Part shown: piece by piece, positions 1 through 64,000 of the stretch
Position numbering within the stretch: the first letter of the stretch is position 1
How the letters are laid out: each line of letters begins with the position of its first letter
Assembly (NCBI RefSeq): GCF_000308835.1
Contig: NZ_BAGN01000122.1
Span: forward strand, 62,001 to 126,000
Reading direction: 5' to 3'
Source of the DNA: Nocardia vinacea NBRC 16497
GTDB taxonomy: Bacteria > Actinomycetota > Actinomycetes > Mycobacteriales > Mycobacteriaceae
Length of the DNA: 64,000 nt
Notes under the pieces: generated by a model
Database searches by the model: none
Told to the model about the DNA's origin: nothing
Seen by the model: the letters and a program-made list of their open reading frames with translations, nothing else
Translations under genes and position numbers: made by a program

Positions 1-113
1 GACGTCGCTGCACGCAGACCGGACACCGTGGGTGTTCCGATAGCGTGCGGCGCCGCGAGGCATCGGCCGCCGGGAGGGGAGGCGGCCGGTGCCGTCGTGG
101 CGGGGAAGCTGCC

Positions 114-1088
114 TCAGCGAGTCGGTGCGGCGATCCGATCGATCTCGTGCATGGTCGGCATCCCGTCGGCGAGCGGGCTGGTCGTTCGGGTTGCCGCCAT
201 CGCGGCGGTCGCCCACTCGAAATCCGCATGGTTCGCGGGCTGCCCGGTCCGCACCAGTCGGTAGGCCAGCGCCGCGTCGAATGCCGCGCTGGCCGCGGGG
301 GATGCTTCCGATTCCGTCTCCGGCCGCGCCGGAATGTCGAGTCGGCGGGTGCCGGAGCGGACCCGGCAGGCCAGGCGCTCCACCTCGCAGACGCAGTATG
401 CACCGCGTGCCAGTAGCGCGGGCGCGATGGTCGTCGCGAAGTACTCGCCGCCGACGCTATCGCCGGCGCCGGCCAATTCGCCGAGTTCCCACGAACTTCC
501 GTTCAGATAATCGATCGGCTCGAAGTGGGGTTCGAGGTCCTGAAAATTCTCGACAGGGGGTGCGGGGTGAACCACGAGGCGTGGACGCTGCGGTGTGGCA
601 CCGATCATCGATAGTGTCTCGTTGATGACCTCGGTCGGCAATTCGAATGTCAGCAGCACTGCATCCGAGGACACGATCGCCGCGCGAACCTGCTCACTAC
701 GCAGATCCGCTATGCCGAGCTTGGCGCCGTCGACCCGGCCGATAAATGCCCCCGCACCATTGCGATCGACCATCACGACGGCAACCGGTGTCGTTCCGGG
801 AACAACCTTGACCAATCCGGTGTCGACATTCTCGCGCCGCAGATACTCGATGATGCGACGGCCGCTGTCGTCGTCTCCGATCACAGTGAGCAGGCGGACT
901 CGCAAGCCGAGGCGGGCCGCCGCGACGGCCCGGTTGAGTCCCTTGCCGCCGACTTGCGCCTCGAATGTCCCGCTTGCCTCGGAGCCTGCGGAGGGCATGG
1001 TGTCTGTGCGGTAGATGTGATCGATGACCGCGTCACCGATGACGGTGACCACGCCGTGCGGATGCCACTGTTCGGCACCGGTGACCAT
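114..1088 (-). CDS. PfkB/ribokinase-fold protein with a degenerate catalytic motif
   Basis: 324 residues from the ATG at 1088. The frame stays open to an ATG at 1142, but the extra 18 residues look non-coding. The ribokinase substrate loop VGGKGLNRAVAAARLG is clear at about residues 46-61, so the fold call is safe. The anion-hole motif GAGD, expected near residue 265, reads SPAASAAF, so the catalytic Asp seems to be missing. A GAGD string at 207-210 lies in the place of the family's central N-x-x-E loop and is probably not the active site. The gene follows pyrD on the same strand after 111 bases and may share its transcript. Substrate and even kinase activity are uncertain; it may bind a sugar or nucleoside without phosphorylating it. 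Confidence 0.75.
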   Translation of the reverse strand: MVTGAEQWHPHGVVTVIGDAVIDHIYRTDTMPSAGSEASGTFEAQVGGKGLNRAVAAARLGLRVRLLTVIGDDDSGRRIIEYLRRENVDTGLVKVVPGTTPVAVVMVDRNGAGAFIGRVDGAKLGIADLRSEQVRAAIVSSDAVLLTFELPTEVINETLSMIGATPQRPRLVVHPAPPVENFQDLEPHFEPIDYLNGSSWELGELAGAGDSVGGEYFATTIAPALLARGAYCVCEVERLACRVRSGTRRLDIPARPETESEASPAASAAFDAALAYRLVRTGQPANHADFEWATAAMAATRTTSPLADGMPTMHEIDRIAAPTR

Positions 1089-1199
1089 GCGCCGCCCCCT
1101 CGGGTGCTCTCGACTTGCCGCACACCAGCTTAGGCCGCGCACGCGCGAAATGGCATGTCCCGCAACAATACATCGGCCGCACGAAACGACCGGTCGGGA

Positions 1200-2276
1200 T
1201 CAGGTACGTGCGACGTGATCCGCGCCGACCGCCTCGGCGATGCAGTGGTAACCGGCTTCACGCAATCGCTGGGCGATACCACGGTGGATATGGCGCATCC
1301 AGAACGGTCCGCCGTAGATGAAACCGGTGTAGCCCTGCAGCAGGGTGGCGCCGGCGAGGATGCGCTCCCAGGCCTGGTCGGCGGTTTCGATGCCACCGAC
1401 CGAGATCAGCACCAGACGGTCGCCGACGCGGCGGTAGAGCCGGCGCAGCACTTCCAGGGAGCGCTCGGCGACCGGGGGCCCGGACAGGCCACCCGCGCCC
1501 ATGGCCGCGACCTCGGCGGCATCGGTGCGCAGGCCGTCGCGGCGGATGGTGGTGTTGGTGGCAACGATCCCGGCCAGGCCGAGTTCGACCGCGAGATCGG
1601 CGACGGCGTCGACATCGTCGTCGGACAGGTCGGGGGCGATTTTCACCAGCACCGGGACCTCGACGCTGTCGAGGACGGCCTGCAGGACCGGGCGCAGGGA
1701 TTCGACGGCCTGCAGATCCCGCAGCCCGGGGGTGTTGGGCGAGCTGACATTGACGACGACGAAGTCGGCCAGCGGCCCGAGCAGCGACGCGCTCACCGCA
1801 TAGTCGGCGGCGGCGTCGGCGGGTTCGACGACTTTCGTTTTACCGATATTCGCGCCGATCGGGACCCCGCCGCGGCGGTTGCGCAGATATTCGGCCGCGG
1901 CGGCGGCGCCGTGGTTGTTGAAACCCATCCGGTTGATCAGACCGTGGTCGGCGGGCAGCCGGAACAGCCGCGGTGCGGGATTGCCGGGCTGGGCCTGCGC
2001 GGTGACGGTGCCGATTTCGGCGAATCCGAACCCCAATGGCGCCCAGGCGTTCACACCGTCGGCGTTCTTGTCGAATCCGGCTGCCAGCCCGAGCGGCGCC
2101 GGGAAGTCGATGCCGAAGGCATGGTTGCGCAGGATCGGATCGTCGGTGGTCAGCACTCTGGTCATCGCCCAGCGCGACGGCGCGAACCGGGCGGCCAGCC
2201 GCATGACCGTGAACGCCAGATGGTGGATGCGTTCCGGCGGCAGCAGGAACATCAGGCGCAGCAGCAGTGAATACAT
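1200..2276 (-). CDS. pyrD: Dihydroorotate dehydrogenase (quinone), class 2
   Basis: 358 residues. Oxidises dihydroorotate to orotate with FMN and passes the electrons to membrane quinone (fourth step of pyrimidine synthesis). Class 2 is shown by the N-terminal helical membrane-association segment ([20 protein letters not shown]), the FMN-site motif [20 protein letters not shown], and [14 protein letters not shown], which carries the serine used as base in class 2 enzymes. The FMN phosphate end [15 protein letters not shown] lies near the C-terminus. The ATG at 2276 is 4 bases after the DUF5703 stop, so the two are almost certainly co-transcribed. Length is normal for the family. Confidence 0.96.
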
Positions 2277-2280
2277 GGCC

Positions 2281-2529
2281 TCACATTCCCGGTTCGGGCT
2301 GGGGTAGTAGTGCGGTTTTTCGCCGCCGCAGCAGCACCCGCCTGCTGCCGTCGGTGTAGGCGCGTACCCGCGACAGTTCCCAGCCGCCGAATTCGGCTTG
2401 GATGGCCAGCCGCATCGACGCCGTCACCCGGGTCACCTCCGGTGGAAGCCGCAGCGGCACGTATTCGTAATCGTCACTGGTGGTTTCCCAGCTCGCCGGT
2501 AGCGCTGCGCGTGATTGTGGCGCCATCAC
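2281..2529 (-). CDS. DUF5703 family protein
   Basis: 82 residues, small and without a signal peptide or membrane segment. The core [20 protein letters not shown] and the Trp-containing [20 protein letters not shown] match my memory of the actinobacterial DUF5703 family, which usually sits beside pyrD. It overlaps the end of the upstream lipoprotein gene by four bases (ATGA) and ends 4 bases before pyrD, so it is the middle gene of a tight three-gene operon. Its role is unknown; location suggests a link to pyrimidine synthesis or the membrane at that point, but that is inference only. Confidence 0.85.
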
Positions 2530-3584
2530 TGCCCTTTCTTCCGCTGGTCCGCGCGGATCCGTTGCAGACCGTCTCCGGTCGCGGAACCGACGAACAGGTC
2601 ACCGGTGCGCTCGTCGATGGTCACCGAGTTCGGTTGTCGAACCGTCGGATAACGGCCCACCTCTTTCGGTATACCCGTCGACAGGTCGAATCCGACGACT
2701 TCGTTGCTCTGGGTACACGTCACCCACACGGTGTCGGACCGCTGATCGTAGGCAAGCGCGTAAGGCGAAGATCCTACCGGGAATCGCTGCCGCAGCACGA
2801 GCGGTCCGGCAGTGTAGACCAGCAGTTCGTCACCCGCGGTGTCGGTGACGATGATGCGGCCGAACGGGTCGGTGATCAGGTTGGTCGCGCCGTCACCCGC
2901 GCGCAGGGCCAGGCCGAGGCGGTCTTTGCCGAGGTCGAGCTGGGTGAGCGAGGTCTGGCGGCGGTCCAGGACCGAGACATGGTCGCCGGTGAGGGCGAGT
3001 GCGTCGGCGGAGGCGAGCCCGGAAATGGTTTCGGCGACTGTGCCGTCGGGGGAGAGTTCGCGCACCTTGCCGTCTGCGGTGCCGACGAACATCGTGCCGT
3101 CGTCGCGATAGCGAACCGATCTGGCATCGCCGTCCACGGGCACCTCGGTGGTGATGCCGGAGGTGATGTCGAGGCGCATGATCCGGTGGTCGCCGGGGAT
3201 CAGCACTTCGCCCGGCTTGCCCTGCGCCAAGCCGACACCGTGGGTGGGCAGCAGGAGGGTGCGCATCTCCTCGTTCGGCGCGCCGGTGGCATCGACACGG
3301 GTGAACGTCACGGGGTCGATGATGAACAACATCGTGCTGGTGTCGTGGCTCGCTTCGAGCGCAACCAGTTGTCCGGTGCCCGCCTCGGCGAACAGTCCGC
3401 CGACCGGGTTGCCGAGCCCCCACACGTCCCCGGCGGGTTGCGCGCGCTGCTCAGGGGCGACCGCCGCAGTGGCCGCGGGTCGCGTCTGAAGCTTGTCGCT
3501 ATCGGAATCGGAGGAACATCCGGCGATCAGCGCCAGCACCGCCACACTCGCGAGCGCTGCGGGCAGCGAACCATGTGGGCGCAT
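2526..3584 (-). CDS. Secreted beta-propeller lipoprotein
   Basis: 352 residues. The N-terminus MRPHGSLPAALASVAVLALIAGC is a lipoprotein signal with lipobox LIAGC, followed by an Asp/Ser-rich linker. The mature part has repeated blades (for example VSVLDRRQTSLTQLDLGKD, FGRIIVTDTAGDELLVYTAG, SDTVWVTCTQSNEVVGFDLS) typical of YncE/NHL/SMP-30-like propellers. It should be anchored outside the cell membrane and bind a ligand or partner; no catalytic residues can be assigned. First gene of the lipoprotein-DUF5703-pyrD operon, with a four-base overlap to DUF5703. The same arrangement (a lipoprotein before pyrD, compare LppL) is known in mycobacteria. Confidence 0.85.
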   Translation of the reverse strand: MRPHGSLPAALASVAVLALIAGCSSDSDSDKLQTRPAATAAVAPEQRAQPAGDVWGLGNPVGGLFAEAGTGQLVALEASHDTSTMLFIIDPVTFTRVDATGAPNEEMRTLLLPTHGVGLAQGKPGEVLIPGDHRIMRLDITSGITTEVPVDGDARSVRYRDDGTMFVGTADGKVRELSPDGTVAETISGLASADALALTGDHVSVLDRRQTSLTQLDLGKDRLGLALRAGDGATNLITDPFGRIIVTDTAGDELLVYTAGPLVLRQRFPVGSSPYALAYDQRSDTVWVTCTQSNEVVGFDLSTGIPKEVGRYPTVRQPNSVTIDERTGDLFVGSATGDGLQRIRADQRKKGQ

Positions 3585-3738
3585 CCACCGAACTCCTTAC
3601 TACGACGAATCATCCGCTACCGCACCATCTGACCATGATGGCGCACGTGACCGGCCTACCGGGGTCGCCGCTGGCGGAGAATGTCGGCGATCGGGGTTAC
3701 GGTTGACTCGAAACAATGTCCAATTCAGGGAGATCCGG

Positions 3739-4095
3739 TTGAAAGCCGACCATCCATCGGGGTTTGCCATCGATGACATAACCGTTGGTCCGTTTGCTCA
3801 CGGATTCGGCACCACGGCCGATGGCAGGCCCTACGCCTTCCGCACCGTGCGCTCCACCGTGGTGCTGGAGATCTACCGGGCCGACCTCGACAGCGATGTA
3901 CCAGGACCTGAGGATGTGGTCGCCGTCGCGCAGGCCCGCGCCACCGATATCGACCTCGACGACGAACGCAGCGTCGTAGCGCTGGTGCGCGACATGATTC
4001 CGGACGCGGAACCGGTCGAGGCGGTCCCGGATCGTGACATGACAACCGTGCGGGCCCTGCTGGGCCGGATCAGTTCAGTCATAGATGGTATGTAG
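3739..4095 (+). CDS. Small hypothetical protein
   Basis: 118 residues from a TTG start at 3739, chosen because AGGGAG lies 7 bases upstream; the frame has no ATG near the conserved-looking start. No signal peptide or membrane segment. The N-terminal half is beta-rich (FAIDDITVGPFAHGFGTTAD, TVRSTVVLEIYRADL) and the C-terminal half acidic and helical. I do not recognise a family. Its stop abuts the ATG of the Mtb12-like lipoprotein with no gap, so the two are translationally linked and probably belong to one transcript with the MMPL exporter. It diverges from the lipoprotein/pyrD operon. Confidence 0.6.
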   Translation: MKADHPSGFAIDDITVGPFAHGFGTTADGRPYAFRTVRSTVVLEIYRADLDSDVPGPEDVVAVAQARATDIDLDDERSVVALVRDMIPDAEPVEAVPDRDMTTVRALLGRISSVIDGM

Positions 4096-4629
4096 ATGGT
4101 GATGCCAACCACACGATTCGTCCGTTCCGCGCTGACCGCGGCCACCCTCGTCGCGGTGGCTGCGGCGTGCAGCACCGGACCGGACGAGGCCTCGGTGGAT
4201 GCCGCGCGTTCCTCGGCCAATGCCTCGCTGTCGTCCTCGATCGCGACCTCCTCGAGCGCCGCGCACCGGCCGCTGCCGACGGCCACCGAATTGGACGCGC
4301 AGATCAAACGCGCCCTGGATCCGGCGCTGCCCGACTCCGAGCGCACCGACCTCATCGAGGACGGTGAGGCCTTCCGCGACGCCATCCCGGATATGTACCG
4401 GGCACTGCAGGACAATCCACGCGCCATCTACGGCGTCACCGACCCGGTCTTCGACAACCGCGACGGCACACTTACCGCGACCATGCGGCTGGACAAGGAC
4501 GGCACCGGCACCGCGGTCCGCACGACCGTCGTGCACTTCGTGCTGCTCGACGGCAAGTGGAAGATCTCGCGCACCGACCTGTGCGGCATCCTGCGCTCGG
4601 CCGACTACCGCACCGCGGCCTGCGGCTAG
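4096..4629 (+). CDS. Mtb12-like low-molecular-weight antigen lipoprotein
   Basis: 177 residues. The signal RSALTAATLVAVAAAC gives a lipobox-type Cys at about residue 25, followed by a Ser/Ala-rich linker. The C-terminal domain (PTATELDAQIKRALDPALP, FDNRDGTLTATMRLDKDG, VVHFVLLDGKWKISRTDLC) resembles the Mtb12/CFP-2 fold of Mycobacterium, a small alpha/beta surface domain of unknown function. Two Cys near the C-terminus may form a disulfide. It abuts the gene before and the MMPL gene after (ATG at 4630), so these three genes form one operon; a periplasmic accessory role to the exporter is plausible but unproven. Confidence 0.85.
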   Translation: MVMPTTRFVRSALTAATLVAVAAACSTGPDEASVDAARSSANASLSSSIATSSSAAHRPLPTATELDAQIKRALDPALPDSERTDLIEDGEAFRDAIPDMYRALQDNPRAIYGVTDPVFDNRDGTLTATMRLDKDGTGTAVRTTVVHFVLLDGKWKISRTDLCGILRSADYRTAACG

Positions 4630-6723
4630 ATGATCGAATCCGGCTCACTGCGGTGGGGACGTCTCATCCACCGCCACCGCTATCTGGTGCTGGGCATCGC
4701 CATTTTCGTGGTGCTGCTCTCGGGCTGGTACGGCCGGGATCTGGCGGGCCGGCTGACCCAGGAGGGCTGGTTCGACGAGAGCAGTGAATCGGTGGCCGCC
4801 GCCAAGATCGCCGATGCCACCTTCGGTCGCGATACCGACAGCGACATCATCCTGCTGTACACCGCGCCCGAGGGTAAGACCGTCGACGACCCGACAGTAC
4901 GTGCGGCAGTGACGAATTCGCTGAAGCAACTGCTGGCCCGGCACCCCGACCAGGTCCTGAAGGTCGACAGCTACTGGGACAGCCCCTTCGCCGCGCAGGC
5001 CACCGACGCCGCACACTCCCACGCCTTCGCCAGCGTCGGATTGCGCGGGGAAGGCACCGCGACGGTCGAGAACTACACCGCGATCAAGGGTGAGCTGGGC
5101 GCCGGGCGCGCGGGTGGCGGACCCGGCGGCACCACGGTGCAGCTGGCCGGGCTGCAGCCGATCGTCGAGGGCATCAATCAGGGCATGCAGGACGATATTC
5201 GCCGGGCCGAGATCATCGCGCTGCCGATCGTGGCGATCCTGCTGTATTTCGTTTTCGGCGGGGTGGTCGGCGCGTTGCTGCCGGTGCTGATCGGCGGGAT
5301 GACGGTGCTCGGCACCCAGGGCACTATCCGGATGCTCACCGATCACATCGACGTGAATGTCTTCGCCAGTGCGGTGGTCACCTTGGTGAGTCTGGGGTTG
5401 GCGATCGACTACGGGCTGTTCACCGTGACCCGGTTCCGGGAGGAGTTGGCCGCCGGGCACAGTGTGGAGGATGCGACGGCGCGCACCGTCGCCACGGCCG
5501 GGCGCACCGTACTGTTCTCGGCCGCGATCATCGCGATCAGCTTGGCGGCATTGTTCATCTTCCCGAACGGGGTGTTGCGGTCGGTGCCCTATGGCGGCAT
5601 CAGTTCGGTGCTGCTTGCCGCGCTGCTGTCGGTGACGGCGCTGCCCGCGGTGCTGAGCATTGTCGGGCGGCGGATCGACCTGTGGGGTTGGCATCGGTTC
5701 TCGCGCACCAAAACCGAGGCGCAGATCGACGCCGGATTCTTCTCGCGGTTGGCGACGCGGGCGATGCGGCGGCCGTGGGCGGTGGTGGTGCCGATCGTGC
5801 TCGGGCTGCTCGCACTGATCGTTCCGATTCGCAATATCGAGTTCGGCGGGATCAGTGAACGGTATCTGTCCGAGGACAATCCGGCGCGGGTCGCGCAGGA
5901 ACGGTTCGACGAGTTGTTCCCGAGTTTTCGCACCGAGCCGATCAAACTGGTGGTGGTGGGCGCGAATCCGCAGCAGCTCGGCGATATCCGCTACGAAGCC
6001 AGCCGGCTTCCCGGTCTGACGGGCCGTTTCGAACCCGGTGCGCCGACCAAGGACGGGATCAATGTGCTCAACGCCGGTCTCGCCGACAAGCGCAATGCGG
6101 ACGCGGTGATCGATGCGGTGCGGGCGATTCCGGAACCTTCCGGGGTGGACATCATGGTGACCGGGGTGCCCGCGCTCGAGCGCGACAGCATCAATGGGTT
6201 GCTCGTGCGACTACCGTTGCTGGTGGGTCTGCTGGCGGCTGCGGCGTTGGTGATGCTGTATCTGGCATTTCGTTCGATTGTGTTGGCACTCAAGGCCGTT
6301 TTGATGAGTGCATTGAGTCTGGCCTCCACACTGGGCGTGCTCACCTGGGTGTTCGTCGAGGGGCACGGGGCCGGGATCTTCGACTTCACGCCGGGCCCGC
6401 TGATGTTCGCTGTGCTGGCGTTGATCGTGACGGTGGTGTTCGGGCTGTCCACCGACTACGAGGTGTTCCTGCTGTCGCGGATGGCCGAGGCACGCGCGGA
6501 CGGTGCGTCGCCGCCGGAAGCCATCCGTTACGGCATCGCCCATACCGGCGGCGTAATCACTTCTGCCGCAGCGATTCTCATCGTGGTAACCGGTGCGTTC
6601 GGCTTCTCCGATCTGGTGTTGATGAAGTACATCGCCTACGGCATGATCGCGGCGCTGGTCCTGGACGCGTCCGTGGTCCGCATGCTGTTGACACCCGCGG
6701 TGCTGAAGCTGATCTGGCGTTGA
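4630..6723 (+). CDS. MMPL/RND family membrane transporter
   Basis: 697 residues, a normal length for short actinobacterial MMPL proteins. One N-terminal membrane helix, a first extracytoplasmic domain (about 45-190), a five-helix bundle with ALVIDYGLFTVTRFREEL-like sequence (here GLAIDYGLFTVTRFREEL), a second soluble domain (about 400-520), then the second bundle with VFGLSTDYEVFLLSRMAEA. The paired DY residues of the two bundles are the proton-relay positions of RND exporters. Likely exports a lipid or lipophilic compound using the proton gradient. Directly follows the Mtb12-like gene. No TetR regulator lies next to it. Confidence 0.93.
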   Translation: MIESGSLRWGRLIHRHRYLVLGIAIFVVLLSGWYGRDLAGRLTQEGWFDESSESVAAAKIADATFGRDTDSDIILLYTAPEGKTVDDPTVRAAVTNSLKQLLARHPDQVLKVDSYWDSPFAAQATDAAHSHAFASVGLRGEGTATVENYTAIKGELGAGRAGGGPGGTTVQLAGLQPIVEGINQGMQDDIRRAEIIALPIVAILLYFVFGGVVGALLPVLIGGMTVLGTQGTIRMLTDHIDVNVFASAVVTLVSLGLAIDYGLFTVTRFREELAAGHSVEDATARTVATAGRTVLFSAAIIAISLAALFIFPNGVLRSVPYGGISSVLLAALLSVTALPAVLSIVGRRIDLWGWHRFSRTKTEAQIDAGFFSRLATRAMRRPWAVVVPIVLGLLALIVPIRNIEFGGISERYLSEDNPARVAQERFDELFPSFRTEPIKLVVVGANPQQLGDIRYEASRLPGLTGRFEPGAPTKDGINVLNAGLADKRNADAVIDAVRAIPEPSGVDIMVTGVPALERDSINGLLVRLPLLVGLLAAAALVMLYLAFRSIVLALKAVLMSALSLASTLGVLTWVFVEGHGAGIFDFTPGPLMFAVLALIVTVVFGLSTDYEVFLLSRMAEARADGASPPEAIRYGIAHTGGVITSAAAILIVVTGAFGFSDLVLMKYIAYGMIAALVLDASVVRMLLTPAVLKLIWR

Positions 6724-7088
6724 GTGGCTGTTCAGCGGGCCGCGCCGCCGCGGTATTCATCGTGGTGTGGGCGCTGTTCGCCGCGGGCGGCGGCAAGAAT
6801 GCGCGATACCCACTCACCGGTCCGTCGCGGGCTCTGGTGGAGATCGCCTGGTTCGGCGGCGCGGCCGGGCTGATCGGGTTTGCCTTCACCGCCGTCTTCT
6901 TCGCGCTGTGGGCGATCAACGGCGCACTGCGGTTGCTGTGCATCAGGCCTGAGACTGTCCGCAGTCGCATCCGGTCTTTTCGCACGAACGGGGTGCTCCG
7001 ACGTAGCGGACGGCCTCAGCGGCGGACGGGCAAGACCAGTTGGGCGCCGGTTATCGGGTGGTTGAGGACCTCGACGGGGTGTTGGTAG
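6720..7088 (+). pseudogene. YrdB (DUF2568)-like membrane fragment after mmpL
   Basis: Open frame of 122 codons from a TTG that overlaps the MMPL stop (TTGA). Residues 8-70 (VVWALFAAGGGKNARYPL, RALVEIAWFGGAAGLIGFAF, FFALWAINGALRLL) resemble the second half of YrdB/DUF2568 proteins; the usual first half with its two helices is absent because the frame begins inside mmpL. The last 24 codons run antisense into the end of hmuV and look non-coding. Either a truncated gene still translated by coupling to mmpL, or a remnant. No Shine-Dalgarno sequence was found. Confidence 0.4.
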
Positions 7089-7879
7089 ACGCGGGTGAGG
7101 AGTTCGGTGGTGAGGACTTTGCGGGGTGGGCCGTCCGCGGCTATGCGGCCGGATTCCAGGACCGCGACTCGGTCGGCGTAGGCGGCGGCGATACCGAGGT
7201 CGTGCAGGACGACGACAACTGCGGCGCCCGCGGCGGCTCGGGCGGTGGCCAGGCCCAGCACCGCTTCTTGGTGGCCGAGGTCGAGGGCGGCGGTGGGTTC
7301 GTCCAGTAGCAGTGTTCCGGTGTCCTGAGCCAGGACGCGGGCCAGGGCGACGCGGGCGCGTTCACCACCGGAGAGCGTCGGAAATGCCCGGGCGGCAAGG
7401 TGTTCCACGTCGGCGGCGGTCATGGCGGCGGCGATCCGTTCGTCATCGAGGTCGCGCCGCTCGGTCCGCACCCACGGCGCACGACCCATGGCGACGACCT
7501 CACGAGCGGTGAACGGGAATCCGACAGTGTGACTCTGCGGCAGTACCGCCCGGCGCCGCGCCATATCCAAATGCGACCAGTGGCCCAGCGCCCGCCCATC
7601 GAGTTCGATCGTGCCCTCGCTCGGTTCCAACTCACCCGCAAGCACCGCCAGCAGTGTCGACTTTCCCGCCCCGTTCGGCCCCACCAACGCCACGATCTCG
7701 CCCGCGACAACGTCGAAGTCGACGGCTTCGAGGACTCGGCGCGTCTGGGCCCCCGAAGCCCCACGCCTGTCGATGCTCACTCCGCTGGCCCGAAGCGTAA
7801 CCGCCCCCCGCTGCGGCGGCACCGGCAACTCATGCGTCCGTGCGAACACCGAACTCAATCCCTCCAGCATGCCGCTCAC
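7016..7879 (-). CDS. hmuV: Heme ABC transporter ATP-binding protein
   Basis: 287 residues from the GTG at 7879, which overlaps the preceding stop (GTGA); an ATG three codons later at 7870 is the alternative. Cytoplasmic ATPase that powers HmuTU. Walker A GPNGAGKST, the Q-loop LPQSHTVGFPFTAREVVAMG, ABC signature LSGGERARVALARVL, Walker B TLLLDEPTAALD and switch His in VVVLHDLGIAAAYADRV are all intact. FecE/HmuV type, as in other heme and siderophore importers. Last gene of the hmu operon. The frame is open for 80 more codons upstream but that part overlaps the preceding ORF and is not protein-like. Confidence 0.93.
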   Translation of the reverse strand: MSGMLEGLSSVFARTHELPVPPQRGAVTLRASGVSIDRRGASGAQTRRVLEAVDFDVVAGEIVALVGPNGAGKSTLLAVLAGELEPSEGTIELDGRALGHWSHLDMARRRAVLPQSHTVGFPFTAREVVAMGRAPWVRTERRDLDDERIAAAMTAADVEHLAARAFPTLSGGERARVALARVLAQDTGTLLLDEPTAALDLGHQEAVLGLATARAAAGAAVVVVLHDLGIAAAYADRVAVLESGRIAADGPPRKVLTTELLTRVYQHPVEVLNHPITGAQLVLPVRR

Positions 7880-8337
7880 ACCTGCGCCCCACTCACGGGC
7901 TCCGGCATGTACGCCAGGCCGACACCGACGATGCTGCACGCCCCTTCGCTGATGATGCTGCCTCGCAGCGCCGACGGGTTCGGCATTCCGCTGTGCACTG
8001 CCGGTTGGCTGATCGGCGCGGCCCGCCCGTCGACTCCCGGCCCGCACCCCAGCGTCGGCGCGCGACGCCACCAGGAATCTGCGCTCGACCTGCCTGGTCG
8101 ACCCGCCATCAAGCTGCATCCCGATAGCCCGCTAGCTGTCACGCCGACGCGGCGGCACTGGTTGACTCCCACGCCGCCGAACGACCCGCACCCCTCATCT
8201 GGATCCGCAGCTGTTGTCGGTGCCCACAAGTGGTGATGATCCTGGGAAAAAGTGCGAATGCTTCGGGGCAAGTGAGCGCGACGACACACGCGGACGGCTT
8301 GTGGATCGGTTGTACCCCAGGAGATTTCGTGAATCAT
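7876..8337 (-). CDS. Unrecognised 153-residue ORF between hmuU and hmuV
   Basis: The ATG at 8337 overlaps the hmuU stop (ATGA) and has GGGAGG 6 bases upstream inside the hmuU end; its own TGA overlaps the GTG start of hmuV (GTGA). It fills an otherwise 460-base hole in the operon. The protein has no signal peptide; it is rich in Gly, Ser, Cys (seven Cys) and has an early His cluster (QDHHHLW, about residue 32-38), which could suit metal or heme handling, but no family is recognised. Third-position GC is clearly lower than in hmuU or hmuV over the first half and normal in the second half, so a decayed or recently acquired gene is also possible. Confidence 0.42.
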   Translation of the reverse strand: MIHEISWGTTDPQAVRVCRRAHLPRSIRTFSQDHHHLWAPTTAADPDEGCGSFGGVGVNQCRRVGVTASGLSGCSLMAGRPGRSSADSWWRRAPTLGCGPGVDGRAAPISQPAVHSGMPNPSALRGSIISEGACSIVGVGLAYMPEPVSGAQV

Positions 8338-9449
8338 GCCCAACCTCCCGCGCGAGCACGGGTGCGGCGCAGGAGCCAGAAGAAGAAGGGGCCGCCGATG
8401 AGGGAGGTGAGCATGCCGAGGGGCAGGTCGGCGTTGTGGACCAGGGAGCGGGCGGCTACGTCGGCGGCGAGGAGCACGACCGCGCCGACGATGGCGCTCA
8501 ACGGGATGAGGATGCGGTGGGCGGGGCCGACGAGCATACGGACCACATGCGGCACGATCAGCCCGACGAACAGCACGATGCCGGTGAAGGCGACGCCCGC
8601 CGTGGCGAGGACGGCGACCACGACGATCACGTTGCGCCGCAAGCGCTCCACATCGACGCCCAGATGTCGCGCGGCGGATTCACCGAGGGCGAGCAGGTCC
8701 AGGCGGGGTGCGATGAGGACCGCGGCGAGAATGCCGAGAGCGGCCAATGGAGCGACGACGTGCACCGCATCCCAGGTGGCTCCGTTGAGACTGCCCAACT
8801 GCCAGAACACGATCTGATCGCGGGCGGCGGGGGTCGCGATGAACAGCAGGAACGCGATCAGCCCACCCGCGAAGGCATTGATCGCGACACCGGTGAGCAC
8901 CAGCGTGACCACCTCGGTGCGCCCATTCGATCGCGACAGCAGATACACCAGCAATGTGGTCAACAGCCCCGCAGCGAATGCGGCCGCCGCCACCGACCAC
9001 GCCGCCACGAACGCACCACCCACCACGATCACCGTGCCCGCACCGACCGCCGCCCCTGCCGATACTCCGATCACACCGGGTTCGGCGAGCGGATTCGCGA
9101 ACACCCCCTGCAGCAATGCACCCGCTGTCGCCAGTGCGGCCCCGACCAGGATCGCGAGCACCACGCGGGGGAACCGCACTTCCCACAGCGTCACCTCACC
9201 CGCCGGATGCGCGGGCATCGGCCCCCAGTCCAACCCGATCCGATGCAGCACACTGCCCGCGACCTCGGCAGGCGTCGTCGGCACCTGCCCGATCGCCGCC
9301 GACGCCAGCGCCAACACCACCAGCGCCGCCACCGCCACCGCGAACACGATCGCGGTCCGCGACCATCCCCGCGACTTCGGCGCGACCGGATGCGGACTGT
9401 GCGGCATCGCCGAGTCGGTCGCGGTTGTCCCAGTGGCCCTTTCGTTCAC
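8334..9449 (-). CDS. hmuU: Heme ABC transporter permease (FecCD family)
   Basis: 371 residues. Inner-membrane permease of a heme/siderophore importer with about nine to ten helices. Family motifs seen: VRFPRVVLAILVGAALATAG, GALLQGVFANPLAEPGVIGV, ARHLGVDVERLRR (coupling to the ATPase), GLIVPHVVRMLVGPAHR and the end helix DLPLGMLTSLIGGPFFFWLL. Start set at the GTG 9449, which overlaps the stop of the upstream fragment (GTGA) and follows an AGG 6 to 7 bases away; a GTG at 9455 is the alternative. Its first 45 residues are copied, imperfectly, just upstream. Confidence 0.93.
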   Translation of the reverse strand: MNERATGTTATDSAMPHSPHPVAPKSRGWSRTAIVFAVAVAALVVLALASAAIGQVPTTPAEVAGSVLHRIGLDWGPMPAHPAGEVTLWEVRFPRVVLAILVGAALATAGALLQGVFANPLAEPGVIGVSAGAAVGAGTVIVVGGAFVAAWSVAAAAFAAGLLTTLLVYLLSRSNGRTEVVTLVLTGVAINAFAGGLIAFLLFIATPAARDQIVFWQLGSLNGATWDAVHVVAPLAALGILAAVLIAPRLDLLALGESAARHLGVDVERLRRNVIVVVAVLATAGVAFTGIVLFVGLIVPHVVRMLVGPAHRILIPLSAIVGAVVLLAADVAARSLVHNADLPLGMLTSLIGGPFFFWLLRRTRARAGGWA

Positions 9450-9589
9450 ACCCACACCTGCCCGATCGCCGCCGGCAGCGCGGCCACCGCTACTGCGAAC
9501 ACGATCGCGGTGACCGAGCGCACCCGCGACTTCGGCGCAATCGGATGCGGATCACGCTGCATCGCCGGGGCGGTTGTTCCCATGGTCAT
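9446..9589 (-). repeat. Partial duplication of the hmuU 5' end (47-codon ORF)
   Basis: From the ATG at 9589 this frame reads MGTTAPAMQ, then HPIAPKS, TAIVFAVAVAAL, AAIGQV and stops. hmuU itself reads TGTTATDSAMP, HPVAPKS, TAIVFAVAVAAL, AAIGQV, so the two stretches are tandem copies; the upstream copy lacks about six codons (VVLALAS) inside the first membrane helix. DNA identity is also evident (GCGAACACGATCGCGGT occurs in both, on the plus strand, near 9341 and 9496). The same frame is open back to an ATG at 9754 that overlaps the hmuT stop (ATGA), giving a possible 102-residue product. It may be a remnant or a small coupled membrane peptide. Confidence 0.75.
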
Positions 9590-9750
9590 TTCGCTGACGC
9601 TCGCAGTCCCCGACGCTCGGCTCCGCTGTTCGCACAGTGCACTCGTGGTCCGCTCGCGCGTCACGGCACCGCTTCGATGTCCGGCTGCACATCCGCGAAG
9701 TGCCGTCTGCACTTGACCGACGTCCCGAGCACCGCACCGTGACGCGCCGC

Positions 9751-10788
9751 TCATGCGGGCTCGGTGCCGTACACGGCCGCACTGAGGGCAGCGATCACCC
9801 GGCCGGTGTTCGGGCCGAAACTCAACACCACCGAGTCGGCCATATCGACCACGCGCTTGTTGCGCCCGGCGGGTGTCTGCGCGATGCCGGGCACCTTTTC
9901 CAACCCGTCGACACCGCCGACCGACTTCAGCCCGTCCGACATCACCAGCAGCACATCAGGCGCGGCCGCGATCATGGCCTCACTGGTGATCGCGACGAAC
10001 GGCTCGGTCAACCCGGACTCGGTGCCCGCATCGCGCGCGCCGAGTGCCGCGATGAGGGCATCGGCGCCGGAGCCGGGTCCGGCGAGCATGGTGATGGCGG
10101 TGCTGCGCAGGTAGAGGAACGCGATGGTGAGGGGTTTGTCCTGTTTGGGCACTGCGGCACTGGCGGCGGCGATTTCGCCGCGGGTGCGCTGGGCCAGGGC
10201 CTGGCCACGATCGGGTACACCGAGTGCGGCGGCCACCGCCTCGATCTGCGGCACCACCCCGTCCATGGTGCGCTGCGGATCGAAGTAGACGACCGTCACC
10301 CCGGCCGCGCGCAGCTGCTCGCGCACCTGCGGGGCGGCGCTGGTGCTGTCGGTGAGAAAGACCGAAGGACGCAGTGCCAGAACGGATTCCACGTTCAGCG
10401 AACCGCTGCCACCGGTCACGATCGGCAGATTCGCGACCGCGGGAAACCCCGCCGCGGTACTGCGCCCGACCAGTTTGGCGCCCATGCCCAACGCCCAGAC
10501 CGTCTGCGCGAGTGTGCCGAATCGGTCGGCGGCGATGATGCGGCTGGCATCGGTGACCGTGACTTCGGCCCCGTCGAAGGATCGGACGGTCGCGGGCAGC
10601 GTGGGCGTGGGTTCGGGCCCGATCGGCACCGGATCGAGGTTCTCCAGTTTCGCGGTGACCGGCCCGCGGCCGCCGCTGCGGGTGGCATCGCTGTCGGTTC
10701 CGCAGGCCGAACCGACCAGCAGGGTCAATGCCAGCACGGCCAGGAGGGAACGCACCCCGCCGGATCGGACACGGTCGAGAAACCTCAT
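9751..10788 (-). CDS. hmuT: Hemin-binding lipoprotein of heme ABC transporter
   Basis: 345 residues from the ATG at 10788. The signal RSLLAVLALTLLVGSAC has a lipobox-type Cys at about residue 28. The body is a type III periplasmic-binding fold (RIIAADRFGTLAQTVWALGM, VGRSTAAGFPAVANLPIVTG, LNVESVLALRPSVFLTD, FVAITSEAMIAAAPDVLLVMSD), as in HmuT/ShuT hemin-binding proteins. It should capture heme outside the membrane and deliver it to HmuU. An IdeR/DtxR-like sequence abuts the start codon, so iron control is likely. Lies 28 bases downstream of the aldo/keto reductase stop. Confidence 0.92.
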   Translation of the reverse strand: MRFLDRVRSGGVRSLLAVLALTLLVGSACGTDSDATRSGGRGPVTAKLENLDPVPIGPEPTPTLPATVRSFDGAEVTVTDASRIIAADRFGTLAQTVWALGMGAKLVGRSTAAGFPAVANLPIVTGGSGSLNVESVLALRPSVFLTDSTSAAPQVREQLRAAGVTVVYFDPQRTMDGVVPQIEAVAAALGVPDRGQALAQRTRGEIAAASAAVPKQDKPLTIAFLYLRSTAITMLAGPGSGADALIAALGARDAGTESGLTEPFVAITSEAMIAAAPDVLLVMSDGLKSVGGVDGLEKVPGIAQTPAGRNKRVVDMADSVVLSFGPNTGRVIAALSAAVYGTEPA

Positions 10789-10807
10789 GCAGGTAAGGCT
10801 AGCCTCC
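10789..10807 (-). promoter_or_regulatory. IdeR/DtxR-like iron box at hmuT start
   Basis: Plus-strand sequence GCAGGTAAGGCTAGCCTCC. Against the known consensus TWAGGTWAGSCTWACCTWA it matches 14 of 19 positions, including the whole AGGTAAGGCTA-CCT core. It lies directly against the ATG of hmuT, so either the transcript is leaderless or nearly so, or the box overlaps the translation start region. Iron-loaded IdeR would then block heme-uptake expression. Confidence 0.6.
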
Positions 10808-10816
10808 CTCATCGAC

Positions 10817-11794
10817 TCACCCTGCCGCGCGTGCGCTGACATCGTCGAGCGCGGCCGCGATGGCACGCGGCAGTTCCAATGTCTCGGCGGCCAGCACCCC
10901 GGTGAGCTGCCCGATATCGCGCGCGCCGACGATCATGCTCGCGATGCCGGGCCGGTCGCGGATCCAGGCGAGGGCAACGGCCAACGGTGAGGTGGCCAGC
11001 CCGTCGGCGGCGGTCACCAGCGCCTCGACCACCCGGGTCGCGTGGTCGTCGAGCCGGTGCCGGATCTCGGCGGCGGTCGCCTCATCGGCACCGCGCGAAT
11101 CGGCGGGCACCCCGTCGCGGTATTTGCCGGTGAGAATGCCTCCGGCCAGCGGCGCGGTGGCGATCAGCCCCACACCGTGATGTCGAGCAGCCGGAATGAA
11201 ATCGGTTTCGGTGTCACGGACCAGCAATGAGTACGGGGTCTGCGCGACGGTGACGGGCGCGACCGCTGCGAGGCTGGCGACCTGCCAGGCATTGAACCCG
11301 CGCGCACCCGCGTAGCGGACGCGCCCGGAGCGCACCGCGTATTCGAGAGTGGCGGCGACCTCATCGAGCGGGGTCGCCGGATCCCACGCGGCGACATGCC
11401 AGATATCGAGATAGTCGGTACCCAGTTCGAGCAGCGTCCGATCGAGCTGGCGTAACAGCGCGCGACGCGAGGTGTCCACGGCCGGACGCACCGGCTCCGG
11501 CTCGGGCACGGTCGGCCCTGCGGGTGGGGGCGTGGTCCGCGGCGCGACACCCGCGCAGCCGCTGAGCACCAGATCGTCGCGGGAGACCAGATCGCCGAGC
11601 AGTTCGGCCAGAATCCGTTGTGCCGCACCGCCGGCGTAGGCGGGGGAGGTATCGACCAGTGTGCCGCCGGCCTCGGCGAACGCCACCAACTGCACCGCCG
11701 CATCGTCGGTGTCGGTATGCGCACCCCAGGTGTGGGTCGCAAGTCCTATCCGGGACACCCGTAGGCCGCTGCGGCCGACCGTCCGCTGTTCCAT
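10817..11794 (-). CDS. Aldo/keto reductase family protein, catalytic Lys replaced
   Basis: 325 residues from the ATG at 11794 (a second ATG lies one codon upstream). NADPH-dependent oxidoreductase TIM barrel. Catalytic Asp48 and Tyr53 are present ([12 protein letters not shown]), and a His at 133 (DIWHVAAWD), but the strand that normally carries the Lys (IATKxG) reads LVLSGCAG, so Lys is replaced by Cys80. The cofactor end ([23 protein letters not shown]) is intact. Activity may be weakened or altered. Same strand and 28 bases upstream of hmuT, though the iron box between them suggests separate control. Diverges from uppP. Confidence 0.85.
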
Positions 11795-12016
11795 CACCGT
11801 GCCCGCGCAATCGTCACGGCGCCAAGCCTAGAGTGTGGATACGCAACTCGACGCCCACCAGCACCGTGGGTCGCGCCGTCGAGCCGGGCATGCCGCCGCC
11901 ATCTCGACACTGTACTGTCGCTGCGTGATTGCGGCGGTGGTCACAGTGATGCGATCGATCGCCGGACCAATTGCCCAGTAGGAACACATTTTTCGGGCGG
12001 AAGTGGAGGCTGGTTC

Positions 12017-12961
12017 GTGGTCGGCGAGTCGATGACCTGGGTGCAGGCCTTGGTACTTGGTCTGGTGCAGGGTCTCACGGAGTTTCTGCCGATTTCTTCC
12101 TCCGCGCATCTGCGCATCGTGTCGGCGGTGTTCTTCGGCGATGACGCGGGCGCCTCGTTCACCGCCGTCACCCAGTTGGGCACCGAGGCCGCGGTGCTGG
12201 TGTTCTTCGCCAAGGACATCTGGCGGATCATCGTGGCGTGGTTCGCCGGCCTGCGCGATCGGCTGACCAAGCGTGACCGGCCGGAGCTGCCGCTGCACGA
12301 CCAGCCCACCATGCGGCTCCCGGTCATCACCGCTGATCACAAGCGCGTCCTGGACGAGCAGGCGCAGCGTGAACTCGACTACCGCATCGGCTGGTATGTG
12401 ATCATCGCGACGATCCCGATCGGTGTGCTCGGGTTTCTTTTCAAGGATCAGATCCGCACCGGCGCCCGCAATCTGTGGTTGGTGTCGTTCATGCTGGTCG
12501 CGTTCGCGCTGGTCATCGCGGCCGGTGAGTACTACGGGCGCAAGCTCCGCCCGATCGAGCAGCTGACCACCCGCGACGGTTTGATCATGGGCTTCGCGCA
12601 ATGTCTGGCCCTGGTCCCGGGTGTGTCGCGTTCCGGTGCGACCGCGACGGCGGGTCTGTTCCTCGGGCTGGAGCGCGAAGCAGCCGTGCGGTTCTCGTTC
12701 CTGCTCGCCATTCCCGCTGTGACGGCGTCGGGACTGTTCAGCCTGCCCGACGCGTTCGAACCGGCGGGTGAAGGCCTCAATGCCAGCGGACCACAGCTGC
12801 TGGTCGCGACGATTCTGGCGTTCGTGGTCGGGTATGCCTCGGTGGCGTGGCTGTTGAAGTTCGTCGGCAAACATTCCCTGGACTGGTTCGTCGGCTACCG
12901 CATCGTGCTCGGGCTGACGGTCATGGGCCTGCTCGCGGGCGGAGTGGTATCGGCGACATGA
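12017..12961 (+). CDS. uppP: Undecaprenyl-diphosphatase
   Basis: 314 residues, BacA/UppP family. Recycles the cell-wall carrier lipid by removing one phosphate from undecaprenyl (in this group decaprenyl) diphosphate; integral membrane. The two signature regions are present: [17 protein letters not shown] (residues about 16-32) and [20 protein letters not shown]. About eight membrane helices; the length includes the longer cytoplasmic loop found in actinobacteria ([17 protein letters not shown]). GTG start at 12017 with GGAGG 7 bases upstream. First gene of the conserved block leading to mshC; loss or overproduction is known to affect bacitracin tolerance in this family. Confidence 0.95.
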
Positions 12962-12977
12962 TCGTTAGGCTGGTGCA

Positions 12978-13733
12978 ATGACGGTGATCCTGCTGCGGCA
13001 CGGTGTTTCGACCTCGAACACCGCCCGCACCCTGGCCGGGCGTAGTGCGGGCGTCGATCTGACCGAGCACGGCGATACCCAGGCCCGCGCCGTCGCCGAA
13101 CGGCTGGCCGCGCTGCCTATCGAGCACATCGTGCATTCGCCGCTGCTGCGCTGTCAGCGAACGGTCGCACCGCTCGCGGAAAAGCTCGGTCTGGAACCGG
13201 AGTACGACGATCGGTTGATCGAGGTCGACTACGGCGACTGGACCGGTAAGGCGATCGCGGATCTGCTGACCGAACCGCTGTGGAAGGTGGTGCAGCGGCA
13301 CGCCTCGGGCGCGGTCTTCCCCGGCGGCGAAGGTCTGGCGCAGGTGCAGGTCCGTGCGGTGGCCGCGGTGCGCGAGCATGATCGACGGTTCGCCGAGAAG
13401 GCCGGTCACGACGTGCTGTGGGTGGCGTGCACGCACGGTGACGTGATCAAATCCGTGCTCGCGGACGCGCTCGGCGTGCATCTCGACGGTTTCCAGCGCA
13501 TCGTGGTCGAACCCGCCTCGCTCAGCATCGTGCGCTACACCCCGACCGCGCCGTATGTGGTTCGGCTCAACGACACGGGGGCGGATCTGTCCGGTTTGGC
13601 AATCAAACCGCAACGGCCCGCCTCGGCTTCCGGGTCGCCCGCGGAGCCCGAAGCCGGTCCGGTTCCCGGTGGTGAGCTAGGTGGTACCCCGAGTGCGGAT
13701 AATGGGAATGCGGAGCTTCGAGATTCCTTGTAA
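12978..13733 (+). CDS. Histidine phosphatase family protein (MSMEG_4193 type)
   Basis: 251 residues. Phosphoglycerate-mutase-like fold with the RHG motif LLRHGVSTSNT (catalytic His8) and the second His in ACTHGDVIKSVLADALG. The family, annotated as a putative phosphomutase, is nearly always found between uppP and DUF3090 in actinobacteria. Substrate unknown. The last 40 residues are low-complexity Pro/Ala/Gly and probably disordered. Starts 16 bases after uppP and is followed 71 bases later by DUF3090. Confidence 0.9.
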   Translation: MTVILLRHGVSTSNTARTLAGRSAGVDLTEHGDTQARAVAERLAALPIEHIVHSPLLRCQRTVAPLAEKLGLEPEYDDRLIEVDYGDWTGKAIADLLTEPLWKVVQRHASGAVFPGGEGLAQVQVRAVAAVREHDRRFAEKAGHDVLWVACTHGDVIKSVLADALGVHLDGFQRIVVEPASLSIVRYTPTAPYVVRLNDTGADLSGLAIKPQRPASASGSPAEPEAGPVPGGELGGTPSADNGNAELRDSL

Positions 13734-13804
13734 ACGAGTAGGTGGCGTGTTGCGGAGTCCAGCGCCGCGGGTAGTCGATCAGGGTCACGTATCAGGAGGT
13801 GCAG

Positions 13805-14389
13805 ATGTCTCGCGCAATCCACGTATTTCGCACCCCCGATCGTTTTGTCGCCGGGACCGTCGGTGAGCCGGGCGATCGCGCGTTCTACCTGCAGGCCGTG
13901 CAGGAACCACGGGTGGTCAGCGTGTTGCTGGAGAAGCAGCAGGTGAAGGTGCTCGCCGACCGGATGGGTCTGCTGCTCGACGAGGTCGCGCGCCGCTTCG
14001 GCGCCGAGGTGCCGCCGCAGGCCGAGGACATCTCCGACAGCGACCCGCTGGTGACCCCGATCGACGCCGAGTTCCGGGTCGGCACCATGGGCCTGGGCTG
14101 GGACGCCGATGCGGGCGCGGTGGTGGTGGAACTGCTGGCGATCACCGAAACCGAGGTCGACGAGTCGGTGGTGCTCGATGACACCGAAGAGGGCCCCGAC
14201 GCGGTGCGGGTGTTCCTGACCCCGATCCAGGCGCGGGAGTTCGCGTTGCGCTCCACCCGGGTGATCGCGGCGGGCCGGCCGCCGTGTCCGCTGTGCGGGG
14301 AACCGCTTTCGTCGCGCGGGCATATGTGTGTGCGAACCAACGGATACAAGCGCGGGGATATTTTCGGCGCGGCCGAGCTAGAGGAGTAG
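13805..14389 (+). CDS. DUF3090 family protein with zinc-ribbon-like end
   Basis: 194 residues. ATG at 13805 with AGGAGGT 4 bases upstream; the GTG two codons earlier lies inside the Shine-Dalgarno and is not credible. Conserved N-terminus HVFRTPDRFVAGTVGEPGDR and an acidic middle match DUF3090. The C-terminus PCPLCGEPLSSRGHMC has Cys-x2-Cys and a further His/Cys pair suitable for zinc. Cytoplasmic. Role unknown, but the gene travels with the SCO1664-family gene that follows 3 bases later. Confidence 0.92.
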   Translation: MSRAIHVFRTPDRFVAGTVGEPGDRAFYLQAVQEPRVVSVLLEKQQVKVLADRMGLLLDEVARRFGAEVPPQAEDISDSDPLVTPIDAEFRVGTMGLGWDADAGAVVVELLAITETEVDESVVLDDTEEGPDAVRVFLTPIQAREFALRSTRVIAAGRPPCPLCGEPLSSRGHMCVRTNGYKRGDIFGAAELEE

Positions 14390-14392
14390 TCC

Positions 14393-15175
14393 GTGGCCGA
14401 GCCTCGATGGCACACCGCGGAATTGACGGTGATCGGGCGGGTGACGACCGCGAGCAATGTCACCCTCGTCTGCGATACGGACGGCGTTCGCGTGGTCTAC
14501 AAGCCGGTGCGCGGGGAACGGCCGCTGTGGGATTTCCCGGACGGCACCCTGGCCGGGCGTGAGGTGGCTTCGTATCGGGTGTCGGATGCGCTCGGCTGGG
14601 GTGTGATTCCGGAGACCATCCTGCGCGATGGCCCGTACGGGCCGGGCATGGTGCAGCGCTGGGTGGAGTCGGTGGACAACCACACCGATCAGGGCAACCG
14701 GCTCGATCTGGTCGATCTGGTGCCGTTGGGCGCGGTGCCGGCGGGGTTCTGCGAGGTACTGCGCGCCGAGGATGCGGCGGGTAACGAGGTGTCGCTGATC
14801 CATGCCGACGATCCGCGGTTGCAGCGGATGGCGGTGCTCGATGTGCTGCTCAACAATGCCGACCGCAAGGGCGGGCACGCGTTGGAAGGTGTCGACGGGC
14901 AGGTCTACGGCGTCGACCACGGCATCTGCCTGCACAGTGAGCACAAGTTGCGCACGGTGCTGTGGGGATGGGCGGGTAAACCCATCTGTGACGCGCTGAT
15001 GGCCGATATCGCCGCCTTCGCGAAGACACTCCCCGGTGCGCTCGCCGATGCTCTGGCATCGCATATCACCGATGCCGAGATCGATGCGCTCGCCGACCGC
15101 GCGCAGGAGTTGCTGGACAATCCGGTGATGCCGATGCCGAGGACCTCGCGGCCGATTCCGTGGCCCGCGTTCTGA
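14393..15175 (+). CDS. SCO1664 family protein (PI3/4-kinase-like fold)
   Basis: 260 residues from GTG 14393, 3 bases after DUF3090 with GAGGAG upstream. Has the marks of a lipid/protein kinase-like catalytic core: VVYKPVRGERPLWDF (nucleotide-binding Lys), LGWGVIPETILRDGPYGPG, LLNNADRKGGH (catalytic loop N-x-D-R-K) and YGVDHGICLH (metal-binding DHG). This resembles phosphatidylinositol 3/4-kinase and HipA-like folds. Phosphorylation target unknown; the conserved neighbourhood with mshC, DUF3090 and the histidine phosphatase suggests a shared pathway. Confidence 0.92.
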   Translation: MAEPRWHTAELTVIGRVTTASNVTLVCDTDGVRVVYKPVRGERPLWDFPDGTLAGREVASYRVSDALGWGVIPETILRDGPYGPGMVQRWVESVDNHTDQGNRLDLVDLVPLGAVPAGFCEVLRAEDAAGNEVSLIHADDPRLQRMAVLDVLLNNADRKGGHALEGVDGQVYGVDHGICLHSEHKLRTVLWGWAGKPICDALMADIAAFAKTLPGALADALASHITDAEIDALADRAQELLDNPVMPMPRTSRPIPWPAF

Positions 15176-15630
15176 GTCGGGCCTGACGGGTCGGCTGCGA
15201 TAGCCGACTGTGCAATGTTGCATCTAATGCAGAGGTGCACGGACTGCTCGATGCCGAACCGGTGTTCGAACGGCGAGATACGCGGCGCGGAGAATTCACC
15301 CAGCTCGGGCACTCGGCAACGGACTCGACATCCCACACCGGGACCGCACCTTCGTCGTCGAGTCGAACACCGCCGCCGACCCGGTCAATCGCTGATCGCA
15401 CCCTATCCGCTGCAGCCGCTGCGGTGATCGGCCGAGACAAGCGGACGGCCGTCCCTGCGAGTTGGGCTGGGTCCTCAAGTCCAGGCATGCCGCCGATGGC
15501 CGTGTCCGGCTCGCGCGGCCGACCTTATGGGAGCTGGATGGTGCAGTACTGGACTTGCTTCCCGGTGTTGATCGCGGGGTGCACCGGCCGGGGCTTCGGG
15601 CGGCAGCAAGCCGATCTACTCGTATCTCGC
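15176..15630. other. Gene-poor stretch between SCO1664-family gene and LLM oxidoreductase
   Basis: About 455 bases with only short, arginine/serine-rich frames. On the plus strand, 15215-15390 looks weakly protein-like across two frames (AEVHGLLDAEPVFERRDTRR, then NGLDIPHRDRTFVVESNTAA), which could be a frameshifted remnant of an unidentified gene. No promoter, repeat or RNA gene is evident. Confidence 0.4.
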
Positions 15631-16503
15631 TCAGCTCACCAGCGGGCGGACCTCGGTGCCGGCGAAGCGGACGAATTCGATCAGATCCGGATCGTCGTCG
15701 GTGGGTTCGAGGACGACGGTGTCGGCGCCCGCCTCGGTGTAGCGGCGGACGGCGGCGGCGATGGTTCGGGCGTCGCCGGCGACACCGGCTTCGGGCGGAT
15801 GCTCGCTGGTGTTGCGTTGCTGGGCGGCTGTCAGGCGTTCGGCCGCGTCCGGGCCGGTGGCTGTGAGCAGGTTGACGATGACCCGATGTGGTTCGGTGCG
15901 TGCGGCTTTCACGCGGCCTTCCTCGATGCGTGCGCGAGCGGCGCGGACGCCGTCGAGGGTGGTTCGCGAGGTGAGGATGGTGGCGTCGGCGAGTTCGCCG
16001 GACAGGCGCAGTGTCTGTGGACCTGTCGCGGCGGCCGTGATCGGTGGGGGTGTGGTGGGCGGCCAGTCCAGGGCGACATTGTCGAGGCGTACGTATCGGC
16101 CTGCGGCACTGATCTTCTCACCGTTCAGCAGGCCGCGCAGCGCACTCAACTGTTCCCGCAGCAGCGTCATCGGCGATTCGACCCGTGCACCGATCTGTCC
16201 CATCCAGTCCTGCACACCGTGCCCGAAACCCGGAATAACCCGGCCCGGATGCAGCCGCAGCAGCGCCGCCACCTCCATGGCGGTGAGCGCGACATTCCGC
16301 AACGGCACGGGCATCACCCCGATCCCGACGCGTACTCGCTCCGTCCTCGCCAACACCGTTGCGGCAGTTGCGATCCCGCCGGCCCAGAAGCAGTCTTCCC
16401 ACAACCACAGTTCTTCGAGACCGCTGTCCTCGGCTGCGGCCGCCACCGCGAGCAAACGTTCCGGGGAAACCTGGGGCATCGACACCGCACCGAGAACAGT
16501 CAC
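15631..16503 (-). CDS. LLM-class flavin-dependent oxidoreductase
   Basis: 290 residues, luciferase-like TIM barrel. Seen: GLEELWLWEDCFWAGGIATA, RVRVGIGVMPVPLRNVALTAMEVAALLRLHPGR and VIPGFGHGVQDWMGQIGAR, typical of the F420-dependent branch (compare Mer and N5,N10-methylene-H4MPT reductase-like proteins), which is abundant in mycobacteria and Nocardia. Cofactor could be F420 or FMN; substrate unknown. Faces away from mshC and interrupts the otherwise conserved uppP-to-mshC block, so it is probably an insertion specific to this lineage. Confidence 0.88.
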   Translation of the reverse strand: MTVLGAVSMPQVSPERLLAVAAAAEDSGLEELWLWEDCFWAGGIATAATVLARTERVRVGIGVMPVPLRNVALTAMEVAALLRLHPGRVIPGFGHGVQDWMGQIGARVESPMTLLREQLSALRGLLNGEKISAAGRYVRLDNVALDWPPTTPPPITAAATGPQTLRLSGELADATILTSRTTLDGVRAARARIEEGRVKAARTEPHRVIVNLLTATGPDAAERLTAAQQRNTSEHPPEAGVAGDARTIAAAVRRYTEAGADTVVLEPTDDDPDLIEFVRFAGTEVRPLVS

Positions 16504-16741
16504 CCGTCCAACCTAGCGCGATCCCACTCGGCCCCGGCTGAATTCGAGTGCTCGGCGCTCACAGCAAACTCAGCGACAGTGACCTGCGCCACTCGCGGCA
16601 ATTCGATCCACCAGACGGCAACCATTGACATCCGGCTTTTGCGACATCGGAGCAGGTCAGATCCGGGGTGGTTGCCCTACAACCTACCGTTCGGAGCAGG
16701 GTGCGGCGCAATGGCCGTCACCACACCTCTACCCTCGAATC

Positions 16742-17980
16742 ATGCAGTCCTGGTCCGATACCGCCCTACCGACTATTCCCGGAGCAGGGCCACCGTTGCG
16801 GTTGTACGACACCGCCGACCGGCAGGTTCGCCCGGTGACCCCGGGCCGTACGGCCACCATGTACGTCTGCGGGATCACCCCCTATGACGCCACCCATCTC
16901 GGGCATGCCGCCACCTACCTGACCTTCGACCTGGTCAACCGGCTGTGGCGCGATGCGGGCCACGAGGTGCACTATGTGCAGAACGTCACCGACGTCGACG
17001 ACCCGCTGTTCGAGCGCGCCGCCCGCGACGGTGTGGACTGGCGCGATCTGGGCACCCGCGAGATCAATCTGTTCCGCGAGGACATGTCCGCCCTGCGCAT
17101 CGTGCCGCCGCGCGACTACATCGGCGCCGTGGAGTCCGTCGACGAGGTCATCGAATTCGTGCAGAAGCTGCTGGCCTCGGGCGCGGCATACACGGTCGAG
17201 GATGCCGAATATCCGGACATCTACTTCCGCGCCGATGCCACCGAGCAGTTCGGCTACGAATCCGGCTACGACCGCGCAACCATGGAACGGCTGTTCGCCG
17301 AGCGCGGCGGCGATCCGGATCGCCCCGGTAAGCGCGACACCATCGACGCGCTGCTGTGGCGCGCCGCGCGTCCCGACGAGCCGTCGTGGCCGGCGCCGTT
17401 CGGTGCCGGGCGACCCGGTTGGCATATCGAGTGTGCGGCGATCGCGCTCAACCGTGTCGGCCCCGAATTCGATATCCAGGGCGGCGGCAGCGACCTGATC
17501 TACCCGCATCACGAATACTCCGCCGCACACGCCGAGGCATTGATCGCGGGCCGCCGCTTCGCCCGCCATTACGTGCACGCCGGTCTCATCGGCCTCGACG
17601 GCGAGAAGATGTCCAAATCGCGCGGCAATCTGGTGCTCGTCTCCAAACTGCGCGCCGCGGGCGTCGACCCCGCCGCGATCCGCCTGGGCCTGCTCGCCGG
17701 TCACTACCGCCGAGACCGCATGTGGACCGACACCGTCCTCGCCGACGCCACCACCCGCCTGGACCTGTGGCGCCGAGCCACCGCACTCACCTCCGGCCCC
17801 GCCGCCGAAGACACCGTCGCCCGCCTGCGCCAACACCTCGCCGACGACCTCGACACCCCGAAAGCCCTTGCCGCCGTGGACAACTGGGCCAACCAAGCCC
17901 TGAACTACGGAGGCCAGGACCCGACGGCCCCGGCATTGATCGCGACCGCCGTAGACGGCCTGCTCGGCGTGCAGCTGTAG
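16742..17980 (+). CDS. mshC: Cysteine--1D-myo-inosityl-2-amino-2-deoxy-alpha-D-glucopyranoside ligase
   Basis: 412 residues from the ATG at 16742 (MQSW). ATP-dependent ligation of cysteine to GlcN-inositol, the third step of mycothiol synthesis. It is a cysteinyl-tRNA synthetase relative: [16 protein letters not shown] holds the zinc Cys43 and the HLGH version of [15 protein letters not shown] and [17 protein letters not shown] complete the zinc site, and [10 protein letters not shown] is the KMSKS loop. The lack of a long anticodon-binding end (412 residues) and the N-terminal MQSW separate it from CysS. Presence of this gene marks the organism as a mycothiol-producing actinomycete. Confidence 0.95.
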
Positions 17981-18198
17981 CCCCGCGGCAATCTGCTGTC
18001 GTCTCGTGACCGCGTATTCGTGATCGGGCGTGTGGCGGCGAAGTGCTTGCGTGATGGGCAGTATCGGCTCGACGACAGCGCCGAGAGCACGTCGGGATCG
18101 GGGTGTGTGTTGTTCGGGGAGTTGATCCGTGGTGTTGTACATGGATGTGCGGCATTCATCCTCGGGGCTTGGTGGGGCGGTGGTCTGCGCTCGGTGAT

Positions 18199-19236
18199 GT
18201 GATCGGCGCCGGGGCCGCGGGTCGGTTGCAGGCCTCGGCGGCACCTGCGGATCCGCGGACCGTGGCGGCGCGGGCGCGGTTCTTCGGGGCCGACGTCGTG
18301 GATCCGGATACGGGTGCGGTACGTGCGGATCGGGTGGTGTTGTCCTGGGTGGGGTGCACGACCTACGCGTTCGCTATGGCCGGGTCGGTGTTTCTGCTGG
18401 ATGCGTGGGTGCCGCGACTGACGAGCACGGGTTATGTGCCCACGACGGCACAGGATCTGGCGGATCTGGCGCCGGAAGCGATATTCATCGGGCACGGGCA
18501 TTTCGATCACGCCGCCGATGCGGGTCGGATCGCCGAAGCGTCCGGGGCGGTCGTCTATGGAACCGCCGATCACGGCGTGAATATCCGTGCGCAGGTGGCG
18601 GATCCGACATTCCGGACGGTCGCGCTCGGGGACGGGGCTTCGCTGCCGGGCGAGCGGCACGAGTTCACCGTGGGACCGGTCGAGGTCACCGCGGTCCGTC
18701 ACGTGCACTCCGCGCCCACCGCTCGCGAACGTCCCGGTGGGTCCGCGCCGTTCTTCCCGCTACCGGATCTGCGCGCTCTGGTGCGGCATCCACCCACGCT
18801 GGCCGGTGTCCTGCAGAGTGTGCCGCGTCTCAAAGATCCGGAGGGCGGCACGCTGCTCTACCAGTTCCGCGTCCCCGGGTTCTCGCTGGTCTGGCACGAT
18901 TCGGCGGGTCCGCTCACCGAGCGGGCCCCACAGGTGTTCGATGTCTTCGCCGACCTGCCACCCACCGACCTCCAGATCGGCGCGGTTCAGGGCTTCAACC
19001 AGATCACCAATGGTCTACGCGACCCCCGCCGCTACATCGAGGCCATCCGCCCCGAACTCTTCGTCCCCACCCACCACGACAACTGGCTCCCGGGCCTCAC
19101 CGCCTCCGCCGCCACCTACGACATCCCACTGCGCGGCGAACTGGCCCGCATCCCCACCGGCCACCGCCCGGACCTGCGCCCCCTCCACGACCCGGTCGAC
19201 TACATCAGCCCCCAGCGCCTGACGTTCCCGCTGTAA
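18199..19236 (+). CDS. MBL-fold metallo-hydrolase
   Basis: About 345 residues from a GTG at 18199; start uncertain because no good Shine-Dalgarno exists. The metal motif is IFIGHGHFDHAADAG (H-x-H-x-D-H), followed by VTAVRHVHSAP and VWHDSAGP for the other ligands and PTHHDNWLPG near the end. The first 20 residues (ALGDVIGAGAAGRLQASAAP from slightly upstream) look like the hydrophobic core and cleavage site of a Tat or Sec signal whose Arg-rich start has been lost or frameshifted, so the protein was probably exported in relatives. Substrate unknown. Converges on the TetR gene at 19263. Confidence 0.8.
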   Translation: MIGAGAAGRLQASAAPADPRTVAARARFFGADVVDPDTGAVRADRVVLSWVGCTTYAFAMAGSVFLLDAWVPRLTSTGYVPTTAQDLADLAPEAIFIGHGHFDHAADAGRIAEASGAVVYGTADHGVNIRAQVADPTFRTVALGDGASLPGERHEFTVGPVEVTAVRHVHSAPTARERPGGSAPFFPLPDLRALVRHPPTLAGVLQSVPRLKDPEGGTLLYQFRVPGFSLVWHDSAGPLTERAPQVFDVFADLPPTDLQIGAVQGFNQITNGLRDPRRYIEAIRPELFVPTHHDNWLPGLTASAATYDIPLRGELARIPTGHRPDLRPLHDPVDYISPQRLTFPL

Positions 19237-19262
19237 CCGCAACTCCCACACGGCAACACCGT

Positions 19263-19925
19263 TCAGGGAGCTGGTCTGGGTGGGAGGCGGGCGGCCATGG
19301 TGGCCAGGTTGTCGGCGAAGGTGAGGACGAATTCGACGCAGAGGTCGATGAGTTCGTCGCGGGTGATGTCGATGCTGCCGTCGAGCCAGGCGAGGACCAG
19401 TTCGGCGGCGCCGCCGGTGATCATCAGCGAGACCGCGCGCACGAGGGTGTCGCTGCCCGGTGGCGGGTCGAGCAGGGCGCGTTCCTGATCGGCGACGACG
19501 TCGGCGATGGTGCGCATGGCGGCGGCGCGGCGGCGCATCAGGGTTTCGCTGCCGTGGGCCTCGGCGAAGGCGATGCGGGCGCGGCGCGGGTCGTCGATAA
19601 CCGAGGTCACGATGGCGGTGACGGCCGCACGCATTTTGGCCGGAATGCCTTCGGGTGCCGCGGCGAGGGCCTCGAGCGAGCTGTGGATTGCGGTATCGAT
19701 GATCTCGTCGTGCACGGCGGCGGCCAGGGCGTCGAGGTCCGGGAAGCTCTCGTAGAAGAAGCGCGGGCCGACTTTGGCCTGTTCGCAGACTCCACGCACC
19801 GTGGTCGTCGCCCAGCCCTGGGTGCCGATGATCTCCAGGGCCGCATCCATCAGGCGACGGCGGCGTTCCTCGCGCCGCTGCTCGGCGGAGGCGCCGCGGT
19901 AGATCCCGGTCGCTGCCCGTGTCAC
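19263..19925 (-). CDS. TetR family regulator, divergent from P450
   Basis: 220 residues from the GTG at 19925 (further upstream the frame enters the intergenic promoter region). N-terminal HTH: RRRRLMDAALEIIGTQGWAT, VRGVCEQAKVGPRFFYESFP. The all-helical C-terminal domain has a Met/Arg-rich helix and likely binds a hydrophobic ligand. Divergent from the P450-ferredoxin pair with about 105 bases between, so it most likely represses that operon and itself. Confidence 0.88.
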   Translation of the reverse strand: MTRAATGIYRGASAEQRREERRRRLMDAALEIIGTQGWATTTVRGVCEQAKVGPRFFYESFPDLDALAAAVHDEIIDTAIHSSLEALAAAPEGIPAKMRAAVTAIVTSVIDDPRRARIAFAEAHGSETLMRRRAAAMRTIADVVADQERALLDPPPGSDTLVRAVSLMITGGAAELVLAWLDGSIDITRDELIDLCVEFVLTFADNLATMAARLPPRPAP

Positions 19926-19949
19926 AGGCTCAGTATGCCGCAGGCAAAT

Positions 19950-20002
19950 CAGGAAACAACCGTTTACGGAAACCATCGATTCCTGTATGGTGTGGATCAC
20001 AC
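19950..20002. promoter_or_regulatory. Divergent TetR/P450 promoter region with small palindromes
   Basis: Two weak dyads: CAGGAA (19950-19955) with TTCCTG (19980-19985), and GTGTG-GAT-CACAC (19990-20002). The second lies 29 bases before the P450 ATG. Either could hold the TetR; neither is as clean as the operators elsewhere in this window. Confidence 0.35.
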
Positions 20003-20030
20003 GATTTTCGCAAGGATGCGAGAGGACACC

Positions 20031-21464
20031 ATGATGTCGACGATGGGCCGACGGGCAAAGTACGCCGCATCCGCGCTGGCCGAGCGTTATCCGTCCCGGA
20101 CCCGAGCCCTCGCCGAACCACCCGCCGGTAGCGAATTGCGGCCGATACTAGGCGATTACGGCTTACCGGTGATCGGGCACGCCCTCCCAGCCATGACGGA
20201 CAACCTCGATTTCGCGCGGCGGCGCTTCGAGAAATACGGTTCCGTGCAGTGGTCCGGACTGCTCGGGCGGCAGGTCGTGATGGTGGTGAGCCCGGAGGCG
20301 ATCGAGGAGGTGCTCGCGGACCGGGACAAGGTGTATTCCGCCAAGGGCGGCTACGACTTCTTCATCGGACCGTTCTTCCGTGGCGGCATCCTGCTGCGCG
20401 ATTTCGACGAGCACCGCTACCACCGGCGCATTCTGCAGCAGGCCTTCACCCGGCCGCGACTGGTCGGCTATCTCGACATCACCACACCGGCGATCGCCCG
20501 CGGCATGGATGACTGGTTGCCCGCCAACGACTTCCAGCTGTTCCCGGCAACAAAACATCTGCTGCTGCGCATGGCATCGGAGGTGTTCATGGGTGCACGC
20601 CTCGGTCCCGAGGCGGCGCGGCTCGAACGCGCGTTCATCGATGCGGTGCGCGGCGGGCAGGCGCTGGTGCGCACCAATCTGCCCGGCGGTGTGTGGGCGA
20701 AGGGTTTGCGCGGGCGCAAGGTACTCGAGGACTACTGCCGCCGGGAAATGCCCGCCCGACGCGCGGGCACCGGTGACGACCTCTTCAGCGTGCTGTGCCA
20801 CACCGCCAGCGATGAGGGCCATACCTTCACCGATCAGGACATCGTCGACCATCTGATCTTCGTGCTGATGGCCGCGCACGACACCAGTACCATCGCGCTG
20901 GCGATGATGGGCTATCAACTCGGTCTGCATCCGGAGTGGCAGGACCGGCTGCGCGCCGAATCGCAAGCGCTGGGTAAGGATTCGCTCGATTACGATGATC
21001 TCGACCGGCTGCCCGCCCTGGATCTGGTGTTCAAGGAGATCCTGCGGATGTACTCCCCGGTCGGTCAGCAGATCCGGGAGACGGTGCGCGACACCGCGAT
21101 TCAGGGCCACTTCCTACCCGCGCGCACCCTTGTCGTCATCGGCTCGCATTCGGCGATGCGTATCGATCGCTGGTGGCACGACCCTGATGTCTTCGATCCG
21201 GAGCGTTTCACCGCCGAACGCCAAGAGGACAAGTCCCACCGCTACGTCTGGGCGCCCTTCGGCGGTGGCGCGCACAAGTGCATCGGTCTGTACTTCGGCG
21301 GCATGACCGTCAAGGCGATCATGCATCGCATGCTGTTGCACTACCGGTGGTCGGTGCCCGCCGGATATGTGCCGCCGATGGGCTGGGCGACCGGCCCCAT
21401 CCCACTCGACGGGCTCCCGATCCAGCTGCAAGCCGCACGCGTGGAAACCCGGCGGCCCGCATGA
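20031..21464 (+). CDS. Cytochrome P450
   Basis: 477 residues, start at ATG 20031 with AGAGGA 5 bases upstream. Heme monooxygenase: I-helix oxygen groove MAAHDTSTIAL, K-helix E-x-x-R in FKEILRMYSP, and the heme loop FGGGAHKCIGLYFGGM with the axial Cys. The N-terminus is soluble with no membrane anchor (RYPSRTRALAEPPAGSELRP). Sequence style (VVIGSHSAMRIDRWWHDPDVFDPERF) recalls the CYP51/CYP136-like actinobacterial P450s, so a sterol, retinoid-like or other lipophilic substrate is plausible. Overlaps its ferredoxin by four bases. Confidence 0.95.
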   Translation: MMSTMGRRAKYAASALAERYPSRTRALAEPPAGSELRPILGDYGLPVIGHALPAMTDNLDFARRRFEKYGSVQWSGLLGRQVVMVVSPEAIEEVLADRDKVYSAKGGYDFFIGPFFRGGILLRDFDEHRYHRRILQQAFTRPRLVGYLDITTPAIARGMDDWLPANDFQLFPATKHLLLRMASEVFMGARLGPEAARLERAFIDAVRGGQALVRTNLPGGVWAKGLRGRKVLEDYCRREMPARRAGTGDDLFSVLCHTASDEGHTFTDQDIVDHLIFVLMAAHDTSTIALAMMGYQLGLHPEWQDRLRAESQALGKDSLDYDDLDRLPALDLVFKEILRMYSPVGQQIRETVRDTAIQGHFLPARTLVVIGSHSAMRIDRWWHDPDVFDPERFTAERQEDKSHRYVWAPFGGGAHKCIGLYFGGMTVKAIMHRMLLHYRWSVPAGYVPPMGWATGPIPLDGLPIQLQAARVETRRPA

Positions 21465-21649
21465 GAATCACCGCCGACCGAACCCGCTGCCAGGGTCACG
21501 GCATGTGCGAAGCCCTACTCCCGCACATCTTCCAGGTCGACAACTCCGGCAAAGTCCGCATCCTCACCGACCCGATCCCCAGCCCCGAGCACCCCGACGC
21601 CCAACTCGCCATCGACACCTGCCCCGTCGAAGCCCTGCGCGCCGAGTGA
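21461..21649 (+). CDS. 3Fe-4S ferredoxin, P450 electron donor
   Basis: 62 residues. Cys10, Cys16 and Cys54 (RCQGHGMCEALLP and DTCPVEAL) with His13 at the place of the fourth cluster Cys, the pattern of actinobacterial CxxHxxC ferredoxins that serve P450s. ATG 21461 overlaps the P450 stop (ATGA), so both proteins are made together. No reductase gene is in the cluster; a general ferredoxin reductase would be needed. Confidence 0.93.
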   Translation: MRITADRTRCQGHGMCEALLPHIFQVDNSGKVRILTDPIPSPEHPDAQLAIDTCPVEALRAE

Positions 21650-21658
21650 GAATGTACT

Positions 21659-21691
21659 GGTGGCGGGGCGCTCTCGATATTTGCCGCCACC
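21659..21691. terminator. Stem-loop between convergent ferredoxin and fadD
   Basis: Arms GGTGGCGG (21659-21666) and CCGCCACC (21684-21691), 8 base pairs, 17-base loop, no T run. It sits 9 bases after the ferredoxin stop and 20 bases past the fadD stop from the other side, so it could serve both directions. Confidence 0.5.
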
Positions 21692-21711
21692 GTTATCCGG
21701 TGATCGCTGGG

Positions 21712-23526
21712 TCAGACCTCGGAGGGGATCGGGGTGGCTGGCTCGTGGGTGGAGGCCGATAGTGTCGGGGCGTAGAGCGTTTCGATTTCGGAGGCGTATT
21801 TGGCCGCGATGGGCTTGCGGCGCAGTTTCATGGTGAGGGTGATTTCGTCGCCACCGGGCTCCCAGAAGGTGGGCAGGATGGTGAACCGTTTGATCTGTTC
21901 CACTCTGGACAGTTTCGCGTTGCCTGCGGCGATGCCCTGGGCGATTTCGGCGATGACGCCCGGGTCGGCGGCCAAGGCGGGGGCGGAGGCGTCGGGCAGA
22001 CCGCGTTGAGTCGCATAGGGTGTCGCGGATTCGGCGTCGAGCACGATCACGGCGGTGTTGTAGGGGCGGGCGTCGCCGATGGTGACAATCGAGCCGACCA
22101 GCGGGGTCGCGGCCTTGATGGTGTTCTCGATATTGGCCGGGGACATATTCTTTCCGGCCGCGTTGATGATGAGTTCCTTTTTGCGGTCGACCACGCGTAG
22201 GTAGCCGTCGGCGTCGCGGGTCAGGATATCGCCTGTGTGCAGCCAGCCGTCGGCGTCGATCGCATCGGCGGTCTTGCCCGGCTCCTTGCGGTAGCGCTTC
22301 ATCACGAGCGGTCCGCGGACCAGGAATTCGCCGTCGTCGGCGATTTTGGCTTCCGAACCGGGCAGCATGCGTCCGACGGTGCCCAGGCGCGCCTCGGCGG
22401 GTGGGCTGGCGCTGGCCACACAGGTCAGTTCGGACATACCCCAGATCTCGGAGATGGGGACGCCGAGACCACAGAAGAAACCGAGGGTCTCCGGCGGGAC
22501 CGGCGCGGCGCCCGACATCGCCCACTTGACCTGGTCCAGGCCGAGTTCGGCGCGCAGCTTCGACAGCACCGAGTCGTCGGCCTCGGCCCATTCAGCGGCC
22601 AGCTCCGCATCGACGGTTCCGCCCTCCAGTAGCACTGCGGCCTTGCGTGCGGCCACACCGAGCGCCCATTGCAGTGCAGCCCTCGTGGTTTCGTCGGGCT
22701 CATTGGCGACCGAGAACTCGACCGCAGCCTTGAACTTCTCCCACACCCGTGGCACCGCACCCCAAATCGTCGGGCGCGCATCCAATAGCGCCGCGGGCAG
22801 CTGGTTGCGGTCCGGCACGACGGTGATCTGAATGCCGTAGTACTCCTGCAGGTACAGCGCGGTGAACCGGTCGGCCATATGCGCGGTCGGCAGGTAGGAG
22901 GTCTGCCGGTCGCCGAATTCCACGGGGAGTACAGCGTTGAACGCGTGCGCCTCGGCGGTCAGATTGGCATGGGTGATCTCGACGCCCTTCGGATTTCCGG
23001 TGGTACCGGAGGTGTAGACCAGCGTCGCGATATCGTCCGGCCGCACCGAACGCCATGTCGCCTCGAAGTCGAAATCGTTGCGGCCCTTGGCCTTCAGCTC
23101 CGCGAGACTGATCGTTCCCGCGTGCTCGGCATCCATGCACACGATGGTCTCGATCTGTGCCCCGCAGGTGCGGACCCGCTCGACGTACTGTTCCTCGCAG
23201 ATCACCACCCGATTGCCCGCGTTACCGAACACATATTTCAGCTGCTCCGGCGCGAGGGTGTTGTACACCGAGAACGAGGTCGCGCCGGTGTGCTGTGCGC
23301 CTACCTCGATCGGATAGAACTCGACCCGATTGGCCATCATCAGCGCGACCGTGTCCCCGCGCCCGATCCCGAGCGCATGCAATCCCGCCGCGATATGCCG
23401 GACCTGCTCGGCGTACTCCCGCCAGGTCAACGCGTGCCCGCCACCGATGGAGCGCACCGCGATCGCGTCGGGATCGATCGCCGCCACCCGCTGGAAGGCG
23501 GCACAGGAGGTATTCGGTTCGGTCAT
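21712..23526 (-). CDS. Long-chain fatty-acid--CoA ligase (FadD family)
   Basis: 604 residues from the ATG at 23526. Adenylate-forming enzyme that activates fatty acids. AMP-binding loop LVYTSGTTGNPKGVEITH, A5 region EIWGMSELTC, A7 GWLHTGDI, A8 GYLRVVDRKKELIINAAGKN, and the A10 Lys region near the end (LTMKLRRKPIAAKYASEIE). The long FadD11/FadD15-type architecture with the internal region between 280 and 340 fits mycobacterial AMP-dependent synthetases. Convergent with the P450 operon; may supply the acyl-CoA side of the same pathway, which is inference. Confidence 0.93.
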   Translation of the reverse strand: MTEPNTSCAAFQRVAAIDPDAIAVRSIGGGHALTWREYAEQVRHIAAGLHALGIGRGDTVALMMANRVEFYPIEVGAQHTGATSFSVYNTLAPEQLKYVFGNAGNRVVICEEQYVERVRTCGAQIETIVCMDAEHAGTISLAELKAKGRNDFDFEATWRSVRPDDIATLVYTSGTTGNPKGVEITHANLTAEAHAFNAVLPVEFGDRQTSYLPTAHMADRFTALYLQEYYGIQITVVPDRNQLPAALLDARPTIWGAVPRVWEKFKAAVEFSVANEPDETTRAALQWALGVAARKAAVLLEGGTVDAELAAEWAEADDSVLSKLRAELGLDQVKWAMSGAAPVPPETLGFFCGLGVPISEIWGMSELTCVASASPPAEARLGTVGRMLPGSEAKIADDGEFLVRGPLVMKRYRKEPGKTADAIDADGWLHTGDILTRDADGYLRVVDRKKELIINAAGKNMSPANIENTIKAATPLVGSIVTIGDARPYNTAVIVLDAESATPYATQRGLPDASAPALAADPGVIAEIAQGIAAGNAKLSRVEQIKRFTILPTFWEPGGDEITLTMKLRRKPIAAKYASEIETLYAPTLSASTHEPATPIPSEV

Positions 23527-23844
23527 CGCACACCACAATCACTACGGCCACATTTTCTTCCCGACCGTAAGTTGCGACCCAACCCTCGCGTGCCGTTTTC
23601 ACCCGATTTCGCCCGTGCCCCTCCGCTTTCCGCACTCGCGGTCACGGTGGGCGAAGGTTTGCGTCGCACCCGAGCCGCTTGGTCGGTGGCGCTCACCCAT
23701 GCTGTCTCTGGCTGCGGCGATCATGGCAGATCCCACCGATCTTGCTCCCGAGTTCTGCAGGCGGTCGCGGGATCCGAGCGCGCCGAGGGTGGACCCCGGG
23801 ACCGCCGCATCGCACCGGAGCCTTGCGCGGCGGCGCATCCGGGA
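23527..23844. other. Intergenic region upstream of fadD
   Basis: 318 bases. Holds the presumed fadD promoter and the 3' end region of the methyltransferase. Short frames here are arginine-rich and not credible. No clear palindrome or -10/-35 pair seen. Confidence 0.4.
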
Positions 23845-24999
23845 TCAGCCGGTGCCCTTGATGAATCTCGGGTGCCGGCACGGTATCCGGGTGGCCAAGC
23901 GCCACAGGGAGGTCACTTCCGCGGCTCGGGCTGCGTGCAACGGGTCTGTGGTGTCGCTGGGTCGGGAGTGGTGGGGGCGGGTGTCGATCCGGTCGATGAT
24001 GTGCAGGCCTGCCGCGTCGATGGCGGTGAGGAGTTCGGTGCGGGTGCGCAGGCCGAGGCGTTCGGCCAGATCGGATAGGACCAGCCAGCCCTCGCCGCCG
24101 GGTTCGAGGTGAGTGGGCAGGTCGGTCAGGAAGGCGTGCAGCATGGAGCTGTCCGGGTCGTAGACGCCTTGTTCGATGGTGGAAGTCGGACGGACCGGGA
24201 GCCACGGCGGGTTGCAGACGATCAGGTGTGCGAGCCCGTCGGGGTACAGACCGGGACCTTGGACATCGATGCGGGTCGTGAGCCCGAGGCGGTCGATATT
24301 GTCGCGGGCGCAGTCGAGTGCGCGCGGATTGATATCGGTGGCGACGATGTGGTCGACGCCGCGGCGAGCCAGCACCGCCGCGAGCACGCCGGTTCCGGTT
24401 CCGAGGTCGAATGCGGTGCGGTGCTGGACCGGAAGCGGCGCCTCGGCAACCAGATCGACGTATTCGCCGCGCACGGGAGAGAACACCCCGTAGTGCGGGT
24501 GGATGCGCGCGCCGAGGGCCGGAACCAGGACACCGTTTTCGCGCCACTCGTGTGCCCCGATCGCTCCGAGTAGTTCGGTCAAGGCGATCACCATCGGCTC
24601 ATGCGCGGATCCATATACCTCGGTGCACGCCTGTCGAACATCGGGGGCGCGGCGCAATGCCAGGGAGTGGTCCGGCTCCAATTGCACGATCAGCCTGCCC
24701 AACACCCGTGCCCGCTGCCCACGAGCCCGCCGATAGAGGTGGAAGGATTCGGCCGGTCCATCGCCCGCCGGTACGGGTTTGCGATCGATGCGGCGGCTCA
24801 GTGCTCGCAACAGCTGACGCGCGTTGTGGAAGTCGCCGCGCCACAGCAGCGCCGTCCCCTGGCAGGCCAGGCGGTAGGCGGTATCGGCACGCATGCGGTC
24901 ATCGGCGACGGTGACTTGCGCGGGCGCTGCCGCCGCGCTTTCGGAATGCCACTGTGCGCTGTGGTCGGTATCTGCTTCGGTCCAGTGAATGGTCGACAT
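23845..24999 (-). CDS. Class I SAM-dependent methyltransferase with NPPW motif
   Basis: 384 residues from the ATG at 24999. N-terminal helical part (about 30-190: YRLACQGTALLWRGDFHNAR) precedes the Rossmann domain: FDLGTGTGVLAAVLARRGVD (SAM motif I), HIVATDINPRALDCARDNI (acidic ribose-binding residue) and LIVCNPPWLPVRP. The (N/D)PPY/W motif marks methyltransferases that act on a planar nitrogen, such as Gln/Asn of proteins (HemK type) or adenine/guanine in nucleic acids. The target is unknown; rRNA or a translation factor would fit the leader-peptide control seen upstream. Its Shine-Dalgarno (GAGGAG, 25006-25011 on the plus-strand count) lies in an RNA stem, see the attenuator entry. Confidence 0.87.
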   Translation of the reverse strand: MSTIHWTEADTDHSAQWHSESAAAAPAQVTVADDRMRADTAYRLACQGTALLWRGDFHNARQLLRALSRRIDRKPVPAGDGPAESFHLYRRARGQRARVLGRLIVQLEPDHSLALRRAPDVRQACTEVYGSAHEPMVIALTELLGAIGAHEWRENGVLVPALGARIHPHYGVFSPVRGEYVDLVAEAPLPVQHRTAFDLGTGTGVLAAVLARRGVDHIVATDINPRALDCARDNIDRLGLTTRIDVQGPGLYPDGLAHLIVCNPPWLPVRPTSTIEQGVYDPDSSMLHAFLTDLPTHLEPGGEGWLVLSDLAERLGLRTRTELLTAIDAAGLHIIDRIDTRPHHSRPSDTTDPLHAARAAEVTSLWRLATRIPCRHPRFIKGTG

Positions 25000-25004
25000 G
25001 GGGT

Positions 25005-25055
25005 GCTCCTCGTGATCGGACGTGCGTTGGCACGGCGAGCACTTCGACGAGGAGC
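25005..25055 (-). promoter_or_regulatory. Candidate translational attenuator hiding the methyltransferase SD
   Basis: In the transcript, GCTCCTCGT (from 25055 to 25047) is followed by ACGAGGAGC (from 25013 to 25005), a perfect 9-bp helix that buries the GAGGAG Shine-Dalgarno 6 bases before the ATG at 24999. The loop contains its own hairpin CGTGC-CAAC-GCACG (25034 to 25021). Two alternative partners lie in the upstream leader ORF: CGCTTCGACG (25116-25107) can pair with CGTCGAAGTG (25049-25040), and CGGCGACTTCG (25134-25124) can pair with CGAAGT-gct-CGCCG (25046-25033). Both would weaken the helix that hides the SD. This layout is that of ribosome-controlled attenuation. Confidence 0.6.
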
Positions 25056-25094
25056 GGGAGAACGGCCTGATTCAGCCGAGGCTGTAAGGACGGA

Positions 25095-25154
25095 CTAGCG
25101 GTTCCGCGTCGAAGCGCGAGCACCGAAGTCGCCGAGGACCATACCGAGCGTCAT
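25095..25154 (-). CDS. 19-residue leader peptide upstream of methyltransferase
   Basis: ATG at 25154 reading MTLGMVLGDFGARASTRNR, then TAG. A fair Shine-Dalgarno, GGGAAGGGG, lies 6 to 7 bases upstream. The ORF ends 95 bases before the methyltransferase ATG, and its codons 7-11 and 13-16 contain the segments that can pair with the anti-SD region. Too short to recognise by homology, and no peptide function is claimed; its position and pairing argue for a regulatory role through ribosome occupancy or stalling. Confidence 0.55.
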   Translation of the reverse strand: MTLGMVLGDFGARASTRNR

Positions 25155-25297
25155 GAGCAGCCCCTTCCCTGAGTCGACACCTCAAGACTCGCACATGGGC
25201 AGCCGCCACCACGCGCCGGGTCCGAATGCGAGGTATCCCGCCGCAAGCCCCGATCGGTACCGGTGGTGGAAACCTCCATCACCGACCGACGAACAGG

Positions 25298-25374
25298 GTT
25301 GCTGTCGCATACCCAGTGACAACCTCGCACACTCATAGCTTGTGCGAGGCACTGAATGGTTGTGCGACAGCAAC
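25298..25374. repeat. 77-bp palindrome with two nested perfect stems
   Basis: Outer arms GTTGCTGTCGCA (25298-25309) and TGCGACAGCAAC (25363-25374); inner arms CCTCGCACA (25323-25331) and TGTGCGAGG (25341-25349); loop of 9. Both dyads share the same centre at 25336. The stretches between the stems are partly complementary with an indel. It follows the lipase stop (25392, minus strand) by 17 bases and precedes the methyltransferase leader, so it may be the lipase terminator; no T run. It could also be a REP- or MITE-like element. Confidence 0.7.
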
Positions 25375-25391
25375 TCCGAGACGGCCGATGC

Positions 25392-26567
25392 TCAGGCGAC
25401 GCCCATCCAGGTGTCGATCCGGTCGATTGCCCCGGGTGTGAACGCGCAGGTGATGTGGTCGCACGGCAGTAGAGTCAGTGACACGTCAACGCCGGCGCTT
25501 TTCCACTGTTGCTGGAGTGCTTGCGCGCCTGCGGCGGGAATCCATTCGTCGAAGAGGCCGTGCCACAGGTAGATCGGCATCGTCGGGGTCAGTCCGCCGG
25601 CCTTGGTTTCGCGGTAGATCCGCTGGACGACCTCGGTCGGGTACGGGTCGACTTTGGTCAGCGTGCGCACCGCCACCGGCGCGGCGCCGAGGAGGGCGGC
25701 GTTGGAGCAGAGGTTCTTGCTCTCCTGGGCGGTCCGCACCCCGACGTCGTTGAGCAGGTCGAAGGCTTCGGGCGTGGCTCGGGCCACCCCGAGCGCCGCC
25801 ATCAGATACAGCGCCGCGGCGGGCGGTTTCCCGTCCATCGTTTTGCGCAGCAGGCTCAGGTCGGCGGGTGTGCCACCGGCGGCGGCGCCGAGGATCCGCA
25901 GTTCGGGGGCGTATGTGGGCTGCAGCTGTGCGGCCCATACGGTGGCGATCGCGCCGCCGCTGTAGCCGATCATCGTGGCGGGGCTGCCGGCCAGTCCGGC
26001 TGCCGGAAACTGTAGTGCGGCACGGATTCCGTCGAGCACTTCGCGAGCCTGGGTGGGTCCGTGTGCGTAGGCCATCTTGGGGCCTTGGTAGTCGGTCATC
26101 ACGACCGCGTAACCGTGCCCGAGCAGTTGGCGGGTGATATCGGGCGCCTCGATGGAGACCGAGTGGGTCAGTTGGTAGGACGGATTGCATTGGAGCCCGA
26201 CGCTGTCGATCGCGTAGTTATTGCTGACGACGCGCCCGTTCCATGTCTTCGGTTTCATGATCGTGGTGATCGCCGCGATCGAAGTGCCGTCGGTGGCAGT
26301 GGATTTGAACCACACCTGCCAGGCGGCGAAGTCGTTGGTGGCGGCCAGCGGCGGCAGAATCTGCACCGATCGCGACGACAGGATCGCACCGTTGGGCAGA
26401 CCGTCGGTATTGAAATGCTGATCGAGGTAGGCGTCGCCGGTCGGGTCGGGATCGAATTTCGCGTAGTCACCGCTGTCGGCCGCGACCAGGGGCGAGGCCG
26501 CGAACATGGTGAGCGCCAGGGTGGTCGCGACGGAGAGGGCGCGCCACGGCAGCCGAAACATGAACAA
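25392..26567 (-). CDS. Secreted lipase family protein
   Basis: 391 residues with a Sec signal (RALSVATTLALTMFAASPLVAA, cut near residue 30). Alpha/beta hydrolase of the secretory lipase (LIP) family: nucleophile elbow MIGYSGGAIA with Ser203, oxyanion region HGYAVVMTDYQGP, late Asp in LWHGLFDEWIP and His in LPCDHITCAFTPG. Nocardia and mycobacteria have several of these, used on triacylglycerols and other esters outside the cell. Start at 26567 (MFMFRL); an ATG two codons later is possible. Divergent from the dienelactone hydrolase gene. Confidence 0.92.
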   Translation of the reverse strand: MFMFRLPWRALSVATTLALTMFAASPLVAADSGDYAKFDPDPTGDAYLDQHFNTDGLPNGAILSSRSVQILPPLAATNDFAAWQVWFKSTATDGTSIAAITTIMKPKTWNGRVVSNNYAIDSVGLQCNPSYQLTHSVSIEAPDITRQLLGHGYAVVMTDYQGPKMAYAHGPTQAREVLDGIRAALQFPAAGLAGSPATMIGYSGGAIATVWAAQLQPTYAPELRILGAAAGGTPADLSLLRKTMDGKPPAAALYLMAALGVARATPEAFDLLNDVGVRTAQESKNLCSNAALLGAAPVAVRTLTKVDPYPTEVVQRIYRETKAGGLTPTMPIYLWHGLFDEWIPAAGAQALQQQWKSAGVDVSLTLLPCDHITCAFTPGAIDRIDTWMGVA

Positions 26568-26739
26568 TTCGCCTTTCGCTCGAACAACGCGCTGACCGGG
26601 GACACCGCGTCGGCAGAGGTTAAACCAACCGGGGCCGCGGCACCGGGGATTTCACGATCAACTCGGAAATTCGCGTTGTGCGACAGGGCTCGCCACGCGA
26701 TAGCTATGCACGTCTGGGACAGTGGCCTACATTGTTGGC

Positions 26740-27453
26740 ATGAACACCATCGAGCTCGACGCACCGGACGGCGCTCTCGAGGCGATTCTGGCCCGCCCGA
26801 CCGGGGACGGTCCGTGGCCCGGTGTCGTGGTACTCCACGACGGTGTCGGCTTCGGCCCGGATATCCGCGGCAATGCCGAAATGTTGGCCGACTACGGCTA
26901 TCTCGCGATCGCCCCGAACCTGTTCGCCAATGGTCGGGTGCGCTGCATCCGCGCGGTGATGCGGTCGCTGATCTTCACCGGTGGCAGCCCCGCGATCCGG
27001 GAGATACTCGCCGCCCGCGACCGCCTGGTCGCCGATCCCGACTGCACCGGCAAGACCGCGGTCATCGGCTTCTGCATGGGCGGTGGCTTCGCGTTGCTCA
27101 CCGCGCCAATGGGTTTCGACGCGGCCGCACCGTTCTATCCGGGCCTCTACGGCGACTACCGTGCCCAGCTCGAGGGCGCGTGTCCGGTGGTGGCCAGCTA
27201 CGCCCAGCTCGATCCCTCACTCCTGGGCGCGGGCCGCAAGCTCGATCGTGCGCTCACCGATCTCGATGTCGAGCACGACATCAAGACCTATCCGGGCACC
27301 ATGCACGGCTTCGCGAACGTCTTCGGCATCGACCCGGTCCTGCGGGTCGCCGGTCTGGGCTACGACGCCGAGGCCACCCGCGATGCCTGGCGCCGCATCT
27401 TCGCGTTCTTCGACAAGCACCTGACCGACGCTCCGGCCGGCGGATCCGAGTAG
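26740..27453 (+). CDS. Dienelactone hydrolase family protein
   Basis: 237 residues from the ATG at 26740. Cytoplasmic alpha/beta hydrolase with a Cys nucleophile in IGFCMGGGFALL (Cys112), Glu/Asp region VLHDGVGFGPD, and His in TMHGFANVFG. Dienelactone hydrolases open lactone rings in aromatic degradation, but this branch has broad esterase uses; no other aromatic-degradation genes are adjacent. Stands alone between the divergent lipase and a convergent crotonase. Confidence 0.9.
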   Translation: MNTIELDAPDGALEAILARPTGDGPWPGVVVLHDGVGFGPDIRGNAEMLADYGYLAIAPNLFANGRVRCIRAVMRSLIFTGGSPAIREILAARDRLVADPDCTGKTAVIGFCMGGGFALLTAPMGFDAAAPFYPGLYGDYRAQLEGACPVVASYAQLDPSLLGAGRKLDRALTDLDVEHDIKTYPGTMHGFANVFGIDPVLRVAGLGYDAEATRDAWRRIFAFFDKHLTDAPAGGSE

Positions 27454-27463
27454 CGCGGGCGCC

Positions 27464-27492
27464 GGCCTCGGGACATGGCGCACCCCGGGGCC
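27464..27492. terminator. Possible terminator after dienelactone hydrolase
   Basis: GGCCTCGGG (27464-27472) faces CCCGGGGCC (27484-27492), 9 pairs with one G-T, 11-base loop, 11 bases after the stop. GC-rich with no T tail. Confidence 0.35.
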
Positions 27493-27572
27493 CACCACGA
27501 CTCCCGCACTGCCGCATCCTTCGGCAGCGTATCCCTGCCGCCCGAGACGACTTCCGGCGAATACCTCCGCCA

Positions 27573-28355
27573 TCATTCCCCGCGCCACCGCGGCGCACGC
27601 TTCTCCGTAAAAGCGCGCGGCCCTTCCAGCGCGTCCTTGCTCGCGAAGATCGGCCCCGCCTCCCGGAAACTCATCTCCCACATCGGCGCTTCCCAATCGG
27701 AGCCGAATTCGTTGCTGCGGTGCATGATTCGCTTGGACGCGCGCACCGACAGCGGCGCGTTGGCAGCGATCGTCTCGGCGAGCGCTATCGCGGTGGGCAG
27801 CACCTGATCGGCCGGGACGACCCGGTTGACCAACCCCGAGTGCGCGGCCGCCGCGGCGTCGATGGGTGCTCCGGTCAGCACCATCTCGTGGGCGATCTTG
27901 GGTGGGATCTGACGCGGCAGCCGCAGCACACCGCCCGCGGCGGCGAACAGCCCACGGGTGACCTCGGGCAGTCCGAGTTCGGCTTCGGCGCTCATCACCG
28001 CGAGATCGCAGGCCAATACGATCTCGGTGCCGCCGCCGAGGGCGAATCCGTTGACCGCGGCGATGAGCGGTTTGTCGATGAAATGCTGGACCAGCCCGGC
28101 GAATCCGTACTCCGGATGCTGCGGGTCGTGAATTCCGTTACCGCGAGCCAGTTCCTTGAGGTCCGCGCCCGCGCAGAATGCGCGACCGGCCCCGGTGATC
28201 ACCCCGGCCCGCAGGTCCCGATCGGCCGCCAACTCCTCGAGTGCCGCACCGACGGCGATCGAGAGCGCGGAGTTCACCGCGTTCATCGCCTCGGGCCGGT
28301 TCAGCGTGATGATCGCGATATGGCCCTGGCGTTGCAGGATGGCGGCCTCGGTCAT
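27573..28355 (-). CDS. Enoyl-CoA hydratase/crotonase family protein
   Basis: 260 residues. Crotonase fold: oxyanion strands AFCAGADLKEL and AVNGFALGGGTEIVLACDLAV, and catalytic Glu in GLPEVTRGLFAAAGG. Typical of enoyl-CoA hydratase acting on acyl-CoA in fatty-acid or steroid side-chain breakdown; the exact reaction is not set by sequence alone. The C-terminus SKDALEGPRAFTEKRAPRW is the usual hydratase ending. Downstream of, and on the same strand as, a second crotonase (36 bases apart), so the pair is one operon, with TetR upstream. Confidence 0.92.
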   Translation of the reverse strand: MTEAAILQRQGHIAIITLNRPEAMNAVNSALSIAVGAALEELAADRDLRAGVITGAGRAFCAGADLKELARGNGIHDPQHPEYGFAGLVQHFIDKPLIAAVNGFALGGGTEIVLACDLAVMSAEAELGLPEVTRGLFAAAGGVLRLPRQIPPKIAHEMVLTGAPIDAAAAAHSGLVNRVVPADQVLPTAIALAETIAANAPLSVRASKRIMHRSNEFGSDWEAPMWEMSFREAGPIFASKDALEGPRAFTEKRAPRWRGE

Positions 28356-28391
28356 GTCGGGCTCCTCGGTTGATGTGTGCCGAACTACCTG

Positions 28392-29051
28392 CTACGAGCC
28401 GGATTCGGTCAGCGCGGCGACGACCGGACCGAACATGGTGTTCTTGATCGCGCCCAGTGTCGCGGGATCCTTACCGCCGAGCGGGGCGAGCATCGCGAGC
28501 GCGGCGGTGGCGACCGCGCCTTCGCCGGCGGTGGCGTCGACGATATCCAGGTCCGAGGCATCGATGCCGCCGAAGCGGCGACCGGTGGTCATCGAGGCCA
28601 TGGCGGCCTTGGGTGTCAGTTTGGACTGGATCAGCGCGGCCATGCCCACGGTGAACGGAATGCGGATATCGACCTCGGGCAGACAGAAGAAGCCGCGGTC
28701 GGCGCGCATCACCCGATAGTCGTGGGCGAGGGCGAGCATGGCGCCGGCGCCGAAGGCGTGCCCTGGCAGTGCGGCGGCGGTGGGAATGGGCAGGGTGAGC
28801 ACGCGGGCGAACAGTGCCTGCACCCGGCCGATGTACCACTGGGTGCGGTCCCCGTTGGCGACCAGCCAGTCCAGGTCGAGGCCGTTGGAGTAGAACTTGC
28901 CGCTCGCGGTGGTCACCAGACCGTGTGCCTCCTCGGCGAGTGCGGTGTCGAGGTGGGCGTTGACCGCGTCGAGAAAGTCTGGGGTGAAACGGTTTTCGTC
29001 GTCGCCGAGGTCGAGGACGGCGATCTTTTCGTGGTAGCTCAGTGTGCTCAT
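28392..29051 (-). CDS. Short enoyl-CoA hydratase/isomerase family protein
   Basis: 219 residues from the ATG at 29051. Crotonase fold, but closer to the short delta3,delta2-enoyl-CoA isomerase (ECI) type: KFYSNGLDLDWL, LPGHAFGAGAMLALAHDYRVM and FCLPEVDIRIPFTVGMAALI. Moves double bonds of unsaturated acyl-CoAs into the position needed by hydratase, a good partner to the crotonase that follows. TetR gene at 29072 lies 20 bases upstream on the same strand, so all three are probably one transcript under that regulator. Confidence 0.9.
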   Translation of the reverse strand: MSTLSYHEKIAVLDLGDDENRFTPDFLDAVNAHLDTALAEEAHGLVTTASGKFYSNGLDLDWLVANGDRTQWYIGRVQALFARVLTLPIPTAAALPGHAFGAGAMLALAHDYRVMRADRGFFCLPEVDIRIPFTVGMAALIQSKLTPKAAMASMTTGRRFGGIDASDLDIVDATAGEGAVATAALAMLAPLGGKDPATLGAIKNTMFGPVVAALTESGS

Positions 29052-29071
29052 GTTGTTCCTTGCTCCAGGTG

Positions 29072-29686
29072 TTATTCGGGTGGGCCGACCGCGAGTACCG
29101 CGCGCACGGCGGCGCGAAGGTGTTCGCGGGCAATGGGTTTGGTGATCCGGTCGCGGCGCAGCAGGATGCCGGTCGGCAGATCGACGACGCAGGTGGTGAT
29201 CACGTCGACGGCGGCGGCGTCGCCGCGGCCCCACAGGGCACGTGAGAGCCGGATGAGCAGTCGCACCAGCGCGTCATCGGTTCCGGCGAGTTCGGCGACG
29301 ACCTGTTCGGGCAGTTCGTCGCCGAGCAACTCGTCACGTGAGACGGTCAGCAGCAGTTTCGAGGAGTCCGGGTATCGCCGCGCGAACTCCACCGGCGTCT
29401 CGGCGGCGGCCACGACCGCCTCGAGCGCGTGTGAGGTGTCGTCGTTCGCGGCCAGATGTGCCTCGACCGACTCGGTCTGCATCCGCAGAAATCGCCCAGC
29501 CGCCCGTATCCAGCTGCGCCCGAGCAGTTCCGCGCGCGAGCCGAAGGTGTGATAGATCGCGCCGTTGGACACGCCGGTGGCCGCCGCGACGGCCCGGATG
29601 GTGACCGCTGCCGGACCCGAACGCACCGCCAGCGACTCCGCGGCATCGAGCACGGTGTCGGGGTCATGGGTTCGTGGGCGCGGCAT
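29072..29686 (-). CDS. TetR family regulator of the crotonase operon
   Basis: 204 residues from the ATG at 29686. HTH visible in DTVLDAAESLAVRSGPAAVT, IRAVAAATGVSNGAIYHTFG. The C-terminal ligand domain is standard. A perfect palindrome lies 9 bases before the start, so self-repression is likely, and with it control of the two crotonases downstream. A second, different TetR gene starts divergently at 29900. Confidence 0.92.
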   Translation of the reverse strand: MPRPRTHDPDTVLDAAESLAVRSGPAAVTIRAVAAATGVSNGAIYHTFGSRAELLGRSWIRAAGRFLRMQTESVEAHLAANDDTSHALEAVVAAAETPVEFARRYPDSSKLLLTVSRDELLGDELPEQVVAELAGTDDALVRLLIRLSRALWGRGDAAAVDVITTCVVDLPTGILLRRDRITKPIAREHLRAAVRAVLAVGPPE

Positions 29687-29695
29687 GCCACGACT

Positions 29696-29719
29696 ATAAC
29701 AGAGCAGTTGCTCTGTTAT
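29696..29719. promoter_or_regulatory. TetR operator palindrome
   Basis: Arms ATAACAGAGCA and TGCTCTGTTAT, 11 perfect base pairs around a GT centre. AT-rich ends and position right before the tetR start at 29686 fit an autoregulatory operator. Confidence 0.75.
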
Positions 29720-29899
29720 GAATCGGCAGCACCCGGCGAACCCTCTTCCGCTATGCCACTGCATGTTTCGCCCGGTCACGGGTACTTTCGTGGCGCGGCG
29801 ACGCCGATGCATGGACTTCGTTGCGTTTCAGCGCGACGGACATACGATGAGGTACTGTCCGGTCCACCCTGCCCGCACGAACAGAAACGGCGCCTGCGT

Positions 29900-30457
29900 A
29901 TGTCACGAGTGGTCACCAAGGAGCAGTACTTCGACACCGCTCTGGAGGTCTTGGCCGAACTCGGCTTCAAGGGCCTCAATATCGGCGTGCTGTGCCGGCG
30001 CCTCGGTGTCACCAGCGGCTCGTTCTACCACCATTTCGGCAGCTGGCAGGGCTTCGTGGACGCGCTGCTCGAGCATTGGGAGAACCGCCAGGTCATCATC
30101 CTGCGCACACTGAACTTCAACCAGGGCAATCCCGACGACGACATCCGCGCCATGTCCGACCTCGCCGCAGGCCTGCACCACGCCGCCGAGGCCGCGATCC
30201 GCGCCTGGGCCGCCAACGACGAATCGGTGAATCTGGCACTCAAGCGGGTCGACGAATCGCGCCGCCGCACCGTGCACAAGGCGATCAAAGGCGTTGTGGG
30301 CAATGAGGAGACCACCGCGGTGGTCACCGCGCTCGGCATGTCGATGCTGATCGGCTACCAGCAGATCGCCGCGAGCGGGGAGGACATTTCACTGGACCAG
30401 CTGCTGGCCCAGTACGCGCGGTTGATCTACTCCCACGCCCGCCGCTCAGCCGAGTAG
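29900..30457 (+). CDS. TetR family regulator
   Basis: 185 residues from the ATG at 29900. HTH: YFDTALEVLAELGFKGLNIG, VLCRRLGVTSGSFYHHFGSW. Unlike the neighbour at 29072 its C-terminal domain has a Trp/Asn-rich helix (AAIRAWAANDESVNLALKRV). Its 3' end overlaps the end of the Na+/H+ antiporter gene by 12 bases in convergent orientation. Target genes not evident; no clear palindrome of its own was found upstream. Confidence 0.88.
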   Translation: MSRVVTKEQYFDTALEVLAELGFKGLNIGVLCRRLGVTSGSFYHHFGSWQGFVDALLEHWENRQVIILRTLNFNQGNPDDDIRAMSDLAAGLHHAAEAAIRAWAANDESVNLALKRVDESRRRTVHKAIKGVVGNEETTAVVTALGMSMLIGYQQIAASGEDISLDQLLAQYARLIYSHARRSAE

Positions 30458-32305
30458 CTCGTCCACATAGCACCACCGCCACGCCTCACCGGGCTCCACA
30501 CTGCGCATCACCGGATGCCCGGTGCTGCCATAGTGTTTGGTCGCGTGATTGCCCACCGAGGAGTCGCAGCAGGCAATGTGCCCGCAGGACAGGCACATTC
30601 GCAGATGCACCCAGGTGTATCCCTCGGCGATGCATTCCTTGCACTCGTCGGGTTCGGTGGGCTCACGCACCAACGGCGCGGACTCCAGATGCGCGCAGCT
30701 GTCGGTCGCTGCCGGGGCGGCGAGCGGTTCGATGTGTTCCTCTTCGGTTTCGTCGAAGCGGTCGATCATCGATTCCTCGAGATCGAGCTGCGACAGCACG
30801 TACTGCAGGATCTCGTAGTCCGCGCCGCCCGAATCCCGCACGCGCAGTACCGTTTCCCGTTCCGCGCGCAGCATTTCCAGCCGCAGTCGCCGATATTCGG
30901 CGGTCGGTGTCGCCAGTTCCGATTCCGAGCGGCCCAGGCGTTCCCAGGCCGCGTTGGTCTTCCAGGTGACCCGATCGCGCAGTTGTTCGACGACACCCGG
31001 CGGCGTATCAGGGGTGATGTGCTTGTCCAGTTCGGCGAGTCCGGCCGCGGTCGCCTGCTGCAGCAGATTCGCCTTCTGCAGTGCGTTTTCCGCGCGACTC
31101 GGGCCGCGCACATGCAGCCGCCGCACCAGCCACGGCAGCGAAGTCCCTTGCAGCAGTAGTGTTCCCGCGACCACGATGAGCGCGAGCAGTTTGAGCACCG
31201 GTAATTGCGGGGTGTCGGCGGGCAGCAGCAGCACCGCCGCCAGCGTGACCACACCGCGCATGCCCGCCCACGACACGACCACCGGATGACTCAGTGGCAC
31301 ATCGGCATTCGACAATCCGAGCTTGCGTGAGAGCAACGCGACCGGGAACACCCACAGCGGCCGCGACAGCATGGCCGCCAACATGACCGCCACCGCCGCC
31401 ACGATGAGGGTTCCGTGGTCGAGGTCGCTGTTCCACGCGCCCTCGATGATCGCGCGCATCTGCAGCCCGATCATCAGGAAGACGACGCTCTCGAGAATGA
31501 ATTGGATGGTGCGCCAATTGGTGCGTTCGGCGATCCGGGAGGCGGCGCTCTGCCACACCGGCGCACCGTGACCCAGGACCATGCCGCAGGTCACCACCGC
31601 GATCACACCGGAGGCTTTGATCCCCTCGGCGGGCAGATAGGCGACGAACGGCGCCAGGAACGACAGCGTGGTATCCAGCACCGGATCGGTGATCCGCCGC
31701 CGCAGCATCGCCAGCAGATAGGCGACGACGATGCCCACCGCCGCACCACCGCCGGCGGCGAGCAGGAAGTCACCACCGGCCTTCCACACCGACACCGTGC
31801 CCGCGGCCGCCGCGATCGCGGTGCGTACTGTCACCAATGCGGTCGCGTCGTTGAACATCGATTCGTCTTCGAGGATGGTGACGATCCGGCGTGGCATGCC
31901 GATGCGCCGCGCGATCCCGGTCGCGGCCACCGCATCTGTCGGCGCGACCACCGCGCCCAGGGCCACCGCCACCGCGAACGGCACCGGCAGCAGCCACCAC
32001 ACCACCGCCGCGACCGCGAACGTGCTGAACAGCACCAGGCCCACCGACAGCAGCGCGATGGTGCGCGCATTGGCCCGGAAGTCGACCAGCGAGGTGCGAA
32101 TCGCCGAGGTGTAGAGCAGCGGCGGCAGGAAACCCAGCAGGACGACTTCGGGATCCGGGTGGACCTCGGGAACGTGCGGCAAATACGAGGCGACCACCCC
32201 GGCCAGCGTCAATACCAGCGGTTCGGATATGCCGAACCGTCGAGCGAGCGCCGCGAGCGACGCCGCCGACGCGACTAGAACAACCAGGCCGATCGCGACA
32301 TGCAC
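30446..32305 (-). CDS. CPA1-type Na+/H+ antiporter with C-terminal UBP zinc finger
   Basis: 619 residues from a GTG at 32305. Twelve or so membrane helices of the NhaP/CPA1 kind, with LGAVVAPTDAVAATGIARR and ILEDESMFNDATALV holding the ion-binding Asp pair, and SWAGMRGVVTLAAVLLLP late in the membrane part. After a charged cytoplasmic stretch (about 400-540) comes a UBP-type zinc finger: CAHLESAP, ECKECIAEGYTWVHLRMC, LSCGHIACCDSSVGNHATKH, GHPVM. Zn-UBP domains bind ubiquitin C-termini in eukaryotes; in bacteria the role is unknown. The finger may sense or bind a peptide tail to gate the antiporter. Confidence 0.92.
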   Translation of the reverse strand: MHVAIGLVVLVASAASLAALARRFGISEPLVLTLAGVVASYLPHVPEVHPDPEVVLLGFLPPLLYTSAIRTSLVDFRANARTIALLSVGLVLFSTFAVAAVVWWLLPVPFAVAVALGAVVAPTDAVAATGIARRIGMPRRIVTILEDESMFNDATALVTVRTAIAAAAGTVSVWKAGGDFLLAAGGGAAVGIVVAYLLAMLRRRITDPVLDTTLSFLAPFVAYLPAEGIKASGVIAVVTCGMVLGHGAPVWQSAASRIAERTNWRTIQFILESVVFLMIGLQMRAIIEGAWNSDLDHGTLIVAAVAVMLAAMLSRPLWVFPVALLSRKLGLSNADVPLSHPVVVSWAGMRGVVTLAAVLLLPADTPQLPVLKLLALIVVAGTLLLQGTSLPWLVRRLHVRGPSRAENALQKANLLQQATAAGLAELDKHITPDTPPGVVEQLRDRVTWKTNAAWERLGRSESELATPTAEYRRLRLEMLRAERETVLRVRDSGGADYEILQYVLSQLDLEESMIDRFDETEEEHIEPLAAPAATDSCAHLESAPLVREPTEPDECKECIAEGYTWVHLRMCLSCGHIACCDSSVGNHATKHYGSTGHPVMRSVEPGEAWRWCYVDELLG

Positions 32306-32442
32306 TATGGCATTCTCGCAGAGCAAACACCCGGCTCGAAAAGACCATGCGGTACGTGACACGGACAGTGTGGTTCGCTTCCCCCGAATGGCTGTGGCGG
32401 TAGCGTTCGCGCGCAATAGTTGTCGGCACGAAGGAGGTAGAC

Positions 32443-33333
32443 ATGGAAGAGTTTGCGTCCTGGCGGGCGAGGGGTCGGCGGCACACCCACCGCGGCCACC
32501 AGATCTTCTGGCAGGACAGCACCGGTGACGGTGCCGGAAATCTGCTCTGTATCCACGGTTTCCCCACCGCGTCCTGGGACTGGCATGCGGTATGGCCGGG
32601 TCTGCGCGAGCGGTTCGCGCGGCTGATCGCCCCGGATATGATCGGCTTCGGCTGGTCGGCCAAACCCCGCAATTACGATTACCGGATCGCCGATCAGGCC
32701 GATATCCACGAGAATCTGCTGCGGGAACAGGGGATTTCCCGTACGCACATCCTGGCCCACGATTACGGCGACACCGTCGCCCAGGAGTTGCTGGCCCGCG
32801 ACGCACAGCGCCGCGCCGACGGCGACGATTCCCTGGTGATCGAATCAGTATGCCTGCTCAACGGTGGACTGTTCCCCGAGACCCACCGTGCGCGCCCGGC
32901 GCAGAAGTTGCTGGCGAGTCCGCTGGGACCGCTGGTCGGGGTGTTGGGCACCGAGCGAGTCTTCCGTCGCAGCCTCGCCGGGGTCTTCGGTCCCGATACC
33001 CGCCCGAGTATCCACGAGCTCGATCAGTACTGGATCCTGTGGTGCAGTAAGCACGGGAAGAGCAACGGGCACAAGCTGATTCGCTACATGGGTGAGCGCA
33101 GGGCGAACCGGGAGCGTTGGGTGGGCGCGCTGGTCGACACGCAGGTCCCGGTCCGGCTGATCGACGGTCTGCTCGACCCGGTATCGGGTGCGCACATGGT
33201 GCGCCGCTATCGCGAGCTGATTGCGGATCCGGATGTGGTCGAGTTGCCGAAGGTCGGGCACTACCCCCAGCTCGAAGCCCCTGGGGAGACCTTGGCCGCG
33301 GTGCTGGATTTCCACACCAGCCGAGTGCGATAG
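32443..33333 (+). CDS. Alpha/beta hydrolase (epoxide hydrolase/dehalogenase-like)
   Basis: 296 residues. Nucleophile elbow HILAHDYGDTVAQ has Asp107, as in epoxide hydrolases and haloalkane dehalogenases rather than Ser esterases. Oxyanion motif CIHGFPTASWDW, cap domain in the middle with RVFRRSLAGVFGP, Asp in LIDGLLDPVSG, His in KVGHYPQLEAP. Similar to the Mest/PEG1-like group. Start at 32443 with AGGAGG 8 bases before. Followed by a tetR gene 42 bases later that could regulate it. Confidence 0.88.
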   Translation: MEEFASWRARGRRHTHRGHQIFWQDSTGDGAGNLLCIHGFPTASWDWHAVWPGLRERFARLIAPDMIGFGWSAKPRNYDYRIADQADIHENLLREQGISRTHILAHDYGDTVAQELLARDAQRRADGDDSLVIESVCLLNGGLFPETHRARPAQKLLASPLGPLVGVLGTERVFRRSLAGVFGPDTRPSIHELDQYWILWCSKHGKSNGHKLIRYMGERRANRERWVGALVDTQVPVRLIDGLLDPVSGAHMVRRYRELIADPDVVELPKVGHYPQLEAPGETLAAVLDFHTSRVR

Positions 33334-33335
33334 AC

Positions 33336-33361
33336 GGACACCCCAGCGTTATGGGGTGTCC
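33336..33361. terminator. Palindrome after hydrolase, overlapping the tetR operator
   Basis: Arms GGACACCCC (33336-33344) and GGGGTGTCC (33353-33361), 9 pairs, 8-base loop, 2 bases after the hydrolase stop. Works as a stem-loop terminator, but its right arm overlaps the TTATGG-N6-CCATA operator of the next gene. Confidence 0.5.
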
Positions 33362-33366
33362 CATAC
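33349..33366. promoter_or_regulatory. TetR operator copy 1 (TTATGG-N6-CCATA)
   Basis: TTATGGGGTGTCCCATAC, 9 bases before the tetR ATG at 33376. The same spaced half-sites occur at 34131-34148 before the crotonase gene. Confidence 0.6.
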
Positions 33367-33375
33367 TATGGCTAC

Positions 33376-33999
33376 ATGGCAGCGACACGCCGATCGAATA
33401 AGGAGGCTCCGGCGCGCCCACGGCAGCGTGACGCGCGCCGGCGGATGATCGAGGGCACGATCGACTCCCTGCGCATCCACGGTGCGAGCGCCACCAGCGT
33501 GGACCGGGTGCTGGCTGATACCGGTGCGCCTCGCGGGTCGGTCTATCACCACTTTCCCGGCGGACGCACCCAGCTGATCACCGACGCGCTGAGCGCGGCC
33601 GGTGCTTCGATGTCGGAATTCATCGAGACGATCACCCGCGAGAACGATCCGAGGACCGCACTGGATATGTTCGTCGCGCTGTGGCGACGGACCCTCGTCG
33701 ACAGCGACTACCGCGCGGGCTGCCCGATCTTCGCAGTCGCCGTCGAAACCAACGACGACGCACCGGAATTCGCGGCATCTGCCGCCGCGATCTTCGCCCG
33801 CTGGAATACCGCACTCACCGATCTGCTCAGCCGTCACGGCCTCGACCCGGTGCGCTCGCGGCGCATGGCCACCCTCACCGTCGCCGCTGTCGAGGGGGCG
33901 ATCGCGCTGTGTCGGGTCGAGCGTGCCACCACGCCGCTCGAGGACACCGTCCGCGAATTGCAAGCTCATCTGACGATCGCCATCAGCGCTGCCGAGTAG
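33376..33999 (+). CDS. TetR family regulator (LmrA/YxaF-like)
   Basis: 207 residues. HTH region RRRMIEGTIDSLRIHGASAT, VDRVLADTGAPRGSVYHHFP. The sequence GCPIFAVAVETNDDAPEF is typical of the LmrA/YxaF C-terminal domain. The ATG follows closely on the operator copy 1, so autoregulation is likely; operator copy 2 before the crotonase at 34201 makes that gene a second target. Confidence 0.92.
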   Translation: MAATRRSNKEAPARPRQRDARRRMIEGTIDSLRIHGASATSVDRVLADTGAPRGSVYHHFPGGRTQLITDALSAAGASMSEFIETITRENDPRTALDMFVALWRRTLVDSDYRAGCPIFAVAVETNDDAPEFAASAAAIFARWNTALTDLLSRHGLDPVRSRRMATLTVAAVEGAIALCRVERATTPLEDTVRELQAHLTIAISAAE

Positions 34000-34128
34000 C
34001 GCCTGATCGACCCGTGAGGTGGGTCTTTTCCGGCGGATTCGGCAGTTCGCCCCTGCGAAGAAGGCATGCTCAGAGCCGTTCTTCGGGCTGCGGCGGACCC
34101 GTTTCGACGCACGTGCCCTTGACATCCC

Positions 34129-34150
34129 GATTATGGTGGAGACCATAATC
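34129..34150. promoter_or_regulatory. TetR operator copy 2, before the crotonase
   Basis: Perfect dyad GATTATGGT (34129-34137) and ACCATAATC (34142-34150) with a 4-base centre, 50 bases before the ATG at 34201. Its core TTATGG-N6-CCATA equals copy 1. Downstream of a TTGAC-like element (CTTGAC, about 34119-34123), placing it where it could block RNA polymerase. Confidence 0.7.
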
Positions 34151-34200
34151 AGCGTCGGGTGCAGGTTCCACGCGCCCACCACGGACCCGAGGAGACGCCG

Positions 34201-35172
34201 ATGTCGCGAGCAGCCGAGCTCGACCTGGAGACGATCGACCTGACCCGCAACGGGAGAGTGCTCACCGCGACCATCGTCGCCCCGCCACTGAACTTCGTCA
34301 CCCCCGCCGTCGTACGAGATCTGGACCTGCTGACCACGGCGGCCGATACCGATGACACGGTCGGGGCGATCGTACTCACCGGCGGCCTGCCGGGGCGGTT
34401 CCTCACCCACGCGGATCCGAGCGCACTCACCGGCATGCTCGCGATGCCGCATCCGTTCATCCCGGCCCGCGCGGTGGCGCCGCTGATCCCGGTGCTCAAT
34501 ACGAGCCTGCGGGTACCAGGTGCGGCGCAGCTGCTGGAGCGTTTCGGTGGCGGTCTCGGCACCGGCATGGTGTGGGGTTACCGGTGGAAGCGCACGACCC
34601 TGCGGATGAACCGATCTCGCGTGGTCTATCTGGCCGCCATCAATGGTCCCGCCCTAGGCGGCGGACACGAGATCGCCCTCGCCTGCGATATCCGATATGC
34701 CGCCGACACCGAGCACGTCAAACTCGGTCAGATCGAATCGATCGCCAACCTCATTCCCGGCGGCGGCGGAACCCAGCGCCTGCCGCGGCTGATCGGCGCG
34801 GCCAAGGCGATCGAACTGACCCTCGAAGGTGGACCGCTCAGCGCACAGGAGGGCCTGCGCTTGGGCCTGGTGCACCGGCTCACCGCCGAGGACGAGTTGC
34901 TCGCCGAAACCGAGGCCACCGCGGCGCGTCTGGCCGCGCGCAATCCGGTCGTCATCAAGGAACTCAAGCGCGCCATCTATTTCGGCACCGAGCGGTCGTT
35001 GTCGCGCAGCCTGAATCACGAACTCGCCGCATTCCTGTCCACCGGCAGCAGTAAGGCCGCCACACGCACCCAGGATGCCTTCTTCGACGATCTCGACCGG
35101 CTCGGCGACACACCGTTCCTGGCCGAACCGAAGGCGTGGATCGACGGCACTCGCGTCGACCAGACCAGTTGA
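34201..35172 (+). CDS. Enoyl-CoA hydratase/isomerase family protein
   Basis: 323 residues from the ATG at 34201, longer than a standard crotonase because of an insert around 80-140 (VWGYRWKRTTLRMNRSRVVY). Oxyanion motif AINGPALGGGHEIALACDIRY and GQIESIANLIPGGGGTQRLP; the usual catalytic Glu position in GLPE reads GQIESIAN, so Glu is shifted or this is not a standard hydratase. Regulated by the tetR gene just upstream if the shared operator is real. The molybdopterin enzyme starts 68 bases later. Confidence 0.88.
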   Translation: MSRAAELDLETIDLTRNGRVLTATIVAPPLNFVTPAVVRDLDLLTTAADTDDTVGAIVLTGGLPGRFLTHADPSALTGMLAMPHPFIPARAVAPLIPVLNTSLRVPGAAQLLERFGGGLGTGMVWGYRWKRTTLRMNRSRVVYLAAINGPALGGGHEIALACDIRYAADTEHVKLGQIESIANLIPGGGGTQRLPRLIGAAKAIELTLEGGPLSAQEGLRLGLVHRLTAEDELLAETEATAARLAARNPVVIKELKRAIYFGTERSLSRSLNHELAAFLSTGSSKAATRTQDAFFDDLDRLGDTPFLAEPKAWIDGTRVDQTS

Positions 35173-35240
35173 TCCCGCATCCATATTTCGACACGCGTTT
35201 CGCCTCCGCTCTCGATCAACGACAACTCAGAGGAGCATCG

Positions 35241-37529
35241 ATGAGTACCGCCGCGCAGCAAGGCAGCCGAGCCGACAACAGTGCGCGGCCTAGACGCAAT
35301 GATGCTGCGGCGCAACAGGAATGGCATAAGACCGCTTGCATCCTGTGTGAGAACAACTGCGGCCTGCTGATCCAACTCGACGGCCGCAGCTTCGCCAAGA
35401 TCCGCGGCGACAAGGACCACGTCGCCTCGGCCGGATACACCTGCAACAAGGCGCTGCGCCTGGACCACTACCAGAACGGCGGCACCCGCCTGAGCTCCCC
35501 GCTGCGCCGCGAGACCGACGGCAGTTTCACCGAAATCGACTGGGACACCGCGATTTCCGAGATCGCCGCGCGCCTCACCGAAGTCAAGAACACATACGGC
35601 GGCGACAAGATCTTCTTCTACGGCGGCGGGGGACAGGGCAACCACCTCGGCGGCGCCTACAGCGGTGCCCTACGCCGGGCGCTGGGCAGTCGCTACCGCT
35701 CCACCGCACTCGCCCAGGAGAAGACCGGTGAGGGCTGGGTCGACGCGCATTTGACCGGCGGCCACACCACCGGCGATTTCGAACACGCCGAGGTCTCGGT
35801 CTTCCTCGGCAAGAACCCCTGGCAATCGCACGGTGTGCCGCGCGCCCGCACCGTCCTGCAGCAGATCGCCAAGGACCCGGCCCGCACCATGATCGTGCTC
35901 GATCCGGTGCGCACCGAAACCGCCGATCTCGCCGATATCCATCTGCAGATCCACCCCGGAACCGACGCGTGGTGCCTGGCCGCGATGCTGGCCGTGCTGG
36001 TGCAAGACGATCTGCTCGATCACGCATTCCTCACCGAACACGCCGACCAGGTCGACGCCGTCACCGCGGCGCTGCGCGATATCGATATCGCGTCCTATGC
36101 CGAAACCTGTGGCGTGCCGGTGGAATTGCTGCGCACCGCCGCCCACCGAATCGGCACCGCGAGCAGTGTCGCCACCTACGAGGACCTGGGCGTCCAGCAG
36201 GGCCCCAACAGCACCCTGATCTCCTATTTGAACAAGCTGCTCTGGCTGCTCACCGGAAACTTTGCCAAACCCGGTGCTATGCAACCACATTCGTGGATGG
36301 CGCCGTTGGCGAGCTATAGCCGTGACATCAAACGCAGCCCGGTGACCGGCGCACCGATCCTCGGCGGCATGCTGCCGTGCAATTCGATCGCCGAGGAAAT
36401 TTGCACCGATCACCCCGACCGGTTCCGGGCAATGATCATCGAGTCCGCGAATCCGGCACACTCACTCGCCGATTCGGCCGCCTTCCGTGCCGCACTGGAC
36501 GCATTGGATCTGGTGGTGGTCATCGATGTCGCGCTCACCGAAACCGCACGCCACGCCGACTATGTGCTGCCCGCGGCCAGCCAGTTCGAGAAGTGGGAGG
36601 CCACCTTCTTCAATCTGGAGTTCCCGCACAACACCTTCCATCTGCGCGCGCCGGTACTCGAACCGCTGGCCGGCACATTGCCCGAACCCGAGATCTACGC
36701 GCGCCTGCTGCGTGAACTCGATGTCGTCGGGCGTGCCGAGCTGACGGTACTGCGGACCGCCGCGAAACTCGGCCGCCGCCCCTACGCATTGGCCTTCGCC
36801 GCACTGTTGGCCATGAACAAGAAGATCGGCGGACTCGCCCCCTACCTGCTCTATGAAACCCTGGGCCCGACGCTGCCCGATGGTGCGCGTTCGGCCGCTG
36901 TGTTGTGGGCGCTTGCGCAGCGCGTCGCGAAGGTGCACCCCGCCGCTATGCGTCGAGCGGGTCATCCCGATGCCGATGCACTGTTCGACGCCATCCTCGC
37001 GGGCCGCTCCGGCGTCACCTTCACCCTCGACGACTATCCGGACGCCTGGGACTATGTTCCGCACTCGCGCATCCCATTGGCAATCCCGGAATTGCTGCAC
37101 GCGCTGCGCGAACTCCCGACCACGCCCGCCACGCACACCAGTCCCGAATTCCCCTTCGTCCTGTCGGCCGGAGAGCGACGATCCTTCACTGCCAACACCA
37201 TCTTCCGCGACAACAGCTGGCGTCGCCGCGATCCGGAGGGCGCGTTGCGTCTCAGTCCCGACGATGCCACCGCCCTCGGTCTCACCACCGGCGAGCACGC
37301 CCGCATCACCACCCGGCGAGGCAGCGCCGTGGCCGCGGTCGAAATCAACGACCGCATGCGGCCCGGACATGCCTCGCTGCCCAACGGGTTGGGCCTCGAC
37401 TTGCCCGATGGCACCCGCACCGGTGTGGCCGCCAACGAGCTCACCGATGCCGGTTGGCGCGATGCGATTGCCGGAACGCCATGGCACAAGCATGTTCCGG
37501 CCCGCATCGAACCGCTGCGCGACGTCTAG
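35241..37529 (+). CDS. Molybdopterin-dependent oxidoreductase, 4Fe-4S
   Basis: 762 residues from the ATG at 35241, AGGAG 5 bases upstream. Formate dehydrogenase/nitrate reductase-like family. N-terminal 4Fe-4S Cys set ACILCENNCGLLIQLDG with the fourth Cys in GYTCNKALRL, then MGD-binding domains (FYGGGGQGNHLGG, SVFLGKNPWQSHGV, ESANPAHSLADS, TETARHADYVLPAASQFEKWE) and the C-terminal molydopterin-dinucleotide domain (SRTA-like FTANTIFRDNSWRRRDPEGAL). No Tat signal, so cytoplasmic. Substrate not determined. A second such enzyme lies on the other strand from 38217. Confidence 0.93.
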   Translation: MSTAAQQGSRADNSARPRRNDAAAQQEWHKTACILCENNCGLLIQLDGRSFAKIRGDKDHVASAGYTCNKALRLDHYQNGGTRLSSPLRRETDGSFTEIDWDTAISEIAARLTEVKNTYGGDKIFFYGGGGQGNHLGGAYSGALRRALGSRYRSTALAQEKTGEGWVDAHLTGGHTTGDFEHAEVSVFLGKNPWQSHGVPRARTVLQQIAKDPARTMIVLDPVRTETADLADIHLQIHPGTDAWCLAAMLAVLVQDDLLDHAFLTEHADQVDAVTAALRDIDIASYAETCGVPVELLRTAAHRIGTASSVATYEDLGVQQGPNSTLISYLNKLLWLLTGNFAKPGAMQPHSWMAPLASYSRDIKRSPVTGAPILGGMLPCNSIAEEICTDHPDRFRAMIIESANPAHSLADSAAFRAALDALDLVVVIDVALTETARHADYVLPAASQFEKWEATFFNLEFPHNTFHLRAPVLEPLAGTLPEPEIYARLLRELDVVGRAELTVLRTAAKLGRRPYALAFAALLAMNKKIGGLAPYLLYETLGPTLPDGARSAAVLWALAQRVAKVHPAAMRRAGHPDADALFDAILAGRSGVTFTLDDYPDAWDYVPHSRIPLAIPELLHALRELPTTPATHTSPEFPFVLSAGERRSFTANTIFRDNSWRRRDPEGALRLSPDDATALGLTTGEHARITTRRGSAVAAVEINDRMRPGHASLPNGLGLDLPDGTRTGVAANELTDAGWRDAIAGTPWHKHVPARIEPLRDV

Positions 37530-37666
37530 CCTTTCGCCCAGATCGGACAAATGCGGCGCCCGCGTCGGCGCTGATTCCGACCGGCGCAACGCCGAGGGTG
37601 TGAGCAACCGAACTTCGTGACGCTCCAGTGCTTTTCGCGCACATCGCGACACCGTACAGTCGGCCC

Positions 37667-38053
37667 ATGGTTTTCCGGCTCGAGCTGCAACCTGCCCAAC
37701 CCCTGCACCTGACCCCCAACTGCGTTGTATACACCGGAACGGTGCGCCTGTTCGTCACCGGCACGCTCATCCACACCTCCGGAGCCCCCGCCGAACCGTT
37801 CGGCTTCTTCCTCCCGAACACCCGCCCCCTGCCCGAAGACGCGCCCGAACCGAACCTGTGGGCGGAAATGCATCTGATGACCGCCACCGCCGCCGCGGCA
37901 TCCGGAAACTTCCCCTTCGGCATCACCCACACCCAGGCCGCCTACGTCCCCGACCCGCGCGCCGGCCTGCACCGCTGGGTCCACCTCACCTCCGCCGCCC
38001 ACCCCGCCAGAGAACTCCGCCTCGGCTACCGCGTCACCGTCCAAACGCCCTGA
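37667..38053 (+). CDS. Hypothetical protein between two molybdoenzymes
   Basis: 128 residues from the ATG at 37667. Beta-rich and soluble (RLELQPAQPLHLTPNCVVYT, GTVRLFVTGTLIHTSG, HRWVHLTSAAHPARELRLGY), no known motif. High third-position GC and good reading frame support it being real. It converges on the second molybdoenzyme; no functional guess. Confidence 0.65.
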   Translation: MVFRLELQPAQPLHLTPNCVVYTGTVRLFVTGTLIHTSGAPAEPFGFFLPNTRPLPEDAPEPNLWAEMHLMTATAAAASGNFPFGITHTQAAYVPDPRAGLHRWVHLTSAAHPARELRLGYRVTVQTP

Positions 38054-38216
38054 TCGGTCTCGACGGCGTGCACCGAGGTGCGACCGCATCCAAGGGGTCC
38101 CCGCGACGGTCAACCCGCGCCGCGGAATGGCCGTGGGCCCACACGATCGGCGGACTTCCCGGCCTGGACAGCCGGGCAACGGCAGCACCGGCGCGCATTC
38201 CGCGGGCAGTGCACTC

Positions 38217-40421
38217 CTACGAAGTCGGCGCAGGCTCGCGATCGACATCCGCTGCCGTCGGCGCCGGGGACGCCGGAGTCACTGTCACCCACGTGTTGTT
38301 GACCGCCGCATTCCCGGAGAATGTGTCGGTGAGCGACGGATCGTGCAGCAAATTGACATTCGCACCGGGCAGAGACGCCGCCACTTGCCAGCCGACGCCA
38401 GGTTCACGGTGCCCCCAGCCGTGCGGGATGGCGATGGTGCCGCGGCGGATATCGTCGCTGACCTCGAGGGTGACCACGATCGAGCCGGTGCGGGAGGTCA
38501 CCGCGACGGGTGTGCCGTCGGTGAGGGCGCGTTCGGCGGCGTCGGCGGGATGCATGAGGGCGGTGCAACGATCGCGGCCCTTCACCATGGACGGGACATT
38601 GTGCAGCCAGGAGTTGTTGCTGCGCAGGTGGCGGCGGCCGATGAGTTTGAGGTCGTAGCCGTCGGCGGGCGCGGTCAGCGCATTGCCACGGCGCGCATCG
38701 TCGAGCAATTCCCGTGCGGCCGTGACGAAATCGTCGGGCGCGAGGTGGACTTTGCGATCCTTCGTCCCGATCAACGCGCGCAATCGCGGCTGCAGCGGAC
38801 CGAGATCGATCCCCCCGGCCGCGGCGCGCACCTTCGCCACGGACAACCCCTTGCGGCCGCGCCGCAGCACCCCGTACGGACCTGCGGCCACCCCAATGGT
38901 CGTCAACCGCATCGGACTGAACTGCTCGAGAAGCGCGTTGACCGCCCGTGTGGTGAACCGACGCGCAGGCAGCGGCACCAGCTCGGTGATCAACCGCGCC
39001 ATGATCTGCCAATCCTCGAGTCCGTCGGCCGGAGGTTCGAAAACGCGGGCGTCGTAACGCAGATTGTTCCGCACACTGAACACCGGGAACAGAATGTTCA
39101 CATCCTCGCGCTCCAGCGGGGAGATCGGCGGCAGGATGATGTCCGCGTGCCGGGTCGTCTCGGTCACGTACATATCCACGGCGACATAGAAATCCAGCGA
39201 GTCCAGCGCGGCGTCGAGTTTGCCGCGCTGCGGTGTCGACAGCACCGGATTACCGGCGTAGGTGATCATCGCTCGGATCTGCCCGACGCCCTCGGTGAGG
39301 ATCTCATCGGCCAGCACCGCGACCGGCAGTTCCGAGCGGAACGATTTGTAAGTGCCGGAGCGGTCCGTCCACGCTCCGTGGCCCACCGGCAGATACTTCC
39401 CGAACCGCGGCGCATCGATCGGCGGTGTCGCGAACATCTGCCCGCCCGGCCGATCCAGATTCCCGGTGACCGCGTTGATGGTGTTGACCAACCAATGTGT
39501 CAGCGTGCCGGTCACCTGGTGGCATATCCCGATCCGGGCATACAGCAATGCCGAATCAGCTGCCGCATGCTCACGCGCCAGCCGCCGAATCGTCTCGGCA
39601 TCGACACCGGTGAGCGGGGCGGCGAGCTCTGGTGTCATCTCGGCGACCAGCGCCCGCAACTCCTCCCAGCCGGTGCACTGCGCGCGAATCCTGCTTTCCT
39701 CACACAGGTTTTCGCTGACCAGCACCTGCAGCATCGCCAGCAGCAGATACACATCACCGCCGGGTGCGATGGCCACATGCTCGTCGGCCAGGCGCGCGGT
39801 CTCGGTGCGCCGCGGATCGATGACGACCACTTTGCCGCGCTTGCGCACGTCTCGGATGCGCTGCTTCGCATTGGGCATGGTGGTCACCGACCCGTTCGAT
39901 ACCGCCGGATTGGCGCCCATGATCACGAGTCGATCGGTGCGATCGATATCGGCCACCGGCATCAATACATTCGACCCGAACATCCGCCACGCCACGAACT
40001 CCTGCGGAAACTGGTCGATCGAGGACGCCGAAAAGAAATTCCGCGTCATCAGCACCGTGCGCAACAGCGCGCCGTAGATCACCGACGAACTATGTGCGGC
40101 CGGATTTCCCAGGTACATTCCGATCGCGCTGTCCCCGTGCGCGCGGCGCACCTGCCGCAGTCGCCGCCCGATCTCGCTGAACGCCTCGTCCCACCCGATC
40201 GGCTCGAACCGGTCACCGACCCGGCGCACCGGCGTGCGCAACCGATCCGGATCATGGTGCAGCCCACCCATCGCCGTCGCCTTCGGGCAGATGTACCCCT
40301 GCGAGAGCACATCATCCGGATTGCCCTCGATCCGGGTGACCTGATCATCCTCGACGGTCACCAGAATCCCGCAGTGCGCCTCACACAACGTGCATTGCCG
40401 AGCGACGGTGGTAGCACCCAT
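38217..40421 (-). CDS. Molybdopterin oxidoreductase, 4Fe-4S
   Basis: 734 residues from the ATG at 40421 (an ATG five codons upstream at 40436 is possible). Cluster motif CTLCEAHCGILVTVEDDQ with RIEGNPDDVLSQGYICPK, then LGNPAAHSSSVIYGALLRTV, VIMGANPAVSNGS, VIDPRRTETARLADEHVAI, TETTRHADIILPPISPLERED and the C-terminal MGD domain ending in SNNSWLHNVPSMVKGRDR, HGWGHREPG. Related to, but well diverged from, the enzyme at 35241. No export signal; substrate unknown. Confidence 0.92.
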   Translation of the reverse strand: MGATTVARQCTLCEAHCGILVTVEDDQVTRIEGNPDDVLSQGYICPKATAMGGLHHDPDRLRTPVRRVGDRFEPIGWDEAFSEIGRRLRQVRRAHGDSAIGMYLGNPAAHSSSVIYGALLRTVLMTRNFFSASSIDQFPQEFVAWRMFGSNVLMPVADIDRTDRLVIMGANPAVSNGSVTTMPNAKQRIRDVRKRGKVVVIDPRRTETARLADEHVAIAPGGDVYLLLAMLQVLVSENLCEESRIRAQCTGWEELRALVAEMTPELAAPLTGVDAETIRRLAREHAAADSALLYARIGICHQVTGTLTHWLVNTINAVTGNLDRPGGQMFATPPIDAPRFGKYLPVGHGAWTDRSGTYKSFRSELPVAVLADEILTEGVGQIRAMITYAGNPVLSTPQRGKLDAALDSLDFYVAVDMYVTETTRHADIILPPISPLEREDVNILFPVFSVRNNLRYDARVFEPPADGLEDWQIMARLITELVPLPARRFTTRAVNALLEQFSPMRLTTIGVAAGPYGVLRRGRKGLSVAKVRAAAGGIDLGPLQPRLRALIGTKDRKVHLAPDDFVTAARELLDDARRGNALTAPADGYDLKLIGRRHLRSNNSWLHNVPSMVKGRDRCTALMHPADAAERALTDGTPVAVTSRTGSIVVTLEVSDDIRRGTIAIPHGWGHREPGVGWQVAASLPGANVNLLHDPSLTDTFSGNAAVNNTWVTVTPASPAPTAADVDREPAPTS

Positions 40422-40436
40422 CCCGTGTTCCTCCAC

Positions 40437-40732
40437 ACCATTGAGAGAGTTACCGCCTCATCGTAGCGGCGTCTACCGTGCCGGGTATACCGTTCCGATC
40501 GAGCCCGGCCCGCGGATTCGACCGTGCGCACGGGATCGGTTGGCGTACCGTCGATCACGGCTCCGCCGGTCCCCGACGCCCAACGGTATCGATAGAAATC
40601 TTCGGAAGTTGTTATGCGCGAATAGATTTCGTGCCGAGGTCGGTCTGCAGGCCGAGCCCTGGACCAGCGGCGTTGCGACTGCCGGCATTTCGAGTGCAAT
40701 CGTCGCGCGAAAACCCGGCCGCAGCATCAGGG
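40437..40732. other. Intergenic region upstream of the second molybdoenzyme
   Basis: 296 bases with no credible coding frame on either strand. Should contain the promoter of the molybdoenzyme gene and the 3' flank of the GH15 gene. No clear operator or stem-loop seen. Confidence 0.4.
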
Positions 40733-42676
40733 TCAGCGGTGCATATATCCCAGTGTGAATGATGCATCGTCGAGTCGTGGGGCGATCGATTCCCCGCCGA
40801 GCGCCTGCCGCAGGATGGCTTGTTCGTCCTGGATGACGTGCATTACGGCGTTGATCAGAGCGAGATGGGTGAACGCCTGCGGGAAGTTGCCCCAGTGTCG
40901 GCCGGTTCGGGGGTCGATTTCCTCGGCGTAGAGGCCGAGGGGGCTGGCGTAGGCGAGCAGCTTCTCACACAGCTGTTTGGCCCGCGTCTTCTCGCCGATC
41001 TCCGACAGCGCCGAGACCAGCCAGAACGAGCAGATCGTGAACGCGCCTTCTTCCCCTGTGCAGCCATCGTCGGTTTCACTGACGCGGTACCGCAATACGA
41101 GGCCGTCTTCGGTCAGTTCGTCGGCGATGGCCAAAACTGTGTTGCGCACCCGCTCGTCGTCTGGTGGCAGGAAACGAACCAACGGGATCAGCAGGGTCGA
41201 AGCATCCAGCGCCGTACTGCCGTAGTACTGGGTGAACACCTGCCGGGAATCGACCGCATGAGCGCAGATATCGGCGCGGATTTCGTCCGCGGCCTGTTGC
41301 CAACGATGCGCCCGTTCGAAGTCCTGATGGATGCGGGCCAGCCGGGCGCCGCGATCGGCGGCAACCCAACACATCACCTTGCTGGAGGTGAAGTGTTGCA
41401 GCTCCCCCCGCACTTCCCAGATGCCATGGTCGGGCTCGCGCCAATAGGTGAGGGCGCTTTTGACCGCCCGGCTCAGCACCAACCAGGCTCGTGCGTCGAT
41501 TCGATCCTGATTGCGCGCGTAGAGATAGACCGCGTCCAGCGCAGCACCCCACACATCGTGCTGGCGTTGCCGGTATGCGCCGTTGCCGATACGCACGGGG
41601 CGGGCATTTTCGTACCCGCGCAGGTGGGTGAGAGTCTGCTCGGTCAGGTCGCTTTCGCCACCGATGCCGTAGACGATCTGCATATCCCGGACGTCTTCGG
41701 TCAAGCTGATGATGTAGGAGAAGAAGTCGTTCGCCTCCCAGCTGAAGCCCAGCGTGTACAGGCCCCACAGCGCGAAAGCGGAGTCACGTATCCACGAATA
41801 GCGATAGTCCCAATTGCGTTGTCCGCCTGGTGTTTCGGGCAATGACGTGGTGGCGGCGGCGCTGATGGCGCCGGTGGGCGCGAAGGTCAGCCCCTTGAGA
41901 GTCAGCGCGCTACGGGTGAGCTGGGCAGCCCACGGATGGTCCGGAAACCGCCCACCGGCCAGCCAGTGCCGCCAATGGTGGATTGTCCGCAACATCCGCG
42001 CGTCGGCCTCGTCAACAGCGCGTGGCGCGTCGCGACTACCCCAGGAGAGCGCGCAAAAGCGTGTGTCACCCGCCTTCAGCAGGGTGCGGGCCAGCGCATG
42101 CGTACCTTCCAGCCCCAAGCGCATATCGGTGCTCAGCGTCAACTGCAGATCGATCCCGTCGGCGCCGGCCTGCGCGCTGTAGTAACTGTCGAGGTACTCC
42201 CAATGCGCGCGATGCCTGCCGTAGTCGAAGGCCGGCTGGCAGTCGAGCACGAACTGGATTTGCCCGGTCTCACAGTGCACCGTCCGCAACAGAATGTGCT
42301 CGGCGTCGTAGTCGGTGGGAGTTCGACGATGGGCGCTGCGGCCCGGTACCTGGTGTCGCCATGGCCCGACCAGCAGCACATCGCGGACCGTCGCCCACCC
42401 TTCACCACTGCGCCAACTCGTCTCCATCACCATCGTGCCGGGGACATAGCGGCGATCGGTGGGCACCATGAAATCGGCGGGGGCGAACCGAAACGAACCA
42501 GCGGAACGATCGAGTACGGCTGCGAAGACACTAGGGGAGTCCATGCGAGGTAGACACATCCACTCGACGGCTCCGCTGGGCGCGATGAGTGCGGTGACCT
42601 CGCAGTCGGAGATGAAACCGTAGTCGTCGATGCGCGGAAACGCCGTGAGCTGCGGCGTGCGTTCGATGTCGTCCAT
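40733..42676 (-). CDS. Glycoside hydrolase family 15 protein (trehalase/glucoamylase-like)
   Basis: 647 residues from the ATG at 42676 with AGAGGAG 6 bases upstream; the frame opens 10 codons earlier. N-terminal beta domain starts with FPRIDDYGFISDCEVTALI, then the (alpha/alpha)6 barrel: NWDYRYSWIRDSAFALWGLY, DVWGAALDAVYLY, HGIWEVRGELQHFTSSKVMCW (likely general acid Glu), YAEEIDPRTGRHWGNFPQAFTH (general base Glu). Actinobacterial members of this group include acid trehalases of mycobacteria, so trehalose is the best guess for substrate. Cytoplasmic, no signal. Confidence 0.93.
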   Translation of the reverse strand: MDDIERTPQLTAFPRIDDYGFISDCEVTALIAPSGAVEWMCLPRMDSPSVFAAVLDRSAGSFRFAPADFMVPTDRRYVPGTMVMETSWRSGEGWATVRDVLLVGPWRHQVPGRSAHRRTPTDYDAEHILLRTVHCETGQIQFVLDCQPAFDYGRHRAHWEYLDSYYSAQAGADGIDLQLTLSTDMRLGLEGTHALARTLLKAGDTRFCALSWGSRDAPRAVDEADARMLRTIHHWRHWLAGGRFPDHPWAAQLTRSALTLKGLTFAPTGAISAAATTSLPETPGGQRNWDYRYSWIRDSAFALWGLYTLGFSWEANDFFSYIISLTEDVRDMQIVYGIGGESDLTEQTLTHLRGYENARPVRIGNGAYRQRQHDVWGAALDAVYLYARNQDRIDARAWLVLSRAVKSALTYWREPDHGIWEVRGELQHFTSSKVMCWVAADRGARLARIHQDFERAHRWQQAADEIRADICAHAVDSRQVFTQYYGSTALDASTLLIPLVRFLPPDDERVRNTVLAIADELTEDGLVLRYRVSETDDGCTGEEGAFTICSFWLVSALSEIGEKTRAKQLCEKLLAYASPLGLYAEEIDPRTGRHWGNFPQAFTHLALINAVMHVIQDEQAILRQALGGESIAPRLDDASFTLGYMHR

Positions 42677-42741
42677 GTGTTGCTCCTCTGCTGGGGTCAA
42701 CTCCACAACGTCACGTGCACGTCAGCCGTGCGCCGCCTCGG

Positions 42742-42981
42742 TCACATCGATGGCTGTCCGGCGCTGCACTCCGAGAATCCGCCCGGCCGGCCGAGCGCAG
42801 CCCGCCGGGCGGGAAAGCCGGACCCCGCCGCCGCGCGGGTGAACAGCGGATCGTCGAGCTTCTTCTGCCGCGCGAGGTGCGTCGCGACACCGGCGTCGAA
42901 CATCCCCAGCTCGCTGACCGCCGCATAGACGGAGCCGAGCCGCACCACGGTCCAGTAGGCCCGAAGCTGGGCGGGCGTCAC
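42742..42981 (-). pseudogene. Truncated LysR-type regulator (HTH only)
   Basis: 79 codons from a GTG at 42981. The first 52 residues are a LysR HTH: TPAQLRAYWTVVRLGSVYAA, VSELGMFDAGVATHLARQKK, LDDPLFTRAAAG. After residue 55 the sequence becomes arginine/glycine-rich without similarity, and it stops before a co-inducer domain; a full LysR protein is about 300 residues. Probable remnant of a deleted regulator gene, whose missing part would have reached into what is now the GH15 promoter. Confidence 0.65.
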
Positions 42982-43015
42982 AGTCCGAGTCTACTTTGGA
43001 GGCATAGCGCCGACA

Positions 43016-43036
43016 GCCGCATCGCGTCGATGCGGC
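43016..43036. terminator. Stem-loop after choD
   Basis: Arms GCCGCATC (43016-43023) and GATGCGGC (43029-43036), 8 pairs, loop of 5, 9 bases beyond the cholesterol oxidase stop on the minus strand. Confidence 0.6.
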
Positions 43037-43044
43037 CACGACCG

Positions 43045-44739
43045 TCAGACCGGAGTAATCGGCAACCGAAGCGCTCCCGGCGCCGACTCCGGCACCACCG
43101 GATTCTTCGGCGCGATCGCATCGATCCGCCGATACGGCGCCCCCAGCGGCGGACGCTGATCCTGTTCACCCTTGTTCGGCCACAACGACATCGCGCGCTC
43201 GGCCTGCGCGGTGATGGTCAGCGACGGGTTCACCCCGAGATTCGCCGAGATCGTCGAACCGTCCACGATGTGCAGACCCTCGTAGCCATAGAGCCGCTGA
43301 TACGGGTCGACCACGCCGGTATCTGGGGAGTCGCCGATCGCGCAGCCGCCGATGAAGTGGCCGGTGATCGGGATATCGGCCATCTCGGTCCAGGAGCCCT
43401 GCGGAATGCCGTTGATCTTCTCGGCGACCCGCCGCGTGACCTCGTTCCCCTCCGGAATCCACGCCGGAGGCGCTTGTCCCGCACCGGGTTTGGTAGTCAT
43501 CCGCTTACCGAACAGACCGCGCTTGTTATAGGTGATGATCGAATTGTCGACATTCTGCATGACCAGCAGCCCGATCATCCGCTCGGACCAGTGCGCCGGA
43601 TTGTGCATGCGCAGCAGATCCCGCCGATACCGCACCATCTCCCGCAGACCGAGCACCCAGCGACGCTTACCCTCCTGCCCGTCGACCAACACCGTCGTCA
43701 ACAGACCCATGAAATTGCTGCCCTTGCCATAACGCACCGGCTCCACATGGGTGTAGGAGTTCGGATGGATCGACGAGGTGATAGCGACACCCTTGGTGAA
43801 ATCCGAATCCTTATCACGCGTTCGCGCCGCCAGCACCGCCTCGGAATTCGTGCGCGCCAGATGACCCAGGCGCGGCGAAATATTCGGCAGCACACCGCGA
43901 TCCCGCAGACTGTGCAGCAGCTGCTGAGTGCCGAGCGCAGCCGCGGAGAACACCACCTGATCGGCGGTGAAGGTCTGCTTCGCCTTGCGAACCCAGCGTC
44001 CGGTGCGCACGGTCTCGACCGCATATCCGCCACCGGACAGTGGCCGCACCGATACCGCGGTCGTCAGCGGATGCACGGTCGCACCCGCCTGCTCCGCCAG
44101 ATACAGATAGTTCTTCACCAGGGTGTTCTTCGCGCCGTGCCGACACCCCGTCATGCACTCACCACAGTGCGTACACGAGCGCCGCTCGGGTCCGACACCG
44201 CCGAAGAACGGATCCGCGACCGCAGCTCCGGGCCGAGTCTCCTTATCCGCGAACAACACTCCGACCGGTGTGCGACGGTAGGTATCGCCGATACCCATAT
44301 CCTCGGCGACCTCCCGCAGCACTCGATCCGACGGTGTGGTCGCCGGATTGGTCGTCACCCCCAGCATGCGCTTGGCCTGGTCGTAATGCGGTGCCAGCTC
44401 GGACTTCCAATCGGTGATATGTGCCCACTGCTTATCGCCGTAGAAGGCGTCCGGTGCCTCGTACAGCGTGTTCGCGTAAACCAGCGAACCACCACCGACA
44501 CCGGAACCGCTCATGATGAAGGTGTCGTTCAGCAGCGTCATCCGCTGAATACCGAAGCAGCCCAGTTTCGGCGCCCACAGGTACTCGCGCAGATGCCAGG
44601 AGTTCTCAGCGAATTCGTGATCGGCGAACCGCCGCCCGGTCTCCAGGACACCGACTCGGTAGCCCTTCTCGGTCAACCGCAGCGCGGTGACACTGCCACC
44701 GAAACCGGAACCGATCACCAGCACGTCATAGTGCGTCAT
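43045..44739 (-). CDS. choD: GMC-family cholesterol oxidase
   Basis: 564 residues from the ATG at 44739. FAD-binding LVIGSGFGGSVTALRLTEKG, then MSGSGVGGGSLVYANTLYEAP and the GMC end HIVDGSTISANLGVNPSLTITAQAERAM, with ITGHFIGGCAIGD. The Cys cluster SCTHCGECMTGCRHGAKNT is typical of the ChoD/Rv3409c branch, which oxidises 3beta-hydroxysteroids or related compounds; it differs from the secreted cholesterol oxidase family and has no export signal. Operon with the flavin monooxygenase 4 bases upstream. Confidence 0.92.
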   Translation of the reverse strand: MTHYDVLVIGSGFGGSVTALRLTEKGYRVGVLETGRRFADHEFAENSWHLREYLWAPKLGCFGIQRMTLLNDTFIMSGSGVGGGSLVYANTLYEAPDAFYGDKQWAHITDWKSELAPHYDQAKRMLGVTTNPATTPSDRVLREVAEDMGIGDTYRRTPVGVLFADKETRPGAAVADPFFGGVGPERRSCTHCGECMTGCRHGAKNTLVKNYLYLAEQAGATVHPLTTAVSVRPLSGGGYAVETVRTGRWVRKAKQTFTADQVVFSAAALGTQQLLHSLRDRGVLPNISPRLGHLARTNSEAVLAARTRDKDSDFTKGVAITSSIHPNSYTHVEPVRYGKGSNFMGLLTTVLVDGQEGKRRWVLGLREMVRYRRDLLRMHNPAHWSERMIGLLVMQNVDNSIITYNKRGLFGKRMTTKPGAGQAPPAWIPEGNEVTRRVAEKINGIPQGSWTEMADIPITGHFIGGCAIGDSPDTGVVDPYQRLYGYEGLHIVDGSTISANLGVNPSLTITAQAERAMSLWPNKGEQDQRPPLGAPYRRIDAIAPKNPVVPESAPGALRLPITPV

Positions 44740-44743
44740 GGGG

Positions 44744-46219
44744 TTACCTTCCGGTGCGGACAAGCTCGTAGTCGCGGACATCGAAATGCGTCCGTTTGTC
44801 GTATTCACTCATCCGGCCCGGCCAGTTCGCCGTCACCCGACCGCTCGCCTCCCGGTACCAGCTGGTGCACTTGGTCCACACCGTATGTTCGAGCCGCCCC
44901 TGGATCTCATCATCGAACCGCGCCTCCACCTCCGGCTTCACCGACAGATAGCCACCGGCCTCGCGCAGATGCTCGACCGCTTGGCGCAGATAGCGCGCCT
45001 GCCTTTCGTGCATGTAGATGATCGAACCCGCGCCGAGGTTGGTATTCGGCCCGTACATGATGAACATATTCGGGAAATGCGGCACGGTGAGGCCCTTGTA
45101 GGCGCGCGCACCGCCCGACCACACCTCGCGCAGCTCCTTGCCACCGATCCCGCGAATCGTCATGGGCGCCAAGAACTCCGTGGCCTTGAATCCGGTGCAG
45201 TACACGATCACATCGACCTCGTACAGCGCGCCGTCCTCGGTGCGCACACCGGTCGGCGTGATCTCGGCGATATGCGAGGTCTCGACGTGCACATTCTGCT
45301 GCGACACCGCCGGGTAGTAGTTGCTCGCCATCAGCCCGCGCTTACAGCCCGCCTCATAATCCGGGGTCATCTTGGCCAGCAGTTCGGGATCGGAGATCTG
45401 TGAGGCCCGATGCCGGTCGGCCCACCCGGAGATCACGTCGGCGATTCGGCCATTGCCTTCCAGCCCCGAGGTCACCAACTCGTAGAACGAATACCAGCCG
45501 AACCGCTCCGCGCGCTGGATCAGCGGGAACTTCGTCACGATCGACAGCTTGTCCAGCGCATTGAGTTTCGGTGGCACGTAATAGCTTTCGATCTTCGGAA
45601 TGATCCATGGCGCCGACCGCTGGAACACTGTCAACTGCCCGACCTTCGGCTGAATCGCCGGAATGATCTGAATCGCGCTCGCACCGGTGCCGATGATCGC
45701 GACCCGCTTACCGGTCAGCTCGACATCGTGTTCCCAGCGCGCCGAATGGAACGCATCCCCGGTGAACGAATCCATACCCGGAATATTCGGCCACACCGGA
45801 CGCGACAGCTGACCCACCGCGGGCACGAAGACATCCGCCTCGAGCAGCTCACCCTCTGTCGTGCGCACCTGCCAGATGCCACGGTCGGCATCGAAGTCCG
45901 CCGAGTCGACCTCCACACCGAACCGCATATGCTTGTCGAGGTCGTAGCGGCGCGCGACATCATGCATGTAGGCGAGGATGTCGGGCTGCTCGGCGAAACG
46001 CTTCGGCCAGTGCGCATTCGGGGCGAAAGAGAACGAGTACAGATCCGATGGCGCGTCACAGGCGGCGCCCGGATACGTATTGTCCCGCCAGACCCCGCCG
46101 AGCCCGTCGGCCTTATCGATAATGGTGAACGCGTCGTGGCCGCGGCGCTTCAGCTCCAGCGCGGCGGCGAGGCCGCCGAATCCGGCGCCGACGATGAGCA
46201 CGGACGGAGTGCTAGTCAT
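44744..46219 (-). CDS. Flavin-containing (Baeyer-Villiger type) monooxygenase
   Basis: 491 residues from the ATG at 46219. FAD site LIVGAGFGGLAAALELKRRG, NADPH site IIGTGASAIQIIPAIQPKVG, and the BVMO fingerprint FTGDAFHSARWEHD (F-x-G-x3-H-x3-W) between them. Inserts oxygen next to a ketone. Translationally close to choD (4 bases), so a hydroxysteroid could be oxidised to ketone and then to ester, but the substrate is not known. Cytoplasmic. Confidence 0.93.
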   Translation of the reverse strand: MTSTPSVLIVGAGFGGLAAALELKRRGHDAFTIIDKADGLGGVWRDNTYPGAACDAPSDLYSFSFAPNAHWPKRFAEQPDILAYMHDVARRYDLDKHMRFGVEVDSADFDADRGIWQVRTTEGELLEADVFVPAVGQLSRPVWPNIPGMDSFTGDAFHSARWEHDVELTGKRVAIIGTGASAIQIIPAIQPKVGQLTVFQRSAPWIIPKIESYYVPPKLNALDKLSIVTKFPLIQRAERFGWYSFYELVTSGLEGNGRIADVISGWADRHRASQISDPELLAKMTPDYEAGCKRGLMASNYYPAVSQQNVHVETSHIAEITPTGVRTEDGALYEVDVIVYCTGFKATEFLAPMTIRGIGGKELREVWSGGARAYKGLTVPHFPNMFIMYGPNTNLGAGSIIYMHERQARYLRQAVEHLREAGGYLSVKPEVEARFDDEIQGRLEHTVWTKCTSWYREASGRVTANWPGRMSEYDKRTHFDVRDYELVRTGR

Positions 46220-46445
46220 GTCGACAACTGTATGAACGGTGACACGGTTGCCGAGAGAGCACCGCGGCCAGGAAATCAACATTTTCGGCCATTGCTCGAT
46301 GGCGCCATTCGTCACAGTGACGATTTACGGCGGGGTAGCGGGGAGAGGCAAAGGGGAGTGGTTCGACGGTATCTTCTTGCCACCCAGGGCAATTCGAACA
46401 TCGCCCGCCGACTTCGAAGCCCGGCACCGAGTCGACCGACTGCGA

Positions 46446-47078
46446 TCAAGGCACCACCGGGACAACATCGGGCTCAGCCTTCCGATCCACATGAAATCCC
46501 GGCAGGTACCGATTCGCGAACGGAATCAAGACCTGAATGAGCGGACCGATTCCGAACGCATAGACCACCGTGCCGATGCCTACGCTGCCGCCCAATAGCC
46601 AGCCGGTCGTCAATACCGATACTTCGATCCCGGTACGCACCAATCGCACCGACCATCCGGTCCGGCGTACCAGTCCAGTCATCAGTCCATCCCGCGGCCC
46701 GGGGCCCATGCCCGCCCCGATATACAGCACCGTAGCCACCGCATTCAAAACCACCGCGGCACCCATCGCGCCGACCCGCACCGCCACCACATCCCAGTCC
46801 GGCAGCATCCACAACCCGACATCGACCGAAACACCGATCACCACGACATTGCTCACGGTGCCCAGACCCGGCCACTGCCGCAACGGAATCCACGCCAACA
46901 ACACCGCGACTCCGGTAAGAGCCGTCACCGCCCCGAAACTGATCGGCACATGTGCGGCCACCCCTTGATGAAACACATCCCACGGATCCAACCCGAGCCC
47001 GGCTCGAATCATCACCGCCATCGAAAACCCGTACAACCACAACCCGACATAAAGCGCCACCAGCCGCCGAACCAACAT
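46446..47078 (-). CDS. YczE/YyaS/YitT family membrane protein
   Basis: 210 residues from the ATG at 47078 (a TTG start at 47120 is less likely). Five helices; the fingerprints MIRAGLGLDPWDVFHQGVA, YIGAGMGPGPRDGLMTGLVR and VGIGTVVYAFGIGPLIQVLI are diagnostic. Family members are found in many Firmicutes and actinobacteria, and a helix-glycine DPWDV motif is conserved, but no transport substrate is established. Confidence 0.9.
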   Translation of the reverse strand: MLVRRLVALYVGLWLYGFSMAVMIRAGLGLDPWDVFHQGVAAHVPISFGAVTALTGVAVLLAWIPLRQWPGLGTVSNVVVIGVSVDVGLWMLPDWDVVAVRVGAMGAAVVLNAVATVLYIGAGMGPGPRDGLMTGLVRRTGWSVRLVRTGIEVSVLTTGWLLGGSVGIGTVVYAFGIGPLIQVLIPFANRYLPGFHVDRKAEPDVVPVVP

Positions 47079-47677
47079 CACCCCAGCCTGCCGCCAACTG
47101 GACCCCCAAAACAGATCCAATCACCAAGCACTGGCCTCATAACCGGAAACCAATCCGACTCGCCGGACTCCTGCCACCACCCCTTAAATCGTCACAGTGA
47201 CGCTTTGAGCGTTGCGGCGGCACAGAGGGGAGTCGAGCTCAAACGGTCGAGATCCGAGGCTTCGAGCTGATCCAACATTTCTCCGCCGAAATCCAGAATC
47301 AACCGGAATATTTACACCGACAGATTCGAGCAACAAGGGGACACCACGCATCCACAGCACACGTTCCGCGCGGAGATTCGCCGGTAGCCGGCCAGCCGCT
47401 CGGCAGGCAGGGTCACGAAATCCCTTACATGCCAACGTCATACAACAAGAGCCGCCCACTTCCAGCCCCTCCGTTGTAACGCCGATAATCAACATTATGT
47501 CAGGTAAATGCTGTGGCGATGGCCGCTCACAGTTCATCCGCCGCTCCCCTCCCGATAACCACGACCTCGGACCGGCAGCGGACTGTGGGGTCATCAGAAC
47601 GCGACGGGTCCAGAGACCAGGCGAAGTTGTGGGATCGTCTCGAGATTTCGCAAAACCCTCCCGGTGGAGACTTGAAT
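47079..47677. other. Long intergenic region upstream of furA
   Basis: About 600 bases of lower GC. Frames on both strands are irregular and I support none as a gene. The left part holds the YczE promoter; the right part leads to furA. Confidence 0.5.
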
Positions 47678-47688
47678 GAGTCATACTC
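47678..47688. promoter_or_regulatory. Palindrome GAGTCATACTC at the furA start
   Basis: Perfect 4-bp arms GAGT and ACTC around CAT, directly against the TTG/GTG start of furA, inside the longer AT-rich TTGAATGAGTCATACTC. FurA of mycobacteria and Streptomyces represses its own promoter at such a site, and furA mRNA is often leaderless. Confidence 0.5.
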
Positions 47689-47694
47689 TTGAAC

Positions 47695-48138
47695 GTGTCC
47701 ACGAATTCGGAATTCGAGCGCATGTTGCGCGGGGTGTCGCTGCGCGTTACGGCGCCGCGGGTTGCCGTGCTGACTGCCGTGCACGAGCATCCGCACTCCG
47801 ATACGGACTCGATCCTCGGTCACGTGCGCGCGACCCTCGGTGCGGTATCCCATCAGGCGGTATACGACGTGTTGCGCGCGCTGACGGCCGCCGGTCTGCT
47901 GCGGCGCATCCAGCCGATGGGATCCGTCGCGCGCTACGAAACGCGAGTCGGCGATAACCATCACCATGTGGTGTGCCGCTCGTGTGGCGTCATCGCCGAT
48001 GTCGACTGCGCCGTCGGCGATGCGCCCTGCCTGACCGCATCACACGACAACGGATTCGTACTCGATGAGGCCGAGGTCATCTATTGGGGCCTGTGCCCCG
48101 ACTGCTCGGCAGCACAAATGTCCGGATCACACCCGTGA
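47695..48138 (+). CDS. furA: Ferric uptake regulator FurA, controlling katG
   Basis: 147 residues from GTG 47695 (TTG 47689 is the alternative). DNA-binding domain RVTAPRVAVLTAVHEHPHSD, SHQAVYDVLRALTAAGLLRR; metal site GDNHHHVVCRSCGVIADVDC and a second Cys pair WGLCPDCS. Represses katG and itself and responds to peroxide, as in Mycobacterium and Streptomyces. katG starts 39 bases after its stop. Confidence 0.95.
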   Translation: MSTNSEFERMLRGVSLRVTAPRVAVLTAVHEHPHSDTDSILGHVRATLGAVSHQAVYDVLRALTAAGLLRRIQPMGSVARYETRVGDNHHHVVCRSCGVIADVDCAVGDAPCLTASHDNGFVLDEAEVIYWGLCPDCSAAQMSGSHP

Positions 48139-50409
<2,271 letters not shown>

Positions 50410-50453
50410 TGAAGGAGGAATGACCGACCGATAAGGCCGGTCATCCCCCGTGC

Positions 50454-50490
50454 GGTGCCCCCGCGAACTCCTATAGTTCGCGGGGGCACC
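50454..50490. terminator. Strong bidirectional terminator between katG and isochorismatase
   Basis: Arms GGTGCCCCCGCGAACT (50454-50469) and AGTTCGCGGGGGCACC (50475-50490), 16 perfect pairs, loop CCTAT. Lies 45 bases after the katG stop and 1 base before the convergent gene's stop. Confidence 0.9.
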
Positions 50491-50491
50491 G

Positions 50492-51043
50492 TCATTCGAA
50501 GCGCACGTCCTTCGTCTCGGCGACAGCGGCCGTCCTTCCCGGTGCGGTCTGGTAACGCCAGTACAGATTCGTGTGCGCGATGACCTGCTCCGGGGGCGGC
50601 GCACCCCATTCGCTCTTGTCGAATGTGGTGTGCCCGTCGCTGACAAGTGTCACGTCGTATCCCCGTGCGAAGGCGCCATGGATCGTGGACCGGATGCAGG
50701 CGTCGGTCTCCGCGCCGGTCACCACGAGACGCCCGACCCTCGCCTCCGCCAGTATCTCCGCAAGCTCGGTATCCTCGAACGAATCGCCGAACTTCTTGTG
50801 TACCAACGATTCCGACTCCGCACGTACCAACTCCGGAACGTATTCCCACGCAACGGTCCCCGGCACGAGCTCCTCGCTAGAGTGCTGCACCCAGACGATC
50901 GGAACACCGTCCTGCCGGGCCTTCTCGACGAGCGTGCCGATATTCGCGACCACCGTGTCCCGCTGATACGCCTCACCCACGACACCGTTCTGCACGTCGA
51001 TCACGATCAAGGCGGCATTCGGTCGATCCGACAGCGTGCTCAT
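50492..51043 (-). CDS. Isochorismatase-fold cysteine hydrolase
   Basis: 183 residues. Catalytic triad Asp16 (LIVIDVQNGV), Lys near 83-84 (LVHKKFGDS) and Cys116 (TGAETDACIRST), with the cis-peptide region before the Cys. Single domain, so nicotinamidase or isochorismatase-like hydrolase rather than the fused siderophore enzyme; substrate unknown. Convergent with katG and ends right at the shared terminator. Divergent from the protein kinase. Confidence 0.92.
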   Translation of the reverse strand: MSTLSDRPNAALIVIDVQNGVVGEAYQRDTVVANIGTLVEKARQDGVPIVWVQHSSEELVPGTVAWEYVPELVRAESESLVHKKFGDSFEDTELAEILAEARVGRLVVTGAETDACIRSTIHGAFARGYDVTLVSDGHTTFDKSEWGAPPPEQVIAHTNLYWRYQTAPGRTAAVAETKDVRFE

Positions 51044-51215
51044 GACGGTCTCCTCCTACTGGTCGAAAGGCGCTGGTCCACGATCACTCAACTACGAATC
51101 GAGCGCCGGGACCAGCCCGGCGACCCACATCGGTGGCGAAGATCAGCAGCGGACGACGATAATCGAATATTCTCGGTTCTGTCCGGGACACCAACCTCGA
51201 TCGAGTGAGCCGACG

Positions 51216-53474
51216 ATGAATACCCAGCTCGGCGCGGTACCACCGGAGCACGGTGGGGATCGCGCGATGGCTGCTCAGGCCGTATTGGCCAGGGCGGTCG
51301 CCGATTTCGCGGGTGAGTGGGAGGCCGCGGGCGAACCACCCGAGCTGATCCCGCACCTGCCCACCGAAACCGCACTGCGGCGGTCGGCGCTGATCGAGTT
51401 GATCAAGGTGGATCTGCATCACCGGTCGATCCGCAAAACGGCCGAAAAGCGCCTCGACGAGTACCTGGCCGAATTTCCCGAACTCCACACCGCCCCACTG
51501 CCTCCGGATCTGATCTACGAGGAGATCACCGCGCGCCGCCAGTTCGATCACGATCTGGATCTCACCGAATACAAGCAGCGGTATTCGCAGCAGATGGCGC
51601 GGATCGCCGACCGCCTCGATGGCGATCACTTCCGGACCACCATCCTGACCGATCCGGCCGCGCTCGCGACGCTCGACTCCATCAATCCCGGTGCGACCGT
51701 TGACGATTTCGATATGTTGATCCTGCTCGGCCAGGGTGCGTTCGGCCGGGTCTTTCTGGCACGACAGCGCTCGATGCAGCGGCTCGTCGCGGTCAAGATC
51801 TCCCATGATCGCGGCAGTGAGGGTCAGACGCTGGCCCGGCTCGATCACGAAAACATCGTGCGCGTCTTCGATCAGCGCCAGATCGCCGATCAACACTTGA
51901 AATTGATGTACATGCAGTACGTTCCAGGCGGGACCCTGCTCGGCGTACTGCGGCTGCTCCGCCGCACCGGCGTCGCGGGAAAGACCGGTCGACTACTGCT
52001 CGACGCCGTCGACGAGGCGGCCGCCAGCGGCGGGGTGCTGGAACCGCAACCATCCGCTACCCGTACCGAGGTCGCACGGCTGAGCTGGCCGGAAACCGTT
52101 GCGTGGCTGGGCAGTCGACTCGCCTCCGCATTGGACTACGCCAACCATGCCGGTGTGCTGCACCGCGATATCAAACCCGCCAACGTACTGCTCACGGTCG
52201 ACGGGCAACCCAAACTCGCCGACTTCAATATCAGCTTCAGCCGTCACATCCCCGGCGCCAGCCCCGCCGCCTACTTCGGCGGCTCACTGGCCTACATGTC
52301 CCCCGAGCAGCTCGAGGCCTGCCATCCGACCATGGCGACCACCGCCGCCGACCTCGACACACGCAGCGACCTGTACGCACTCGCAGTCGTGCTGTGGGAA
52401 CTACTCACCGGCCGACTCCCCTTCGACGACGAACGCAGTGCGGGCGAATCGGATACATCACTGGAACGGATGATCGAACTGCGTCGCCAGCCGGTCCCCG
52501 ACCGCTTCGCCGCCGACATTCCGCCGGACTGCCCACCGGTACTGCAGCATGCCCTGCTCACCTGCCTGTCCCCCGATCCCGCCGACCGCTTCGCCACCGG
52601 CGCCGAACTCGCCAGTCAGCTCGATCTCACCCTGGACCGCACCGCCCGCGATCTCGTCGACCCGCCGGCGCGCAGTATCCGCGCCAAACTGCGGATGCGG
52701 CCGATGCCGGTGGTGACGCTGTCCAGCATGCTGGGGCAATTCCTCGGCGTGCTCTACCTTTCAGCGCACAACACGCGCCTGCTCGATGCGCAACTCACCG
52801 CAGAGGCGAGCGTCCAACTCCAACGCCTCGCAACACTGCTCGGCGCGATCGGCTACCCGATCGGGATTCTCGCCCTGCTGTATTGGTGCCGTCTGGTGTT
52901 CCTGGTTCCCGACGGACTGCGGCGCGGTAAGCATTACGACGAGGAGACACTGGCGCGGGCACGCGCCGACACTCTCGCATGTGGCGACCGCATCGCGGTG
53001 GTCGGGTTCGCCGGGTGGGCGTTATCCCTGGTGATCTTCCTGACCCAGTTGCATTACACCGCGAACCTGCCCCTCGGATTCACCATCAACCTCATCGCAT
53101 CCCATCTGGTCGCGGCCGCGGTCGCGGTGGTGTACTCGTACTTTCCGATCACCTTCTTCGTACTGCGCTGGTACTACCCGGGTTTGCTCGGCATCGCACA
53201 GAGTTCCCCCGATGACACCATCCGATTGCGGCGGCTCGCCCGCCGCAGCCGGATCTATCTCGGCATCGCTGCCTCCGTACCCCTCATCGGAGTGGCGGGC
53301 GGTCTGGTCTACCTGGACGCGGCACAGCAGCAGACGGTAGTCGGCCCCATCGTGATCCTGTGCGTGGTCAGCCTTTTCGCATTCGTCGGCGCGCTGCGCG
53401 TATTCTACGCATTGGAATCGGACCTGCACGCCCTCGATCGCATTGTAAATCCGCGTTCGCGGCGCTCCGCATAG
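51216..53474 (+). CDS. Membrane-anchored Ser/Thr protein kinase with DFN motif
   Basis: 752 residues from the ATG at 51216. Region 1-160 resembles the helical N-terminal extension common in planctomycete kinases (LIELIKVDLHHRSIRKTAEK, LDEYLAEFPEL). Kinase domain about 165-470: Gly loop LGQGAFGRVF (171-180), Lys194 in VAVKIS, HRDIKPANVL (HRD 317-319), then KLADFNISFSR, where the usual DFG is DFN (336-338), and MSPEQLEA (APE loop). Six predicted helices from 500 to 735 put the kinase on the cytoplasmic side. Target unknown. DFN is rare but is seen in some active kinases, so activity is possible. Confidence 0.9.
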   Translation: MNTQLGAVPPEHGGDRAMAAQAVLARAVADFAGEWEAAGEPPELIPHLPTETALRRSALIELIKVDLHHRSIRKTAEKRLDEYLAEFPELHTAPLPPDLIYEEITARRQFDHDLDLTEYKQRYSQQMARIADRLDGDHFRTTILTDPAALATLDSINPGATVDDFDMLILLGQGAFGRVFLARQRSMQRLVAVKISHDRGSEGQTLARLDHENIVRVFDQRQIADQHLKLMYMQYVPGGTLLGVLRLLRRTGVAGKTGRLLLDAVDEAAASGGVLEPQPSATRTEVARLSWPETVAWLGSRLASALDYANHAGVLHRDIKPANVLLTVDGQPKLADFNISFSRHIPGASPAAYFGGSLAYMSPEQLEACHPTMATTAADLDTRSDLYALAVVLWELLTGRLPFDDERSAGESDTSLERMIELRRQPVPDRFAADIPPDCPPVLQHALLTCLSPDPADRFATGAELASQLDLTLDRTARDLVDPPARSIRAKLRMRPMPVVTLSSMLGQFLGVLYLSAHNTRLLDAQLTAEASVQLQRLATLLGAIGYPIGILALLYWCRLVFLVPDGLRRGKHYDEETLARARADTLACGDRIAVVGFAGWALSLVIFLTQLHYTANLPLGFTINLIASHLVAAAVAVVYSYFPITFFVLRWYYPGLLGIAQSSPDDTIRLRRLARRSRIYLGIAASVPLIGVAGGLVYLDAAQQQTVVGPIVILCVVSLFAFVGALRVFYALESDLHALDRIVNPRSRRSA

Positions 53475-53560
53475 CTATTGCAAAGGTTTCCCAAAGGACC
53501 TCAGTAGATTTCGTGACTACTCTCGAAGCTGTTTGGAATGCCACTGTCCTCGGGGGCGCC

Positions 53561-53920
53561 ATGAAAGAGCAGCGGACACAGGTCTATGGATCGGTCGTGG
53601 AGTTCGTCGAGAATTACCTGGCCCAGGTCTATCGGCGCAAAGTGGCCGACAACGGTCTCGCCTGGTGTCCGGAGTGGTGGCGGCACACCGAAGCCGTGGC
53701 GCGGCTGGAGGCGCTCTGGCAATCCTGGGAACTCTATCGACTCAACGCCGAATTGGGCCTGTCGCTATGGTTTCTGGACCATGCCGATAGTCATATGGAC
53801 GTGCTGTTCGACCCCAACGGACCGTTCGCCGGCTGTTCCATGCACACCGGGCACACCGATCGTGTCTGGCCGCTCACGGTGAAATCCCCTCCCCCCGACA
53901 CGTTTTCACCAGCTGGTTAG
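53561..53920 (+). CDS. DUF4913 family protein
   Basis: 119 residues from the ATG at 53561; a GTG 16 codons earlier (53513) has AAAGGA 14 bases before it and is an alternative. Core VVEFVENYLAQVYRRKVADN, WCPEWWRHTEAVARLEALWQ, WELYRLNAELGLSLWFLDHA, HMDVLFDPNGPFAGC fits DUF4913. These proteins are mostly encoded on actinobacterial plasmids and integrative elements near conjugation genes, but no such gene is nearby here. Confidence 0.88.
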   Translation: MKEQRTQVYGSVVEFVENYLAQVYRRKVADNGLAWCPEWWRHTEAVARLEALWQSWELYRLNAELGLSLWFLDHADSHMDVLFDPNGPFAGCSMHTGHTDRVWPLTVKSPPPDTFSPAG

Positions 53921-53964
53921 TCTCGTTTGTTTGAAATGAGTTGTGGTCAACTAACCTTCATGCA

Positions 53965-54681
53965 GTGCTAGGACATTCACATGCGACCAGTGGCGCTTTC
54001 GCCTGGTCGGTGGCAGCGGCCACGCTGCCCATCTCGGCGTTGGTCTATCCGGTATTGCCCACTGGCGACGCGCATCTCGGTGCCGTCGAGGTATTGCTCG
54101 GTACCTTCCTCACAGCAGGGGCCGCGCTACTGCCCGATGCGGACCATCCGAACGGCACCATCGCGCATGTACTCGGCCCGATCTCCTATCACCTGTGCCG
54201 CTTGATTTCCTGGATCTCCGGTGGACATCGGCACGCCACACACTCGTTCGCCTTCGTGATCGCCGTCGCCTACGGGACCTGGGCGGGTGAGCATTGGCTC
54301 GGAAGATATTTCACACTCGGTTTGGTGTTCTTCCTGCTCGCACTGGCGGTGCGGGCACTGCATCTGTGCCCCTCCGGCGAGGGCATCGAGGCGTGGGGCA
54401 CCGTCATAATCCTCGCCGCGGCAGGGACGTTCGCGATGGATCACTGGATCACCGATAAACCGGCGTGGTTACCGTTCGCTGTCGGACTCGGGGCGCTGGC
54501 CCACCTCGCCGGTGATTGCCTCACCGATAAGGGGTGCCGACTGTTCTGGCCGTTCCCGCTGCGTACCTGTGTGCCGGTGATCGAACGGACCGGGAACAAG
54601 GTCGAAACCTGGATTCTGTCACCGCTTTTCACGCTGGCCACGCTTGCTGTGCTCTGGCACGTCTTCTCGGTCAATCCCTAG
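53965..54681 (+). CDS. Metal-dependent membrane hydrolase (YdjM/DUF457-like)
   Basis: 238 residues from GTG 53965 (VLGHSHATSG); the frame extends 8 codons upstream to a TTG. Membrane protein of the YdjM family, with motifs LGHSHATSGAFAW, GAALLPDADHPNGTIAHVLG (Asp/His pair), GGHRHATHSFAFV and AHLAGDCLTDKGCRLFWPFP. The HS-H, DxDHP and GHRxxTHS signatures resemble the phospholipase C-like metal site. Starts 44 bases after the DUF4913 stop and may be co-transcribed with it. Confidence 0.9.
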   Translation: MLGHSHATSGAFAWSVAAATLPISALVYPVLPTGDAHLGAVEVLLGTFLTAGAALLPDADHPNGTIAHVLGPISYHLCRLISWISGGHRHATHSFAFVIAVAYGTWAGEHWLGRYFTLGLVFFLLALAVRALHLCPSGEGIEAWGTVIILAAAGTFAMDHWITDKPAWLPFAVGLGALAHLAGDCLTDKGCRLFWPFPLRTCVPVIERTGNKVETWILSPLFTLATLAVLWHVFSVNP

Positions 54682-54683
54682 GA

Positions 54684-54730
54684 CCAGTCGCTGCGCCCGC
54701 CGATGATGCTTCGGCCGGCGCAGCGACTGG
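54684..54730. terminator. Terminator after membrane hydrolase
   Basis: Outer arms CCAGTCGCTGCGCC (54684-54697) and GGCGCAGCGACTGG (54717-54730), 14 perfect pairs; inner GCCG/CGGC continues the stem across one C-C mismatch. Starts 2 bases after the stop codon. Confidence 0.9.
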
Positions 54731-54988
54731 AGGCTCCCCTTGTCTGTGCGGTCTTTTGGGTTGTGCGGCTTTGGTGAGACGGGAGTTGGAGAGTTACATA
54801 GTTTAATACGCATATCTATATAATCAGATGTAGTTTCAAGCGCACTGAAGATTGCAGTTCCACCGGATTCGTTCCTCGTGAACCGATCTCGGTCCCCCGC
54901 GACGTCGTCCGGGGCGCTGCTGCAGGTCTGTGCGCTCCCCCATGCGCGGACCCGGCCCGAACGATCCTGGGCCCGGTCCGCGGCTGGA
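54731..54988. other. AT-rich patch between two terminators/genes
   Basis: 258 bases without a credible gene. At 54795-54840 GC falls sharply and CGCATATCTATATAAT-like sequence appears; CGCATATCTA recurs at 56794-56803 before the propeller enzyme gene. Confidence 0.5.
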
Positions 54989-55474
54989 TCAGCTCGCTAC
55001 GCTCTCGAATGTGCCGGGCACGTACGAGCCGCCCTTGGTCTGTGTAATCACCAGGAGCCGGTTGGCGGCGTTGATCATGGCGACCAGGTAGACCAGCGCG
55101 GCGATCTGGTCATCGTCGTAGTGTTTACGCACCTGAGCCCAGGTCTCGTCGGACACACCGCGATTCGCGTCGGCGAGTCGAGTGCCCTCCTCCGCGAATG
55201 CCAGCACGGCCTGCTCAGCCTCACTGAATACGGTGGCCTCACGCCAAGCCGCGACCAGGTTGATCCGAACCGCGGGTTCGCCGGCGGCCGCCAGCTCCTT
55301 GGTGTGGGCGTCGACGCAGTAACCACAGCCGTTGATCTGGCTGGCGCGCAACTCCACCAACTCCACCGTGGACTTCGGCAGCGACGACTGCATGATCGCC
55401 AGGCTCGTGTTGGCGAATCGCTTGCCGATCTTGGCGCCGAACTCGTTGTCGTTCAGGTTGAAACGGGGTTCCAT
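54989..55474 (-). CDS. Carboxymuconolactone decarboxylase/AhpD-like protein
   Basis: 161 residues from the ATG at 55474. AhpD-type thiol motif INGCGYCVDAHTKEL (Cys-x2-Cys with His 3 residues later), preceded by VELVELRASQ. Likely a small peroxidase or disulfide reductase acting on hydroperoxides rather than a true decarboxylase. Divergent from the ECF41 sigma factor gene with a matching promoter in front; such COE genes (carboxymuconolactone decarboxylase, oxidoreductase, epimerase) are the known partners of ECF41 sigma factors. Confidence 0.93.
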   Translation of the reverse strand: MEPRFNLNDNEFGAKIGKRFANTSLAIMQSSLPKSTVELVELRASQINGCGYCVDAHTKELAAAGEPAVRINLVAAWREATVFSEAEQAVLAFAEEGTRLADANRGVSDETWAQVRKHYDDDQIAALVYLVAMINAANRLLVITQTKGGSYVPGTFESVAS

Positions 55475-55515
55475 GACTTCAGTCCTAACTCGTGGTGCTG
55501 ATTGAACGACCATGA

Positions 55516-55542
55516 GACGGCGCCACCCCGATTCACGTAACA
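55516..55542 (-). promoter_or_regulatory. ECF41-type promoter of the AhpD-like gene
   Basis: On the minus strand TGTTACG (55542-55536), 16 bases, CGTC (55519-55516), 41 bases before the ATG. ECF41 consensus is TGTCACA-N16-CGTC. Confidence 0.7.
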
Positions 55543-55577
55543 GCACTTGGATGTGACGCACACCACCACTGCCCCGC

Positions 55578-55604
55578 TGTTACGAAACGGCAGGATCGGA
55601 CGTC
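55578..55604 (+). promoter_or_regulatory. ECF41-type promoter of the sigma factor gene
   Basis: TGTTACG (55578-55584), 16 bases, CGTC (55601-55604), 38 bases before the sigma factor ATG. Same two elements and spacing as the divergent promoter at 55516-55542, so the sigma factor probably drives its own gene and the partner. Confidence 0.72.
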
Positions 55605-55642
55605 TGATGGGTGACACATTCGAAAGTGAACAGGAGCCGCCC

Positions 55643-56575
55643 ATGCCCGGCATGTCGCAGACCACGCCCGCCGACCACGGCGAGAGCAGCAGCGACCGTC
55701 CGGACCCCGCGACGAAAGCATTCGTCGCGCACCGCAACTTGCTGTTCACCGTCGCCTACGAAATGCTCGGATCGGCCGCCGACGCCGAAGACGTCCTGCA
55801 AGAAACGTGGCTGCGGTGGGCAGGCGTCGATCTCGACACGGTGCAGGATCAACGCGCGTACCTGGTCCGAATCGCCACCCGTCAGTCGCTCGACCGGCTC
55901 CGCGCGCTCGGTCGCCGCAAGGAGTCCTACGTGGGCCCCTGGCTGCCCGAACCGCTGCTGACCGCACCCGACGTCGCCGAGGACATCGAACTGGCCGACA
56001 GCGTCTCGATGGCGATGCTGCTGGTATTGGAGACCCTCACGCCCGTCGAGCGGGCGGTGTTCGTGCTGCGCGAAGTATTCGATCTGGAGTATGACGAGAT
56101 CGCCGAAGCGGTCGACAAGAGCCCGGCCGCGGTCCGCCAGCTCGCGTACCGGGCTCGGTCACACGTAGCCGCGCGCCGACCACGCGAGGTGGTCTCCGCA
56201 GCCGAAACCCGAGACGCGCTCGCGGCATTCCAGCGAGCCGTCGAAACCGGCGAACTCCAGAGTCTGCTCGACATTCTCGCACCGGATGTCGTCTTCCTCG
56301 GCGACGGTGGCGGACTCGCACAGGCCGCGCTGGTGCCCATCGCCGGGGCCGACGCGGTAGGCAGCCTCCTCTCCGCCGCGCTCGGTAACCTCACCGCGAG
56401 GTCGGCACAGCCTGCCCTCGTCAACGGCCACCCGGCGCTGATACTGCGATTCGACGGCGAGATCGATGCCGTCATAGCGGCGCGAATCGACGACGGCCTC
56501 ATCACCGGGATCTATTCCGTGCGCAATCCCCAGAAACTCTCGCGTTTGCAGCGCGAGACCGCCCTGCACCGCTGA
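55643..56575 (+). CDS. sigJ: ECF RNA polymerase sigma factor, ECF41/SigJ family
   Basis: 310 residues from the ATG at 55643, AGGAG 6 bases upstream. Region 2: NLLFTVAYEMLGSAADAEDVLQET, RAYLVRIATRQSLDRLRA; region 4: LTPVERAVFVLREVFDLEYDE, AVRQLAYRARSHVAARR. The C-terminal 110 residues form the SnoaL-like extension that regulates activity in ECF41 (no anti-sigma factor is encoded). Divergent AhpD-like partner and the promoter pair support the ECF41 call. Start chosen after the predicted transcript start at about 55610, so upstream in-frame codons are excluded. Confidence 0.93.
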   Translation: MPGMSQTTPADHGESSSDRPDPATKAFVAHRNLLFTVAYEMLGSAADAEDVLQETWLRWAGVDLDTVQDQRAYLVRIATRQSLDRLRALGRRKESYVGPWLPEPLLTAPDVAEDIELADSVSMAMLLVLETLTPVERAVFVLREVFDLEYDEIAEAVDKSPAAVRQLAYRARSHVAARRPREVVSAAETRDALAAFQRAVETGELQSLLDILAPDVVFLGDGGGLAQAALVPIAGADAVGSLLSAALGNLTARSAQPALVNGHPALILRFDGEIDAVIAARIDDGLITGIYSVRNPQKLSRLQRETALHR

Positions 56576-56794
56576 CGCGGCGGGGAAGCAACTACTCCCG
56601 AAACCATGGTGTCGAGCCCAGCCCTCCCCGCTCCCCCTGCATGCACCACCCACGCTGTATCGGGAATGCCTTTACCCTCTATTCCGACTTGTCCCTCCGT
56701 TATCCATAGCGCGCCCCCTTCCTTGTCTGTGCTGCGTTCGGCGAAGCCGGACGCATGTTGTTTCGGCTCTAGGGGAGAATACATGGTCAGATGC

Positions 56795-56816
56795 GCATAT
56801 CTACGTATGGATATGC
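56795..56816. promoter_or_regulatory. Palindrome upstream of the propeller enzyme gene
   Basis: GCATATC (56795-56801) and GATATGC (56810-56816), 7-bp arms around an 8-base centre that includes TACGTA, in an AT-rich dip 53 bases before the ATG. Looks like an operator; the factor is unknown. Confidence 0.5.
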
Positions 56817-56868
56817 AATTATCGGTCGACTCTCGACAGCCGCTCGTCGGCCCGGGATAGGGTGAGCC

Positions 56869-57873
56869 ATGGTCGCCGGATCGACAATGCAGCCACAGCG
56901 CTGGACGCCACCGCCTGCCCCACCCCGAGCTCGCGAAACGCGTAGTGCCACACCACTTCCCCAGATCACGCGATTGGAACTGCCCGGCGCGGCACCCGAG
57001 GACGTGGTGCGCACCGCCGAGGGGCGAATCATTGCGGGAGTCGATGACGGTTCGGTCTACAGCATCGATCCCGCGACCGGCACGGTGAGCCTGCTGGCGA
57101 ATACCGGCGGCCGTCCGCTCGGTATGCATGCCGATGCCGATGGGTCGCTGCTCATCTGCGATTTCCATCGCGGCCTGTTGCGGCTGGACAGCGCGGGCGA
57201 GATCGAGGTGCTCGTGGACGAGATCGACGGCGAGCCACTCCCCTTCGCCAGCAATGTGGTTCGCGCCGCGGACGGCACCGTCTACTTCTCCTCGTCGTCG
57301 CGTCGTTATCCGCTGGACGAGTGGATGGGCGACCTGCTGGAGCATTCCGGCACCGGCCGCCTGTTCCGCCTCGATCCGTCCGGCAAGCTCGAAACCCTCA
57401 TCGACGGCCTGCAATTCGCCAATGGCGTGGTCCTCTCCCCCGACGGCTCCAGCGTGCTCGTCGCGGAGACCGGCGCCTACCGCGTGACCCGCTACTGGCT
57501 CACCGGGCCGAAGGCGGGCACCTACGACCGCCTGATCGAGAACCTGCCCGGCTTCCCGGACAATATGGCTCTCGGCAGCGACGGTTTGGTGTGGATCACC
57601 CTGCCGTCACCACGAAATCCATTGCTGGACCGTCTACTTCCCCTGCCCGGCATCCTGCGCCGTATCGTCTGGGCGCTACCGGAATGGGTACAGCCCGAAC
57701 CGCCGCGCACCGCCTGGGTGATGGCCGTCGACTTCGACGGCAAGGTCGTGCACGACCTACAGGCCGAGGGCACCGACTACGCGATGGTCACCGGAGTTGT
57801 CGAACACGACGGCACGCTCTACCTCGGCAGTCTCACCGAAACCGCGGTCGGAGTCAGCCGCATCCCGTCTTAG
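56869..57873 (+). CDS. SMP-30/strictosidine synthase-like propeller enzyme
   Basis: 334 residues from the ATG at 56869; no export signal. Six-blade propeller with repeats such as GRIIAGVDDGSVYSIDPATG, GSLLICDFHRGLLRLDSAGE, GTVYFSSSSRRYPLDEWMGD, NGVVLSPDGSSVLVAETGAY, RYWLTGPKAGTYDRLIENLP. The DNMAL and WITLPSPRNPLLD region follows the strictosidine synthase/paraoxonase style. Could hydrolyse a lactone or act on a lipid; no sugar lactone metal site is fully visible. The next gene starts 50 bases later. Confidence 0.9.
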   Translation: MVAGSTMQPQRWTPPPAPPRARETRSATPLPQITRLELPGAAPEDVVRTAEGRIIAGVDDGSVYSIDPATGTVSLLANTGGRPLGMHADADGSLLICDFHRGLLRLDSAGEIEVLVDEIDGEPLPFASNVVRAADGTVYFSSSSRRYPLDEWMGDLLEHSGTGRLFRLDPSGKLETLIDGLQFANGVVLSPDGSSVLVAETGAYRVTRYWLTGPKAGTYDRLIENLPGFPDNMALGSDGLVWITLPSPRNPLLDRLLPLPGILRRIVWALPEWVQPEPPRTAWVMAVDFDGKVVHDLQAEGTDYAMVTGVVEHDGTLYLGSLTETAVGVSRIPS

Positions 57874-57896
57874 GCCGCCGCTTCCGACACGAAATC

Positions 57897-57918
57897 TCAG
57901 TGAACAATTGTACACTGA
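57897..57918. promoter_or_regulatory. Near-perfect 22-bp palindrome before the lipase gene
   Basis: Half-sites TCAGTGAACAA and TTGTACACTGA; 10 of 11 positions are complementary (one A/A mismatch at position 7). Ends 4 bases before the ATG at 57923, overlapping its Shine-Dalgarno region. The regulator is unknown; TetR or GntR type would fit. Confidence 0.65.
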
Positions 57919-57922
57919 ATGG

Positions 57923-59173
57923 ATGAGTGAGCCCGAGCGGCAACGACAGGCGGAGATACAGGCACTCGCACGGTTGGCGGGCGATGAGCTGGGTGGTGCG
58001 ATCGAAGGGATCGCCGCGGTGCATCGAGCCATCTCGGACCGAGTGTTCGCGGCGGTGCGACTGGGTGTCGGACCGGCCGCGCAGCCGGTCAAGGTGGTGC
58101 ACGATGCGATTACCGATGGGGTATACCGGCTGGTCGGCGGAACCGCAGTAGCTGCGGGAGCCCTGGCGGAGCGCACCGTGGACGTACCCGGCGCTCCGGT
58201 GCCCTCACGCACGGTCTACGGGTCCGGATTCCTGGCGGCATTGCAGGGTTTGATCGGCTACAGTCTCGAGGATGAGCTGCCGATTCTGGCCGGGCCGATG
58301 ACATTTCGGATCAATGGGGAACCGGTCGCGCCGGGATGGGTCGGCGATGTGGTGTCGAATCCGCGCCCACGCATCGTGGTTTTTCTGCACGGTCTGGTGG
58401 AGACCGAACACGCTTGGCGACTCGGCGGGCGGCCCAGCTATGCCGAGCGGCTCGAAGCCGATCTCGACTGCACGGCGCTGATGGTTCGATACAACAGCGG
58501 ACTGCACATCCCGGAGAACGCCCGTCTACTGAACGGCATGCTGCAGCGGTTGGTCGAGAACTGGCCGGTGCAGGTCGAGCAGATCGCACTCGTCGGACAT
58601 TCCATGGGCGGCCTGATCGCGCGCGGCGCCTGCTACGACGCCGATCAGGCCGACCTGCCGTGGGTGCGCCGGGTGCGGCAGATCGTCTGTCTCGGATCAC
58701 CGCATTTGGGTGCACCGTTGGAGCAGCTCGTCCACTATGCCTCCGCCGCATTGGTGAAAATACCGGAGACTCGGCCGTTCGGTCGGCTGCTGCGCCGCCG
58801 CAGCGCCGGCATTCGCGACCTGCGCCACGGTTCGCTCGTCGATGAGGATTGGCATGACATGGACGCGGATGCCTTGCGCCGCAGAGCCATTCGCGAGGTA
58901 CCGCTGCTCGATTGCGCCGACCACTACTTCGTCACCGCCTCGGTAACCCACAGCCCGCGCCATCCGCTGGGCCGGATCATCGGCGACGGTTTGGTCCTGC
59001 CCGCCAGCGGCGCCGGCCGAAATCGGGCCCGCCGCATCGGTTTCGATGATGCCAACGGTCTGCATATCCCCGGAGCCAACCATTTCGCCCTGCTCAACCA
59101 CGACGCCGTTTACGACGCGCTGCTCCGCTGGCTGGCCGCCGATGCGCGTCAGATGTCTGCGCGCTGTGGTTGA
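57923..59173 (+). CDS. Alpha/beta hydrolase, PGAP1-like lipase/esterase
   Basis: 416 residues from the ATG at 57923. Nucleophile elbow QIALVGHSMGGLIARG (Ser227), oxyanion strand RIVVFLHGLVETEHAWRLGG, Asp region near 310-350 and His in DANGLHIPGANHFALLNHDA. The first 150 residues are helical and amphipathic (GAIEGIAAVHRAISDRVFAA), as in PGAP1-like and triacylglycerol lipases bound to membranes. No signal peptide. May be a lipid or wax esterase. Convergent with the hypothetical protein gene at 59189. Confidence 0.9.
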   Translation: MSEPERQRQAEIQALARLAGDELGGAIEGIAAVHRAISDRVFAAVRLGVGPAAQPVKVVHDAITDGVYRLVGGTAVAAGALAERTVDVPGAPVPSRTVYGSGFLAALQGLIGYSLEDELPILAGPMTFRINGEPVAPGWVGDVVSNPRPRIVVFLHGLVETEHAWRLGGRPSYAERLEADLDCTALMVRYNSGLHIPENARLLNGMLQRLVENWPVQVEQIALVGHSMGGLIARGACYDADQADLPWVRRVRQIVCLGSPHLGAPLEQLVHYASAALVKIPETRPFGRLLRRRSAGIRDLRHGSLVDEDWHDMDADALRRRAIREVPLLDCADHYFVTASVTHSPRHPLGRIIGDGLVLPASGAGRNRARRIGFDDANGLHIPGANHFALLNHDAVYDALLRWLAADARQMSARCG

Positions 59174-59188
59174 TCGGCGGCGCCCGGA

Positions 59189-60283
59189 TCAGAACAGTTG
59201 GTCGGGGTGGGTGTCGGCTTCCCCTCTGACGTCGGCGGCGAACTGGGCTTCGACTTCGGCGTCGTCGCCCGCGGTGTGGGCCGAGTAGAGCAGCAGGCAG
59301 CCGCGGATGCCGTCGAGGAGATCTTCCAGGAGGTCGAGGGCCGGACGGGTGGGGTCGAGGCGGCTGATCCGGAACTCATCGAGGAGGGCGGCGCGGGAGG
59401 CGCTGTCGAGATCGAATTTGCGTGCCTGCTCTTCGATTTCGGCGACGCGGGCCACCACCGACCATGGTGCGGGCACGTGTCCTTCGGAGACGGCCATGGC
59501 CTCGGCGATGAGGTCGACGACGATCTCGGTCGGTGTCTCACCGCTGGTCAGGCGCTCCAGCACCAGGGTCGGGGTTTCGACCTGCAGTGCCTCGATATCG
59601 TCGGCTTCGACGACCACGTCGGCGGTCGGCACGCCCGCGAGTTCGCCCGCGACTTCGGCGGCGGCGTAGAGCCAATGCGCGGCCGCGACGGATGCGGAGG
59701 CGGGGTCGAGTTCGGTGAACAGTTCCAGGGTGCCGAGGGGGTCGGCGCGCAGTAGGTCGTCGGCGGCCTGGACCTGGGCCGGTGAGACATCCGGGCGTGA
59801 CAGTTCGACGGCTTGGCGTGCGCGCCCGGACAGATCGCCGAGTTCGGCGGATTCGATGGCGGCTTGTTCGGTGCGGACCTCGCCGGCGATGGTGTCACGC
59901 AGGGCAGAGTCGTCGATGGCGTGCAGGGTGCGCCCGACGCGGTGCGCGGATTCGACCACGCCGCTGTAGGAAACGACGAGGCCGTGGTCGGTCGGCAGGT
60001 TCGGGGTGCGGATTCCGGCCTCGACCTCCTTGAAGTTGCGGCGCTCTTCCGCGCGCCGCCAGGCCTCGCTATTGGGAACGTCGGGATCACCTGCCGCACT
60101 TGCCGGATGCGTATAGGTGCGCCACTGGAACCGGGACAGGATGGTCAGATTCGACGCCAAACTCGTTGCCTGGTCCTGGTTTATCGGTGGCAGCTCGGCC
60201 ACCGTGGTCGAGAGATCGCCGCGTCCGGTCGCCCAGATGGCGACGAGGGCGTTGCGGTCGGCATCGAATGCGTATCTGGTCAC
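59189..60283 (-). CDS. Hypothetical protein, acidic, all-helical
   Basis: 364 residues from the ATG at 60283. Soluble, strongly acidic, mostly helical in the C-terminal two thirds (SVAAAHWLYAAAEVAGELAG, LLDEFRISRLDPTRPALDLL, LEDLLDGIRGCLLLYSAHTA). The N-terminus MTRYAFDADRNALVAIWATG is beta-rich. Good coding quality and a whole frame, but I recognise no family. Convergent with the lipase, 15 bases apart. Confidence 0.75.
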   Translation of the reverse strand: MTRYAFDADRNALVAIWATGRGDLSTTVAELPPINQDQATSLASNLTILSRFQWRTYTHPASAAGDPDVPNSEAWRRAEERRNFKEVEAGIRTPNLPTDHGLVVSYSGVVESAHRVGRTLHAIDDSALRDTIAGEVRTEQAAIESAELGDLSGRARQAVELSRPDVSPAQVQAADDLLRADPLGTLELFTELDPASASVAAAHWLYAAAEVAGELAGVPTADVVVEADDIEALQVETPTLVLERLTSGETPTEIVVDLIAEAMAVSEGHVPAPWSVVARVAEIEEQARKFDLDSASRAALLDEFRISRLDPTRPALDLLEDLLDGIRGCLLLYSAHTAGDDAEVEAQFAADVRGEADTHPDQLF

Positions 60284-60466
60284 GCACGCCAGTCTTGCCG
60301 ATCCGCGGCCGTTGCGCGCGCGATCGATCGGTTCGAGATGCGGTCGTCGGCGTTTCGAGTGTCCGATGTCAGCTGTTCCACGTCCCTCGGTGGTCCCGCT
60401 GCGCTACGGCCTCCCCGGGCGGGATACCGCGCTGGATGGCAGTGGATACCTGCGAGGATGGACGGT

Positions 60467-61264
60467 ATGACTCTCGATCACGGTGATCCGGGCGAAGCGC
60501 CTTCGATTCCTCAGCCGACCGCGCCGGTGCTGAATTCCGCTCGCCCCTCGGCGGCCGAGGAGGCCAGAACTGTTGCGGCGGCGACGAATATCGCGACGCT
60601 GGCGAGTTTGAGCGAGGACGGCGGTCCGTGGGCGTCGTTCGTCACCTATGGGCTGCTCGAGGGTCAGCCGGTGCTGTGCGTATCGCGGATGGCCGAGCAC
60701 GGTCGCAATCTCGCGGCGGATCCGCGGGCAAGTCTGTCGGTGGTGTCGCCCGATGTGCCCGCCGATCCGCTGGCCGGTACCCGGATCACGTTGGCCGGCG
60801 TAGTGGAGCGTCCGGTCGGCGATGAGGCTGCGGCAGCACGTGCGGCGCATCTGGCGGCGGTGCCGGCGGCGAAGTACTACGTGGATTACAGCGATTTCTC
60901 GCTGTGGGTGTTGCGGGTGCGGCGCGTTCGATGGGTCGGTGGGTACGGGCGGATGGATTCGGCGACGGCAGAGCAGTATCTGGCGGCCGCGCCGGATCCG
61001 GTCGTTCCGGTGGCGGGGCGCGCGATCACGCACCTGAATGACGATCACGCGGACGCGCTGTTGTCGATGGCACAGGTATTGGGTGGATATCCGGACGCGA
61101 CCGAGGCGAGTTGCGAACGCGCCGACCGGTACGGGCTGGATCTGCGAGTGGTGACACCCCGTGGCGTGGCACGGACACGGGTCGGCTATGCGACGCCGAT
61201 TGATTCGGCAGGCGAATTGCGTGCGGCGACAGTTGAATTGACGCGGCGTTCGCGCGAGGGCTGA
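60467..61264 (+). CDS. HugZ/DUF2470 heme-handling protein, PPOx-like fold
   Basis: 265 residues from the ATG at 60467. N-terminal split-barrel flavin-binding-like domain (NIATLASLSEDGGPWASFVT, DPRASLSVVSPDVPADPLAG, VERPVGDEAAAARAAHLAAV) and a C-terminal DUF2470 domain with AITHLNDDHADALLSMAQVL, whose His may ligate heme as in HugZ/HutZ. Likely cytoplasmic heme degrading or storing protein; it could work with the hmu importer in this same window. Stands alone, no iron box was found in front. Confidence 0.88.
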   Translation: MTLDHGDPGEAPSIPQPTAPVLNSARPSAAEEARTVAAATNIATLASLSEDGGPWASFVTYGLLEGQPVLCVSRMAEHGRNLAADPRASLSVVSPDVPADPLAGTRITLAGVVERPVGDEAAAARAAHLAAVPAAKYYVDYSDFSLWVLRVRRVRWVGGYGRMDSATAEQYLAAAPDPVVPVAGRAITHLNDDHADALLSMAQVLGGYPDATEASCERADRYGLDLRVVTPRGVARTRVGYATPIDSAGELRAATVELTRRSREG

Positions 61265-61444
61265 TCGCGCATTCCGGCCGCGGTCGCCAGCCGACCGAAT
61301 AAAAGTATACTCAATATCGGTGCCACCCGGCGCGGCGGCGAGTTGGACGCATTCCGAGTCGTCGCCTGGCTGACGGTGCATACCGCCGACGGCGCACATA
61401 GCCGTCTCACCGGCGGATCTCGCGGACACCGATGGGAGCTTCAC

Positions 61445-62170
61445 ATGACCGATCTCGCTGACCACATGTCACAGCCCGGGCAGACCGAGATGATGGCGGC
61501 CCGGGCACATGCGGCCAGATCGGCTCGTGCCGCGCGAAGCCGCCAGATAGTCGCGAGCGCCGGCGAAGTTTTCGCGACCCGCGGCTACCACGGGACCAGC
61601 ATGGATCAGATCGCGAGGCAATCAGGTATCAGCAAACCCAGTCTGTACCAGTACTTTCCGAGCAAATTGGAGCTGTATCTGGCGGTATTGCAACAGCATC
61701 TCGACAGACTCGTGTCCACTGTCCACGACGCCCTGCATTCGACCGACGACAATCATGGGCGGCTATCCGCGGCGGTACATGCCTATTTCGACTTCATCGA
61801 CGATGATCCCGACGGATTCCGGCTGGTCTTCGAGTCGGAGGTGCCCACCGAACCGTCAGTGCAGTGGCGCGTCGGGCAGGCCAACGCGGCCTGCATCGGT
61901 GCGGTGCACGATCTACTCATCCGGGACTCCGGCCTCGGTCCACAACGCGCGTGGGCATTCGCGGTCGGGCTTGTCGGCGCCAGCCAGTTCACCTCGCGCT
62001 ACTGGCTACACGCCGATCGGCCCATTCCGAAGGAGCAAGCCGTCGAAACCACCGTCGCCCTCTGCTGGGGCGGTCTGTCGCACGTACCGCTGCGGGCGGT
62101 TTCCGCTGCACGGAAAGAGGACAATCAATCCGATCCGGCCGGCACTATCTTGGGCCGATGTTCAGAGTGA
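61445..62170 (+). CDS. TetR family regulator
   Basis: 241 residues from the ATG at 61445. HTH SRQIVASAGEVFATRGYHGT, MDQIARQSGISKPSLYQYFP. C-terminal domain (VHAYFDFIDDDPDGFRLVFE) is of the common type found upstream of lipid genes. AT-rich AGTATACT (61304-61311) lies upstream as a possible operator. Its stop overlaps the sensor kinase start by 13 bases, though the genes are functionally unrelated. Confidence 0.9.
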   Translation: MTDLADHMSQPGQTEMMAARAHAARSARAARSRQIVASAGEVFATRGYHGTSMDQIARQSGISKPSLYQYFPSKLELYLAVLQQHLDRLVSTVHDALHSTDDNHGRLSAAVHAYFDFIDDDPDGFRLVFESEVPTEPSVQWRVGQANAACIGAVHDLLIRDSGLGPQRAWAFAVGLVGASQFTSRYWLHADRPIPKEQAVETTVALCWGGLSHVPLRAVSAARKEDNQSDPAGTILGRCSE

Positions 62171-64000
62171 GGCTCGGGGTCCGGACGCGGATTCTGGCGA
62201 TCGCGCTCATCCCGAGCCTGTCCCTGCTCGTGGTCGGCGCCAGTACCGCGGGATACCTGGTTGCCGAGGGGAATAAGGCTCAGGAGTGGGCCTCGCAGAA
62301 TCGGAACGTGATTCCGACAGCTCGGGAATTCGTGGCGGCGGTGCAGGACGAACGCCAGTTGACATTGGCCGCCCTCGGCGGTGACGAAGCGGCCGTGCCC
62401 GCGCTCGGCGCGGCGCGGCTGCAGTTGGATAATGCGTTCAAAGGCCTCATTGCCGGGTCGACCGGAGTGCGCGCGGTGGACGATTCGAAAATCGGTGCCA
62501 CCGCGGAGAATTTCCTCACCCTCGACGCCCAACTGGCCCGGGCGCGCACGGCTATCGACACAAGCCAACTACCGATTGCCGAGGCATATGCCTTCTACAA
62601 CCGCCTCCTCGACGGCATCGTCCAAGGCTCCCGAGTCATCGCACGAACCGCGCCGAACGCCGAAATCGCCGCACAGCTCGCCGACGGGGTGCAGCTGTTC
62701 CGAATAGACGAGGCGATGTCGCGCAGTAATGCTCTGGCCGGTGTGCTGGCCAACACGGATGGGCCGACGCTCATTCCGATGGAGGATTTTCTGCGTGAGA
62801 CCGGCTTCTATCACACCGAAGTCATCAGTCTGACCGGCGCACTCGGCCCGGACCAGAAACAGAGCCTGCGAACTCTTACCTCGAGCCAAGCGTGGCAGCG
62901 GCTCACGGCTATGGAAAATGCCCTCGTCCAACGTAATACGGTAGGACCAGGTAGCGGATCGTCGAGCACCACCAGCGCACCGGGCAGGCAATCCGCACCG
63001 CTGTCGTTCAGTGTCGAGGACTGGCACAGCTCGGCCGCCGAGGTGAACCGCAGCCTGATCGATATCTGGCTCGCGCAGAATGAGCACGCGCAAAAGCTGG
63101 CCGAGGGCAAGGCCGCCGACGCCACCACGAAATCCGCGTGGGCGGGCGGTGTCGTCGTCGCGGTCAGCTTGATCGCCTTTCTGATCGCGGTGGTCCTGGC
63201 CAATCGAATCATCCGGCGGCTCAGGCGACTGCGCGGTGAAACGCTCGCCCTCGCCGACGAGCGCCTGCCCGATATGATGCGACGGCTGGGTGACGGCGAA
63301 GTGATCGACCCCGCGACCGAATCGCCGGATCTGGACTACGGCCACGACGAAATCGGTGAGGTGGCCAAGGCCTTCCAACACGCGCATGCCGCGGCCGTGG
63401 CGGGCGCGGTCAACGAGGCGCGCACTCGCGAGGGCGTCAAGGCGGTGTTCCTGAATATCGCCCACCGCAGCCAGATGGTGGTGCACCGGCAGCTCGAGAT
63501 CCTCGACAAAGCCGAAGCGCGCCAAGAGGATCCGATACTGCTGGACACCCTGTTCAAGCTCGATCATCTCGCCACCCGCGAGCGCCGCAACGCCGAGAAC
63601 CTCGTTGTGCTCGGCGGCGGACAGCCGGGTCGGCAGTGGCGCAATCCGGTGCCGCTGATCGACGTGGTGCGCAGCGCCGTCGGCGAAGCCCTCGACTACA
63701 CACAGGTCCGCATCGCCCGACTACCCGCGACCCAAGTGTTGGGCGCGGCCGTCGCCGATGTCACTCACCTGCTCGCCGAACTCATGGACAACGCGACCTC
63801 GTTTTCACCGCCGCAATCGCGAGTCGAGGTAACCGGCACTGTTGTCGGGAAGGGGGTGGCGGTCGAGATCAGCGATCAGGGCATGGGGATGCCGCCTGCC
63901 GAGACGGCCAGAATCAACGAGCTACTCCGTGAGCCACCCGATTTCGGTCTCGCGGCGTTGTCGACCGATTCTCGGTTGGGACTATTCGTTGTCGCGAAAC
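62158..64000 (+). CDS. Nitrate/nitrite-sensing histidine kinase, start of a conservon (partial)
   Basis: At least 614 residues, cut by the right edge. ATG at 62158 overlaps the TetR stop. N-terminal helix (ILAIALIPSLSLLVVGAST), extracytoplasmic nitrate-sensing (NIT) domain (about 40-325, with EAMSRSNALAGVLANTDG), second helix (AWAGGVVVAVSLIAFLIAVV), HAMP-type linker, and a HisKA/ATPase part: FLNIAHRSQMVVHRQLEILD, N-box ELMDNATSFSPPQSR, G1 ISDQGMGMPP. This is the CvnA-type kinase that heads conservons (with roadblock, DUF742 and GTPase genes), which would be expected just past the edge. Confidence 0.9.
   Translation, partial: MFRVRLGVRTRILAIALIPSLSLLVVGASTAGYLVAEGNKAQEWASQNRNVIPTAREFVAAVQDERQLTLAALGGDEAAVPALGAARLQLDNAFKGLIAGSTGVRAVDDSKIGATAENFLTLDAQLARARTAIDTSQLPIAEAYAFYNRLLDGIVQGSRVIARTAPNAEIAAQLADGVQLFRIDEAMSRSNALAGVLANTDGPTLIPMEDFLRETGFYHTEVISLTGALGPDQKQSLRTLTSSQAWQRLTAMENALVQRNTVGPGSGSSSTTSAPGRQSAPLSFSVEDWHSSAAEVNRSLIDIWLAQNEHAQKLAEGKAADATTKSAWAGGVVVAVSLIAFLIAVVLANRIIRRLRRLRGETLALADERLPDMMRRLGDGEVIDPATESPDLDYGHDEIGEVAKAFQHAHAAAVAGAVNEARTREGVKAVFLNIAHRSQMVVHRQLEILDKAEARQEDPILLDTLFKLDHLATRERRNAENLVVLGGGQPGRQWRNPVPLIDVVRSAVGEALDYTQVRIARLPATQVLGAAVADVTHLLAELMDNATSFSPPQSRVEVTGTVVGKGVAVEISDQGMGMPPAETARINELLREPPDFGLAALSTDSRLGLFVVAK

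Follow-up and report, generated by a model that had tools for sequence, protein, structure and literature searches.

A conserved leader peptide core and a candidate ribosome-controlled translational attenuator upstream of a non-Erm methyltransferase gene in Nocardia and other actinobacteria

The methyltransferase gene at positions 24999..23845 (minus strand) of the window, that is the entire stretch of 64,000 nucleotides from Nocardia vinacea NBRC 16497 analyzed here, encodes a class I SAM-dependent enzyme of 384 amino acids with an MTS domain and an NPPW motif. We conclude that expression of this gene is in all likelihood governed by a ribosome-controlled translational attenuator, in which a ribosome inhibitor would probably cause stalling on the conserved core of a short leader peptide and the product of which probably methylates rRNA. 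Comparison of homologous loci lends good support to the attenuator.

According to the proposed mechanism, segments 1 and 2 as well as segments 3 and 4 of the leader RNA would be paired at rest, such that the Shine-Dalgarno (SD) sequence of the methyltransferase gene would be hidden. A ribosome stalled while making G-M-V-[L/V]-[G/W]-D would cover segment 1, segment 2 would then pair with segment 3 and the SD sequence would be freed. A ribosome reaching the leader stop codon would cover segments 1 and 2 and the SD sequence would remain closed. The stall is most likely brought about by a ribosome-targeting inhibitor acting together with the nascent peptide, and the enzyme most likely methylates ribosomal RNA, which would bring both stall and inhibition to an end.

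Results

Leader ORF and RNA helices in the window

All features of the control region lie on the minus strand. As put forward in the first-pass annotation, a 19-codon leader ORF with its own SD sequence precedes the methyltransferase gene: the ORF, MTLGMVLGDFGARASTRNR followed by a stop codon, occupies 25154..25095 (ATG at 25154, stop at 25097..25095), and its purine-rich SD sequence AGGGAAGGGG is found at 25170..25161. An AGG/GGA core is common before the leaders of relatives and is present ahead of 75 of 86 distinct leader starts, compared to 27% of 721 other ATG/GTG codons. Judged from sequence evidence alone, the short ORF appears to be translated. The codons for G-M-V-L-G-D, the proposed stall signal, span 25128..25145.

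An extended -10-like element, TGTGCGAGTCT (25185..25195), is tentatively placed 5' of the leader. It conforms to a loose TGnGANNYT-like pattern that is encountered upstream of 69 of 104 leaders, a figure given without a chance level, and a scan of the window for sigma-70 promoters gave no match. Of the genes nearest to the methyltransferase gene on its flanks, one codes for a lipase and the other for an AMP-binding enzyme. An inverted repeat, large and imperfect, lies at 25298-25374 in the interval that separates the leader from the lipase gene (GTTGCTGTCGCA ... TGCGACAGCAAC); a similar stretch occurs as one further copy in the genome (contig C422), and the repeat is possibly a small mobile element.

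The SD sequence of the methyltransferase gene, GAGGAG (25011..25006), is contained in segment 4, ACGAGGAGC (25013..25005). The claim that it resides in a perfect 9-bp stem is exact, the anti-SD arm of this stem (H3) being GCTCCTCGT (25055..25047). A helix is also nested in the loop; it consists of four contiguous pairs, GTGC (25042..25039) with GCAC (25025..25022), and not of the five originally assigned. The leader hairpin H1 is formed by segment 1 as its 5' arm (25115..25125) and by a 3' arm that is part of segment 2 (25099..25108). Pairing of leader codons 13-16, likewise noted at the outset, comprises 11 bp between segment 2, GCGCTTCGACG (25117..25107), and segment 3, CGTCGAAGTGC (25049..25039), which form the 5' and 3' strands of the alternative helix; segment 3 also includes part of the anti-SD strand. 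In pair counts on relatives, which were also made for the arms of H1 and H3, this proved to be the best kept helix of the system. A further pairing attributed to codons 7-11 is present in the predicted fold of the window with CGCCGTGCC as the partner, but this partner is altered in most relatives: it is identical in L005 and changed in L004 and most other rows of the alignment.

The window does not stand out by its folding energy (z = -1.29, a value reached by 18 of 200 shuffles), whereas the Streptomyces homologue L023 does (z = -4.07, reached by 1 of 200). Taken alone, the window thus offers weak folding evidence and the case rests on comparison with relatives; it is because of its conservation there, not because of its own folding energy, that we regard the element as more than chance.

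A middle hairpin, H2, bears on the possibility that control is exerted by transcription attenuation, in which a hairpin halts RNA polymerase and leader translation prevents the halt. H2 is strong in Streptomyces, and steps of this kind are described for a Streptomyces ARE5 gene and for B. subtilis yxjB (PMC12421871, PMC6851288). However, H2 is absent from the predicted fold of the window and no helix is less well kept than its outer part (68% of cells paired, 92% in the inner part), whereas the pairing with the SD sequence is kept. Furthermore, a scan for T-run terminators, the type that it covered, found none over 24950-25400 of the window, which includes the interval between leader and gene. 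We therefore consider transcription attenuation improbable.

Occurrence of the leader before the gene

A genome scan by species with the protein as query yielded 47 homologous loci, 38 of which carry an in-frame leader before the gene. Conservation of the leader ORF, a check proposed together with the original claim, is thereby borne out. The nine loci without an in-frame leader are L009, L025, L039, L040, L042, L045, L047, L049 and L050. The gene is present at E<=1e-40 in 25 of 394 sampled genomes of the class, and a leader of this type precedes it in ten of these when the GLVLGR variant of genome G330 is counted. Among 118 sampled Nocardia genomes 69 contain the gene; reading of their upstream regions revealed a GMV-core leader in 49 and a G[QR]VVG variant in a further three. 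In a second and a third family the gene was found in 33 of 150 and six of 80 genomes, respectively. Altogether, 158 distinct upstream regions, a count that left out three loci without a usable gene start, comprise 104 with and 54 without the core. The arrangement of leader and gene is not specific for Nocardia; it also occurs in many Streptomyces and their relatives.

A model of the element, searched at E<=0.001 and with strict filters that miss weak copies, gave ten matches, one of them in the window, among the 394 class genomes. Nine lie ahead of this gene, and the tenth has no adjoining enzyme homologue. In a sample of 198 genomes from the phylum, three weak matches (E 0.0015-0.007) appeared besides the window and genome G031; no enzyme homologue adjoins them and they are taken as chance. 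No family of Rfam 15 covers the element, the one match being below the gathering score and outside the element. A description of this leader was not recognized in the literature searched, nor were the strings GMVLGD, MTLGMVL, LGMVVWD and GMVVWD found there; subscription journals are thinly covered by this literature, so that the negative is a weak one. What comparison across the loci brings out is a leader ORF with its peptide core, competing helices and a link of these to one gene.

Some leaders look decayed when read by eye. That of L042 (1954-2096) has an early stop and is distant from the gene, the core of L122 is shorter by one codon, and in L159 and L169 the core is altered to TFGTTLGD or LDTALGD. 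These cases suggest that control was lost repeatedly. The Nocardia homologues L025, the upstream sequence of which is the same as that of L135, and L067 lack the GMV core and contain another possible short ORF starting with MGI; L025 retains the SD stem CTCGTCG / CGACGAGGAG. In two genomes of another family (L083, L084), the enzyme gene is preceded by a different mini-ORF, MTMDRLR or MTTHRFR, each directly followed by a stop codon that overlaps a possible gene start. The peptides end in R-X-R, a motif reported for ketolide/macrolide stalling (PMC8298421, PMC6851288). Such a mini-ORF was not seen by eye in four other homologues of this family, L090-L093.

The peptide core

The consensus of the leader peptide core is G-M-V-[L/V]-[G/W]-D. 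Among 86 distinct leader ORFs, collected by a search that demanded a core-like match and therefore renders the core G invariant by construction and somewhat flatters the figures for the other residues, M is kept in 81, V in 85 and D in 81, and the [G/W] position holds Gly in 71 and Trp, the Streptomyces form, in 14. Synonymous variation is unaffected by the search: third-position diversity reaches 0.59 for V, 0.65 for G/W and 0.40 for D, and V and G are each specified by four codons, D by two and L by five, with the amino acids nearly fixed. The codon following the core is nearly free (amino-acid diversity 0.86). Prefixes, as defined from the nearest in-frame start, differ (M, ML, MTL, MTPL, MSFPPP, MTRATVP), tails diverge strongly (YPRTSARV, VSSRTSTR, HAAALRA, RCPRFDAGAAARR, RRPRASLRGVCCPVRTSASG) and lengths range from 14 residues upward; the Streptomyces leader peptide reads MLGMVVWDVRSRASTRER. 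Amino-acid conservation is strong in the core only, and the rest of the leader overlaps paired RNA. At L060/L069, in one genome, the core is retained although the usual leader hairpin is lost.

This conservation of the peptide core favours a nascent-chain stall over attenuation by amino-acid or codon starvation, with the leader gauging a charged tRNA. Amino-acid attenuation had been named as an alternative in the first-pass annotation, and it would employ the same RNA layout and find a Trp codon in the core of the Streptomyces form. Yet neither a run of one codon nor any repeated codon is present, the Trp of Streptomyces is Gly in most other leaders, synonymous codons differ and the product is not a biosynthetic enzyme. 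The claim is accordingly abandoned, and we regard starvation attenuation as extremely unlikely.

Covariation and pairing across relatives

In 39 aligned sequences, 89.1% of cells are paired in the resting structure and 98.6% of 429 cells in the alternative helix between leader and anti-SD strand. The lone compensatory cell of the latter in this set, U-A to G-C in L033, alters the leader amino acid as well. A larger count covered 99 sequences, the leader and SD blocks of which were aligned independently of each other; it was designed after the result of an earlier anchored alignment was known, and its shuffle tests ignore the kinship of the sequences. On this basis, pairing in the alternative helix reaches 94.5% of cells versus 92.1% after shuffling (0/1000), and the helix exhibits 16 double changes versus 2.2 (0/1000), distributed over six pairs versus 1.9 (2/1000). 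The SD stem H3 is paired in 85.9% versus 84.5% (0/1000) with 30 double changes versus 9.0 (0/1000), and the leader hairpin H1 in 75.9% versus 74.5% (23/1000) with 58 double changes versus 22.7 (0/1000). The number of pairs with double changes is not above that in the shuffles for H1 (803/1000) and H3 (562/1000). Compensatory changes in the stems, which had been suggested as a test, are thus present.

The earlier anchored alignment gave no clear signal for the alternative helix (percent paired 115/2000, double changes 1245/2000, pairs with double changes 135/2000). It comprised 80 rows, 66 of them distinct, and missed 24 of 104; rows changed in the invariant motif were dropped because the anchor demanded that motif.

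Pairing was also assessed by comparing own with mismatched duplexes in two sets of 37 and 29 representatives of 89, from which similar rows were filtered out, a step that does not fully remove kinship. Own leader:anti-SD duplexes bind better than mismatched ones, both by energy (0/10000) and by longest helix (0 and 10/10000), and so do own anti-SD:SD duplexes (energy 1 and 0/10000, longest helix 2 and 0). In the leader:SD control the difference is far less marked (energy 481 and 928/10000, longest helix 829 and 698). The segments used here were shorter and avoid the overlap that occurred in some rows of a first version of the test with 25 representatives (0 and 5/10000). The combined data point to an SD sequence sequestered at rest and to an alternative leader:anti-SD helix. 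In-frame leaders in relatives and compensatory changes in the stems are what the erm-type attenuation logic claimed at the outset would entail.

Predicted opening of the SD sequence

Accessibility of the SD sequence was computed for 98 sequences by placing a ribosome at each leader codon and truncating the RNA at its front edge (+16). The mean predicted opening is 0.12 in free RNA and 0.13-0.16 while the ribosome is on early codons. It reaches its highest values, 0.25 and 0.22, when the P site precedes D by one or two codons, and amounts to 0.07-0.10 from D onward. At 0.25, the mean peak is modest. Compared with the mean of the late positions, the better of the two peak positions is more open in 72 sequences and less open in six, a count that favours the reading since it sets the better of two positions against the mean of seven; compared with free RNA, 63 of the 98 are more open and seven less. 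Front edges of +14 and +15 leave the peak position unchanged and +17 shifts it by one codon to an earlier position (33 of the 98 sequences).

The response differs between leader types. Streptomyces-type leaders (n=23) exhibit a sharp peak of 0.25 and 0.35 versus <=0.10 elsewhere, and in L023 predicted opening rises from 0.00 to 0.58-0.70 and falls back again. Long MGMVLGD leaders (n=13) remain open for a few codons past the core, MSFPPP-type leaders (n=4) have hardly any peak and RTSARx-type leaders (n=13) none. In the responding types, the ribosome position predicted to open the SD sequence coincides with the conserved peptide position; in these types the SD sequence is thus predicted to open while a ribosome occupies the core. 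The window behaves in the opposite way in the model (0.46 open in free RNA, 0.05-0.06 with a ribosome in the core), and the mechanism in this strain is therefore inferred from its relatives.

The behaviour at late codons is also relevant to the idea that leader and gene are simply coupled in translation or that the leader encodes a functional small protein. The two reading frames are close and on one strand, and the peptide is conserved. In the model, however, segments 3 and 4 remain paired with the ribosome at late leader codons, and neither conservation confined to the core nor the variable length of the leader fits this idea, which we consider very unlikely.

The methyltransferase

The enzyme contains the methyltransferase small domain PF05175 (46 bits). 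It matches seven Pfam families at E<=0.001, none of them of the Erm/KsgA kind, and 17 NCBIfam families including HemK/PrmA-like ones, none above its cut-off and none Erm. Neither collection thus places it in the Erm family of 23S rRNA A2058 methyltransferases. Assignment as a PrmC/HemK release-factor methyltransferase was rejected, with an equivalog score of 49.9 bits versus a cut-off of 199.1. A match to the MADS defence methyltransferase Mad2 (E 1.6e-17) is confined to residues 176-327.

A structure of good quality was predicted (mean pLDDT 84.4, pTM 0.81). Its best and longest match in the PDB is chain FE of the Trypanosoma brucei mitoribosomal small-subunit assemblosome (Z 26.3, 336 residues, rmsd 3.5, 16-17% identity). 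Among the matches listed, chain F4 (Z 20.5, 312 residues) is the only other one to span the greater part of the enzyme; the remaining ones, among them PrmC, RsmC and RlmG, concern mainly the catalytic domain at Z about 18-21, with values of 18.9 for RsmC/RlmG entry 2pjd and 18.8 for 4dcm over 175-176 aligned residues. When solved structures were searched by sequence, all matches were confined to the catalytic part. In preprint PMC11785013, chains F5, FA and FB are named mt-SAF5, mt-SAF10 and mt-SAF11, respectively, and mt-SAF14 is assigned to Mettl15, a small-subunit rRNA methyltransferase. Extrapolating from this chain naming, we infer that chain FE is mt-SAF14. Because of the structural matches and the ribosome-controlled leader, rRNA is a plausible substrate and our best guess.

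Spread of leader and enzyme

A tree of 117 enzymes, calculated by a quick method that leaves 36 of 114 inner branches unresolved, requires 13 gains or losses of the leader versus 35.2 after shuffling (0/500 as low). One supported part of the tree with 86 rows contains 69 of the 74 leader-bearing rows. Nocardia, Streptomyces and Streptosporangiaceae are intermingled, and the nearest rows to the window enzyme outside Nocardia stem from Streptomyces macrolidinus and Microtetraspora fusca. This suggests a cassette of leader and enzyme that moves between genera.

Gene neighbourhoods were compared over 47 loci, with inspection of the 12 neighbour clusters present at the most loci, and gave no clue to function: among loci with the leader, common neighbours are confined to pairs of close relatives (L004/L005, L007/L008) and to small groups of a chance-like kind. 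The rpmF gene that adjoins the enzyme gene on a Streptomyces plasmid was encountered again at a single locus of the 47 (L022). A leaderless Streptomyces subfamily (L039, L040, L047, L049) has more neighbouring genes in common. Homologues of the enzyme outside the actinobacteria were encountered in a plasmid collection (H9, H10, H11); one on an Aquabacterium olei plasmid is 59% identical, and the model search detected no leader with it; two Neisseria gonorrhoeae records are 46% identical with a match in three pieces.

The same switch could also be operated by an intrinsic arrest peptide that senses ribosome methylation, with unmethylated ribosomes stalling and more enzyme being made, so that an antibiotic would be unnecessary. 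A strict core with variable third positions and the link to one gene are in keeping with such a peptide, and a self-limiting loop has a precedent, albeit a drug-dependent one, in B. subtilis yxjB/tlrB (PMC6851288). On the other hand, the patchy distribution and the mixing of genera in the tree suit a resistance gene better than a housekeeping function, and many homologues of the enzyme lack the leader. Induction without a drug is therefore rather unlikely in our opinion, and stalling by an inhibitor is preferred.

Discussion

It is conceivable, and put forward here as a tentative proposal that may well prove wrong, that GMV[LV][GW]D constitutes a novel class of signal for nascent-chain stalling, responds to an unsuspected inhibitor and controls a family of inducible methyltransferases that is new, has spread horizontally and acts on rRNA (perhaps that of the small subunit), and with it an unrecognized intrinsic resistance in actinobacteria. 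If the attenuator operates as proposed, an erm-like switch would act on a non-Erm methyltransferase in the 69 gene-bearing Nocardia genomes sampled, 49 of them with the core, and in many Streptomyces and related organisms. The conserved core could then be used as a probe, and a compound found to cause the stall would be a candidate for the agent that the enzyme guards against. This would open both the function of an orphan enzyme and a possibly overlooked intrinsic resistance of actinobacteria to testing.

The system is erm-like in its working and outside the Erm family, and its peptide signal and enzyme are absent from the literature searched. With HemK/PrmC, RsmC, RlmG and the methyltransferases of kinetoplastid mitoribosomal small-subunit assembly, the enzyme shares the fold of the catalytic domain and, in the case of chain FE, a match over nearly the full length, but identity to the latter is low and the NCBIfam scores stay far under the cut-off.

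The uORFs of Streptomyces WblC/WhiB7 and ARE5-ABCF genes resemble the leader in being drug-responsive and in occurring in similar organisms. According to PMC7157823 and PMC12421871, the ARE5 uORFs are short with a stall at the start codon, transcription attenuation is reported for wblC and are5sc, and a transcription reporter of tiaA is constitutive. Membership in the WblC/WhiB7 regulon was tried and rejected: GAAAWY, given as the WblC box just upstream of -35 in PMC7157823, occurs 20-110 nt upstream of three of 102 leaders, with 1.3 expected. B. subtilis yxjB (RlmA-II, tlrB) likewise combines a leader peptide and an SD-sequestering hairpin with a non-Erm rRNA methyltransferase; its peptide carries an RYR stall motif at the C-terminal end, and control also involves a terminator and pausing of RNA polymerase (PMC6851288). 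The system described here differs from it by the lack of an RXR motif in the core and of a T-run terminator in the stretch scanned.

The erm translational attenuators follow a four-segment pairing scheme. As with the ermC and ermB leaders, a leader ORF precedes a methyltransferase gene located 3' of it, and the SD sequence would be hidden at rest and freed by a stall on the leader. The differences lie in the enzyme, which is non-Erm by Pfam and NCBIfam, and in the distinct peptide core. The closest precedent for the stall itself is ErmBL: according to PMC8274638, its stall codon specifies Asp, and it is the identity of the amino acid, not that of the codon, that determines the stall; an Asp is likewise part of the core described here.
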